From: Desmodesmus armatus
Taxonomy: Eukaryota > Chlorophyta > Chlorophyceae > Sphaeropleales > Scenedesmaceae
DNA length: 64,000 bases
Direction of reading: 5' to 3'
Assembly: GCA_007449985.2 (NCBI GenBank)
Contig: VIIQ02000846.1
Location: 90,943-154,942 of the forward strand
Shown: positions 1 through 64,000 of the stretch, in pieces
How positions within the stretch are numbered: position 1 is the first letter of the stretch
Layout of the letters: each line of letters opens with the position of its first letter
Position numbers and translations under genes: made by a program
The notes under the pieces: generated by a model
What the model was told of the DNA's origin: nothing
Databases searched by the model: none
The model's input: only the letters and a program-made list of their open reading frames with translations

Positions 1-2539
1 CACTCTGCCTCGTCAGCAGCTGCCGGTCTCAATGCGCAGTTTGTAAGTGCACACCAATTGGTTTTCAAGTGGAACAGCATCAGAGGTCAACCCCACCACC
101 GAGACGTTGTAGACAGCAGCCGGACCTGTACAAACTTGACAGTATGCAGGTCATGCAACGAGAAACTGCAAGACTCTGCAACCAGCTGCAGCAGACGCGC
201 CCTGCTGGGTGGTGCAGTGGGTTTGGCAGTAGCGGGGCAGTGGGCTCCCCAACCAGCACAAGCAGCACTAGTGCAGTTCCCCTGTGCAGAGCTACACAAC
301 ACGTACGTACTAATTCGGGCTGGAGAAAGCTACTCTGAGTCTCAAGACACCATCCTCACCAACCCTGCCTGGAAAACCAGCATGGCAGCAGGCCTGAGTG
401 AGCGAGGCAAGGTCCAGGCAAGTGCAGCACCCTCCAGGCACCTGTTCCCTGCATAGCCCTGCGGTATAATGGTGGCAGCCTGCACAGTCTTGCTTGCCAT
501 GCATAACTGAGCAGCAGAGAGTGTATGTGTCACACAAACATGCACTTCAGGCAGTGTCACCGCATTGGCAGGCTGACAGAGGCACTGGAAAAGATCAGAG
601 CATCACTTTGGTTCAGCAGTTGTGCAGACAACCCCCATACACTGCAAGCCAAGCAACCTGCAGAGTGTACTTGCACACAGGCAGCTCAATATCAGGCAGT
701 AGCGCACGCTGCGCCCCTGTGCCAGCTCACTTCTGTGATGTGCTGAGGACGCAATAGGTGTGATGCGATATATCCAGACTGTATGGTATGCTTGAGGCAT
801 GCGCTGTTACTACCAGTGTGGTTGCCTGTGGGCAGGTGGTGCGTCAGACAATCCCCAGCATGCAGACACTGGGCATCTGTGGCGAGGCGGGCTGCTGGCT
901 GTGGCCCAGCATCACTCAGAACTCCTACCAGACGGCTGAGATACTGGCAGGCGTGCTGGGCGTTGGCCGCAGCCGCATTGTGCCAGAGTGAGTGAAGACG
1001 CGGTGTGAGGGATGCAGTGTGGAGCTATGGACAGGAAACGTAGTAGTTGTCTCTGACTTTGCGGCAGCCCGAGGGGGGATACGGCATACATCCGGGGGGG
1101 GGGGTAGATATGGGAGGCCCACCAGAGGGCCCAAGGAGATATAGAAGATCAACCTAGGGCACTTCCCAATGACGGGTATATTGCCCAGCCTGCCAAAGGC
1201 CACAGGCACATGTGGCATGCCCACAGACCTCAGATGGGCAGACACATGCCTTGAGCAGCAATGCTGCATGGCGAGACAGTTTTTGTGGCGCATGCAGTGA
1301 CTGTCTATGTTGGCTGCTGCTGCCATGTCCATTCTTCACCCCTCTCCCCCAAGTTCCGCATCATGCGCGTACAGACAGGCATGTGACACAGGGGCTGGTG
1401 TGCTGTGATGACGCACGTCCTTGTCGAAACCCTGCTTGGTTGGGATGGCCCTAACACCTTGCGCATGTGCGCGTATGTTTACCTGCTTGCATGCAGGTAC
1501 TCATTCCTAGACGCTCGGGGCGTGGGTGCTTTGGAGGGGTTGCGGCTAGGCAGTGTGTACCAGCAGGTGTGGGATGGAGACCAAAAGGACTTCAACTGGC
1601 ACCCACCCAAGGGCTACGACGGCACACCGCCAGAGAGTGCCGCGGATGTGCTGACACGCATGCGGCAGCTACTGTCAGTGACAGAGACGCAATACACTGG
1701 GGAGGTAAGGTGTATGCTTTCTTGAACTGCATCATGCACTGCACCTCCAGCATGTGATGCTGTACCGACTGGTTGCACTGTGCTGTCGGCGCATGATGGC
1801 GGACCCTGCTGTTGCCGTGTTCTGCGTTTGGTGTTGTGTGCAGGACATTGTGATCATTACGCCTGATAGTGACACGCTGTCAATCCTGCAGGTGGGTCAG
1901 GGTGGGTACAGGGTGGGTACTGGATGGGTGGGTAAGTGGGTGGGTGCTGGATGGGTGGGTAAGTAGGTGGGTGCATCGAACAGCAGCATGTAAAGCTAGG
2001 GATGCCATGCGGCTGCAAGCAGGGTGTGGGCTGAGTCATGATTCACTGCTAGTGCCTCCCCATCCTGGCGGCCAATAAATGGCTGCATGTTGCATAAGGC
2101 TTACCGCGGGTGCTCACGGACCTATCTTAGGACTCATGCAACACTCTCCCCACCTTATTAGGGCGACTCCCGGCGACCTTGCCGCCTGCCAGAGTGCTTT
2201 CAAGGGTCGGATCTCCGCTACGAATGTTGCATAAGGCTTACCGCGGGTGCTCACGGACCTATCTTAGGACTCATGCAACACTGCACTGCTCGTTCTTGTC
2301 GTCTTCCACTGCTCCATCATGCTGTGATGCCTGCTGTTGCTGTGCTATGTTTCTTTTCTGCTGTGCTGCGTTGTGCTGTGCTGTGGGTGCCGCAGGCCGC
2401 TGTGCTGGGTCTTGACATCCGCCGCCACTCAGAGCTAGCTATGAGGCCAGGGGAAGTGCGGCCGCTGCTGCTCAGCCGGCAACAGCCTGACCTGCAGCCC
2501 AGGACAATTCCTTGCCCCAGGCCCCCTGCCTGTGTCTGA
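1..2539 (+). CDS. Thylakoid-lumen histidine-phosphatase-like (phosphoglycerate mutase fold) protein, 5' partial
   Basis: Exons 1-417, 836-987, 1497-1704, 1844-1891 and 2396-2539; all junctions keep phase. The frame is open back to base 1 with no ATG in frame, so the start lies upstream of the window or in an unseen exon. A Ser-rich stretch is followed by a twin-arginine lumenal signal (SRRALLGG, hydrophobic core, AQA cleavage site), which predicts chloroplast import and Tat export to the lumen. The mature part resembles plant phosphoglycerate-mutase-family proteins (for example WPSITQNSYQTAEIL, SFLDARGVGALEG, PDSDTLSILQA). The catalytic RHG motif reads RAG (LIRAGES), and the usual second His motif reads ITPDSD, so both catalytic histidines appear to be missing. 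Intron 1 seems to use a GC donor (CAG/GCAAGT). Family and location are fairly sure; enzymatic activity is doubtful. Confidence 0.75.
1892..1975 (+). repeat. GGTGGGTA-type minisatellite in intron 4
   Basis: A G-rich stretch made of imperfect repeats of GGGTGGGTA and GGATGGGTGGGTAAG begins directly at the donor site of intron 4 of the lumenal phosphatase-like gene. It reads as simple-sequence expansion inside the intron; no function can be assigned. Confidence 0.7.
2088..2280. mobile_element. 193-bp LTR-like miniature element (TRIM/SMART-like) with 5-bp target duplication
   Basis: Two identical 56-bp direct repeats (2088-2143 and 2225-2280) flank an 81-bp non-coding core. Each repeat begins TGTTGCAT and ends ATGCAACA, giving the TG...CA ends of LTRs with 8-bp inverted termini. 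The element is bordered on both sides by CTGCA (2083-2087 and 2281-2285), a 5-bp target-site duplication of the size made by LTR-retroelement integrases. It sits in intron 4 of the lumenal phosphatase-like gene. No coding capacity and no obvious tRNA primer-binding site were seen. A non-autonomous TRIM/SMART-type element fits best; a small DNA transposon with internal duplication is the alternative. Confidence 0.65.
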
Positions 2540-2832
2540 GGGCTGCAGTATGATGATGTTACAAGATGATGTGCTGCAGCAGCTGCCCCGCACACAGCAC
2601 GTGCAGTGCAGCAAAAGTCAGCCAGCCCTGTCAGCTGGTTGAATCCTGCTGCAGGAGGCAGCTGCTGCGAGCCTGGCCCCTCAGCTGTGGCGCAGTTGAA
2701 CTGACATGTCGTTTGTTGGCAGCTACGCTGCTGCAGCATCCGCAACAGCCGCTTTACTGAACTACCAGCCCAGTTTATCAGCTGCCCAAACCAGTGCCGG
2801 TACTGTTCTGGTTGCTTCTGAGCTGCCTGTCA

Positions 2833-2837
2833 TGTAA
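2833..2837 (+). terminator. TGTAA polyadenylation motif
   Basis: TGTAA, the usual green-algal poly(A) signal, lies about 295 nt after the stop codon of the lumenal phosphatase-like gene and upstream of the next promoter. Confidence 0.5.
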
Positions 2838-2953
2838 ACGATACCTCGTGTGTCACTTTTCAAGTGTTATCCGATAGAGAAGGTGCCCTCACACCGGAGG
2901 TCCCACTTTTTTGGTCCAGTGTGAGGGACCCAAACAGTGATCAGCGCGGCTGA

Positions 2954-2959
2954 TATAAA
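2954..2959 (+). promoter_or_regulatory. TATA box of the secreted His-rich protein gene
   Basis: TATAAA lies about 140 bp before the ATG at 3098, in a short intergenic stretch following the poly(A) motif of the preceding gene. Position and spacing fit a core promoter. No upstream elements were recognised. Confidence 0.5.
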
Positions 2960-3097
2960 CCAGCAGAAGGGGAGATGACATCACGACATCGTTCGCATTG
3001 CTTCTTCGCAATAAGTCAGCAGTAATCAAGCAAACCTGCCCTGCCAAGTTGCTCGGCCTGCTACAGCTGACAAGCTACCGCTACGATCATCGCAAGC

Positions 3098-4327
3098 ATG
3101 CAACTAGGAACCAGAATGCTCTCAGCTCTGGCGCTTATGATGTTATGCGCTGGTAAGCAGCCTTAGCACTCACAGCGTGTTGTTTGGCTCAACACTGTTC
3201 CTTTGAAGTCTGCTTGGTCTGCCACCTCGACCAGCGCAGCCTACATTTGACAGTCTGCTTCGATACCAACTAAAGGATCAACATCCCTTGTACTGCCTTG
3301 CCTGCCATCACCAGGTGCTGCCAGTGCCTCCCCAGCACGCCGCCTTCTAGGCAGCCAGCTGGGCTACATCCCCTCTGGCTGCCCCCTGACAGTCAGCGTT
3401 ATTGCTGAAGAGTCCCAGCCCTCCTGCTTCCAGGACGCCCCAGAAATCCGTGGCAGAGTCACCCTCTCAAACCCCTCGCAATACAACGTACCTATTGACA
3501 ACATCATCGTACAGGCTCGCAGCTCAGATGGCATGCAGTACAGCACTACAGCCTACTGCGACGGCGGCAGCTCCACGACAGTACCCTACAACCCAGCACT
3601 CTACACCTATGGCACCGCAACCTGCCGCTACCGCATCGTGCTGGACCGCCGGGTGTTTGGGAGCTACGGGCAGTCTGGCAACCGCAGGAGGCTGCAAGGC
3701 AGCGGCGCCGTTCAAGCCAACTTCTTCCCAGGTAGCAGCAGCGGCAGTGGCAGCAGTGGCAGTGGGTATGGTTACTTCCCTCCTCCCAGCAGCCGCCCAA
3801 TATGGACGGTGACTGCCATTGCCACCATTCGCTTCAGCAACGCCCAGTGCCTCAGCTCCCCCACAACTGTCAACACGGACTGCTGGTGGAACTGGCTCGT
3901 GTCCTGGCACCAGCAGCACCATCACAAGGGCTGGTGGTGGAGTGGCCGCAGGCTTATGGCTGCTGCTCCCTCCCAGGGACAGGCCCAACTCTCAGAGGTC
4001 TCAGACAACCTGCCAGCCAGGCAGTTGAGCGGTGAGCATGAGCCCAGGCACCACCACACCCACCACCACATGCACACACAGCATGACAGCAGCAGCAGCG
4101 GTGTGACCCGCTCTCTGCTGAATGTTGTTGGCAAGCACGTCGGAGGGTATTCCTTTGCGTTCTCAGGGCAGTTTAGGCCCCATGCTGGTGTATTCACCAC
4201 CACTGGCACCACCACGCATGTGCATGGGTTGCAAGATGCCGAGGGTGCTAGTGTGAGCAGCATTGACGATGCTGCCGACAGTGTGGATGCTGCAGAAGAC
4301 AGCATCAACAGCAAGGAAGGTGCATAA
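3098..4327 (+). CDS. Secreted His-rich protein of unknown function
   Basis: Two exons, 3098-3152 and 3315-4327, joined in phase through a 162-bp intron, give 355 aa. The first exon is almost exactly a signal peptide (basic start, then a hydrophobic run ending near LMMLCAG). The mature protein begins with an RRLL sequence, has a Cys-containing, probably beta-rich N-terminal half (CPLTVSVIAEE, CFQDAPEIRGRVTLSNPSQ, TYGTATCRYRIVLDRRVFG), a Gly/Ser linker (SSSGSGSSGSGYGYF), a Trp-rich block (DCWWNWLVSWHQQHHHKGWWW) and His clusters (HHHTHHHMHTQH). No transmembrane tail is seen. I do not recognise the family. A wall or extracellular-matrix protein, possibly metal-binding through the His clusters, is inference. 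The ATG at 3098 is chosen because it gives the signal peptide and correct splice phase. Confidence 0.65.
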
Positions 4328-4675
4328 GGGGCTCAGCATTGAGCACATCCTTGGTGGCACTATGCGGGGCTGCGCAGAATGCCATTCTACTGCAGTCACT
4401 ACAGTACCTGCGGCAGGTTGCTCTGTCACTAGGAAGCTACTAGTAGTTTACAAACCCTTGGTGCACACCGTCACATGACTGTGACCAGTGTGTGTTATGT
4501 AGTAGTGTTTTGTTGTGTTGCATCGGCAGTGTGTCACCAGTGAGGCCTTTACCTGATAGCACCTTGTGCCGAGATGCACCGTGCATCAACGTTGAACGTT
4601 GCTGACCCAGCAATGCATGCGCAACTGTTTTGGCCTTGTACATCACCAGTCATCTGCACTCAGCTTGACTGCTTG

Positions 4676-4680
4676 TGTAA
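4676..4680 (+). terminator. TGTAA polyadenylation motif
   Basis: TGTAA lies about 350 nt after the stop of the secreted His-rich gene. The remaining stretch up to 5477 shows no convincing exon. Confidence 0.4.
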
Positions 4681-5477
4681 TTTAGTGTGTACAGCTGGTT
4701 TTGAGCGAGTCAATAAAGTGCACCTGCGCTCCAGCACTGGTGGCACAATGGCAGCTGCAACACCTGCGCGCTGCCACTGCATTTGCAGTTGCATCTGTGA
4801 TGTTGCAACATGTAGTATGGCTGCTGCACAAGCAGCCTGCTTTTCTTTTCATATGCTGCTTTGTGTCACAATTGTGAGTTTGGCAAGGGACTGTGTGGGT
4901 AACCAGGAAGCTACTCTGGCAGATGTGCATGTGATGTGGACAGTGTGCATGCTCATGCTCTCATGCTACCACTCCAGAGCAGATTTGCTGGGGTAGTTAT
5001 TCCCTGGTGGATATTTTGCACTGCTGTATAGTCACTGCTTGCATGTGTGGCTCCCAAGGTTGACGTGTAAATCTTGCGCCAGCACCATGGACATGCACGT
5101 TGATTTTCAGTGAACAATCAGCATGTTGATGTCCCCTGTGTAGCCGCAGCTACACGCCAGCAAACGAACAACTCATGCTCACAAGCCTGTGATTATGACT
5201 TACATTTGAAGTCCCTCCATTGTGTATGGTGTAGCCTGACTTGGTACCAGTTGCCAAGTGGTTGTACATGTAACATTTGTCACACTTACCGCGCCGGTCT
5301 ACCCGAACCTCGCCTAAGGGCTTGACACAGGCATATTATCCAATATTTACAGTTCTGGATTCCAACTTGTCAGGCATCACTACAGGCTTGTTGGCATCAG
5401 CCAATAGAGCGGGAAACCAATTCGACGCAGACAGCGTCAAGCAGACCCACCTTTCGTCGCTTTCCCATGCACAGACG

Positions 5478-7040
5478 ATGTCTGAGGCAACTTGTAGGCC
5501 GCTGGACCAAACAGCGGCGATAGAACTCGCAACCAGCCAGCTCAACCAACTGAACAACCAGCTGAGTGAGTTGAGGGCTCGTTTCTTGTCACGAAAACAG
5601 TCCTCCATCACCCAAGATGCTGATATATACGACTTATCTGCGGCACAAGGCTCGCTCGGACAGTTACAACAGCAGCTGAGTGCCAGTCAGGAGCGGTGCC
5701 AGGTCTTAGGAAAGGCGCTTGCATCAGAAGTCCGTTCTCATGGGCTCACACAGGCGAGGGAGGAGCAGGCCACTGATGCTCTCCAGGCACAGCAGCAGGC
5801 CCTCAGCAGCACCCTGGCCAGCCTAGCTTGGGCAAGGCAGCAGCTCAGTAGCAGCCGTGCTAAGGCTGCATTCCTGCAGGGCGAGCTGAGTGCTGCTCAC
5901 AAGGCCAGTGCGAAACAGCAGTGCAGAGCCAAGTCAGCAGTGTCTGCCCTGCAGCAGGCCCTTGACAGCACGACCCTGCAGCTCCAGCAAGCAAGGGAAG
6001 GGGCAGGGCAGGCGCTGGTTGCTGCTGCTGCTCACAAGTTTGCAGCTGCCAGGGCACAGGCTGAGTGCACAGCCTTACAGCAGCAACTCGACCTGGTGTG
6101 TGAGCAGCGCCATGCCGCCTCTGCATCACATGCTGACTTGAGCAGCCAGCTGCAGCAGGTTTTGTCGGACAAAGCTGTGCTGCAGCAGTTGATGGCAGAG
6201 CTCAGCCAGAACCTTTGTGACCTCCAGGCCCACAAGACTGGCAGCAGCCCAGCTCCAACACCGATGTCAGCCCCAGCACTGACAGGGCAGCAGCCTCCTG
6301 ATGAATGCATGAGAGAGCAGCCGAGTTCAAGGCAGCTTGAGGGTGTGCTCACACACAAGCCTAAGCCTGATGAGGGGCATGCAGTTGACGAGGCTGACAT
6401 GGCAGTTTCAGACCAGGCAGTCAGGCACCTTCAGCTGCAGCAGCACCTCAGCATTGATATTTGCTTGCAGCATGATGATGCGTCGGACACGTTCCCAAAG
6501 CAGCAGCAGGCACAGAGTGCAGCTGCCGCCAACAATGCAGCAAGCAGTGCGCACGTCACCAGCAATGGAGCTGCTGGCAGCAGCATGCCGCACAATGCAG
6601 CAGCAGCAGATGCAGTTTTGCTGCCTTCCCCCCGTGCCCTCAGCATGAGCAGGGTCTGGGGCAGCGGGCTCAGCACAGACAGTGACCGTGGCAGCAATGA
6701 TGTCTTACAGCAGGGCTTTGAGTTTGAGGGCTGCAAGTGCACAGAGGGCAGCAATGGCAGTGCACACAGGCCCTGGGGCGTGGCTGGCGACAGCAGCTGC
6801 AGCTGTCCGAAGCAGCAGGGGGTTGGCCAGGGCCATGATGCTTCAGCAAATGTCACAATTGTGAGTGAGCTGTGTGATGACGCAGACAACAGCGGCAGCA
6901 GCAAGGCTGGCAGCAGGTCCAGGAAACTGCAGGGCAGCAGTGCAGGTGACTGGACACTTCAGGCACTGCTGCATGGCACAACAGGTGACCATGAAGCTCA
7001 TGAAATATCCTGGCTGGAGATCATCGCAGACATGTTTTGA
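5478..7040 (+). CDS. Coiled-coil, low-complexity protein, single exon
   Basis: An uninterrupted frame encodes 520 aa from the first in-frame ATG. Residues of about 10-260 are heptad-like and rich in Gln, Ala, Leu and Ser (repeated LQQQLSASQE, ALQQALDSTT and SSQLQQVLSD patterns), which predicts a long parallel coiled coil. Residues of about 265-500 are low-complexity Ser/Ala/Gln/Gly with scattered acidic patches, probably disordered. The C-terminus ends in a compact segment, EISWLEIIADMF. No catalytic domain is visible. The frame remains open upstream of 5478 without another ATG. A structural or scaffold role is inference. A TGTAA at 7805-7809 could end its transcript. The length of open frame and the heptad pattern favour a real gene. 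Confidence 0.6.
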   Translation: MSEATCRPLDQTAAIELATSQLNQLNNQLSELRARFLSRKQSSITQDADIYDLSAAQGSLGQLQQQLSASQERCQVLGKALASEVRSHGLTQAREEQATDALQAQQQALSSTLASLAWARQQLSSSRAKAAFLQGELSAAHKASAKQQCRAKSAVSALQQALDSTTLQLQQAREGAGQALVAAAAHKFAAARAQAECTALQQQLDLVCEQRHAASASHADLSSQLQQVLSDKAVLQQLMAELSQNLCDLQAHKTGSSPAPTPMSAPALTGQQPPDECMREQPSSRQLEGVLTHKPKPDEGHAVDEADMAVSDQAVRHLQLQQHLSIDICLQHDDASDTFPKQQQAQSAAAANNAASSAHVTSNGAAGSSMPHNAAAADAVLLPSPRALSMSRVWGSGLSTDSDRGSNDVLQQGFEFEGCKCTEGSNGSAHRPWGVAGDSSCSCPKQQGVGQGHDASANVTIVSELCDDADNSGSSKAGSRSRKLQGSSAGDWTLQALLHGTTGDHEAHEISWLEIIADMF

Positions 7041-8727
7041 TGGAGTGTACTATGTCTGCGACATACGTTGCCAGGAGGCAGCAGACGCAGAGTGTGGGCC
7101 TTGAGCCTGATGATGTTGTGAAGCAGCAGAGGTGTAGGTCGTCAGCAGCTGGCTATCGGATGGTGCAGATGCTGAGGTGCGGATGCTGAGGTGCAGGTCA
7201 TGTGCAGGGCGCATTTGCAGAGCTGCAAACGTACGCTGCCTGCCCCTGTTTTGCCATGAACATATTGCAACCAGTAGAAGCAGACCCATGCCGGGGCAGC
7301 TGTGCACATGTGCACCCAGCCAATCCCTAGGTGGGCAAGAACTTGTGCCCAACATCTGTCCGCCCAACAATATGGGAACATGGGGATGCTGACTGGATGT
7401 ATCTGTGAGCATCTGGGCCTGAGGCCTGGTGCTGTGTCCTGCTTAGTGGTGTGGCCTGCATGGACACTGTCTGATGGGTGGGACATTGAAAGTTGAAACA
7501 TGAGGCCAATTGCTGAATTGCGACTCCGGAAGGTTTGGAGCACTTCTTGCAGACAGACTCAGTCGACTGACCTGGACTGGGGACGTCCCCAGACCACCCT
7601 CTTGACGACAGCCTGATCAAGATCTGGTGGCGTCTGACCACAACGCTTCTCCCCTGCTCAACGACCTTGGCTGCTGCCGTGGCCACACCTGTGCATGCTC
7701 CGTGTGTCTTGTGTAGCTGCAACCAAGTGTGCGGGTTGCGGGACTTTGTGACTGTATATGGTGGTGGTGGAGGTGTGTTTGGTCGATTGCAGATCGTGTG
7801 GTGTTGTAAAGCTACGTGCTGAGCTGTTTGCAGCTTGGGTTTTTTCAGGTTGTGGTTCTTGGTCACATCTGCGCCCTCTACATGTACCTTCTCGAGAAGA
7901 ATGAGCTCATTGAATGTTTGGTGGCTGCTTCCCAGCAACACATGCTTGCATGGAGACATCGGGTGACAAGCTGCGCCACTGCAAATCTGTGTGACATTGT
8001 GAGAAAGACTACCATGGCTGCAAGCTTGTAGCTAAGCTGTGTGCCAAAATCGGCGTGTGCCAACGCGCCGCTGTGCAGCCAGGCAAATGCTTGTTGCCCA
8101 AGAGCCATGCCTGCCAATGCAAGTAGCCAGCACGCATCTTGCAGCGTGTGTGACAGCTGGGCTGTGCATGCAGGACATAAACGAATGCAGCACACTGTGG
8201 CAAATATAGCCACCAGAAACAAACAGGTACACATGAGCCTCTGCATCCAGCTGATTCACCAAAAACAACCGCAAAATCAACAACCCCTGCAGGCCAGATG
8301 CAGGTGTGCTGAAAGCGGTGCAACAAGACCACCCGGGCAGCGAGGAAGAAGCGAGTGTGCTTGCACGTCCCCTATAAAAACACGTTGGTGTATCGTACAC
8401 AGGCTTGTGAAGCGGCATGTTTGAGCAGCCAACCAATTGATGACTTCAAGTTGATTGGCCCCCCCCACTAGGCCTCATGCTGGGGACAGCCCCGCATGTC
8501 AAGCACTCACACCGACATCCTGCGACCTGACCCCACCATGTCAAGCATGATGGGCTTTTCCCAAGGGCGGGCAAGCTCTGGGAAACACATGTCGTGCACC
8601 TTTCTCGACCCTTCCTGTCCTGACGGCGCACATACAACAGCTCTCAGCACCCACACCCAGCCCAGCGGCGCCAACACCAATAACGACAAATGTTGCGACA
8701 AGGCAGAGGCGCCCTTGCATCTGATGC
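7041..8727. other. Intergenic stretch with no recognisable gene
   Basis: About 1.7 kb between the coiled-coil gene and the convergent carrier gene. It should contain both 3' UTRs; a TGTAA is at 7805-7809. A reverse-strand open frame at about 7327-7959 has no domain and no codon pattern I trust. Nothing else is seen. Confidence 0.5.
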
Positions 8728-11700
8728 CTAGCTATGTGCAAGGCCTAGGTATGCCTTGGTATAGTCATACACAGTGAACCCAATAGCTGTGCTGGGCACA
8801 ACCTTCATATAGTTTATGCTGAGGCCCCTGAACATCCCACCCTGTCGCCACAGCCTCAGTGCAATCTGCACCATAGACGGCTCCTCTACTGCTGCTGCCT
8901 GCTGCGGCCCTCCTCTGCTGCTGTGCCTGCGCAGCTGCTGCTGCCATGTGGTATGGCTGCAGGGGGGATGTGGCTGCTGCTGCTTGGCAGCAGTGCCGAA
9001 TGCAGCAGCAGCAGCATGGCGGCTGCTTGGAACGCCCTGCGGAATGCTGCTGCTGCCAGCAGCATGTGGTGGCTGTAAGTGCTGCCCGCTGGTGCTGCAT
9101 GGCTGTATATGCAACCCGCGGGGTGCACCTGCTTCTTGTCGGCAACTGCTGCTGCTGCTGCTAGTGGAACTAAAGCCACGCGCCTGCATACTACTGGTCT
9201 GTGGGCTAGAGCTAGTACTGCTGCTGCTGCTGCCACTGCTGCCGCCTGCACTTGCTTGTGTATTGGCCTTTGCCTGCGCTGCAACCTGCAAGTGTGACAC
9301 CTGCATCTGCCTGCGGATCACATCCTGAAGGCACAGCGCAACAGCAGAAGCAGCAGCACACGGCAGGGACAATCATGTATCAATTGGCACCAAGTAGGGT
9401 GGGCAAGGAAGCCTCCTCGGAATTGCGCAAGTCTGCCACACAAGCAGCCTAGGCATCGCAGCTGTCACCCATCGAGGAACCCAGAAACCTATCACCCCAC
9501 CAGCTGCTGCAGCCCGGTGTGGCAGGATATGAGAAGCAACCATGCATCGGCACAGCTTCTCGAACTATGTGCAGACAAAACACCACTCCACCAACCCTTT
9601 CATACTGCGGCAACACAACTCACCAGTGGGTAGGTCACCGTCTGTGCCACAAGCCCTGCCACACCCCCAAACACCAAAGTGACAGCTATTGGCAGCTTCT
9701 GCGGCCGCTGCTGCTCCTCCTCCTCCTCCTCAACTGCCTGAGCCTGTTCCAGCCCAGTCATAAATTGCGGCGGGGGCGGCAAATGGTGCTCCGGTTGCTG
9801 CTCCTCCTCCGGTTGCTGCTGCTGCTGTTGGAGCCGGAGTGTCTGCAGTTCCTGCTGCTTCTTGTCCTTATCTTGCTGCAGCTGCCAGGTGCGGTACTTG
9901 TTCTTCATGGACTGGTACACGTAGAACTTGAGACCAGCATATGGCAAGATGCCCTGCACATGACAGCAGCAGCAGAACAATGGGCAGCACTTTTGCACTG
10001 ACAGGATGGTCAGCAGTAGGGGGAAAGGTGACGGCATGCTGTTGGGATCACCAGACCTTTGGGGCTAGAGTGTATAGGACAGAATGCCAGCTGGCTGAGC
10101 CTCGTGACAGTCCCTCCACAGTGAGTAAACACACCACTGAGTAGCCTCAGTCTTCTGTACCAGGGTAGTACCTTGGTATGCCTCAAGTGATGATTTGCAC
10201 CATGGCACTTTGCACACCCTGCCTAGCCCTGCACTGCTGGCAGCACAGTCTTGAGGTATATTTCCAAACTGTGTGCAGTTGCTCACCAGCAGCGTTGGTG
10301 CACAGCCCCTGTAGAGTCCTGCCACCCCCTCCTCCGCCATGCTGCCCCGCAGTGTGGCCCAGATGCCGGGGTGCTGCAGCGCCTGCACCTCAGCACCACC
10401 CCCTGCACACACAGCAGAAGCACACAAAGCAGTGAAGATGGCGGTCCTACCAGGAACCTGTAAGAAGTGCTTTGTTCTCAATCTGTGCACTCTGGTTAAC
10501 CCCTCAGAAAACTGTGCATCCCAAAAAGAGCAGCTATGTGTGTGGTGGTCGCACAATTGTCTGTCATGTTTGCGGTGTTCCATTTGCATTGCTGGAGTGT
10601 GGTGCTCCTCATGGAACACACAGCACCGACAGCCCTACAGCCACGCAGCCTGACTTTACCGCACCCCACGCCCTACCTGCTGCCTTAGCAGGTGCCTCTG
10701 TTGCCCACGCCAACCGGGTGCGCACAAGGTCCAGGGGGTAGGTGGCAACAACAGCAATGGCACCTGCAGCCAACAATGCAACACCAGCAGCATCTCACCT
10801 GAGCTCAACAGCAAGGGAGGCATGGCAGGCAGCTGCACACGCTGTTGGTTGCAAGGATGAGAGGCGGGGTACAGAGGGGCACAGAGGGGCCAGAGGGCCC
10901 AGGCGGAATGCGCGCCAGGCTCACAGCAGCGCACTGCCGAAGCCCTCATAGCCGCAGTAGAGCCATGCCTGCCTGCCCTCCTTACACATGCACTGCATGG
11001 TTGCCTGGCTGACATGCACCCTGTCTCTCTGTGCTCACTGAGGCAGCATGCCTGCCCACCTGATGCTGAGCCTGCCACCAGGTCGTATATGGGCAGAGCT
11101 GATGGTGCATCGGGGCCATGGCCCCCCTCAGCACCTGACAGCTGCACAATGAAGCGCCGAATGTACTCGTACGACCCTGCAGGACATGGTGGGCCAGCAC
11201 ACAGGGACACTATCAGTGCCTGAGGGCTGCAGTACTAGTCTGATGCTGCCAGCACTCATGATGTGGGGGTGTTGAGGGGATCTGCACGTATGTTGGGTAC
11301 TATTATAGTAAGAAGGATGCACAGCAAGCGGAGGATGCTGCTGGCTGCGCTCAACCTGGTGGGGATGTTGTGGTGTGGTGGCGGATCACTGCCTGGGTTT
11401 GTCACGGCATGTGACATGCAAGCCACTGCTGCTTGTGCTTCCAACTCAGATGAGTACAAAACATGGAGCAGCAACTGCTGAGCTATCAGAGCAGCTGTTG
11501 TGTCAGGTCTGTCTCACCAAAGTGGATGGCAGCATATGGCACAATGCGCAGCACACTGGCGGTGTTACCCCTGCATTGGAGCAGCACCAGCAAGGGTCAG
11601 GGGGGCACACGTCACTTGCTCGTTGCATTGGTGAGGGACCCACACACCCATGCCTCCCTCCCTCCCCGTCCCCCAACAGCGGTTCAATGAATTGGCAATG

Positions 11701-12272
11701 GCATTTCCTGATGAGTTGGAGTGTGTGTTCCCTGCTGTTCGGTGAGACTGGCTCCTGCTGCTATAACTCACCTGAAGAGCCCTGGCACTCCCTCATTTGT
11801 CCAGATGTGCTGCAGCACGCCAGACACTGTCATCTTGCCACCGCGCGTCTGCAGCAGCACCAAGCAGCCAAGCACCGGCACTGCTTCAGCTGCCATCTAG
11901 CTGAGGCTGCACACGGTAAAAGAAGCCGTCATGCCTGCATGCATATGCTGCAGTAGTAGGTTTGGCCACCGTAGATGCATCATATGACTGCATGGCACCG
12001 GCTGCCTGCTGACCTGAAAAATGATCTTGGTGCGCTCCAGCGGTGCTACACAGGTCTTTGCCAATCCACCGGCGGCCCCGCCTGCCAGCAGCTCCTGCGT
12101 GAGTGGATGCCTGCCTCAGTCTTGTGGGTGTAGGGAGCAAGTGGTATCGTGTGGGAGGGGCAAAGAGTGGGAGAGGGAAGCTCACCCGTGCAAAGACTGG
12201 AAGCTGCTGTAGCCGTGTCTGGACAAGATGATGAACTCCAGTCTTATTACTGCCGTCTTGAGGCATGGACAT
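8728..12272 (-). CDS. Mitochondrial carrier (SLC25) protein, CoA-transporter type
   Basis: Nine exons in transcript order: 12272-12186, 12094-12014, 11848-11772, 11570-11518, 11176-11060, 10763-10677, 10402-10287, 9953-9624 and 9324-8728. Every junction has GT-AG and matching phase, giving 514 aa from ATG at 12272. All three carrier signatures are present: APLERTK (repeat 1), YPLDLVR (repeat 2) and YPLDVIR (repeat 3, split by the last intron). [33 protein letters not shown] and [18 protein letters not shown] match plant CoA carriers (CoAc1/2, SLC25A42 group), so import of CoA or a related adenine nucleotide across the inner mitochondrial membrane is likely. Two additions are unusual: a Gln/Glu/Pro-rich linker of about 60 residues (about 230-291) and a Ser/Gln/Ala-rich insertion of about 130 residues (about 330-462) inside repeat 3. 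Confidence 0.88.
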
Positions 12273-13014
12273 GTTGGTCCACGTTGTTGATATCAGGTCA
12301 GTTGTGCTGCCACCCTCTGCTACTGCTGCAGCTGCTGCATTTTGGCGTGATCAGATGAAGCCGATTCAGGCATCTTGTAGAGAAACAACGTACAGATGAT
12401 ATCTCGAGCGTTGAACAAGCGGCGTGGATCTGTGAACTGACCAGTAGTGTCTGCAAAGATACAGATCTGATCTGTTCAAAGAGCAGATGAAACGGTTGTT
12501 GAACCGACGCTGTAATGAAGTCATGGTCAGTACGCTGTCCATGACGTCCAATTTTACATTGTTTGACCTTGGTGGTTGCTGTTCTGGTTCTGCAGCATTC
12601 ATGGTCCATGACTGTTTCCTTGCACTTGTCAAGTTGGGGCCAGCTAGTATCAACACAGTTGGGGCCTTGTCTTAGCCAACACACAATTACACACTACTCA
12701 ACCTGAGCCTCAGGGCAGCAAGGTGGCTGTGCCCCCACAGTGGAGGCTCCATTGCCCCCTTCCATGGCAAGCAATCAGGGCGCGGGTGGACCCAACACAA
12801 AGCTGTGACAGCTGCAGGTATATGTTAGTGCATCAACATCGAAGGTTGAGTTTCACGCAGTGCCCAACATTATTCGTCAGCACTTTGGCTACCACAGTAC
12901 AACGCACCAAGTCGGGCCAGTACTTTGACCGGACGGGCCAGTGGTGATGAGTTCCCAATTGGCGCTTGCGAGCGCCTGTAACTTGCAAGCACCTTGCTGC
13001 TGTTGCTGCTGCAG

Positions 13015-14200
13015 GAAGCGGCAGTACCAGGCATCGCTGGCCAGCCTTCTGCCAACACCCCCTTGCAGCCAGGCATGACTGGGGAGCTGGTGGAGAGGCT
13101 GCAGGTTGACTTCCAGCGAGCCTACTTTGTCACAGGTGACGAGCTGTAGGGCATTGAGTGGGGTTGGTCAACATGCCCCGGAGCCCGATACATTACATGA
13201 TTGCATTCAGTGTGACCAACTCCGCTCAGCAGTGCATGCAGAGTGTATTTGGTACTCCTCAGCAGAGTCAACTGGCCCACTGTGTCGCGGCCATGGACGT
13301 CTACAGGCGCTACCTGTTGGGGAAAGGTAACCTGTTTGGAGTCCGCCCTGCGCTGCAGCCCTTCGGTTATGTGGCCGTCATGCCATGCCCAGCTTGCTTG
13401 CGGCGCAGGGCCAGCCCATCAACAATGGGCTCAGTAGATGTGTTGGGAGCTGCATTTATGGGGCAGCCCAGGGGTGTCACGAACTGACTCAGCTTGGGAG
13501 TCGCGGTAGGGGTACTGCTTTGCGTGTTAGCTCACAAGGTGTTGTGCTGGCTTTGATGTGTTAGTTGTACAACAGTGTTTCTGCCCTGCTTGAAGGACTG
13601 ACCCATGTGTGTGCGTGCACGGTATGTGTAGATTGCAGATTTACAGCTGAGTCTTGACAGCACGATACTATACTCGGTGTGTGTAGCAGTTGCCATGTCT
13701 GTTTTTTTTTGGGGGGGGCTGGTCTTGTCTGACGTGTCTTTGCAGGTTCCCTCGGTTCAGGTGTGCGTCTTTGGCTTACCCAGTCAATCAAGTGTAGAGA
13801 GTACCGCTTTGCGGTGAAAGTATCTACTTGTAACAACCCCCCCCCCAAATTGTCCTTCACCGCCGTTCATATAACAGCAGCATATAACACAAAATATCAA
13901 GTGCAGACAATGAGGGTGTTATGAGTTGGCACTAGACTGCTGAGCACTACAGCAGCGAGTAAATTAGAACGCTGTGAGCACAGCACCAGGGGGCTTAGTG
14001 GTACAGCACTGCTTCCTGCAGGGAGCTGCGAGTGCATTTGAGTCTGATGTGTGCTGTGCAGGGCTGGACCTGTGCAAGCGTAAGCTGCAGCTGCTGGTGC
14101 CCTTTCTGGTGCAACCCTCAATCACCCTCTACTCCACAGACAGACGGCACAGCGCAAGCCCACCTGAGGCTGACGTACCACCTGAGGCTGAGGTACGACT
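13015..14200 (+). pseudogene. Fragments of a SnoaL/NTF2-like (DUF2358-like) gene
   Basis: Two pieces are recognisable. The first, 13015-13135, follows a TGCTGCTGCAG acceptor, ends at a GT donor in phase 1 and encodes ELVERLQVDFQRAYFVTG. The second, 14062 to about 14150, follows GTGCAG and encodes LDLCKRKLQLLVPFLVQPSITLYST. Together these resemble the N-terminal part of the DUF2358/SnoaL-like family of plants and algae (D-F-x-R-x-Y-F-V-T-G, then G-L-x-L-Y-K-R-N and L-L-V-P-F). The segment that should lie between them (around the conserved D-P-T) was not found. Downstream, the family-like sequence (HLRLTYHLRLRYD) is in a shifted frame and soon stops. It is therefore either a decayed gene or one with indels and missed exons. 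The 5' exons before 13015 are not identified. Confidence 0.35.
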
Positions 14201-14613
14201 AAGTATGTCTGGCCGTGCGCTTCCTTGCAACAAGTCATGCAGCATAGGGGCTTGGTGCAGGGCTGGTAGATGTTCACAAGGTCAGCAATCAGCCTCATGA
14301 TGGCAAGCTGTCTGCCAACCTAGAGCAGTGCTGGATTGCGCGCCGTGTTGCAGCCTTTGAATTGCTGGCACAAGCGTTATGAAACTGCTCACTGTGCTCC
14401 TGCATTGTGTGCAGGCTGGCTGGCAGTTGGTGCATAGACACAACCCCTCAACTCTCAACATATTACGAATATTTCAGCATGTTCAATGCTCAACAGCAGC
14501 AAGGACACAACTGAGCATGTACATCAGACAACAAACAAGTCACCTGACAGCCCATCACCTCATTACCACACAGTATCAAAAAGCCAGCCAAGTTTCCTTT
14601 CCAGGAGATTGGT

Positions 14614-14629
14614 GGTGTCGAAAGACACC
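14614..14629 (-). terminator. Histone mRNA 3' stem-loop (H2A)
   Basis: On the minus strand the sequence is GGTGTC-TTTC-GACACC, a 6-bp stem with 4-nt loop in the standard 16-nt histone format. It lies 94 nt after the H2A stop codon, with a purine-rich GGAAAGGAAA downstream that resembles a histone downstream element. Confidence 0.9.
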
Positions 14630-14723
14630 AGTTTGGGGTGGGTGAGCATCAGCAGCAGTGTTGGCAGCCAGCATGGCAGCGCTGCCAACACTGCTGCGCT
14701 CCAGCACTACAAGAGTGCTGCAT

Positions 14724-15113
14724 TTACTCGGCGTCGGCCTTGCCCTTGCTCTTCTTGGGCAGCAGGGAGCCGTGGATGTTGGGCAGCACACCACCGCTGG
14801 CGATGGTCACGGTGCCCAGCAGCTTGCTCAGCTCCTCGTCGTTCCTGATTGCGAGCTGGATGTGGCGGGGGATGATGCGGTTCTTCTTGTTGTCACGGGC
14901 AGCATTGCCTGCCAGCTCCAGCACCTCAGCGGCGAGGTACTCCAGCACAGCAGCAAGGTACACGGGGGCACCAGCTCCGATACGCTCGGCATAGCGTCCC
15001 TTCTTCAGGTAGCGAGCCAGACGACCCACGGGGAACTGCAGGCCGGCCTTGCTTGAGCGAGACACGGCCTTGCCCTTGGCCTTGCCTGCTGCCTTGCCAC
15101 GTCCGCCAGACAT
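14724..15113 (-). CDS. Histone H2A
   Basis: Intronless, 129 aa, starting [15 protein letters not shown]. The core is canonical: [24 protein letters not shown], the acidic-patch helix [26 protein letters not shown] and the docking region [10 protein letters not shown]. The C-terminal tail is short and lacks the SQEF/Y motif of H2A.X and the H2A.Z signatures, so this is a replication-type core H2A. It is transcribed divergently from H2B across a 268-bp shared promoter and ends in a histone stem-loop rather than a TGTAA signal. The ATG at 15113 is chosen because it gives the canonical N-terminus; the open frame continues upstream into the 5' UTR. Confidence 0.97.
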
Positions 15114-15381
15114 GATTGCTTTGTGTTGGTTGTTTAGGGTAGAGGACGGATAGATGGTGAATTGTTGACTAGACGTGTAGTTTCGAGGCGTATTTATAGG
15201 CAGAACGGAAGGCAGGGCGTTGAGCACGATGCCTCAGACTCAACTCTGAGTCTGAGTCCGAGTCGAGGCACGCTGAGTCTTGCTCCACAATCGCGTGTGT
15301 ATAAATCCTCCCTCTGACCTCTCAGTATCAACATCTCTATCGTCACCCTCTGTACGTTCTCATACACAGCAAACAGCTACC
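15114..15381. promoter_or_regulatory. Bidirectional H2A/H2B promoter
   Basis: The 268 bp between the two start codons carry a TATA box for each gene: TATAAATA on the minus strand at 15191-15198 for H2A, and TATAAAT at 15300-15306 for H2B. Between them is a palindrome GACTCAACTCTGAGTC (15237-15252) followed by further GAGTC/GAGTCC copies up to about 15280. Very similar motifs lie in the H3/H4 and H1 upstream regions, suggesting a common S-phase control element. Confidence 0.7.
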
Positions 15382-15747
15382 ATGGCTCCTCCCAAGGCTG
15401 CCGAGAAGGCCCCCGCAAAGGCACCTGCCAAGAAGACCACTGACGCAAAGAAGAAGAAGAAGGTCTCCAAGGCCGAGACCTACAAGATCTACATCTACAA
15501 GGTGCTCAAGCAGGTGCACCCCGACACTGGCATCAGCTCCAAGGCCATGTCCATCATGAACTCCTTCATCAACGACATCTTCGAGAAGATTGCCAGCGAG
15601 GCCTCCCGCCTGGCCAGGTACAACAAGAAGCCCACAATCACCTCCCGCGAGATCCAGACCGCTGTGCGCCTGATCCTGCCCGGAGAGCTGGCCAAGCACG
15701 CCGTGTCTGAGGGCACCAAGGCCGTGACCAAGTTCACCTCTGCCTAA
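15382..15747 (+). CDS. Histone H2B
   Basis: Intronless, 121 aa: a Lys/Ala/Pro-rich N-tail, then [74 protein letters not shown] and the C-terminal [13 protein letters not shown], which contains the Lys ubiquitinated in H2B (AVTKFT). This is the plant/algal type. It starts at the first ATG after the TATA box and a leader of about 80 nt. It is paired head to head with H2A and is followed 77 nt after the stop by a histone stem-loop. Confidence 0.97.
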
Positions 15748-15824
15748 GCTGGCAGTGTGGTTGTGCCCTTCCTCCTCCCTCACCAGGGAGGCTGGAGGGG
15801 CCAGCTGCAAACCCTCCCCAAAAT

Positions 15825-15840
15825 GGTGTCTGTCGACACC
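15825..15840 (+). terminator. Histone mRNA 3' stem-loop (H2B)
   Basis: GGTGTC-TGTC-GACACC, a perfect 6-bp stem with 4-nt loop, preceded by CCCAAAAT and followed by CCACCATG and a purine-rich GGAAAGG. The format is the same as at the other histone genes of the cluster. Confidence 0.9.
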
Positions 15841-18657
15841 ACCATGTCCCCTGGAAAGGCTGGCTGGTTGGTTGACTGCCTGTTGGCAGTTGTGTGATCA
15901 ATGACTTCTATGCTGTTGACAGCAGCGGAATGCTGGTGCATTACTTTCGCTCATGAACATTGCCATCGTGATATGCATGACTGGCAGCAACTGGCAGACA
16001 GCCCGTGTTACATCTTGCACCAGGCATGGCAGTGCATGTTTCCCTTGTCTCTCGCAGCAGCTACTGTACATCAGGTCTGCTGACGTCAATGTATTGGATC
16101 AGAGAAGCAGGGCCTGCAGTCTGATGAGATGTGCTCTTGTTGATGTTGTTGGCAGGCGTTCATGACAGCAGTTTGAAAGTATGCAGTTTGCAGTTGCAGT
16201 AGGCCTTTTCTGGTGAAATGAAACGCTGTGCTATGTTTGAGTACCAGCATTTTCTGTGCGCCTTTGCAACTTAAATGCTGTTGTGCCTGCTGTAGCCGTG
16301 GGGGCTGATCACCCATGTGTGTCAGCAACATGCTAGTCGTAGGGCCTTCACAGCTTGATGACAACATGCAGTTTCTGAAAGATAGCTTTGTACCCTGTAG
16401 TGGCCGAGGGACTTGCAGGCTGGCGTTGATTGTGATGCTTGTATGTGTCATCAGTCTCGCACCTCAGGTGCGGCACCACGCAGGATAGGTAGGCAGACAG
16501 CAATGCTGTCACAGCATGTGTGCTGCCACCGCCAGCGACACTCGGGATGGCCACCAAACCAACAATTGCCAACACCCAAAACCCACACCAGTCACACATG
16601 CATTCCTAGGCCATTTGACGGCACATTTGCAGCCACTACTGCAAGCGTGTCAGGCCTCAAGGGCGCAGGCACCGTCAGGGGCGTCCCTGTCAACCCATTC
16701 CTGCGTGTTCCCCATGAAGGGGAACACACTCCCCTTCATGGGGAACACACTCAATGCCGCGCTGTCCTGCGCCCCCTGTCAGCTCTAGCAAGCCACACAG
16801 CAGGCGCGCATGTTGTAAGGCTGGGCGCAACCTGCAGTGTAGAGCTGGGCCTCAGGCCTGCTGCAGTGGTTGGCTGGAGGGTCCCACAGCTGATTGGGTG
16901 GGCTAGAATCGAGGCAAGGGGTTGGCCAAACATGACTCTCAAAGCCTTGCCTGCTTCCAGCTGCCCGGCAGGCTGTCGCATGCTTTATATGTCACCATGG
17001 GCAACAGTGCCATCAACAAGCCATGTCAGCAAACATCCCACAGGCACTGTTGGGATCCAGGAATACTGCTGAGCTAGTGGGCGGGTGGCGGCCAGTTGCT
17101 GTATGCCATACCGCCATGGCCCAACAGCGGCTGCTGTTGCTGAGAGAGGTCAACTGCAGCCAAGGAACTACATCAGAAAACATGCCCTGGCCATGCAAAC
17201 AACACTGCCGCTGCAATTGCCAGGCCAGAAATAAGGAATGCTAGGCATCCCTCATTGGCGTGCCTCGTTGGTGAGGCTCAGCCTCCAGCCCCGGGCAGTC
17301 AGGTAACCTGACTGAGTTGTGGGTGGCCAGCCGGTGGGGTTGCGCCCCCCTTTGACATTTCACCCAAAAATTTCGAAATGCCAGGCTGCTGCAATTGCTG
17401 AGCAGAGATCAAGGCACCTACCCGCCTAGCATTGCATATAACAGCAGTCTGACTTGTGTCCACTATGCATCTGCTGACTGGCAGCAGACAGCAAAGGACT
17501 GGCAGCTGCACATTTCAGGCTGGAAGCAGCCTCGCTGACAGGGAACACAACTCAGCGATGTGTGGACACAACCCCCAGCAAGGGCAGCACACCGTGGCAC
17601 ATGAGGGTGTCGCACGATACGTTCTTAAATGTGCTGCTGTGTGGTGCACATGCATGCAGGCAGACCTCTCTGCAGCAGAGGCAGCTAACTGTCCCAAGTT
17701 CCCAGCTGCAGCTTCAACGTGGGTGGCAAGGAGAAGGTGGTGCTGCTAGACGTACCATAGGTGGGCCAAAAGACGTCGCCAGGGTGGCCTGTACAAACGT
17801 TGTTTGAAAGGCCGGGGGGGGGGGCAGGGCCACAGTGGGTCTGCTGGTTGGCCGGCCCTGCTGGCTGTGTTGCTGTTGAGCACATCACTGACCTTGGCAA
17901 GGTGGTAGGGCATAAAGCTGGTCATGCACTGTTGTTGTGTTGGCTAGGTAAAGCACATGGTAGCTTCACGCTGGCTGCCATGCTTCATGTCACACACATG
18001 CCCTCTGCCGCTGCCTGGTTGGCAGACCACCTCTTGCTTGTTTCATGCAGACAGACCAAACAGACAGTCCCAAAACCAGTGCATACAAACCTCAAAGTAC
18101 AGTGAGCAAAAATTGCCGCTTTGTAGGAGGCAGCAGATAGCAGTGGCAGATTGAGCCAGACGGATCACACCATCAACATGCTGCACACCGGAGAGGCTTG
18201 GAGCAGCATGGATTCTCACTTTCACACGGCAGCCCCCACCCAGCTGTGACATGTGCCCTGTTTCCACCCTCACTGTCACCCTGCTGCCTCTGTCGGCACT
18301 GACACCGATACCACACGCACACCACAACATGCAAACTGTCCGTCTGGTCCATACAAGCATACTTATTCAGAAAAACGATGTGAACATGCAGAATGCTCCA
18401 GGGATGAGGTGCAAGGACATGGTGAACAGTGTATGGTGGTGATTAATGGTAGGGAGGCATGACAAGCGCATGATGGCTGCAATATGCTGCTGCATCATAC
18501 ATCAGTGCATCACATCTGCTGTCACGAGATGCAGCAGCAGACTCATCAGCTCAGCAGATGCGCACAACTGCTGCAACAGGTTGTTGGCAAGCTGATGCAG
18601 GATATCCATAACATATCCAAGATCTTTTGTTCAGGCGTTGCTTTCCAGGGGCATGGT
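15841..18657. other. Spacer between H2B and H3 with no recognised gene
   Basis: About 2.8 kb. It contains an 18-bp perfect hairpin at 16706-16747 (listed separately) and an open frame near 16413-17072 that shows no domain or splice support. I see no RNA gene. Confidence 0.5.
16706..16747. repeat. Perfect 18-bp inverted repeat with 6-nt loop
   Basis: Arms at 16706-16723 (TGTTCCCCATGAAGGGGA) and 16730-16747 are exact reverse complements separated by ACACAC. Each arm is itself near-palindromic (TTCCCC-atgaa-GGGGAA). It lies between the H2B and H3 genes, outside any recognised gene. Confidence 0.85.
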
Positions 18658-18673
18658 GGTGTCGAGAGACACC
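18658..18673 (-). terminator. Histone mRNA 3' stem-loop (H3)
   Basis: On the minus strand: GGTGTC-TCTC-GACACC, about 90 nt after the H3 stop codon, preceded by CCCAAAAT. The purine-rich downstream element reads CTGGAAAGC. Confidence 0.9.
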
Positions 18674-18765
18674 ATTTTGGGTGGGGTGCTGGCCTAGACA
18701 GCAGGCACCACCACTGCTAGGCAGTGGCAGCACCTGCTGCAGGCCAGCAGCAGCTTGGAAGCTGC

Positions 18766-19741
<976 letters not shown>

Positions 19742-19824
19742 GCAGCTGCTGCTGAGCAGCGTGCGTCGACCCTGCTGACTGGGTAACCAGGAGGCCAGGG
19801 CCGGCTGCACACCCCACCCAAAAT

Positions 19825-19840
19825 GGTGTCTTTCGACACC
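19825..19840 (+). terminator. Histone mRNA 3' stem-loop (H4)
   Basis: GGTGTC-TTTC-GACACC, preceded by ACCCAAAAT and followed by CACCATGACCCTTGGAAAGG. The stem is perfect and identical to that of H2A. Confidence 0.92.
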
Positions 19841-21463
19841 ACCATGACCCTTGGAAAGGGAGAGATATTCTAACACCAGTCGCTGCTGCTACCACCACCA
19901 GTGTCTGTTGCCAGCACATGACCTTGCTTTGAAGTTGTGTGCTGTGTGGGAAGGTGTGTTGAGGTACATGTGTCTCCAGTAGTGACAGCCTCCAACTGCA
20001 AGAGGTCCACCACAAACCTAAGGCCAGGGCACGCGCAGCCTATTTTTGCAGCAGGGGAGGGGCTCGATTGCAATACGAGCCTGAATCGTCACGGGGGTGC
20101 GGGTTCATCGGCCCGTCCATAGGGGGAGCAGCAGTACCTAACAACCGCCTAAAACTGGCACGGGGAGGGGTAGAAGCAAACTTGGCGTTCCCTCCCCCCT
20201 GTGGCGGACCCCATTTATGCGTGTGCTGCTGTTGTTGTCATGCCTTGGTTGTTGTGCTGCCTTGATCGGCCTGCTGCAGACAATGCACCACCCCCACACT
20301 GTCAAGGGTGAAATGACCAGGTGTTCTGCTACAAGCAACAAACGTGGATCCAATTTGCAGCTCAGAGAGAGGTTGCTACGTAAAGCAAAGGTTCTGAGAA
20401 TTGCCCATGGGCCTTTGTGTACACAAACGGCACACACTGCACATTCCTGCACAAGCACACTTGTACATGCACTCAAGTTCTCAGCACTGCGCAGCATGCC
20501 CCCACTGTGAATAGGACAAACTCAAACCCCCTTGTGCACCACCCTCTCTGTAGGACAGGAGCAGGAAGTCCGGACACCACTTTGCTGAACTGAGGGGCTG
20601 CTCAAGTACCTGGCAGACACTTGAAAGCCGCAGCCGGTTGAGGCCCTCAAAGCCAACAGCACAGGCACAGCAGCCTCATTGAACTGAGCCCCTGCCCCAC
20701 TCCTGGCCTGGGTTGCTGCAGCCACTCAGCACGCTGCACGCACGGGTCAGCTGTCAACCCTCCTAAATATGCGACCGGAGGGTGTCGGCGAGAACAATGT
20801 GGCAGGTGTGGCTTGCAGCAGCTCAGTCTGGCAGCATCGCGTAGCTACCGTCTGGCATGCGTACATGCAGCTGGGAACATACTTGGTGTGGTGATACACC
20901 ACTGGTGCCTGAGGCACTCAGGCAGCAAGTTTTTTTCATCGGGGTCTGCAACTGCTTCTGCTGCCACAAACTGTGTCATGTTTGATGCGTCAACTATTCA
21001 GCATATGAGTAGCTGAACAGCAACACAGCTGTATTGTCTGCAAGTGCCTTTGCATTGCCCGCCCTCAGGCGTCTCCAACAACGCAGGGGGGTTGGTGCGT
21101 GCATCACTCAGGTTGGGACCTTGTCCCCAATACCTTTCTGTACTGTACAGTGCTGAAGGGTGCATTGCGTCGTTGACTGCGCGCAGCAAAAGATAAGTCA
21201 GCAAGCAGGCTGCCATTGCAGAGTGCACAGCAGCCAAACCATTGCTGCATACACAGGCCAAATTGCAACCTGTGTGTTGGTGCTGTGTTGCAGTGTGCGG
21301 GCATGACGGTGTTGAAGCAATGATGCAGGTACTGCGCTAAAGAGAAGCACTCTAGAGGGGTTGCACTGTCCTGTGTCACGGTGGCATGTGCTCATGCAGG
21401 TTAACAGGGCAAAGCTGCTTGCCAACACAACACCCCCCAACAAGCCTTTCCATTGTGTACGGT
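19841..21463. other. Spacer between H4 and H1 with no recognised gene
   Basis: About 1.6 kb separating the H4 and H1 stem-loops. No exon, RNA gene or repeat that I can support was found on either strand. Confidence 0.5.
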
Positions 21464-21479
21464 GGTGTCAAGAGACACC
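21464..21479 (-). terminator. Histone mRNA 3' stem-loop (H1)
   Basis: On the minus strand: GGTGTC-TCTT-GACACC, 48 nt after the H1 stop, again preceded by CCCAAAAT. The linker histone gene therefore shares the 3' processing signal of the core histone genes. Confidence 0.88.
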
Positions 21480-21526
21480 ATTTTGGGTGGGGTGAGCAGG
21501 GGTCTGCTCCAGCAGTGGTGAGCTGC

Positions 21527-22428
21527 TTAGGCCTTCTTGGCCTTGGGGGTTGCTTTCTTCGCAGCGGCCGGCTTCTTGGCCTTGGGTGCGGCCGGGTTCT
21601 TGGCTGCTGCGGGCTTCTTGGTGGCTGGCTTCTTGACCTTGGGGGCAGCAGCTGCCTTCTTGGGCTTGTCAGCCTTGGGCTTCTTGGGAGCAGCTGCCTT
21701 CTTGGGCTTGGCAGCACCCTCGGCCTTGGGCTTCTTGGGGGCAGCCTTCTTCTTGGGTGTGCTCTTCTTCTTGGCAGCTCCCTCAGCCTTGGGCTTCTTG
21801 GCGGCCTTGGGCTTCTTGGCAGCAGCTGGCTTTTTGGCCTCTGCGCTCAGCTTCCAGTGGGCCTTGTCCTGCACCAGCTTGCCCTTGGCCACCAGCTGCT
21901 TCAGGGAGGCAGTCACACGCTTCTCCCAGCCAGCGGTCAGGCCCTGCGCAGCAGCAAGGAAGCAGGCACTGTCGGCGAGCGTGTCAAGGACCACACCCCA
22001 GCCAAAGGGGGTGATGTGCTATAGCTGCTGCTGCTGCCCAGGCCTCTGCCAATATGAGTGCCAGCCTGCATGTGCCACACTGTGACAGGGCCATCTGCAG
22101 CCCGTCCGCAGCTGCTGCTGGTCAACAACACCTGCTGATGCTCAACAACGGTGACAGCTGCTGGTCATGCAGGTCTGGCAGGGGCCAGAAACGTACTGCT
22201 GACACACCCAAAAGCATACCAGCCAGCCCTGACGCCCGTGAAGGCCCGCACCTTGTAGTTGGCTGCGATGTACTTCTTGATGGCTGGCAGGCTGGAGCCC
22301 TTGCGCTCCTTGAGGGTCACCAGCGCCTTCATCACCATATCGCTGGTGGGAGGGTGGGCCGCAGGCTTCTTGGGAGCCTTTGGCTTGCTGGCCTTGGGAG
22401 CAGCGGGTGCGGGTGCAGCGTCAGACAT
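21527..22428 (-). CDS. Linker histone H1, one intron
   Basis: Two exons, 22428-22252 and 21943-21527, joined in phase 0 across a 308-bp GT-AG intron, give 197 aa. The N-tail is Ala/Pro/Lys-rich. The winged-helix domain begins at [35 protein letters not shown] in exon 1 and ends in exon 2 with [22 protein letters not shown]. The C-tail is a long KKP/AAK/PKA-repeat basic domain, as usual for H1. The intron falls between the second and third helices of the globular domain. The core histone genes of this cluster have no introns. A histone stem-loop follows, and the upstream region carries the cluster's GACTCAGAGTTGAG motif. Confidence 0.95.
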
Positions 22429-22580
22429 GGTTGCGATGGCTGATCGTGGATGTTGATGGAGTGATAGATCGATAGATCGTTTGCATGTGTTCACCAGGCA
22501 TGCTCTTAAGCGCTGCTGGCTGAGCAACGGTGGGCCACCACAAGTGACTCAGAGTTGAGCACAGCCAGCTGAGTCTGGAG
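22429..22580 (-). promoter_or_regulatory. H1 upstream region with cluster-type palindrome
   Basis: At 22545-22577 the sequence GTGACTCAGAGTTGAGC, followed by GCTGAGTCTGG, repeats the CTCAACTCTGAG motif found in both core-histone promoters, about 115 bp upstream of the H1 ATG. No clear TATA box; CTTAAG at about 22504-22509 is the nearest AT-rich candidate. Confidence 0.55.
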
Positions 22581-23860
22581 TTCAAATGGGCAGAGGTAGG
22601 CAGACTGGCTGCAAAAGGCTCTGCCAGGATGTCATTGGCACACCCTAGTAATCAAACCACTCTGCAGCTGCTGGCTCAAGGTTCAGGCAGATGTGGCCGC
22701 TGCTGCTGCAAGCATACTGCACTGTCAGCTGGCACCAGCAGCAGGTTCAGAGTGCATGCAGTATGGAAGATCCTTCATTGCAGTTGTGGTTGATTCTGAA
22801 CCTGAGGCAGCTGCAAATACTGGACGTGACCAGCGCACGGGGAAGGTGGGGAGCTGGGCCACACAAGGAGTGTCCTTGAAGGAGAAGGGGAGATCCGTTC
22901 CTCTCAGGCTGATGCTGTGGCCACTGCTGCTTGTTTGAGAATGCAGACAGCACTGTTTATCTAATAGCTACAGTCTGTGCGGGAGCGTAAAGCTGCCACA
23001 CCCTCTGATGCAGGACAAGCTGCCCCAAAGGATGTGCAGGGGGCCCAAATCATAGTGTAAGCATCATGCGGCCGGAAGTGGCATCATCCACGGTGGAGCA
23101 GCATGATGCCAGTATGGCTCTTATCTCCCCCCCCCCCTATCTGCTTGGCTGCTTGTGTGCCCCACAAGTCATGTACCACTGCGCCACTGCCATCACCCCC
23201 TTTGTCACCAACATGCATCTGGATACAGTAGCGCAGCACTGCTCAAGACAGTGTGCAGAGGCCCCATGATGTGCTGAAGATATGCTGCCAACTGACTCCT
23301 GGTTGTGCCCAACTTAATGTGGTGCTGTGTGTGGCTGTGCTTCATTGTGCGGGACACCAATGCTGACTCCAACCATGCCGTGCTCTCCTGAACAGGACGA
23401 ATCCACTGTTACATAGTGCCAAGGCACACAAAACTTTCTGGCAGTTGGGCACACAAGCGTGTGAAGCACTTGCACTGATTAGCCAGCTGGCACAACTCCA
23501 GACCACATAAAGAACTACAAGACGCGCCAACCACAGTGCATTTTACCCTCAATGCACAGTACGCTGTGAGGGCTGTCTATGGATTGCCTTGCACTGCACC
23601 AGCAGGCTTCAGCCATCATGATACAGATTTTGTTGCCAGATCTGGCATGCAGCAGCCAGGCAGCCAGCTGTCACACAAGTTGTTTGGCTGGTGCAGGGCA
23701 AAGCTTGACAATGCTTGAACTTCCAAACGCACGGTTGGCCCACCAGTTTGCCTCAACAGCCAAAATCACTGCAGAGTCACTTTCAAGTTGCAATGCGGGT
23801 CAATGATTTGCAGTCTGACTCTTCGTCGGAGAAGTCAGCAGGTTTACTGCCCTCTGAGCA
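22581..23860. other. Intergenic stretch with no recognised gene
   Basis: About 1.3 kb between the H1 upstream region and the 3' end of the PH-like gene on the minus strand. Only short unsupported frames and a C-run near 23131 were seen. Confidence 0.45.
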
Positions 23861-25626
23861 TTATGCCTGGTAGGCAGCAGGTGGCTGCTGGGGGGCTGCA
23901 TACATCTGGGGCGCAGGGGCATACTGCTGACCCATAGGTGGGGCCTGGGGGTACACTATCTGGGGAGGCATGTATGCAGGGATCTTGCCGCTGCCACCCG
24001 AGCCGCCCAGCTTGCTGTCCAGCCTGGCCTGCAGCATGGCCTGGATCTGGTTGTAGATCTCCTGGGCATCCTGCCTGCGCAGCTTGATGAAGCGCCTGCA
24101 GCCAGACACCTGCAGGATAGCGAGGAAGAGGCAGAAGAGGGGTCAGGATTTGTTCAGGCACGGCATTGGTATGATGCAGAGGAGGGCAAGCTGGTGACAG
24201 CTCATTGTAGCTCACGGCCTGTGACCCTGGGTGACCTGGGTGACCCAGCATGCCAGCACTCACAGTGTATCTACAATGCAAAGGAGTAACTGGCCTATAC
24301 TACTAGTACAGGCCCAGGGTTAGGTAGTACCTAACCCTGGGCACCATGGCATTTCACTTATGTGCTGATCTGACCAGTGTACTAGTTGACAGGCTTCTTC
24401 TGTACAACGCAAGGCTAGCTACAGTGTCGTAAACTGTCAGCATGCACGTGCTTGACGCAGGTTCTAACACTGCTGACGGTCAGCTGCCATGCTGCGCGCC
24501 CACAGAAATGCCGAACCCGTGGGCACATGTCAGGTGGGGTACTGCCTCAGTGCGGCACTGCAATCAGAACTCTGGCAGGACTTGTGAACATGAAGCACGG
24601 CGTTGGGACACACCTTGCCACCATTGGACTGCCAGTCCATGATGTTGCCGTCGCTTGAGAAGTTGAGGCTGATGACCAAGCTGCCGCTGCCCATGCAGCA
24701 GCCCTTGAGGCAGCCAAACTTGCCGTGGGACAGTGACACAAACTGCAACACAGCAACAGAAGCGCACAGGAGTCAGCAGGCCACCAGCATGATGCTCTTT
24801 AGGTGGACAACCTGTGGTTGCCTGCGGTAGCTGAACTGCTTGGCCTATCGAAGGCTTCAGCTGGCTGTGCTGAGCCATCATGAAACACAGGGTGCAACGT
24901 CTGACGTGTGATATGACCAGGAATCATGGTTTGGGGCAGCTCTAATGTGTTCAGCACCTCAATTTGAGGCACAAATCAATGCAAGTCCCCGTGCCAAACG
25001 TGCTTGGGATGTGTTTGTACAAGCTGACCTTCAAGGTGTCGATAGGGAATGCCTCCTCCAAGCCGAATGTGGGTGCACCCCAGCTGAAGCGCTTCTCCAT
25101 GAGCAGGATGCGCTTGTCAGTCACGACAATGGACGTCTGCGGGCAGCAGCATGCTAAGAAATCGTTATGTCTGCACCTCCTGATGCCACCCAGATCAAGC
25201 CTCAAAGGACAGTGCCAGCTGGTATACCATACGTTACGTAGAGCCGCTTGCCGGAGTCGAAGCATCAGGCTGCAGGTGCTCCAAGTTGAATACTGGGTAC
25301 CAGCAGCCATGCAGGAGATGTGCCGAGGCGTTCTAGAGCACACAGTTGCACAACCACATGTACACGCCTGAAGCTGCAATAGAGCCTTGGTCGCCGACAT
25401 ATGGTATGCACACTTCTTGGGCTTGCTTTGTGGTTTATCACAGGAAAGGCACTGTTTGGCGGCGCCCGAAGCAGTAGCACACCTCAGTCTTGTTGCAGCA
25501 CCCCTTGCTCTTGGTGGCAGAGAAGGCCTCCACCTCTCCTGGCACCAGTGCCAGGTGGCTTGCACGGGCCGAGCTTGCCTTCTTACCTGGGGTTGACCAG
25601 CAGCAGCAACAAACAGCATGAGACAC
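23861..25626 (-). CDS. PH-like (bacterial-PH type) domain protein, 5' end uncertain
   Basis: Three exons are well supported, with phase-0 GT-AG junctions: 25136-25029 (TSIVVTDKRILLMEKRFSWG...FPIDTLK), 24742-24614 (FVSLSHGKFGCLKGCCMGSGSLVISLNF...) and 24109-23861 (CRRFIKLRRQDAQEIYNQIQAML, then a Pro/Gln/Tyr-rich tail). The order VTDKRI - FPIDTLK/FVSLSHGKFGCLKG - GSLVISL - DAQEIYNQI is that of bPH-type pleckstrin-homology-like domains, which end in a helix of the form DPEEIYRAI. An upstream coding stretch near 25440-25590 (HLALVPGEVEAFSATKSKGCCNKTEVCYCFGRRQ) probably supplies the first strands, but its splice sites to the next exon did not resolve in phase. The tail (YPQAPPMGQQYAPAPQMY) is disordered. 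Membrane-lipid or scaffold binding is inference. Confidence 0.6.
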
Positions 25627-28600
25627 AGCAGGACAGTAAGCTCAGAGGCTCTTGTGCATGGACCTGATCTAACAAAAACAGCAAGACGCTACTTTGTTGT
25701 ACTGTATTACAAGCTTGTCTGGTTGTTTTCAGCTGACTCCTGCAATGCTGCAGCTGGCACACATGTGCTACAGACAGCTGGCCGCAGACTCCAAGATGCA
25801 AAGGAGAGCCACGACCTGGGTTTTCAAGTGAATTACACAGGTTGCTGGGCTCCCACGCATACCTGCTCCCATGATGTCTGTCTCGACAGTACTGTGTGTG
25901 CACTACAAAAGAGAGAAGCGATTGCTGAATCTTGAATGTGGCGAGCGGCTTCAGAAATGCGAGAAACTTGCTGTCGATGGTACACGCTGGGCTCATATGG
26001 GTGCAAAATCACACATTGCTACAGCGCATTGTCACACTGTACATGGCAGCAGCAGGTTATCAACACATGTGGCACTGGCGCACTCTGCTGCGTATATTCA
26101 GCTTTAATGACTTGATCAAACCAGATGAGTCATTGTGCACTGCTGCACACACACTGCTGACGGCTTCGACAAGAGCTGAAGTACACGCAGTACTGCTGAA
26201 ACTCATGCTGCGCAACAGCGTTAATTGAACACCATTGTCAAGTGATAAAAACAGTATGATATACGTTTCAGGGATGTTGCCTGCCACAAGCTGAGGTGCT
26301 GTGGCTTGCTGCGCCCCACCAGCCATGATGGCTGGGTCATGCACAAGCATTTTGGGACAGTGATGCACCGCTAACAGCACCAAACCTCAGCAGCACAATC
26401 TTGGATGTTATGGAGTGTTTTTTGGTGTTGTTTTGTATCTGAGTAGTTGCAGTGATTGCAAGATTGCTTCCTAGCAACCCACAAGCCTGACTCACGCAGT
26501 GAGGTGGTAGCTATTGGATCACCCGCGCTGCCCGTTCCCCTTGAAGTACTGATGGCCCAAAATTTGTGGTGCCTGGCTTGACTCTTGAAGCGTCACTAGG
26601 AGATGACTTGCTCACGATTGCCAACATTGATTGCCGCTTTCTGCCACAAATTTGGGGCATGGTTTCACACCATGCCCCTGCTGCTGCAGCATGCTGCGCA
26701 GCAGCAGCAGCAGCCGATTGCAACAAGGCCAGCACATCTTTCAAACCATCCAAACGTCGATGCTGGGCAGCATCCAAGATTGCAAGTGACGAACATTGAA
26801 GATGCCTCACAGGTAAGTAGCGCCGTTGTGGCAGTGCCACTGCCAGTGCACACTGTGCAGTTGATGCGTCCAGATGGTATATGCCCAGCCCCTCACCCCA
26901 AGTCCTCCCCCCCCCCCCACCCTACACACAGCCAAGGTGGGCCATGGTGTACACTGACTTGGCTTGAAACCAAACCCAGGCTTGGGTCCTGGGACCAAGC
27001 CACATGGCAACCTTCAGTGACCCTCATGCAGCCACGTTGAATGTCATGCATAGTATGTCTTCAAGTGAAGGTCTGAGGGTTTATCAAGGCAACAGTGAAA
27101 GTTGCCCACCGCATCCGTTGTACGCTGGTCTTATTGTTGCACTGCTGGCAGTCTCCTTGAGGGCGCCTCATGCGGCTTGGGAGACATGATGTCAGCGACG
27201 GTTGCTCCCAGCAACAGCAAGCACACATGGCACACAGCAAGGCTGCCCGTAAGCCATTCTGAACAGTGTGTGTGTATGCCAGGCACTGCACCAACACAAC
27301 GGTGCATTGTGCCGGTCCGGTACCTTACCCGGTGTGGCGTCTGGCACATCGCATCTTCAGCCCTACGATCTGAGCACACGCTCACAAGCAACTGACAGCA
27401 AGCGCAGTTGACCAAACGATCATCGCTTGACTCAATTGTTGGTACGGTACCAACATTGTTGGAGCCACTCCTTAACTTGAACAACCGACGCCAAGGCGTG
27501 ACACTGCTTGATGTCGCTTGTACCTTTGCAATGCCTTTGTCACAGCTGTCTTCAGATGAGTATGCATGGAGTGGCCACAATACCTCTGCTAGTGATGATC
27601 ACTTCAAGAGGGCAACTGCACGACCAGCAGCGCCACAAAAAAACTATTCCTGCCATGGCGGCCAGTAAGCAGCGTGGCAGCCAAAGTCAAACCAAGGACA
27701 TATCATGCAGTACCATACCATGAAAGGTGACACCTCACTGAGGGGTGACCGTCAAACAGGCTTGGGCCAATGATTGCCATGATGACAACGGCACTGCCAT
27801 GCCAACAGATTGCTCAAAAGTACACCAATCTTGAGTGAGTAGCCTGCCAATTGTGAGCACCTCTTGCTGCATCAAAGCTGACACTGCACGGCAACACTGC
27901 CACCTTGTCAGAGGCCCTCCACTGGGCGGTGTTAATGATGAAGGTGATCAACGGTAGCTGTGCAAGGCACAGTGTGCTGTGACACAGCTGGAATTGAACA
28001 AATTCAGCACTCGATGTGACACACCGCGCCAATACGCTGGCTTTGCATGGTGCTAGAGTCTCCTCTGGCCCAGCCTGGCTGGTGCAGACGGCATGTAGCC
28101 ACAAGCACATGACAGCACGTGCTGTTGTGCACTAGTAGATTGGCAAGTGCATCTGACAGCAACAGTAAGTTGCCAAGTGGAGAGCATCCAAGCTTCTGCC
28201 AAGTGGCCCAGGTTGTGTGACAGGGACCTCCCGTGCCATTAAGCGCATGAACAAAAACGCCAGAGAACACACCCTATTGCTGGCAGCAATGAGTGACTCT
28301 GAGTGCCTCACTAGAAAATGTGAAGTGCAATGATTCTGATCAGAAGTTAATCCCAGCTGCTGTGCATGGTGTACTGGATCAATACCATGCCTCCAAGACC
28401 AATGCACCTGACATGACCTGCCTGGGAGGCACCGAGAAAGTAGCCACAAGACCCGTGCACGGCGCCAGAGGGGCGATGCTGGGGTTCTATGTCACTGCAC
28501 AAGACGGCAGGGCAGCATTGTCCGAACATGCCACATGCACTGCCATCAGCGATGACGCATCAACTGAAAGAGGTGATAACGACATCAGCATGTGTTTGGA

Positions 28601-29131
28601 AACCTTCGCATGGCCACACTATGGAATCAGCAGTGAAACATAAAAGTGAGCTTGCAATGCTTGGCACTCAATCTGCTAAGCAACTTCAAATTGTGGACCA
28701 AGTTCAATCTGAAGCAGCCGTATGTAGTCTAGCCACCCAAAGTGGCCCAGTGCATTGATGATCAGTGCCCATAGATGCATACTGGCCCCAAGAGCGCTGC
28801 CACAAAGACCCCCCCCCGCCCTCTCAAAGGGCAGCTGCGCAGCCAATCCCTTGACAGCATGCCATCAAGGGGAGTCATCCCATGTACCCCAGGTTGCGAG
28901 CGCAAGTCCACCAGCACTAAGCAAAGATCCATCCATGCTGGCCAGCATGGGGCACCCGATGTCCAGGGCCTGGACACCACCACAGAGGTGCCTACATGAC
29001 ATAGCTGCCCCAAAGCCCCTTTGACAGTGGCCTCCTGAACAACCGCTGAGCCCCACCCACCAGTGCAAGTGTGCTCCGCAGGGCCTATGCACAGCCCTGT
29101 TGTGGCTCTGTGCTGGCCTCCTGTTCACACC
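25627..29131. other. Gene-poor stretch containing one arm of a segmental duplication
   Basis: About 3.5 kb with no supported exon. From about 27.1 kb onward it is similar, in the same order and orientation, to about 41.15-42.96 kb (listed separately). Confidence 0.5.
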
Positions 29132-29394
29132 TCACAGCATGTTTGCCAGCAGGATCGCTGCCAGCAGGCTCAGGATGGTGGTCAGGGGTGAAAAAGATGC
29201 CAGCCCAGCAGCGTTGACAGGGCGGCGGAGGCCAGCAGAGACTTCGTACTTTGCATTGTACTTGTCGGCGATGGTGACATCAGCGGTGGTCGCACTAGCG
29301 AGACGTGAAGCATTGAAGCGAACGGAGCCGAATTCTGTGGAGGGGAACACGCCATCCAAGGCAGACCAAGTGCCTGCAGGTGGTGAACCGCAGC

Positions 29395-29428
<34 letters not shown>

Positions 29429-30916
29429 ATCAAACATAAGTGAGGCAAAGACCCAGTGAGAGTGGTGGTTGTGTCATAGACGGCATGCATCAGCATGCTG
29501 TGTAGAACATGCAGTCATAGCCAAACAAGAGCACCTCAGGCATTGTCAGCTGGCGGGAGTTGCAAACACTTCAGCACCCCGTAACATGCAGCAAACAGCT
29601 TCATGATGGTTTTAACTGTTCGACTGCAAGCTGTGTGCATCAGTTCAAGGTAACACATCTGCTGCTGACATAGCAACATAAATTCAAACTGGACCAATGT
29701 ACACCAACACCCGCGGGCGGCCCTGCATGCAGGTCTGCACAAGCAACCTTGAGCACTGGTCTCTCTTACCATCAGTGTTGTAAGTAACTTTGGAAATGCC
29801 ACCAGCGCAATCTGTGTCGACAGGAACGAGCAACGCGATGTTGCATGCGTCACCCTTGTACATCCAGGTGGCATAGGACTTCACGCACTTGGCAGTGGTC
29901 AGGGCGGCGGCAAACTCGTCAGGGAGGGCGCTGGCCAATGTGAAAGTGCCGGCAATGTAAGGCTGAGCGAGGCACTTGGCCTTTTGGGCTGCGTAGTCAG
30001 GGCTGGAAGCGACAGCCAGACCAAAGTAGGCCTTGAACTGCTCCTCAAGGGCAGTGATAACTGTGGCAGAGGGGCGGGCTGATGGGTCCTGCACAGTTGA
30101 GCACTGGCAGGAGCTGAATGAAGCAGTGGCGCCAGTGCCAGTGCATTCAAACGTGATGGCGCCCACGCTGTTTCCTGCACAGGTGTCGGTGGTGCACTTC
30201 TGCCACCTTGTGCAGCATTCAGAATCAGCCTGAAAGGTTGGCTGGCCAGAGCAGGTTCCTCTCAGAGCCCTGCAGCAGCAACAACGGCAAACTGTTGGTT
30301 TGAGCATTGCTCAGGATGGGTTGGTGACCTTATTTTTAGATTATCAGATGCACAACGGTCACCATATGCACAACGAACCTCCGGAAGAAGGTGTCATTGA
30401 GAATTGATGTACCTTGGTATGCCTTGCAAGTCATGACTGCGATCACACACCCATGGCATGCAAAAATTGGCGCACACAAGCTCAGGCTTCTCCACTGTCC
30501 GTGTGCACCCACAAGCATATGCCAAGACATTCAGTGTTTTTTTGCTGGTGTGCTGCAAGCGCCTCTACATGCTATCATAAGCTTCCTTGGCCCTGCTCAG
30601 TAGAGCTGTGTGCAGCAGGCCCGCCCTGCACAAACACAGCAGGGTCAACGTTGACCAGTCGAAAGCTCCGTAGTTTACCTGCTTTCGGTGTTTGCGAAGT
30701 CGTCTGTACCCTCAGGCGGGGACTGCAGTGTTGTCCTTCCTGTGAAAAGTGAACCAGAGGAAAAGGGTCAGCTGCTGATCAGGAGTCTGGTTCGGCAACT
30801 GACCTATTGATACTACAAACACGTTCAAGGCTTGAAGCAGTCTTTGTTCGCTCACCAGTTGCCTGGACTGCAACAAGGGCACTCAGCAAAGCAACAAGCA
30901 CGGTCTTGCTTGTCAT
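29132..30916 (-). CDS. Secreted Cys-rich, probably GPI-anchored protein (paralog A)
   Basis: Exons 30916-30856, 30739-30679, 30269-29770 and 29373-29132; all junctions agree in phase and give 287 aa. It begins with a signal peptide (MTSKTVLVALLSALVAVQA). The mature region has a Cys-rich module (CSGQP, ECCTRWQKCTTDTCAG, CTGTG, CQC), then a conserved block (ALEEQFKAYFG, KAKCLAQPYIAGTF, DCAGGISKVTYNTDG), a linker (TWSALDGVF) and a C-terminal hydrophobic tail, TTILSLLAAILLANML, directly before the stop, as for GPI attachment. A second gene with the same architecture lies at 42966-47129. I do not recognise a named family. A cell-surface role in an alga is inference. The last intron carries (CTG)9 close to its 3' end. 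Confidence 0.75.
29400..29426. repeat. (CAG)9 / (CTG)9 microsatellite in an intron
   Basis: Nine perfect CAG units on the plus strand. They read as CTG in the transcript of paralog A, ending 26 nt before the 3' splice site of its last intron. Confidence 0.9.
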
Positions 30917-32833
30917 GTTGAAAGAACTGGAGCTCTAGGAGGTAGGTATCAGGCTTTGGGTCGTGCCTACAGGACGTGGACTGGACGCTTGCGTTGAGGC
31001 TGCCTATGTCAAGCTCTCTTCTGTTACAAAGTCAGCGCGGGAAGTCAACTATGATTACCAAATCGGATCGCGAGCTATTTACAATCGTGCTTGGTTATTA
31101 ACCCTATTCTCCTATAGTATATGAATGAAGAGGTGGATGTGTGGATGTGATTGTCGAATTCGGAATCGACATCGGTATGCAGACCCAGATGTAGCGACAC
31201 TCCTTCAGGTCCACCCTTGCTAGCTTGCGAAAGCGACAGCAGCAAAGATGCTGCCTAAACCCGGGTGAAGTGGTGCCGTATTTGATGGCTGGGCGGACCG
31301 GGTTGGGATGGGTGTATGCGATTCTCAAATCGAATTCTGCTGGCTTGCGGGCAGGCCCGTGATTAACTATCTGCATGGCTCGTGCTGCTGGAGTTTTTTT
31401 GTTTGTGTTTTGATGGCTGGGTGGACCGAATTGGGATGCCTGAATGCGATTCACCAATCGAACCTCCGCACCGCCTGGACTGTCTCTCATTACACACAAT
31501 GATACGTTACTGAAGGCAGAAAAGAGGCGTCCAAACAACATCTGCGCCAGGCAACAGAAAGGATCACAAGATTGACTTTGGGAAAGTCAACCATCCAGCA
31601 CACACCAAGGTTTTCCTGTCAAGAAAACAGCTACAAACGTGCTAGGAAGATGTTGTTGCACAACATACAACTCGCACATCATACAACAGGGGCTACCACA
31701 CAGCTGCAAGTTGCACACAACAACCTGTAATTACTTATAAGAACCACACACGTCTCGTTTGTCACACACACCAATTGCAGCTGCCTTGTTCGTCGTCAAA
31801 ATCAACTTCCGTACCTTATACATCAGCACACACTTCAGCAGGCAAATGTTTATTCTGAGGTTTCAAGTGCGCGCCACCCCATGGCCCCACTCCATCAGTG
31901 TAGCAGACTGAGCTCACAATGTGTTCTGGGCCATGTGTGTTTTGAGACCGTGGGGAGCTTATATGCCTGGCCATGCAGTGTCTGCCCCAAGAAACGTCGA
32001 AAAAGCTCAGCAGTCAGCACTGATGCAGTGTGGTCACCCCATCCAGCTGCACTCCGGGGCTTGCAAGCCACATGGTGCAGCAGCACCAGCACAGCAGTGC
32101 AGGTTGCTACACAGGTGGGGAACCACACCGCTATGTGCGAGATGCTGCAAAACCTCAGTCAACCAACATATACGACCAACATGACTGCATGGTGACACTT
32201 GCTGATGCTGGCTACTGATATTCGGCTACCCGCTTGGGGCTAGCATGCTGCTCATGTTGGGCTGGGTGCCGCAACCACGGCTCAGGTGCATACGTCCCGA
32301 CAGGGCTGTGTGCCCCCATGCACGGCTGGTGCATCAGCCCATCTGGGCTGGAGTTGGTGCTACTAGCCTTTCCTGCAGAAGTAGCCTGCAGCTGCTGGTG
32401 TGTGGTGTGAGCTCATGTGAATAGACACGGGAGCTGTTTTCTGGTTCCCTGGGCTGTGTGCAGACGTCCTGACATCTTCCACACCACCCTTGCAAGGTTT
32501 GACCCACAATCACACTTCCCTTCTTATGTCTGTCCCGCAAACATCTGCATCTCCATATGATGACTACTACTTTGTGAGCTTGAGTGAATATCTCGAAAGA
32601 ATCAATTGCGGCGTCTACTTCTCCCTTGCGGGCTTGCTCCGGGAGTTACGACAGGACAAACCAAGTGGTGAACGAGGCGGTGAGCATTGCCTGAGTTGTC
32701 AGTGAGACTTCCGCTTTACATTGCTCCAGGCTGCATCCACCTCACTTGAACGTACGCGACATGCCACGCGTTTCTGCTGTTGTCACCAGTGGTCCCAGAT
32801 TGCACACTGATCTCGGGGCATTCGCACGTCAAC
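30917..32833. other. Divergent intergenic region
   Basis: About 1.9 kb between the start of paralog A (minus) and the PAN-domain gene (plus); it must hold both promoters. It contains an imperfect direct repeat at 31281-31463. No gene seen. Confidence 0.45.
31281..31463. repeat. Imperfect 55-bp direct repeat, 127 bp apart
   Basis: TTTGATGGCTGGGCGGACCG (from 31281) and TTTGATGGCTGGGTGGACCG (from 31409) begin two similar stretches that each continue with TTGGGATG...ATGCGATTC...AATCGAA. They could be the remnants of two copies of a small element or of a local duplication. No coding content. Confidence 0.7.
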
Positions 32834-34471
32834 ATGCACCCATACTTTGAAGTCCTGGTGCTTCTGCTGTTGGCAGCTAATGTCGACACCAGCAGGATCC
32901 TGCTGCAAGGACAGACACAAGGTAAACCCAAAGTAAGGAGTAGTGCACCATTTACGGCACTAAACTGTGCAGCTATGAAACATGCAGCTGCTTGTGTCCT
33001 GGGCACCTCCTGTGCGCTGGGGCAATTCAGGGGGCATGCTGAGCGGCTGCAGCGATGTGCCCCCAGTTGATGCACTTGCAAGTTTGCAACATGGCATCAG
33101 GTGCCAGCACCTGTCACAGTTTGGTTCCCCAAGCTTGAATCCTTGAAAATTCACCGAAAGACAAGGGGTGCCAGTGGCTTTAGTCTATGTTATTGGTGTG
33201 CACAGTACGTACCTCTTGTCGATGACACCCACAGTCATGTGTGCACCTGTTAACAACGTTGTGGTGCCTGCACAGGTGCTGGCCTTGCACACGCCCCTCC
33301 TTGCACAGCTGACTGTGACCGACTGAGCCAACAACTGAGAGAGCAGGAGGACGTAAAGAGCTGGAGGTTGTCCTGCAATGAGGACATTGAAGGCTATGGC
33401 ATGGAACCACGTGGCAATGCCAGTTTGCGTGTTGCTGACATAGCGGAATGTGCCATGGCATGCTTCAATCGCAGCGAAGCTCGTGACACCACCACCAAGT
33501 GCAAGGACAAGGAGCGGCAGCGCGAATGTTGCCAGTCATTTGTCTACCAACCCAAGGCAAATGCAAGCGCGTTCAACTGCTTCCTCAAATGGCAACATGC
33601 CTTCATAGTAAGCAGGCCCTCCTTTGCAGGGATGTGCCCAGCAAGCTTTGTGGGTGCTTACTACCCAGAGGGCTGTGAAACATGCACACAAGTCAACCAG
33701 ACCCTGAGCCATGCCAAGATCCCTGGGGACGACATCAAGTGGTGGAACCTGTCATGCAACGTCAACATTGATGGGCATGATCTTGGAGGCCTGCCAGATG
33801 CAGACAGGAGAGCACTGGACATAGCCGAGTGTGCGCAGCGCTGCATGGAAAGGTCATGCCAACATCAGGACAAGAGCAAGAACCTGGCTATGCAATGTTG
33901 CCAGGCATTCACCTACGTCAACGATACAGAGGCACCTCAAGCTCAGAACTGCTTTTTGAAGGGGGGCGTTTTGATCAACGCTCCGACAAGTATGACTAGT
34001 GCCTGGCATGGTTTCCCTGGGTGTGTGATGGCAACTACAGTGTGGCGGCCCGACATGACACTGTGTGACATGGACCCACAGTGCAGTCGCGCTATGCAGG
34101 ATGCCGAGCAGGCCCTGATTGCGTCTAACACATCCAGTATTTTGTCTCAAAAATCCATCTGGGTGTCTGGGTTTGCATTGGGTTTGTCTTTTGTGTTTGG
34201 CTTGGTGCCCAGCATCCTCTTTTGCATTGAGAAATGCCAGTGGCCGGCCTGCTGTTGCTGCCCCCCGGGCACTCCATGTGACCCTTGGCAAGTCATGCGG
34301 CCCCAACGGGACATCAACACACTGGCACCCACCAACAATCATCGGGAATTTCTCCATTGTTGTTTCAGCTGGCTGTATGCTTGTGAGCAGTCTGTACTGA
34401 AAAAAGTGGGGCTGAAAAACAATGCTGAGATTTCCGATGATGTCCTGGCCAAGCCTTCAAGTCACCACTGA
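32834..34471 (+). CDS. Single-pass membrane protein with two PAN/Apple-like Cys domains
   Basis: Exons 32834-32921 and 33276-34471 (phase 1) give 427 aa. The first exon is a signal peptide (MHPYFEVLVLLLLAAN). Two homologous modules follow. The first is LSCNEDIEGYG...VADIAECAMACFNR...CCQSFVYQ...FNCFLKW (about residues 61-135). The second is LSCNVNIDGHD...LDIAECAQRCMER...CCQAFTYVND...QNCFLKGG (about 187-265). The pattern AECxxxC...CCQxFxY...NCFLK is that of PAN/Apple domains. Several N-x-S/T sites are present. A transmembrane segment SIWVSGFALGLSFVFGLVPS starts near residue 323. The cytoplasmic tail of about 80 residues begins CQWPACCCCPPGTPC, a Cys cluster that may be palmitoylated, and contains no kinase. 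A surface adhesion or recognition role is inference. Confidence 0.75.
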
Positions 34472-36755
34472 CAACCCCTGCAAGAAAGCCCCGGGCTTCG
34501 GAAGACAGACAGTCTGTTTTTTTGCGTAGTACGGCCGGCTGTACCTAGAGGATGACGTAGTGCTGCATGCTTAGGGAGATTGTTAGTGTTGCAGCCTGAT
34601 CGTCAGAAATCCGGATGTCTTGTTGGATGACCTCTGAGGCGCATTCTGGTGCTGTTGTTTTTCTCTCATGCGAGTCCTTTGAGGAGTGCTTATGCCCTAT
34701 GAGCCTTGTTTGGCTCCTGAAAGGGCGATCAGGCGAGGCCCTGATCCAGTAAAGTAGTAGTAGTAGTAGTAGAAATCTGAGAGTTCTCATGGAACCCTAG
34801 TATGATAGCCTGTATACTTTGTGGTACAGCTATGGTGCCCTTGTCTTTGAGACTGGTCCATACCTGCTGCAGACTGCCTGAGGGCCGTTTGGGTAATCAC
34901 CAGTGCTTTTGTAGGGGGGGGGGGGGCGGTACTCAGTGTTCGCAAGGCCCCTAGGGGCCTACGGTGTACAAGGTTTGTCTGGAGTCATAGCCCTCTTTCT
35001 TGCTGCAGGAGTGCAGGGTGCACCCATTGGGTGTATGCACTGGCATGAATCATGCCATGAAAGACATGTCACTTACTCCAGCTGAGCTCATGAGTGTGGT
35101 GTTTGGGGTGCCCCATGGGCAGAGCTCTGTTTCCTCCTCAACGTCACAGCTACTGTACAGCAAGAGTGCATGCACCCATGACCCATGTTGAGTTTGCAGT
35201 CTCAAAAGTGGATGCAACCAGTGCGCCAAGGCTGCCGCAGTGTCATGGTGTTGTTGTGAGTGTTCTTTAGTGGCACGGTGACTGCTGGTACGAGTGTTCA
35301 AAACGTGCTTCAGTGGCATGTTGATAGCTGTGGTGAGTTTTGGGCTACCGTAGCTGTGACAGCAACGGACATTTCCTGGATTTCAGGCATCACTAGGCCG
35401 ACGACCCCCTAGCTCGGCCAACCCTGCTTTCATTGACTGGGGTTGGCTGGCCACCCTGACCAAAATGAGACTCCGGCTAGGGTGGCCAGACCCTGGCCAG
35501 ACCCTAGCCGGGGTTGGCCGCTTGGGGGTTTAGGGTTTAGGCAGAGGGCCTGGCCAGGGGCAAAGCTAACCGAGCCAGGGGTCCGTCGGCCTAGTGGCAT
35601 GGATGACTGTTCTGCACATACCTCACTCGAAGGACAGGCTGACGTGCCACACCCGGGGGGGCAATGCTTGTCCTATGCATAGTATTGTACTACCTTAGTA
35701 TCACAGCGACTGGGGGTGTTGGGGCTGTGTTGTTGTAGTAAGATCGCAGAGGCTGAAGCTGTCGTGTCTGTCAACGAAAAGAAGTGGTTAATGATGCATA
35801 TGCAGGTGCAAATGCGGCTAGACGAGCTTCGGGGCCCCCAACCCTTGGCTCACTGTGACATGAAGGTGTCTGGCCTGGGTGTTGGGGCTGGTTTGCATCC
35901 TCATAGGCACCGGCATATCTAGTCTGACTTTGACTTGGGGTTGATTGCTTTTCTGGTTTGATCTCATTCCCCTAAGATCAGTGAATGGCTGGCATGAGTC
36001 TCTGAGGTTCATACATACTAGCGCAACGTAAGTTATGTCTGCAGCACCGCTGGCAAAAAACTGTGATCACCATTTCGGCGCAATCTTGAGCAATTTGTGT
36101 TGCTTTGCAGGTATCACAAAAGAACAACACTGACTCCTCATGTGCTGGCCACACGCCACCATCCACAGTTGCAATGTCAGCGCGCTGCCGGCCCAGCTGG
36201 CAGTGCAAGATGGAGGGTTGTCCATCTCGTGCACTTAGATAGTACGCTTGGGATTTCAGGGTTGGTTTTCATCCTCATCAAAGCGTCAGGCTTCTCTGTT
36301 TTTGATCCTCAGTATGTTGTTCTGGTTTGTTGTGCTATCTCCGTGATATCAGTGTATGGCTGGCATGAGCTCTTGAGATTCATAGCTACAGGTGTAACTT
36401 TGATTTGATTTGAAGTGTGGGCGCACTGTCAGCTGGGCCAGCAGCCCGCTCGATCGTGACCGGCACCCTAAACCCCAAGATGCGACCTACCCCGTGAGCC
36501 CTGATTCTCAAGCTGCTGCTGTACATCTTCCCAGCCACTACATCATTTGGCACATTGACAGCAACATGACATGCCTTGACATGACCTGCCTACATTCTGC
36601 TTGATTAGGTGGGCTAATTGACATCATCCCCACCCCCCATCTGGATGCCATCCTGAGGGTCTCCGCAGTCAGTAGCAGCATGCAGCCGCCGCCGACTGCT
36701 GCTGCTGCTGCTGCTGCCGTAGGCGGCCCAGGCTGGTACTCCATCTGCTGGCAGC
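34472..36755. other. Intergenic region with simple repeats and local duplications
   Basis: About 2.3 kb without a supported gene. It holds a (GTA)n microsatellite at about 34754-34772, a G-run near 34914-34926, a telomere-like tract at 35528-35541, and two similar segments at about 35870-36010 and 36250-36385 (shared ...CATCCTCAT..., TTCTGGTTTG, ATGGCTGGCATGAG). Confidence 0.5.
35528..35541 (+). repeat. Short telomere-like tract (TTTAGGG-type)
   Basis: GGTTTAGGGTTTAGG contains nearly two TTTAGGG units, the plant/algal telomere repeat, in an intergenic region rich in GGCCAGACCCTAGCC-type inverted sequence. It is too short to be a former telomere on its own. Confidence 0.5.
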
Positions 36756-39300
<2,545 letters not shown>

Positions 39301-39359
39301 ACCTGCTGCTGGTACTGCTGCTGCTGCTGGTTTTACTGCTGCTGGTTCTGCTGCTGTTG

Positions 39360-39510
39360 CTACTGGTGTGTTGCTGATGATGACAAGGGATTGGCCGCTG
39401 CTGCTGCTGTGCAGTTAGTGAGGCGTGGCAGTGTGTCCTTCCAGTACTGTTCAAAATTTTCAAGGTCAAGTTGGTCCCACAGGGGGAACTGTGTGGGCAG
39501 CGCCTCTGGG
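39360..39510 (-). pseudogene. Orphan second copy of the GDSL esterase terminal exon
   Basis: A GCAG acceptor at 39511 is followed in phase by PEALPTQFPLWDQLDLENFEQYWKDTLPRL and a low-complexity tail ending at a TAG (39360-39362). It aligns with the last exon of the GDSL esterase (PEALPAQFPLWDSPDYAAFEKDWAET), about 35% different over the shared part. No other exon of such a gene was found further upstream on this strand. It is therefore a leftover of a tandem duplication, or the end of a gene whose other exons I could not see. A (CTG)9 lies just before its acceptor. Confidence 0.6.
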
Positions 39511-39525
39511 CTGCAAGGCACGGCA

Positions 39526-39559
<34 letters not shown>

Positions 39560-42500
39560 ATAATGGTCAGAACACACCACAAAACACAACACAAAGCAAG
39601 ACCAAGTACAGCATCCATGCCAGAGACCTTGAGCTGTGATATTTACATATATATTTGTTTTGTGCCCGTCCTCACGACGTTGCTGGTTGTCATCCAGATG
39701 ATCTGGACCAGATCTGGTCCATGATCTAGATCACGCCATACACAACCTCACTTGGGTGGCGACTCAATCGACGCTTGCAACCAGTTTGAAGATAGAGGTT
39801 CAGTGTCAACGTGTGCAGACAGTCTCCCCAACCAACAATGCATCTTGCTCATCGAGGATATCCTGGGCCTAGGCCTCTTGCTGGGACCCCTTGGCTAGGT
39901 TCTGCACCTGCACTCTGTAGAAATAATTCGTCAAGCTAACGAGCAAAGCCTGTTTAAGCAGCCCTGATTGACCTGCGTTCTGCTGCCCATTCCTTGATGG
40001 TGCCTTCCTCTTCCATTCCAGGCTCCCAACATATCCAACTGCCCGACTGCTGCTGCAGCAGCTCCAGGCTGCTGTTGCTTCTGCTGCTCCTGCATGCTGC
40101 TGAGCTAAGAAGGACCTCCAGGCCATGGAGGATGCAAGAAACTCTATCGTGGCACTGGGAAGTGATGAAGCACTCATGTGTCCTGCTGCAAGTAGCGGAG
40201 GCTCATCAGCCTCAACCGTTCGTGATGATACACGCTGCACCAGCAAGCTGCTGGTTGCACTTCAACCATCCTGGCTGTGGCTGCTCTTTCCAGGCCCCTG
40301 CTAATTCTTGACCGACCTATTGCTGCCACTGCTGGTGCTGGCGCTGGTGCTGCTGCATGCTCGTCTGGGGGGCCAGCCACCATGTGCAGTGCCGCAACAG
40401 CAGAGTTGCCGCCAGGTACGACAGCCTGCAGGTGTATTGCATATACCGTGCACTTGGCCCAAAAAAGGAATATAAGTAACATCAGGAGCTGCCTGTTGCT
40501 ATGGCAACCATGGGGCACCTGTCTGCAGTAGCCGCGGCTGGGAGTGCTGCCTGCCCTGTTGCACTGCAACACTGTGGGGGCTGCATTGATTGGATTGCCT
40601 TGTTGTTACAGTGCACACGTCTAGGCATGGGTACTGTCTTGAATGTACCTGCCCGCTGGAGCCCAAAGCATCCTGCTGCAACCCTGAATTGGGCTGCGTA
40701 TATGGTGCCTCAGGAATACCAGATAAGGCATGCACACCGTGTGCAAGCCTGGAGTGGTATGAAGCCGTGAATGTGCACATGGGTATCCGATGTTGCAGGT
40801 GGGTGGCACAGTCTGAGTGACAGCTGTGTTACTCCCCCGGCATGCCCTGAAACAATGGCAGGAAGCAGGTGACCAACCAATGTGGCAACATGGCTGCAGC
40901 AATCCACGACAACCAATGCAAAGGTGTAACACGAATTGATGCCGCACAAGGGACTTCATCCCTTGTGCATAGGGGAGACAACTTATGAGGTTCACCTGGT
41001 GGGCAATGCCATTGTTGTTTGGCGAAAATGTCCATGTAACATACTCCCCCAATAGTAGGTAGTCAGACCCAATGGCCTGATAGAGTCACATCTCATATTG
41101 CAAAGTGCCTGACACATCAATTCACGACCTTCAAGCAAGTCAAAGTGCCCCATTATGACATGTGAGGTGCAAGCAAATTGTCAGTCATACAGATGCTGCT
41201 GCCAGCTGCTGTGCAAGGCATGCTTGTTGATGACGATGCAACGCCCTTCACAGCTGCCGCCGGCAGCTGAAGACGTCACAGAGTCTTGCATGGAGTGGCC
41301 ACAACGCCCCTGCATCATTCCTAGAGATAAACCCTGGGCTGCTATTGCACAAGCAGGGCCGCCCTGACAGAAACAATTCCTGCCATGCCAGCCAGTAAGA
41401 GGCCTGGCAGCCAGAGCCAAAACAAGGACATGTCATGCAGTAGCATATCGTGAAGGGGGGGGCCCTCAGTGACTGACAAACAGGGGCAAAGCAATGAACG
41501 CTATGATGACAATGGCAGTGACGCCACAGCACCTCTTGTTTGAGGGGTAGCTTGCCAACAGTAAGCACCTCTCGCTGCATCTGTTGCATCCGATGCTGGC
41601 AACTGGTATAGTGCACATGCACACCACCACCGCCGGCCCTTGAGAGGCCCTCCACCAGGTGTCACAGATGAGGGGCACCGATGACAGCTTTGCACCGCAC
41701 GCTGTGCCTTGATGGCATGCAGTTGCAGTGCTGAAGTCAGATCACATGCAACGCTCAACCCGGCATACTGCACTAGTACACTGGTGCACTGGCTTTCATG
41801 CCGTGTAGTAGTATTATATAGTCACTGAGCCGCCGCTGAGCCTGTCTGATGCAGACATCACACAGCCACAAGCATCTGACAGCAACAGTTGGTTGGCAAG
41901 TGGATCCACTCCGGAGTGCATCCAATCTTCTGACAATTGCCAATTCTGACAATTGCCAGTGGCCCTTGTTGTGTGACAGGGACCACCCATGCCATCAAGC
42001 GCATAAACAAAAGCGCCAAGGACAAAAACCAAATTGAGAGCAGCAATGGTTGACAAGGGTTTCTTATCAAAATGTGTGAGGTGAAGGCATTTTGATCAAC
42101 AACCAATCGCTGCCAGCTGCTGTGCATGACATACCGTGATCCAGTGGATCACTTTAGCTGTGGTGCCCCCAACAAGTGATGTCTGCATGTATGATGCCTG
42201 CATGGAAGGAGCTGCACCTTGCAAAAAGTGGACACAAGACCCATGCACAGCATCAGAGGGCAATGCACAGATTTCGAAGTAACATAGAATTCTATATCAC
42301 TGCACAAGACAGCAGGGCAGCATTGTCTGTGTGTGCCATTGACGGCACCCGCAGCGCATCATCTGGAGTAGCTGACAAAAATATCAGCATGCATTTGGTA
42401 GCCTTCAAATGGCCATTGTGCAATCAGTAGTAAACACAACAGTCAGCTTCTAATACATGGCAACATTGGCAAAAGTAGTAATCAATACTATGAGTAGCAC

Positions 42501-42965
42501 CTGTGTGCCAACTGTGTGCTAGGCAAGTTTAGCTTGGTTCCGAGCATCACTCTGATGCACCCCTACATGGATTGGCCACCCAAAGTAACCCGCATCTTTG
42601 CCCATGAACGTATGCTGCACCACAAGCGCTGGCACAAAACGGGGCCCCGTTGGCAGCAACCCCTCCACAAGGGGCTTCACCTCATGCAAGAGTCAAAAGT
42701 CAAGTTGCATCCACATAGCTCCCAACGGCTGCATAAGTCCAGTTATTCTCATCAAGTATCATCCAGCTGGACGCACCAACTTGGACGCACCAACATTTGA
42801 ACTGGACATGACCACAGATTCAATACATGACATCATGCATAGTGTCCTTCCAAATCCACCGCTGTAGGTCCAAAGAGCGGTGGCCCCACCCCAACCACCA
42901 GTCCAAGTGTGTTCTGGCCTCTGCACAGCCTTGTTGTGGCTCTGTGCTGGCCTGCTGTTGGCCAC
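39511..42965. other. Gene-poor stretch with duplicated segments
   Basis: No supported exon in about 3.4 kb. About 40300-41050 resembles 47480-47960 (shared TGGAGCCCAA-GCATCCT, CCTGCAG and ACAACAGCAGA-TTG blocks). From about 41150 onward it belongs to the segmental duplication paired with 27.1-30.9 kb. Confidence 0.5.
39528..39554. repeat. (CAG)9 / (CTG)9 microsatellite upstream of the orphan exon
   Basis: Nine perfect units. On the minus strand they read CTG and end 17 nt before the acceptor of the orphan GDSL exon. Confidence 0.9.
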
Positions 42966-45900
42966 TCACAGCATGTTTGCCAGCAGTATCGCTGCCAGCA
43001 GGGTCAGAATGGTGGCCAGGGGTGAGAAACTTGCAAGCCCAGCAGCGCTGACAGGGCGGAGGAGGCTAGCAGAGGCTGCGTACTGCACATTGTACTTGTC
43101 TGCAATCCTGACATCAGCCGTGCTCGCACCAGCGAGGCGGTAAGCATTGAAATGCACAGGTCCTGTGCTGTCGTAACGCTTGAGATCTGCTTTGGCCATG
43201 GGGAACACACCATCCAAGGCCTGCCAAGCGCCTGCGACAGCATCGAACAGCAGCAGCAACAGCAGCCAAGGAAATCGAGGCAATTCCCTACTAGGGAATG
43301 CTAGTAGGGGCAGTGCGGAGGAAAATCTGGCACACACATTGTTGAGCCAATCAAGCTATGCACTACACGGGCATGCAGCCACAAGCAAAGGGGCCTTCAC
43401 TAACAGCAGGCGGAAGCCGCTTCCACTTGAAGTTCAAGCACTGTGAGCACCCACAATTGTTAGCAAAAACCTATGAGTTTGTTGTTGCTGCTGCTGTTGT
43501 TTGACTGTGTGCATGGATTCAAGGCCCTTGGACACAGCTGCCAATGCGACAGCAAGCACATCATTGGCCCGGGCTCACCGTCACTGAAGTATGTGACTTT
43601 GGCGATGCCACCAGCGCACCCCGCTTTGTCAGAAACGAATAAGGCGATGTTGCACGTGGCGCCCCTGTACATCCAGACTGAGTAGGACCTCATGCAGTCG
43701 GCAGTGGTCTGTTCGGCAAACTCAGCGGGGAAGGGGCTGGCCAGGTTGAACGTCCCGGCGATGTAGGGCTGAGCCAGGCACTTAGCCTTCTCAGTTGCGT
43801 AGTCAGAGCTGGCTGCGATGGATGCAAAGTAGCCCTTAAACTGATCCTCAAGGCTGGTAATGACCCCTTCAAGGGTCATTTCAACACTAGCGCACTCGCA
43901 CGAACTTATTGTACTTAAAGTAGTGCCGCCGCTCGTGACGCATGTGAATTGGATGGATGCTGCGTCCTTTCCTGCACACCTAGTGGTGGTGCACTCCTGC
44001 CACGCTGTGCAGCATTGGGAGCCTGTCAGGTGACCTGGCTGCCCAGGGCATGTAATTGATCCAGAAGAACCCCCTGAGCTGCTGCTGGACGTGGTTGACC
44101 CCCCGAGGTGGTAGAGCTTGAGCCCCCAGAGCTGCTGGAGGTTGAAGTATAACCTGACGAGGAAGATGTACTGGATATTGTACTGGAGATTCCACCTGAT
44201 GAGACACCAGTCACCATGGTAGAGCTTACACCTCCAGAGTTGCTATAGGTTTGTGTGATACCACTGATAGTCACACCTCCTGAGCTGCTGGAGGTGGAGG
44301 TGCTTGATGAGGTGGATGAGGTGGATGAGGTGGATGAGGTAGATGAAGACGATGAGGATGTACCTGCCGTGCTGGGGCAGCTGGCGTCTGTGTTGAGCTT
44401 CTGAACTTTAAAGTTCAGCTTGCACGAGAGTGCCTTGTTCTTGCATGTTACCATCACCATCAGCGCCCGGCAATTGGGCGTCCCAGTTGTAGAGTTCAGA
44501 TCTGTTTGTTGTGTCTTGTCAACGCATGAAACCGCGGTGGGGTTGCCAGGGGGAAACAGCACAGTGCCAGGAGACGGTCCATTGGACACTATTTCCACTT
44601 CAAAGGTCGAGGCACCCAGCCAGCCATCATCCTGCAGGCAACAGGTGTGTGATAATGATGTCAGTGCCATTGTTAGTGAGTGATTAGTAAGATTGGCTGA
44701 TCAGTTGGGTATGTTTTGATGGGATACGTGGGATAAGTTGCAGCCCAATCTGCCTCACCTGCTGTTACTACCAATTAGTAAGTGTGTCTGCTTCAAGTCT
44801 GCCAGACAAGATTAGTAAGTGTGTCTGCATCAGTGATGCCACTTAGCAGGTTGCTCAAGCGCATGCCATTCTGACTCAGCACAGTGGGCATGACGTGCTG
44901 GCTAATCGGCTGCAAGTTCGGCTGGCTGCCAGGCAGGAGGCTTGCTTTACGTGTGCACGCGACCCTGCACATGACCCCCCCCCCCCACACCGAAACAAGC
45001 AACACAGCCAACACCAAGTTACGTCACACAACACAGTGCTGATGCACATAAGCCTCACCGTGGCATACGCAATGACTCGAAGAGAGCTTGTTGACTGAAA
45101 GTACCTGCTCAGGTAGTATTTAGCGGCTATCTCAACACTTTGGCAACCGGAGCAACCTGAACTCGTCCAGGATGACAACGAACAGAAACCGTCGCCCCCT
45201 GCCCTGCAGGAATCACATGACAGAAGGCAGTCCTCAGGTGCCCAGCCGTAAGCCGTAAGTGTGGTAGACATATGTTGGTGATTAAATGCAACTCACATGC
45301 CATAGGCAACCTACATGAATGCATACATGGGGAAGTACTGCACACCAGGGTGTTGGCTAGGGGCATGTCTTGCAGCTGCCTGACAACAAACATGATCAGG
45401 GTATCAGGGTCAGTGTGAGTTGCCCGCTCAACCCAAGTGACACTCTTGTTGACAACACGGCTGCATCTACGGAAACAACCAACGCCCGATATTTTTTTCA
45501 TGCCTGGCCATAGGAGAGGATCCTTGTCTACTGTGACCCAGCTGGTGTGCCGAACTGGCAGTCCTGGTACAGTTGGGGTGGTCCGGCGTCTCAACAGCAC
45601 ATCACTGTTTGGAGATGCTGCGACAGCTAGGGTAGGCGTGCAGTGCATCTTGGAAGTGCCATGGCCCTAGGGGCACATACTCCTGTGCTGCTGACCGCTG
45701 GTATGGATTGGCTTCGGCTTTTCCATTTGTGGTACATGCTGGTGCCAGTACGCAAAAAGCCTTTACAGCCGCAGTTTAGCGTGCCAGGCCTATGCGACTG
45801 AAAGTCACACATGATCTTGAACTCAAAACATGTATCTCGCCGGTTTGGTCTGTTGAGGGGGGTGTCAATTTGCTGCGCTGCATGCTATGCCATAGCACTG

Positions 45901-47129
45901 AGTGCAGTGCACAGCATGGCATTCCTACCTACACAGGGGAGGCCATGTAGCTGGTTGTAGCTTTGAGCTGCAAGTCGTGCAGCTGCCTGCACCCGTGGGT
46001 TGCTCTGAGCTCCCGGAGCAGACCATCTACACAGCTGTTATACAATCCACGGAAAGTTAAATATGGCTGCCCCTGAGACTTTGCCAGCGCAGGGCTACGG
46101 GCCTCTGCAAAAGCTCTGTGTGCTACTTGCAGCTGACCTTGCGACTCCTGCATGCTTCAGCAAGGTAGACTGCTGCAATACAAGCACCCCTGGCGGCACT
46201 GCATCAAACCATGAGTAAACAACGATGTTGCTGGCTGCACCCAAAGTTTTAGGGGCCCTGAAGCTGCGCTCTAACAACACAGCTACAGCCAGATACGCTG
46301 GGCTACAAACAAGAAATGTTCCCCTTCCCATTCAACTTTGCTTACCAGCTACAGCCACCCACAGGGGTATTCTTCCTGTTGCGGACCCGTCAATGGAGTT
46401 GATAGAAATCAAAGGCGACTGACGGAACAAATTGCGAGGCCAGCTGCACATGCATGCCTGTGCAAGGGGCAACTACCAGGGTACATGCCCCAGTAAAAAA
46501 CCCTATGTGTGCTTGTGCACAGTTTGGCACCTGGGTAGGCTTGCTGCTATTGCTATCATGATGATGAAGGATGATGGTGTGTCGTCATGACTGGCATGCA
46601 CACGATGGCACTGCCATCCGCCATGGCATGTGTATACACATGTACCATTTGGCATTGTATGGGTATGGCATCGTGCAGACCGCACAACCTTTTGGCGCAC
46701 TCCCAAATTGTCTAGGCCTGTCAGCAGCCTAAGTCAGCCTAGAAAGGCACATCAGTGTTCTGACTTGAATGTGCTGCATGTGCCTCTGAGCTGTCTGAGT
46801 CCTTCTGTAGCCCGGTCATACATGAACCCAGCAAGCAGTGAAGTCAACGTTGACCTGATCAAATCAAGGGTAGGCCAAGCTACCCTAACACACCTGCTTG
46901 TGATGCCTGTGAAGTCGTTTGCATTTTCAGGCGAAGACTGCAGTGTAGCCCTTCCTGGAAAGTAAAAAACAGCAGTACAGTACAGTTGACTTCTCCAGCT
47001 CATGCTCTGCGTTTGGTCGGCAGCAGATCTGATCGGGCAAACGATCTCTACAACCAGTCATAACTCACCAGTAGTTTGGGCAACAAGAGCACTCAACACA
47101 GCAACAAAGAGCACAGTCCTGTCTGCCAT
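41150..47129. repeat. Segmental duplication, right copy (partner about 27100-30916)
   Basis: Same block order and orientation as the left copy, from the gene-poor flank through the terminal exons, up to the signal-peptide exons of the paralogous Cys-rich gene. The right copy is longer because its gene carries an extra N-terminal domain and longer introns. Confidence 0.75.
42966..47129 (-). CDS. Secreted Cys-rich, probably GPI-anchored protein (paralog B), one-base frameshift
   Basis: Exons 47129-47069, 46954-46894, 45203-45059, 44631-43579 and 43231-42966. The signal peptide is MADRTVLFVAVLSALVAQTT; exon 2 (RATLQSSPENANDF) matches paralog A. Compared with A, it has an added N-terminal domain (AGGDGFCSLSSWTSSGCSGCQ...DDGWLGASTFEVEIVSNG...CRALMVMVTCKNKALSCKLNF) and a long Ser/Thr/Gly linker, before the shared module (CPGQPGHLTGSQCCTAWQECTTTRCAG...KAKCLAQPYIAGTF) and the GPI-like tail LATILTLLAAILLANML. 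Exon 4 is 1053 bp, while its phases require 1054. The break lies at a C6 run (44099-44104, G6 in the transcript), where one more base would restore the frame. It would encode about 528 aa if the deletion is an assembly error; otherwise it is a truncated protein. Confidence 0.65.
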
Positions 47130-48399
47130 GTTGGGACTGCTGCAGCTGAACTACACCGAAGGCTTTCAGCTTTGATCACAAATGTGCACAAGGACGTCTG
47201 CATCGAGATGCCTGTCACAGTGTGTCTCTGCTGTCACAACATGATCAAGGTCCGCGGGGTGAAGGTCAGCGCGGGAAAGAGCATTATGCTCATCACCATG
47301 TAGCGGCCATTCATCCGCCGAGGCAGCAAACATTCCTTGTTTGGTCAGCTCAGACATGGCAGTGTGGGGAGCCTTTGAAGATTGATGTCGATGCGGTTCA
47401 TGGCAATAAAATGTACCCCCGAAACCACCCAACATTTTGCTGCGCTTCTCAGGGCCCTGCCATTCGCCCTTCAAGCTATTGCTTGTCGCACTGCTGGTGA
47501 TACTGCTGCTGGTGTTGCTGCGAGTAAGGCTTGTTTGTGGGGCCAGTCATAACATGCAGTCACTGAGTGCCACAACAGCAGAATTGGCCCCCGGCACCAC
47601 AGCCTGCAGTTGAAGTGCACAGGAAGTGAAGCAGGCCCAAGTATACGTAGTGATGAAATAGCACAAACTGCCCAGTGCAAAGGCAATGTTTGGGATGCCT
47701 GTCTGTTGCAGCAACAATGGGCACTGCTGTCTGCCCTTGTGAGTGTGACACTGAAGGAATCTGCATTGTGTGCTTTGTTGTAATAAGATCGCAGAGGCTG
47801 CTGTTGCAGTGCACAGGCGTACGGGTGCTGTTCTTGCAGCACCTGCCAGCTGGAGCCCAAGGCATCCTCTGCTGTGTCAGCCACTATGCACACCCAAACC
47901 CCTGCGCACCAGCTGGACTTGAGTCACTGTGTGCCATCCACAATGCAATGTGGAGTGTGTGGTAGCCATACCCGCAGCTGAGCGCCACTGCTGTGGTGGC
48001 TGCGATGGCTGCCTTTGACTGTTGACATGGTGGTGCTGTGATTAGTGATGCGCATGTGGCCCCTGCCGCTTGCAACCGCACGAGGTTGACCCTGTTCCCT
48101 GCCATGATAGTTCCAGGGGAGCTAACCGAAAGCAGCGCCAGTCTGGCTCCCCAGCTCTGGCTACCCGACTGCCCATCACAACAGCCCCCTGCTCATCTAT
48201 CAACGATTTTGCAGATTACACAGCTACAAACCTCGCGTGCCGCATGTTGCGACAACAACCTGCCACTGCCGCCGCCACTGGATGAATGGCTGCCGCGCAG
48301 TCCGCTGCTGCTGCTACTGCTGCCGCTGCAGCAGTAGCAGCAGCAGTATCGACAGGAGGCACCAGCTGCTGCTGCTTGCGCTGCCGCCTGTGCGGCTGC
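47130..48399. other. Intergenic region, partly duplicated
   Basis: About 1.3 kb between the start of paralog B and the 3' end of eS8. 47480-47960 is similar to 40300-41050. No gene seen apart from the eS8 3' UTR. Confidence 0.5.
48216..48220 (-). terminator. TGTAA polyadenylation motif of eS8
   Basis: TGTAA on the minus strand, about 180 nt after the eS8 stop codon, at the expected distance for a green-algal mRNA. Confidence 0.5.
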
Positions 48400-51300
48400 T
48401 TATGCAGTGGCAGCACCCTTCTTCTTCTTCTGCATCTTCCTGACGTAGAACTCCAGCTCCCTGCCCTCCAGGATGTAGCCGTCGCAGCGGCCGCACTGGC
48501 CGGGGCGGCTGCGGGGCACAGGGGCAGCAGGCACGCGCGCAGGCAGGAAGGTCAGCGCATGCTAGTGGGTGTGTGCTGACATGCTGACATTCCCCAGAAA
48601 TGAGCGATATCAAACATGCTGTCACGCCTGTGATCGTGACCTGCCGCTGGAAAAGCATCCAGTAATGACCACCCGACTCGCTGCCTGCTGGCATCCCAAG
48701 CAACTCTGCTGTGCTGCATTCCAAGTGGCCCGTGCTGAATCTTGGCCGCTGTTGCAATCCTGTTTGCCAGTCTGTCTGCCTGTCTCACCTGCTGATGCAG
48801 GCGTACAGGCGGCCAGTGGTGAACTGGTCAGCCAGGGTGGCGTCCAGCTTCTTGTGGCCGCGCAGGCGCTCCTTCAGCTTGCGCTGCACGTGGTTGGAGC
48901 CCTGACACAGCACACACAGCCACAAGCACACAAACAGGATGTACGTCAGACACGGGCATGGAGGTAGGAAGGCTTGCAAGCATCGCACAGCCAGACTCAC
49001 TGAGTGCCACCCACAAGGCAGTGACAGTACCAAAGCAATTTGATAGCATGCCACACTGCTGCACAACTGCGCGGCCTGCATTCCACCTGCCACCCCACAT
49101 AAAACACCACCTGCACAACAGCACCACACCCCTGTGGCCTAGCTGGAGAAAAATGCACATCCCTTGCCCTGCTAGACGACGAACGCACACCTCCTGCTAA
49201 ACCCAACGTGCCAGCCATCAGCAAAATGGTCGGTAAGTTCTCTTCATGACCACCCAGTGTTGCCACTGGGCAGGCTGTCGAGAGTCATGGAAGTTTTGCA
49301 ACAGCATCACATGGCAGGCACCACACCACACAGCCAACACCCCCCACGCACGACCGACTCCCTATCCACATCACCACACGTATCTGAGCAGCTGGCATCC
49401 CACCTTGCCTGCCGCACCATGCCTGACATGGCCGCACGCGCAAAGAGCACAGCTGCTGCACTACCAGCCATTGCTGCTGCACTACCAGCCATTGCTGCTG
49501 CACTACCAGCCATTGCTGCTGCACTACCAGCCATTGCTGCTGCACTACCCGCCACTGAACCTAGCTGGCCGGGCAAAAGGGCAAGAGCCGTACTGAGGCT
49601 CAGCCTTTACTCTGCCCGAGCTTCCTGCAACAAACCCCACCCTGTTTCTCAAACAGGAGTAACACAAGCTGCACTGACAGACCTGGCTGCTCCTTCCAGG
49701 GAGCTGCAGCTGCCAGCTCACTCCAAGGCACAAGCCCCCAGCTTCCAAAACCCAGCCAGTCACCACCCACTGCCGCTGACCAGCACAAGCGATCACCCTG
49801 CCGCACCTTTGAGTCGGCTGCGTCTGCTGCCTTGTCCTCTGCGCCCTTCTTGAGGCCCAGCTCCACGCCATAGTGCTGCTGGTACCACTGCTTGAAGGGG
49901 GCAGCATCAATCTGGATGATGGCGTTCTTCACCAGGGTCTGGGTACGCACCTGTAAAGGTTTGGGGGGGGGGGGGTGAGGGGGGGGGGTAGGGAGGAGGA
50001 GCGTACGATTGAGGAGTCAGGGCTTGCACAGGCTCATGACGCCTCGGTTTGTGAAAGCCGCATATGGTAGAAATGCACGCACAGCACGCACAGCACGCAC
50101 AGCACGCAGCTAGCTGCAAGAAACATCAGTGAAGGGAAACATGCTCAGTTCTGCCAATTGGAAAATCTGACAGACTGTCAGATGCAGTTGCCCCTCCCCC
50201 ACTTCAGGGCCTGCATGGAAGTTGATAGCCCGGCAGCTTGCTTCCATGCAGCTTCCCTTGTACAGTTGCTGGTGCCACACCAACTAAGCTGCAATCACCC
50301 CCCCCCTCCCCGAGCTGGCCGGGCCTGTCTGCACAAGTTGTGACAAATGGCACTGCTGTAGCTCCGTCGAGACTGCACGAAACCTACCACATAGCCGCCC
50401 ACACTACCAACGCAACCCTCTCGGCCCCCACTACCGACACAACTGTGCATCAGCGAGCCGATCTACTGTGCTGCTGCCACTGGGACGCGCAAATCGCCTT
50501 GCTGCTGCCGCTGGTGCTGCGCAGCTACTGTGTGCTGCCTGTGCTGCTGCAGCTGGTACTGTTCCTCACCAGCTCGTTGTTGGAGGCGTTGTAGCTCACA
50601 TCCAGGACGCGGGTCTTCCTGGTGATGGCCTGCAGCAAGCAGTACATAGCACACACAGACACTGTAAGCTGCACTGCCGGCTGGGCTGTCATGTCCATGG
50701 AGCATGCCTGCTGAGCGGTTGGGCAGCAACCAACAAGGGCCACCTGCAGCCATTCACCCTGGAGGGTGATGGCTGGCTGTTCATACAGCCACGGCTGTGA
50801 CACTCGCTGCGACACTGTGGAACAGCAGCAGCTGTGCACGCCGGGTGCCTGGGGACTGCTGCTGCCTGCTGCTATGCACTGTTGCTCCAGGGAAACACTG
50901 CTTGCTGGCTGCATCCATTGGCAAAAGCTGCTGTCTGCATGCAGCTGCAGTGAGTCTGGGGCCGCTGCACTGCAAACGGCTGCTGCTGTTGCTGCCGCAC
51001 CTCTGAGCCCCAAGAGAAGTTGCCATGGTCCAGGCGCAGGGCCCTGAACTTGTAGTTGCCACCGCGCACCCGCACCCTCCTCACAGCGACGTGAGAGGAG
51101 AGCTTGGTGTTGGCAGCCTGGCGTCCCATTTCATACCTGCAGCAGGATCAGCAGCAGCAGCAAAAATACTGGGCAGCTGCGCAACCAAGGACCTGACCGG
51201 TCAGATCAACACATAGAACGAAGCAAAACTCAAAACACTGTCATGCATTAGACGCCGAGGCCCCTTACTTCTTCTTCTTGCGCCAGTGCTTCTTGCGTCC

Positions 51301-51435
51301 GCCGGTTGCCCGCGTTTGTGCAGCGAATCACGGAGATACCTGCATATACGAAGCAAAACGTTAACTATGCCAGTGTCTGTAGGCGTCCGCAGCCAAGTCA
51401 AGAAGTCGGCTGTCTTTCAGCGTGTGCTCACCCAT
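48400..51435 (-). CDS. RPS8: Ribosomal protein eS8, with two apparent one-base deletions in exon 2
   Basis: Seven exons: 51435-51432 (ATGG), 51339-51269, 51136-51001, 50629-50570, 49950-49807, 48901-48789 and 48508-48400. They encode a 40S subunit protein of about 212 aa: [116 protein letters not shown]. All junctions are GT-AG and in phase except exon 2. That exon should give [24 protein letters not shown] in 73 bp but has 71: one C is missing next to 51332 (ATCTCC/GTGAT) and one next to 51311 (CGC/GGGCA). Each deletion shifts the frame, so the protein is broken as written. Because eS8 is essential and the rest is perfect, a consensus error is more likely than a pseudogene. Confidence 0.88.
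49452..49556. repeat. 21-bp tandem repeat, five units, in eS8 intron 5
   Basis: The unit GCTGCTGCACTACCAGCCATT is repeated four times exactly, with a fifth, slightly changed copy, inside the intron between exons 49950-49807 and 48901-48789. Confidence 0.9.
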
Positions 51436-52311
51436 GGCTCACAACTGCACCAGAGAGGTCTCGGTGCCAAGAAAGAGGGAGGTCAGAGGCCTCGCTTCCG
51501 TTCATGCAGCAGCAGAAAGTAAGACCTAAGCCCTGATGGGGGCAGTCAGAAAGAGGGAATGAACTCGGTGTATGAATGAAGAATTTTCGGTTTTTCTGAT
51601 AACCTAATCTAACCGAGTACGTCCTCGTCTCGTCGGACAGACAACCAGACACACGCTTTGGCAGCAAGTAGTCAGACCGTCACTGGGACCACAGGCTTGA
51701 AATGCAGGGACAGATGGGAGGGGTCTACACACAGCTGGCTAGGGCTAACAAGTACCTACCAGATCGTACAGGCAGCTGCAGTGCTTGCCTTGAGTGTCTG
51801 CACAGCAGCTGCATGTGAAAAATGGGGTCTGTCAGCTGAAAATGGCCAGGAGGGGACCAGCAGCTGCTGCCTCAACAACATGCTGTAACAGCAGCTGCAT
51901 GGCTTGTGCACCCACCCACGCACCAGCAGGGAGCTGACTCTCAAGCAGCTTTTTGAACGCCAACAGCAGCAGCGAGGCCAGGCTGTCTCAGTCTCCAACA
52001 AACTGTCTCACAACAAGGCAACAGCAGCAGCTCACAACCCAGCGCTGATCAGGCAACACACAGGCACATATGCCCCTGGGATTCAAATCTTGATTGCTCT
52101 ATCCAGCTGTAAGCTGCTCTGGAGCTTTGAACGCAAACCTCACTTTCTCATTCAACGGCCATAATGTCGTCCGAACTGCCATGGGGCAAAAGGGCCCAGT
52201 TGCGCCCTAGCAGGCCCCATAGGGATTCTTTGTTACGGAAAAGCATTTCTCTGCACTTGTCGACCCAAGACAGCAGCGGTGACCTTCCACCTGGCTTACT
52301 TCTGCCGAACT
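51436..52311. other. eS8 upstream region up to the array junction
   Basis: About 0.9 kb containing the eS8 promoter and unique sequence. Homology to the tandem array starts abruptly at 52312 (GAAGGTCTCACATG). No gene seen. Confidence 0.5.
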
Positions 52312-52435
52312 GAAGGTCTCACATGTGTGACCACCCCCCTGATTAAACCCCATTTGAACCCTAGCCCCAGCCCATTGGGCACTGCTGCTTCAGTGCTTTA
52401 ACATGCACCCTGTTGCTGTTTTCAACCACGCGCAG

Positions 52436-54634
52436 GGCACCAGCTAAGGAGGAACCTGTGCACAGCGGTCACAACCGCCACACCCCGGCCACCAGGAAGT
52501 CATGCGTCGTGGCTTGCGCCCAGGCTCTCGTCGACGGCAAGGTCGATTATGGCCTTGCCGGCAGACTATATAAGAAGGTGCGCAAGCAGCTTGGTGGTGA
52601 CAAGCTGGCAGAGGATCCCAAGCCTGTATTGAAGGGCAGATGGGACCACTTTGTGGAGTACGGTGACGTCGAGGACAACCTCCGCACAGGCCGCCCTGTC
52701 CTTATCAGCAGAGAAGATGCCCTAACAGCTAGTACAGCCATCAAGGCAGGAAGGCTGCACACAAAGACCCGCAAAGGACACACCATCACCCTGATATCCT
52801 ACTTCACCACAGTGCGGCAGGCGACGGTGGAGTCTGATGCTGTCAAGGGTGTCATGCAGAAATACAACTGCACCCCCCACCAGCTGTACAACGCCATGAT
52901 GAGGGAGGATCCCAACCTCGGGCGGCGCAGTTTTGCGTTGAAGTACCGGCTGACAGAAAAGGAGAAAGCTGCCCGGAAAAGCTTCTGCAAGCAGCTGCTG
53001 GCAGAGTGGAACGTCGCACAGGCGTTGCTGAATGCAATCCTAGCTAGGATTGTGCAGTGCGACGAGGGCCGCTGGACATACAACACCTACACCCATGCGC
53101 ATGTCAGGGCATATGTGGACCTGCAGCACCTCCCCCTGCACGACTACGTGTCGCTGCCAACGATCAAGGGGGACAAGCAGCAGACAGTTCACTTCTTCAT
53201 ATGCGTGTCAGCACACCCCAGCTTCAGCGACAAGAACGGCTTGGTGTACTATGAACTCACCACAGGCACCACCCACATCCTCCGCTGGTTCAACAAGCTT
53301 GGGCAAGAAGGCAAAGAGCCCTTTGTCTACCAGGTGAGCACAGTTACAAATTGACCAGCTGGTTTCCAAAGGCATCAGCAGCAGTTGCTGCTGCTGCTCC
53401 CACCCCAGCACACAGCTTCTCAATGTGAGGCTTGCCAGAAAGCTCGTAGCTGGCAGTAAAAACAACACCCTTATGCTGCGATGCATATTCAACAGCTGCC
53501 ATAACAATATCTGGTGCCGCGAGGTCTGCATGATGCGCGCGTACGAGCGCCAGGCGGCGCTCGCAGCATACCTTGTTGCACTTGAAATCACGCTCAAATG
53601 CCTTATTCTTGCAACCATCCCTGAAGTGATAAGAATCGTCAACTTGTAGATACACGTCGCGCTTCCAGTTGTAGAAATCAATGCGACCATGGCAATCGGT
53701 CAAGTGCACCTGCCAACACCACTCCTGTGACTGCTGCTGCTGCGCAACTAGCTGCATGAACTTCCACTCTGCAGGGGGGATAACAGGACGGCCAGCAGCC
53801 TCCCATGCCCCACTTTCATAAGTGCAGAAGCAGCACATGAGTGCGACAGGCTTGCGCACAGCGTCAGGGGTGCACAACTTGAAGTGTTGCACCTTGTCCC
53901 GACACTCCGTAGTGCACCACATGAACTGCTGCTTCTTCTCTGACTTGAGCAACTTATACTCATTGCCAGCACGGTCCACCCACGTCACTGCTCTGTTGTG
54001 TGGCTTCTTCACCCTGATCCCCCCAGTTGATGTGCTGCCAAGGCCTTCCTCATCAATGCCTCCCTCCCTTTGCTGTTGCCGTGCTGTTGCTCCGCCATGC
54101 CGTGACCTGCAGAGGAAGGATGGAGCAGACGCAGCAAGCACTGTTACTGATGAGGTAGCTGACAACCTGTACAAGATGGTGGAGAAGTTTAGGAATGTGA
54201 CTGGTGAGGACCCCATCATCATGATGGACAACGTCCGCATACAGGCCAACATCCCGGATAAGATCATCGAGTCCCGCTACGGCACCATCACCCTGCCTGA
54301 AGGCTGCCGCCTTCGCTTCCCCCCCCACAGCTCAGACATTGATCAGCTGGTGGAGCACTCCATTGGTGCAGTCAAGGGAGCAGCAACAGACAAGGTGTTT
54401 GATGAATGCTGCCATGGGGTTGTGTTCTCGGGTGAGTCCCTGCGGCGCATCTTCAAGGGTGTGTTTAAGAGGTTTGAGAAGGGGAGCTGTACCACCGGGG
54501 GTGGAGCGCAACATGCGCAAGCTGCCCACTGTGTTGAGGATTATCGCATCCGGAGAGGATGAGTGGTTCACAGATCCAGATGGCAAGCAGCACCATGGCA
54601 GCAACGGCGACTGGCCGAATGCAGGCGACCGCTA
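52436..54634 (+). pseudogene. DDE transposase copy 1, lacks exon 1 and is frameshifted in the last exon
   Basis: Corresponds to exon 2 (52436-53333, intact 898 bp) and exon 3 (from 54113) of the transposase described at 55705-58157. In exon 3, two G runs are each one base shorter than in copies 2 and 3 (near 54483 and 54498). The frame therefore shifts after FKRFEKG and stops at 54562 instead of 54634. With no start exon to its left it cannot make the full protein. Confidence 0.8.
53344..54098 (-). pseudogene. Antisense Vsr/DUF559-like endonuclease copy 1, frameshifted near the N-terminus
   Basis: Same gene as at 56863-57618, but 755 bp long instead of 756: the C-run near 54018-54025 is one base shorter. 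The first 25 or so codons after the ATG (54098) are out of frame with the rest. The body, from IRVKKPHNRAVTW to the stop, is intact and remains open upstream in another N-terminal frame. Confidence 0.7.
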
Positions 54635-54740
54635 AGGCGTCAGCGCATGCAGCAGATGCAGCAGCAGCATGGCAGCAGTTTGCTGTCCAAGCCTGCACAT
54701 GGCTGCGCATGGGGTGTGTGTTCCCAGGGTATGCCACCTA

Positions 54741-54754
54741 TAGGGTTTAGGGTT
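54741..54754 (+). repeat. Telomere-like TAGGGTTTAGGGTT tract in each array unit
   Basis: The tract lies about 105 bp after the transposase stop. Identical copies are at 58261-58274 and 61784-61797, one per unit, so it is part of the repeated element rather than a chromosome-end remnant at one site. Confidence 0.7.
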
Positions 54755-55704
54755 CAGCTGCAGCCACTGCTGTGGTGAGCATCAGTGTCTTCATGATCTG
54801 TGGCCAGTGCATCCGCTGAGCTAACAAGATGTAGTGCAGCCTGTGTTTATTCAAAGCACAGCCCTCAATGTAGTTGTTGCAAGTTTGATCAATGTAGTTA
54901 TCAGGGTTGTGTGTGAGAGAGGGTGTTGGAAGTGCCACTGGCCCCCACCCAGGTGTACTGTTGGGCAGGCAGCACACATAGCAGCTGTCCAATCATTGAT
55001 TCTGTCACATAAACTGGTATGTGTGTTGAGAGTTTGCAGCTTAGATGCCCCATCTTTACCTCATTGTGCTTGAGACAGGCACTACTGGGAGTTATGTCAT
55101 GTCAACTGTGCCTGGTATTGCACTGTTAGCAGCTGTGCTTTCACAGCTGTGCAACCAGGCATGCTCGAGGCCGAATGCTATAATATTGAGTACGAAACGA
55201 GTTCATTTGCTGCGCAAGGAAAGCAACCTGGAAGCATCCAAGCCAACTTCACCCCTGTTCAAAGGCCAATGGTCCGCGCTTACATCAACATCACCCTCTG
55301 TAGCAACGTCAGTTTGTAGTAAATCAAGCATTCAACGAACAGCAGGCGTCTGGAGAGCAGCCGGTGCCCACAGCAGGAACAGCAAGCAATCTGCAGAGAC
55401 TGCCAGCTTTCCAGGTGTGGCGGGCTTGTCGCGATAAGGCCAGTGCCAGTGTGACGTGCTTGACAGGTCCTCTTAAAGCATTCATAAGTCATTCATTTTG
55501 CTTTCGAGAGCTGCACGCAAGCCCTTTGGAAGTTTCGCGCCAGACATCACTAGCATCTGCTCAAGTCTGAAGTCAGCTGAGGCGTCTATGGCCCCGCTGC
55601 ACCAGATAGACTCTCACAATGCACAAAAACACACATTTTGGTACACGCACCGCTGCGGATTATGCAGGTCCGCGACACCAGCCTGCCTGGAACGCTGCAG
55701 CAAG

Positions 55705-58157
55705 ATGGGCAAAAACAAGCGCAGCAGAGCGAGTGACAAGTGAGTGCGATCAGATCTGCCCAGGTAGCACTGCAGCCTGGCACAGCTTGCGGGCGAGCAG
55801 CTGCACCAACGGCGAAAGTCAACCAACCTTGAAGGTCTCACATGTGTGACCACCCCCCTGATTAAACCCCATTTGAACCCTAGCCCCAGCCCATTGGGCA
55901 CTGCTGCTTCAGTGCTTTAACATGCACCCTGTTGCTGTTTTCAACCACGCGCAGGGCACCAGCTAAGGAGGAGCCTGTGCACAGCGGTCACAACCGCCAC
56001 ACCCCGGCCACCAGGAAGTCATGCGTCGTGGCTTGCGCCCAGGCTCTCGTCGACGGCAAGGTCGATTATGGCCTTGCCGGCAGACTATATAAGAAGGTGC
56101 GCAAGCAGCTTGGTGGTGACAAGCTGGCAGAGGATCCCAAGCCTGTATTGAAGGGCAGATGGGACCACTTTGTGGAGTACGGTGACGTCGAGGACAACCT
56201 CCGCACAGGCCGCCCTGTCCTTATCAGCAGAGAAGATGCCCTAACAGCTAGTACAGCCATCAAGGCAGGAAGGCTGCACACAAAGACCCGCAAAGGACAC
56301 ACCATCACCCTGATATCCTACTTCACCACAGTGCGGCAGGCGACGGTGGAGTCTGATGCTGTCAAGGGTGTCATGCAGAAATACAACTGCACCCCCCACC
56401 AGCTGTACAACGCCATGATGAGGGAGGATCCCAACCTCGGGCGGCGCAGTTTTGCGTTGAAGTACCGGCTGACAGAAAAGGAGAAAGCTGCCCGGAAAAG
56501 CTTCTGCAAGCAGCTGCTGGCAGAGTGGAACGTCGCACAGGCGTTGCTGAATGCAATCCTAGCTAGGATTGTGCAGTGCGACGAGGGCCGCTGGACATAC
56601 AACACCTACACCCATGCGCATGTCAGGGCATATGTGGACCTGCAGCACCTCCCCCTGCACGACTACGTGTCGCTGCCAACGATCAAGGGGGACAAGCAGC
56701 AGACAGTTCACTTCTTCATATGCGTGTCAGCACACCCCAGCTTCAGCGACAAGAACGGCTTGGTGTACTATGAACTCACCACAGGCACCACCCACATCCT
56801 CCGCTGGTTCAACAAGCTTGGGCAAGAAGGCAAAGAGCCCTTTGTCTACCAGGTGAGCACAGTTACAAATTGACCAGCTGGTTTCCAAAGGCATCAGCAG
56901 CAGTTGCTGCTGCTGCTCCCACCCCAGCACACAGCTTCTCAATGTGAGGCTTGCCAGAAAGCTCGTAGCTGGCAGTAAAAACAACACCCTTATGCTGCGA
57001 TGCATATTCAACAGCTGCCATAACAATATCTGGTGCCGCGAGGTCTGCATGATGCGCGCGTACGAGCGCCAGGCGGCGCTCGCAGCATACCTTGTTGCAC
57101 TTGAAATCACGCTCAAATGCCTTATTCTTGCAACCATCCCTGAAGTGATAAGAATCGTCAACTTGTAGATACACGTCGCGCTTCCAGTTGTAGAAATCAA
57201 TGCGACCATGGCAATCGGTCAAGTGCACCTGCCAACACCACTCCTGTGACTGCTGCTGCTGCGCAACTAGCTGCATGAACTTCCACTCTGCAGGGGGGAT
57301 AACAGGACGGCCAGCAGCCTCCCATGCCCCACTTTCATAAGTGCAGAAGCAGCACATGAGTGCGACAGGCTTGCGCACAGCGTCAGGGGTGCACAACTTG
57401 AAGTGTTGCACCTTGTCCCGACACTCCGTAGTGCACCACATGAACTGCTGCTTCTTCTCTGACTTGAGCAACTTATACTCATTGCCAGCACGGTCCACCC
57501 ACGTCACTGCTCTGTTGTGTGGCTTCTTCACCCTGATCCCCCCCAGTTGATGTGCTGCCAAGGCCTTCCTCATCAATGCCTCCCTCCCTTTGCTGTTGCC
57601 GTGCTGTTGCTCCGCCATGCCGTGACCTGCAGAGGAAGGATGGAGCAGACGCAGCAAGCACTGTTACTGATGAGGTAGCTGACAACCTGTACAAGATGGT
57701 GGAGAAGTTTAGGAATGTGACTGGTGAGGACCCCATCATCATGATGGACAACGTCCGCATACAGGCCAACATCCCGGATAAGATCATCGAGTCCCGCTAC
57801 GGCACCATCACCCTGCCTGAAGGCTGCCGCCTTCGCTTCCCCCCCCACAGCTCAGACATTGATCAGCTGGTGGAGCACTCCATTGGTGCAGTCAAGGGAG
57901 CAGCAACAGACAAGGTGTTTGATGAATGCTGCCATGGGGTTGTGTTCTCGGGTGAGTCCCTGCGGCGCATCTTCAAGGGTGTGTTTAAGAGGTTTGAGAA
58001 GGGGGAGCTGTACCACCGGGGGGTGGAGCGCAACATGCGCAAGCTGCCCACTGTGTTGAGGATTATCGCATCCGGAGAGGATGAGTGGTTCACAGATCCA
58101 GATGGCAAGCAGCACCATGGCAGCAACGGCGACTGGCCGAATGCAGGCGACCGCTAA
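55705..58157 (+). CDS. Tc1/mariner/IS630-like DDE transposase, copy 2 (intact)
   Basis: Three exons, 55705-55739, 55955-56852 and 57633-58157, joined in phase, give 485 aa. The start exon (MGKNKRSRASD) lies at the end of the preceding unit and, with RHTPATRKS after it, forms a basic, NLS-like N-terminus. About residues 45-110 resemble a Tc1/mariner HTH region (YGDVEDNLRTGRPVLISREDA, as in GDVEDxPRSGRP). The catalytic triad candidates are Asp221 (VQCDEGRW), Asp350 (IIMMDNVRIQ) and Glu392 (PPHSSDIDQLVEHSIGAVK, the counterpart of PPxSPDLNPIEhvW), with 41 residues between the second Asp and the Glu. Intron 1 is 215 bp. Intron 2 is 780 bp and carries an antisense ORF along nearly its whole length. 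DNA cut-and-paste transposition is the family role; activity is unproven. Confidence 0.75.
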
Positions 58158-59351
58158 GGCGTCAGCGCATGCAGCAGATGCAGCAGCAGCATGGCAGCAG
58201 TTTGCTGTCCAAGCCTGCACATGGCTGCGCATGGGGTGTGTTCCCAGGGTATGCCACCTATAGGGTTTAGGGTTCAGCTGCAGCCACTGCTGTGGTGAGC
58301 ATCAGTGTCTTCATGATCTGTGGCCAGTGCATCCGCTGAGCTAACAAGATGTAGTGCAGCCTGTGTTTATTCAAAGCACAGCCCTCAATGTAGTTGTTGC
58401 AAGTTTGATCAATGTAGTTATCAGGGTTGTGTGTGAGAGAGGGTGTTGGAAGTGCCACTGGCCCCCACCCAGGTGTACTGTTGGGCAGGCAGCACACATA
58501 GCAGCTGTCCAATCATTGATTCTGTCACATAAACTGGTATGTGTGTTGAGAGTTTGCAGCTTAGATGCCCCATCTTTACCTCATTGTGCTTGAGACAGGC
58601 ACTACTGGGAGTTATGTCATGTCAACTGTGCCTGGTATTGCACTGTTAGCAGCTGTGCTTTCACAGCTGTGCAACCAGGCATGCTCGAGGCCGAATGCTA
58701 TAATATTGAGTACGAAACGAGTTCATTTGCTGCGCAAGGAAAGCAACCTGGAAGCATCCAAGCCAACTTCACCCCTGTTCAAAGGCCAATGGTCCGCGCT
58801 TACATCAACATCACCCTCTGTAGCAACGTCAGTTTGTAGTAAATCAAGCATTCAACGAACAGCAGGCGTCTGGAGAGCAGCCGGTGCCCACAGCAGGAAC
58901 AGCAAGCAATCTGCAGAGACTGCCAGCTTTCCAGGTGTGGCGGGCTTGTCGCGATAAGGCCAGTGCCAGTGTGACGTGCTTGACAGGTCCTCTTAAAGCA
59001 TTCATAAGTCATTCATTTTGCTTTCGAGAGCTGCACGCAAGCCCTTTGGAAGTTTCGCGCCAGACATCACTAGCATCTGCTCAAGTCTGAAGTCAGCTGA
59101 GGCGTCTATGGCCCCGCTGCACCAGATAGACTCTCACAATGCACAAAAACACACATTTTGGTACACGCACCGCTGCGGATTATGCAGGTCCGCGACACCA
59201 GCCTGCCTGGAACGCTGCAGCAAGATGGGCAAAAACAAGCGCAGCAGAGCGAGTGACAAGTGAGTGCGATCAGATCTGCCCAGGTAGCACTGCAGCCTGG
59301 CACAGCTTGCGGGCGAGCAGCTGCACCAACGGCGAAAGTCAACCAACCTTT
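55831..59351 (+). mobile_element. Tandem transposon array, unit 2 (3521 bp)
   Basis: A complete unit, nearly identical to unit 3. It contains transposase exons 2 and 3 of copy 2, the nested antisense endonuclease ORF, about 1.07 kb of non-coding sequence with a telomere-like tract, and the start exon (59225) of copy 3 near its right end. Unit limits are drawn where homology begins in unit 1 and need not be the true transposon ends. Confidence 0.88.
56863..57618 (-). CDS. Vsr/DUF559-like PD-(D/E)XK endonuclease nested antisense in the transposase intron, copy 2
   Basis: An uninterrupted ATG-initiated frame of 251 aa lies wholly inside transposase intron 2 (56853-57632), beginning 14 bp from the acceptor and ending 10 bp from the donor. 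A Cys-rich part (WCTTEC at 61-66, C76, MCCFC at 88-92) suggests a zinc-binding module. Then come PPAEWKFMQLVAQ (Glu111), GRIDFYNWKRDVYLQVDDSYHF (Asp141, Gln152, Asp154, His158), FERDFKCNKV (Arg170, Asp171) and LALVRAHH. This order matches the Vsr/DUF559 endonuclease pattern: E-x-x-F...L, then R-x-D-F, x-x-x-E/Q-x-D-G-x-x-H, R-D-x-x-x, V-x-R. The tail is Ala-rich. The stop codon overlaps a TGTAA. A DNA-nicking or cutting role in the element's life cycle is inference. Confidence 0.62.
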   Translation of the reverse strand: MAEQQHGNSKGREALMRKALAAHQLGGIRVKKPHNRAVTWVDRAGNEYKLLKSEKKQQFMWCTTECRDKVQHFKLCTPDAVRKPVALMCCFCTYESGAWEAAGRPVIPPAEWKFMQLVAQQQQSQEWCWQVHLTDCHGRIDFYNWKRDVYLQVDDSYHFRDGCKNKAFERDFKCNKVCCERRLALVRAHHADLAAPDIVMAAVEYASQHKGVVFTASYELSGKPHIEKLCAGVGAAAATAADAFGNQLVNL

Positions 59352-61678
59352 GAAGGTCTCACATGTGTGACCACCCCCCTGATTAAACCCCATTTGAACC
59401 CTAGCCCCAGCCCATTGGGCACTGCTGCTTCAGTGCTTTCAAATGCACCCTGTTGCTGTTTTCAACCACGCGCAGGGCACCAGCTAAGGAGGAGCCTGTG
59501 CACAGCGGTCACAACCGCCACACCCCGGCCACCAGGAAGTCATGCGTCGTGGCTTGCGCCCAGGCTCTCGTCGACGGCAAGGTCGATTATGGCCTTGCCG
59601 GCAGACTATATAAGAAGGTGCGCAAGCAGCTTGGTGGTGACAAGCTGGCAGAGGATCCCAAGCCTGTATTGAAGGGCAGATGGGACCACTTTGTGGAGTA
59701 CGGTGACGTCGAGGACAACCTCCGCACAGGCCGCCCTGTCCTTATCAGCAGAGAAGATGCCCTAACAGCTAGTACAGCCATCAAGGCAGGAAGGCTGCAC
59801 ACAAAGACCCGCAAAGGACACACCATCACCCTGATATCCTACTTCACCACAGTGCGGCAGGCGACGGTGGAGTCTGATGCTGTCAAGGGTGTCATGCAGA
59901 AATACAACTGCACCCCCCACCAGCTGTACAACGCCATGATGAGGGAGGATCCCAACCTCGGGCGGCGCAGTTTTGCGTTGAAGTACCGGCTGACAGAAAA
60001 GGAGAAAGCTGCCCGGAAAAGCTTCTGCAAGCAGCTGCTGGCAGAGTGGAACGTCGCACAGGCGTTGCTGAATGCAATCCTAGCTAGGATTGTGCAGTGC
60101 GACGAGGGCCGCTGGACATACAACACCTACACCCATGCGCATGTCAGGGCATATGTGGACCTGCAGCACCTCCCCCTGCACGACTACGTGTCGCTGCCAA
60201 CGATCAAGGGGGACAAGCAGCAGACAGTTCACTTCTTCATATGCGTGTCAGCACACCCCAGCTTCAGCGACAAGAACGGCTTGGTGTACTATGAACTCAC
60301 CACAGGCACCACCCACATCCTCCGCTGGTTCAACAAGCTTGGGCAAGAAGGCAAAGAGCCCTTTGTCTACCAGGTGAGCACAGTTACAAATTGACCAGCT
60401 GGTTTCCAAAGGCATCAGCAGCAGTTGCTGCTGCTGCTCCCACCCCAGCACACAGCTTCTCAATGTGAGGCTTGCCAGAAAGCTCGTAGCTGGCAGTAAA
60501 AACAACACCCTTATGCTGCGATGCATATTCAACAGCTGCCATAACAATATCTGGTGCCGCGAGGTCTGCATGATGCGCGCGTACGAGCGCCAGGCGGCGC
60601 TCGCAGCATACCTTGTTGCACTTGAAATCACGCTCAAATGCCTTATTCTTGCAACCATCCCTGAAGTGATAAGAATCGTCAACTTGTAGATACACGTCGC
60701 GCTTCCAGTTGTAGAAATCAATGCGACCATGGCAATCGGTCAAGTGCACCTGCCAACACCACTCCTGTGACTGCTGCTGCTGCGCAACTAGCTGCATGAA
60801 CTTCCACTCTGCAGGGGGGATAACAGGACGGCCAGCAGCCTCCCATGCCCCACTTTCATAAGTGCAGAAGCAGCACATGAGTGCGACAGGCTTGCGCACA
60901 GCGTCAGGGGTGCACAACTTGAAGTGTTGCACCTTGTCCCGACACTCCGTAGTGCACCACATGAACTGCTGCTTCTTCTCTGACTTGAGCAACTTATACT
61001 CATTGCCAGCACGGTCCACCCACGTCACTGCTCTGTTGTGTGGCTTCTTCACCCTGATCCCCCCCAGTTGATGTGCTGCCAAGGCCTTCCTCATCAATGC
61101 CTCCCTCCCTTTGCTGTTGCCGTGCTGTTGCTCCGCCATGCCGTGACCTGCAGAGGAAGGATGGAGCAGACGCAGCAAGCACTGTTACTGATGAGGTAGC
61201 TGACAACCTGTACAAGATGGTGGAGAAGTTTAGGAATGTGACTGGTGAGGACCCCATCATCATGATGGACAACGTCCGCATACAGGCCAACATCCCGGAT
61301 AAGATCATCGAGTCCCGCTACGGCACCATCACCCTGCCTGAAGGCTGCCGCCTTCGCTTCCCCCCCCACAGCTCAGACATTGATCAGCTGGTGGAGCACT
61401 CCATTGGTGCAGTCAAGGGAGCAGCAACAGACAAGGTGTTTGATGAATGCTGCCATGGGGTTGTGTTCTCGGGTGAGTCCCTGCGGCGCATCTTCAAGGG
61501 TGTGTTTAAGAGGTTTGAGAAGGGGGAGCTGTACCACCGGGGGGTGGAGCGCAACATGCGCAAGCTGCCCACTGTGTTGAGGATTATCGCATCCGGAGAG
61601 GATGAGTGGTTCACAGATCCAGATGGCAAGCAGCACCATGGCAGCAACGGCGACTGGCCGAATGCAGGCGACCGCTAA
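59225..61678 (+). CDS. Tc1/mariner/IS630-like DDE transposase, copy 3 (intact)
   Basis: Exons 59225-59259, 59476-60373 and 61154-61678 have the same lengths, splice sites and reading frame as copy 2, giving 485 aa with an apparently identical protein sequence. The 5' intron is one base longer than in copy 2. Copies 2 and 3 are the only two in the window with all three exons and no frame break, which supports the gene model. Confidence 0.75.
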
Positions 61679-62872
61679 GGCGTCAGCGCATGCAGCAGAT
61701 GCAGCAGCAGCATGGCAGCAGTTTGCTGTCCAAGCCTGCACATGGCTGCGCATGGGGTGTGTGTTCCCAGGGTATGCCACCTATAGGGTTTAGGGTTCAG
61801 CTGCAGCCACTGCTGTGGTGAGCATCAGTGTCTTCATGATCTGTGGCCAGTGCATCCGCTGAGCTAACAAGATGTAGTGCAGCCTGTGTTTATTCAAAGC
61901 ACAGCCCTCAATGTAGTTGTTGCAAGTTTGATCAATGTAGTTATCAGGGTTGTGTGTGAGAGAGGGTGTTGGAAGTGCCACTGGCCCCCACCCAGGTGTA
62001 CTGTTGGGCAGGCAGCACACATAGCAGCTGTCCAATCATTGATTCTGTCACATAAACTGGTATGTGTGTTGAGAGTTTGCAGCTTAGATGCCCCATCTTT
62101 ACCTCATTGTGCTTGAGACAGGCACTACTGGGAGTTATGTCATGTCAACTGTGCCTGGTATTGCACTGTTAGCAGCTGTGCTTTCACAGCTGTGCAACCA
62201 GGCATGCTCGAGGCCGAATGCTATAATATTGAGTACGAAACGAGTTCATTTGCTGCGCAAGGAAAGCAACCTGGAAGCATCCAAGCCAACTTCACCCCTG
62301 TTCAAAGGCCAATGGTCCGCGCTTACATCAACATCACCCTCTGTAGCAACGTCAGTTTGTAGTAAATCAAGCATTCAACGAACAGCAGGCGTCTGAGAGC
62401 AGCCGGTGCCCACAGCAGGAACAGCAAGCAATCTGCAGAGACTGCCAGCTTTCCAGGTGTGGCGGGCTTGTCGCGATAAGGCCAGTGCCAGTGTGACGTG
62501 CTTGACAGGTCCTCTTAAAGCATTCATAAGTCATTCATTTTGCTTTCGAGAGCTGCACGCAAGCCCTTTGGAAGTTTCGCGCCAGACATCACTAGCATCT
62601 GCTCAAGTCTGAAGTCAGCTGAGGCGTCTATGGCCCCGCTGCACCAGATAGACTCTCACAATGCACAAAACACACATTTTGGTACACGCACCGCTGCGGA
62701 TTATGCAGGTCCGCGACACCAGCCTGCCTGGAACGCTGCAGCAAGATGGGCAAAAACAAGCGCAGCAGAGCGAGTGACAAGTGAGTGCGATCAGATCTGC
62801 CCAGGTAGCACTGCAGCCTGGCACAGCTTGCGGGCGAGCAGCTGCACCAACGGCGAAAGTCAACCAACCTTT
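59352..62872 (+). mobile_element. Tandem transposon array, unit 3 (3521 bp)
   Basis: A complete unit in direct orientation, with the same gene content as unit 2. Its distal part (from about 62390) begins to show one-base deletions relative to units 1 and 2 (for example GTCTGGAGAGC reads GTCTGAGAGC), a pattern that becomes dense in unit 4. Confidence 0.88.
60384..61139 (-). CDS. Vsr/DUF559-like PD-(D/E)XK endonuclease nested antisense in the transposase intron, copy 3
   Basis: The same 251-aa frame as copy 2, from ATG at 61139 to the stop at 60384-60386, inside intron 60374-61153 of transposase copy 3. All motif residues listed for copy 2 are present. Length, start and stop are conserved, so at least two of the array's endonuclease ORFs are intact. 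Confidence 0.62.
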   Translation of the reverse strand: MAEQQHGNSKGREALMRKALAAHQLGGIRVKKPHNRAVTWVDRAGNEYKLLKSEKKQQFMWCTTECRDKVQHFKLCTPDAVRKPVALMCCFCTYESGAWEAAGRPVIPPAEWKFMQLVAQQQQSQEWCWQVHLTDCHGRIDFYNWKRDVYLQVDDSYHFRDGCKNKAFERDFKCNKVCCERRLALVRAHHADLAAPDIVMAAVEYASQHKGVVFTASYELSGKPHIEKLCAGVGAAAATAADAFGNQLVNL

Positions 62873-63880
62873 GAAGGTCTCACATGTGTGACCACCCCCC
62901 TGATTAAACCCATTTGAACCCTAGCCCAGCCCATTGGGCACTGCTGCTTCAGTGCTTTCAAATGCACCCTGTTGCTGTTTTCAACCACGCGCAGGGCACC
63001 AGCTAAGGAGGAGCCTGTGCACAGCGGTCACAACCGCCACACCCCGGCCACCAGGAAGTCATGCGTCGGGCTTGCGCCCAGGCTCTCGTCGACGGCAAGG
63101 TCGATTATGGCCTTGCCGGCAGACTATATAAGAAGTGCGCAAGCAGCTTGGTGGTGACAAGCTGGCAGAGGATCCAAGCCTGTATTGAAGGGCAGATGGG
63201 ACCACTTTGTGGAGTACGGTGACGTCGAGGACAACCTCCGCACAGGCCGCCCTGTCCTTATCAGCAGAGAAGATGCCCTAACAGCTAGTACAGCCATCAA
63301 GGCAGGAAGGCTGCACACAAAGACCCGCAAAGGACACACCATCACCCTGATATCCTACTTCACCACAGTGCGGCAGGCGACGGTGGAGTCTGATGCTGTC
63401 AAGGGTGTCATGCAGAAATAACTGCCCCCCCACCAGCTGTACAACGCCATGATGAGGGAGGATCCCAACCTCGGGCGGCGCAGTTTTGCGTTGAAGTACC
63501 GGCTGACAGAAAAGGAGAAAGCTGCCCGGAAAAGCTTCTGCAAGCAGCTGCTGGCAGAGTGGAACGTCGCACAGGCGTTGCTGAATGCAATCCTAGCTAG
63601 GATTGTGCAGTGCGACGAGGGCCGCTGGACATACAACACCTACACCCTGCGCATGTCAGCATATGTGGACCTGCAGCACCTCCCCTGCACGACTACGTGT
63701 CGCTGCCAACGATCAAGGGGGACAAGCAGCAGACAGTTCACTTCTTCATATGCGTGTCAGCACACCCCAGCTTCAGCGACAAGAACGGCTTGGTGTACTA
63801 TGAACTCACCACAGGCACCACCCACATCCTCCGCTGGTTCAAACAAGCTTGGCCAGAAGCAAAGAGCCCTTTGTCTACCA
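62746..63880 (+). pseudogene. DDE transposase copy 4, partial and riddled with one-base deletions
   Basis: The start exon (62746-62780) is intact. Exon 2 (from 62995) has lost single bases at many sites relative to copies 2 and 3 (for example GTCGTGGCTTG reads GTCGGGCTTG, AAGGTGCGC reads AAGTGCGC, GATCCCAAG reads GATCCAAG), and the donor CAGGTGAGC reads CAGTGAGC. The frame is broken repeatedly. Exon 3 lies beyond the window. The deletions look like low-quality consensus rather than natural decay. Confidence 0.75.
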
Positions 63881-64000
63881 GTGAGCACAGTTACCAATTG
63901 ACCAGCTGGTTTCCAAAGGCATCAGCAGCAGTTGCTGCTGCTGCTCCCACCCAGCACCAGCTGCTTCTCAATGTGAGGCTTGCCGAAAGCTCGTAGCTGG
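62873..64000 (+). mobile_element. Tandem transposon array, unit 4 (truncated by the window)
   Basis: The first 1.1 kb of a fourth direct unit, continuing past the end of the window. It contains degraded transposase exon 2 and the 3' end of the antisense endonuclease ORF. Confidence 0.85.
63891..64000 (-). CDS. Antisense Vsr/DUF559-like endonuclease copy 4, C-terminal part only
   Basis: The stop codon region (TAA at 63891-63893) and the last codons (Ala-rich tail) are visible; the rest lies outside the window. The penultimate sequence differs from copies 2 and 3 (VNW instead of VNL), and small indels are present nearby. Confidence 0.5.
   Translation of the reverse strand, partial: SYELSASLTLRSSWCWVGAAAATAADAFGNQLVNW

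Follow-up and report, generated by a model that had tools for sequence, protein, structure and literature searches.

How does a gene on the opposite strand come to fill an intron of a transposase gene, and what could such nesting do for the DNA that carries it? The question is raised by the right end of the window, i.e., the whole stretch of 64,000 nucleotides of Desmodesmus armatus analysed here (contig VIIQ02000846.1), which is a head-to-tail array with a unit of 3.52 kb. A sequence-only reading had placed there a 780-bp transposase intron (56853–57632) filled by an antisense ORF of 251 amino acids that leaves 10 and 14 bp at the two splice sites, and these coordinates were confirmed, as was the same arrangement in the third copy of the unit, where the intron at 60374–61153 (plus strand) holds at 60384–61139 an ORF for the identical protein. 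The answer we favour, at a probability of roughly 60%, is a composite-like transposon whose transposase would move units and whose intron-nested nuclease would drive their tandem multiplication by recombination.

Anatomy of the element and its families

When the genome of the window (115.8 Mb in 831 contigs) was searched in six frames, at least 157 matches to the ORF were returned (150 of 393 candidates scored), among them a second family at 28–29% identity. We distinguish four families, namely A (that of the window), B (L009), C (L024) and D (L027 and L033), each with a similar antisense ORF between transposase exons 2 and 3.

In the window, the array is preceded at its left end by a terminal direct repeat of 657 bp (51654–52310), which is 99.8% identical to the 658-bp repeat of isolated copies. 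Core copy 1 (52311–55829), the boundaries of which were taken from isolated copies with differing flanks, is followed by core copy 2 (55830–59350), adjoining copies 1 and 3 with no direct repeat between them, by core copy 3 (59351–62871) and by a partial, frameshifted core copy 4 at the window end (62872–64000), all on the plus strand. The isolated family-A copies C1, C52 and C60 share a common 3.52-kb core with the same ends, unrelated DNA outside, and 658-bp direct repeats (99.8–100% alike) on both sides; a fourth, C739, is complete on one side only. Read by eye, and with the right repeat taken to end in TG, family-A insertions are flanked by the 3-bp target duplications tgt, aag and cac, and the one solo 658-bp repeat examined (L036, G000:C165:174224-174881) shows the duplication tct.

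The other families fit the same scheme. Family B has a 675-bp repeat with perfect 22-bp inverted termini and a repeat-core-core-repeat insertion with the duplication acc, family D has repeats of 657 and 656 bp around one core, and the array spacings of family C (3552 and 4229) fit a repeat-core order. The inverted termini of the repeat, perfect in B, are imperfect in A and partial in D, with terminal sequences CAGTG..CACTG in B and CGCTT..AACTG in A. The element is thus composite-like, with direct repeats of about 660 bp flanking a core of 3.5–3.7 kb, and a plain satellite repeat is excluded, as the isolated copies end exactly and are bordered by target duplications. The A repeat was found at no fewer than 40 further places (of 92 candidates; the window's own excluded), all of them 100% identical, and activity or homogenisation must therefore have been recent. 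Outside the array, an ORF at 38383–39135 of the window contains a long alanine run that derives from a trinucleotide repeat.

Two further loci in the genome depart from the full layout. On contig C193 (L035, G000:C193:30049-53231), at least 10 nuclease matches are spaced 2501–2502 bp apart, and in the single unit that was read, exon 2 is retained, as is the nuclease (residues 10–255, the first residues replaced), and no exon-3 match was seen. A lone exon 2 with 75% identity to family A and a kept donor lies at L023 4517–5425 (G000:C640); no exon-3 or nuclease match was present in the 9.9 kb fetched around it, and it probably represents a fifth family in truncated form.

A putative transposase interrupted by an antisense gene

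The core would encode its transposase in spliced exons, all on the plus strand. Exon 2 (55955–56852) carries an HTH-like region and the first catalytic Asp, and exon 3 (57633–58157) the second catalytic Asp (MDN) and the Glu (VEHS); both exons are conserved in families A–D. The four-family profile of exon 2 reached SETMAR, which we take to carry a mariner transposase, in two separate chains, one aligned over the HTH-like part containing GRP (E 0.0011) and the other at the first catalytic DE (E 0.013), followed by SETMAR at E 0.014 and Mos1 at 2.8 and 3.3. The top match of this profile, above SETMAR, was a coiled-coil of SH3BP5 (E 0.00029), which was taken as chance. Exon 3 matched DDE_3 in B, C and D (0.009, 0.0017 and 0.03, each below the curated cut-off) and not in A, joined or unjoined, and HTH_32 matched family C at 2.6e-6, likewise under the cut-off. 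In a PDB search with the exon-3 profile, the best 60 of 89 matches included no transposase and were headed by repeat proteins (best E 0.0081) and bromodomains. Between recent pairs, dN/dS of the transposase parts was 0.14–0.80 where defined, and 0.25 for exon 2 of A versus E.

Judged from these likenesses, the predicted transposase is related to the IS630-Tc1-mariner group and is not of the standard Tc1/mariner type. The earlier assignment to Tc1/mariner-like DDE transposases therefore stood as far as the relationship goes, by SETMAR and the weak DDE_3 matches, whereas an ordinary Tc1/mariner element is excluded by 3-bp target duplications, introns and a DD41-47E signature (41, 45, 47 and 43 residues between the second Asp and the Glu in A, B, C and D). 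Zator elements, which have a 3-bp duplication and DD43E, led nowhere as a home for the transposase.

The best candidate for exon 1, read by eye, lies at the end of each core, at 55705–55739 in core copy 1 (plus strand, ATG, phase 2) and again at 59226–59260. It therefore has exon 2 after it only where one core follows another, directly or with a repeat between them, and would be missing upstream of exon 2 in single isolated copies. The true exon 1 may lie somewhere else, perhaps in the direct repeat; alternatively, full expression of the transposase may be limited to arrays or circles.

Intron 2 (56853–57632, plus strand) separates exons 2 and 3 in phase 0, from the donor CAG/GTGAGC at 56853 to the acceptor CTGCAG at 57632. 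It measures 780, 799, 799 and 847 bp in A, B, C and D, at equal position and phase. One might also suppose that nothing is spliced here and that exons 2 and 3 are separate genes of a split transposase beside an antisense nuclease gene. Exon 3 could indeed start at an internal ATG, and joining the exons brought no gain in DDE_3 score (18.7 to 18.9 bits in C, 14.6 to 13.5 in D, none in A). However, the GTG donor and the CTGCAG acceptor recur at the homologous phase-0 position in all four families, and the intron would separate the first catalytic residue from the second, which makes a split transposase highly improbable in our view.

On the minus strand, the ORF inside the intron runs from 57618 to 56863 and comprises 251 codons and a stop. 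Its counterpart in core copy 1 is 96% identical over residues 15–251 and differs at the N-terminus, and that in core copy 4 is frameshifted. From donor to stop, the distance is 10, 9, 9 and 21 bp in families A to D; between the acceptor and the first ATG it is 14 bp in A, 70 in B and 22 in C, so that the very tight fit of 10 and 14 bp is special to family A. The family-D frame (L033 1985–2806, L027 4469–5293) has no ATG near the N-terminus, i.e., none ahead of residue 119, and translation may begin in an upstream antisense exon or at a non-ATG codon. Among the 131 exon-2 matches listed from the genome, 76 span the whole exon-2 query, and for 73 of these a listed match to the antisense ORF lies no more than 40 bp from the donor (at least 700 nt long in 63 cases, shorter in 10); the other three are a match at a contig end, the truncated C640 copy and C713:56922.

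Could the frame simply have stayed open by chance in a GC-rich intron? Its length by itself is only moderately improbable: dinucleotide-preserving shuffles reached the stop-free length in 0, 0, 3 and 2 of 500 cases per intron (families A, B, C and D), i.e., in 5 of 2000 overall. What rules out chance is homology, since the ORF recurs in four families and has homologues in 26 database proteins, near-copies not counted, which share its conserved residues; we consider this reading refuted by conservation and give it next to no weight.

Antisense transcription through the intron might disturb splicing or yield double-stranded RNA and so limit transposition, in which case the nested gene would be mainly regulatory and any nuclease activity secondary. 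Such a role would suit the full antisense overlap and a stop placed 9–21 bp from the donor in all four families. Regulation alone, however, offers no explanation for the conservation of the protein, beyond that of a transcript, at its presumed catalytic residues, and we rate a mainly regulatory gene as improbable.

The nested protein and its relatives

With a profile of the nested protein, at least 29 database proteins were found (8000 candidates sharing the most words were scored). Near-copies among those listed are P0003 of family A, P0002 of family C and P0024, a fragment with 95% identity to C; the remaining 26 show 51–77% identity to the nearest family of this genome. We aligned 32 members, i.e., families A–D and 28 of the 29 listed proteins (P0003, the near-copy of the window's own, was left out). 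D141, D154, H158, D171, H189 and C89 are invariant in all 32, while E111, R187, D192, H72 and C92 occur in 31 and C66 in 30. The sequence-only reading had noted a Cys-rich, possibly zinc-binding N-terminal part, and this proved to be a CHCC set (C66, H72, C89 and C92, each in at least 30 of 32 members) which is putatively zinc-binding.

Library searches gave little for the protein of the window: Pfam and NCBIfam held no family for it at E up to 10, PHROGs yielded one match at E 0.17, and the curated Pfam score of DUF559 was not reached. Other members of the alignment had weak, scattered matches to unrelated families (best 0.0026, zf-C2HC), PF04480 had 0 matches in the window's genome, and a PDB sequence search with the nuclease profile returned one match at E 9.7. 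A phage tblastn match at E 0.6 was taken as chance.

EDxHD endonucleases, I-Bth0305I included, belong with DUF559, and the nested protein contains an ordered E-D-xD-H-D(-R) active-site motif (E111, D141, D154, H158, D171, R187) with the spacing of that family. For comparison, 120 bacterial genomes were searched for DUF559 domains, and 37 had a match; of the 30 loci returned, 25 were examined, 22 of which gave a usable segment. By hhalign, the nuclease profile matched DUF559 at 76.3% (P 2.2e-5, 71 columns), as compared with at most 2.2% (P 0.022) for 60 column-shuffled DUF559 profiles and 0.1 and 0.2% for two unrelated profiles; this local alignment begins at D141, with E111 outside it. The two Asp residues D141 and D154 are 13 apart in 32 of 32 nested proteins and in 22 of 22 DUF559 domains, a distance that was free within a range, whereas that from the second Asp to the His was preset by the segment-picking pattern. 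From the Glu to the first Asp, the distance is 30 in 26 and 33 in 6 of the 32 nested proteins; in the 22 DUF559 segments, where the Glu was sought 25–33 residues ahead, it is 29 (20 segments) or 28 (2 segments).

These likenesses link the nested protein, as a predicted member, to PD-(D/E)XK nucleases of the DUF559/EDxHD type. Of the earlier designation as Vsr/DUF559-type, the DUF559 half is supported by the 76% of hhalign and the motif spacing, and Vsr proper was rejected, as the likeness was not significant (0.3% and 0.7%); the Vsr set was narrow (loci 77–97% identical), the Glu and DF stretches were still paired, and DUF559 itself scored 26% against Vsr.

Changes between recent pairs were few. 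The nuclease dN/dS was 0.74 in family C (2 synonymous and 5 non-synonymous changes) and 0.78 in D (7.7 and 19.3 changes), the latter value probably inflated by a frameshifted patch near the N-terminus; family B showed 0 and 4 changes. Such values (0.74–0.78) do not demonstrate purifying selection and decide the dN/dS test of the earlier reading in neither direction; the conservation of the nuclease is seen only in the deep comparison. At that depth, the ORF is kept in diverged homologous elements, both in families A–D and in database proteins. Over the alignment, identity to A is 24–27% for the nested proteins of B, C and D (local matches between families 25–35%), exon 2 is 30–34% identical to A (C–D locally up to 43%) and exon 3 is 25–34% identical to A (C–D up to 45%). 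In local matches of the nuclease, A is the outlier (25–28% vs 33–35%), and in exon 2 A–B, A–C and A–D give 32–34%, B–D 40, C–D 43 and B–C only 32%. Nuclease and transposase identities thus appear broadly parallel, with A standing apart less cleanly for exon 2, and the retention of the nested layout in four such distantly related families suggests a functional partnership more than a chance association.

Environmental sequences, too, show the antisense gene and an intron at this position. The exon-2 profile gave 29 listed matches. They include the window's own sequence (P0033) and one with 99% identity to family D (P0031); the remaining 27 share 34–83% identity with the nearest family of this genome. 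Donor-reaching sequences number 26 of these 29 (P0054, P0058 and P0059, in which the motif is absent, were left out of the count), and all 26 read through the donor with a valine (GTN) codon, or 24 of 24 without P0031 and P0033; by eye, each of the 26 then continues with sequence other than exon 3. In P0036 and P0044, about 170 further residues match the intron of family D at 62–63%, read on the strand opposite to the nuclease of that family, and their contigs must therefore hold the nested gene. Equal longest contigs (4291 for P0007 and P0041; 5822 for P0015 and P0039) suggest, without proving, linkage of the two genes. Nuclease relatives were found neither in viral contigs nor in the bacterial and archaeal genome contigs scanned. 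Among the matches listed, database nucleases resemble A or C and database transposases A or D, an imbalance that may stem from the limited number of candidates scored.

These relatives bear on the origin of the intron, which the sequence-only reading had ascribed to insertion of an endonuclease gene in the manner of homing. A free-standing homing endonuclease gene could have invaded the transposase, could live in the intron or have created it, and could spread to nuclease-free copies without benefit to the transposon. The DUF559/EDxHD-type motif belongs to a class that includes homing endonucleases, EDxHD enzymes being a recognised homing class (PMC3943268), and a single precise intron position across four families would agree with such an invasion. 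Yet no empty-site relative appeared: among the listed database proteins none was nuclease-free or intronless, and all those that reach the donor pass it. The broadly parallel identities of nuclease and exon 2 also speak against independent spread, and the association of the two genes must be old, since it is held across families at about 30% identity. Birth of the intron by homing was thus not borne out and is a possible origin only, and a purely selfish homing gene seems unlikely to us, if worth keeping in mind.

A transposase and a nuclease as partners, and known counterparts

The composite-like transposon with two cooperating enzymes is the best explanation because of the conserved layout, the conservation of residues and their spacing, the DUF559 and SETMAR matches and the repeats with target duplications. 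The transposase would move repeat-core-repeat units and solo repeats by cut-and-paste, giving 3-bp target duplications. The CHCC and DUF559/EDxHD-type nuclease, if expressed from the opposite strand of intron 2, may cut element DNA at the repeat or at a core junction; if the break is then repaired with a sister or neighbouring copy as the source, cores could be added and long tandem arrays built. Nesting within an intron would come at no cost to the spliced transposase and would tie both genes into one inherited unit. The induced unequal crossover of this model is borrowed from KolobokP (PMC9587614). Abutting cores need the loss of a repeat as well, because repeat-mediated recombination alone cannot make cores without a repeat between them. 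One genome with many near-identical arrays of differing copy number would make the proposed nuclease-induced array growth testable, and a conserved antisense gene in a transposase intron would bear on the linkage of overlapping genes and on the origin of transposon introns.

Several known systems share parts of this design. Like the IS630-Tc1-mariner group (Tc1/mariner, pogo, Zator, Gambol), as described in PMC7386202, the element has an HTH-like region with GRP, the motifs DE, DN and E, and short inverted termini; unlike that group, it has 3-bp non-TA duplications, introns, 41–47 residues between the second Asp and the Glu, terminal direct repeats and a second gene. Mariner elements carrying Fanzor1 or endonucleases, some of them in algal viruses, have been reported (Bao and Jurka, 2013, PMC3627910) and likewise combine a mariner-type transposase with a second nuclease gene. 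They differ, according to that report, in TA duplications and in GIY-YIG, restriction-type or Fanzor proteins encoded in the 3' portion, and the word “intron” is absent from its main text on these elements. The nuclease shares with DUF559/EDxHD proteins (PF04480; I-Bth0305I type; PMC3943268) the order and spacing E-29/30-D-13-D-4-H..D..R, and differs from them in a Q in place of the E before the second D, in the N-terminal CHCC part and in a score below the curated cut-off.

In the open-access literature searched, the same nested arrangement did not appear, and KolobokP was the nearest system. Its authors describe it as unlike other DNA transposons (Kojima and Bao, 2022, PMC9587614), with long terminal direct repeats (LTDRs) of about 450 or 660 bp that have short inverted termini of their own, solo repeats and multimers. 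In their proposal, cleavage of the repeats by the nuclease brings about unequal crossover, and abutting internal regions (INT) are attributed to a lost repeat or monomer (PMC9587614). The likeness extends, by this description, to the order LTDR-INT-LTDR, the inverted termini of the LTDR, solo LTDRs, INT-INT junctions, a DDD/E transposase and a predicted endonuclease on the complementary strand, a role that would here fall to the DUF559-like protein (PMC9587614). The architecture had been called new, and this holds for the nuclease inside the transposase intron, whereas the combination of a DDE transposase with an antisense homing-type endonuclease is already present in KolobokP (PMC9587614).

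As far as anatomy tells, the element would work like KolobokP, though it is not classed as such. By description, KolobokP has a Kolobok transposase (PMC9587614), and the matches recorded for the transposase here are to mariner-type proteins. The nuclease of KolobokP is a His-Me finger protein of the I-PpoI type (PMC9587614), whereas the one here shows a DUF559-like motif and profile. KolobokP has its nuclease gene downstream of the transposase instead of inside an intron, its ends are 5'-RR..YY-3' as compared with CAGTG..CACTG (B) and CGCTT..AACTG (A), and its reported host range is 7 animal phyla (PMC9587614). We lean, if only slightly, towards the view that a lineage related to IS630-Tc1-mariner reached the life style of KolobokP independently, with an unrelated type of nuclease placed inside the spliceosomal intron of its transposase. 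If true, this convergence would mark terminal direct repeats and a self-cutting nuclease as one functional package that spreads by induced recombination besides transposition, and a second, apparently unrelated case would turn KolobokP from a curiosity into a recurring strategy.
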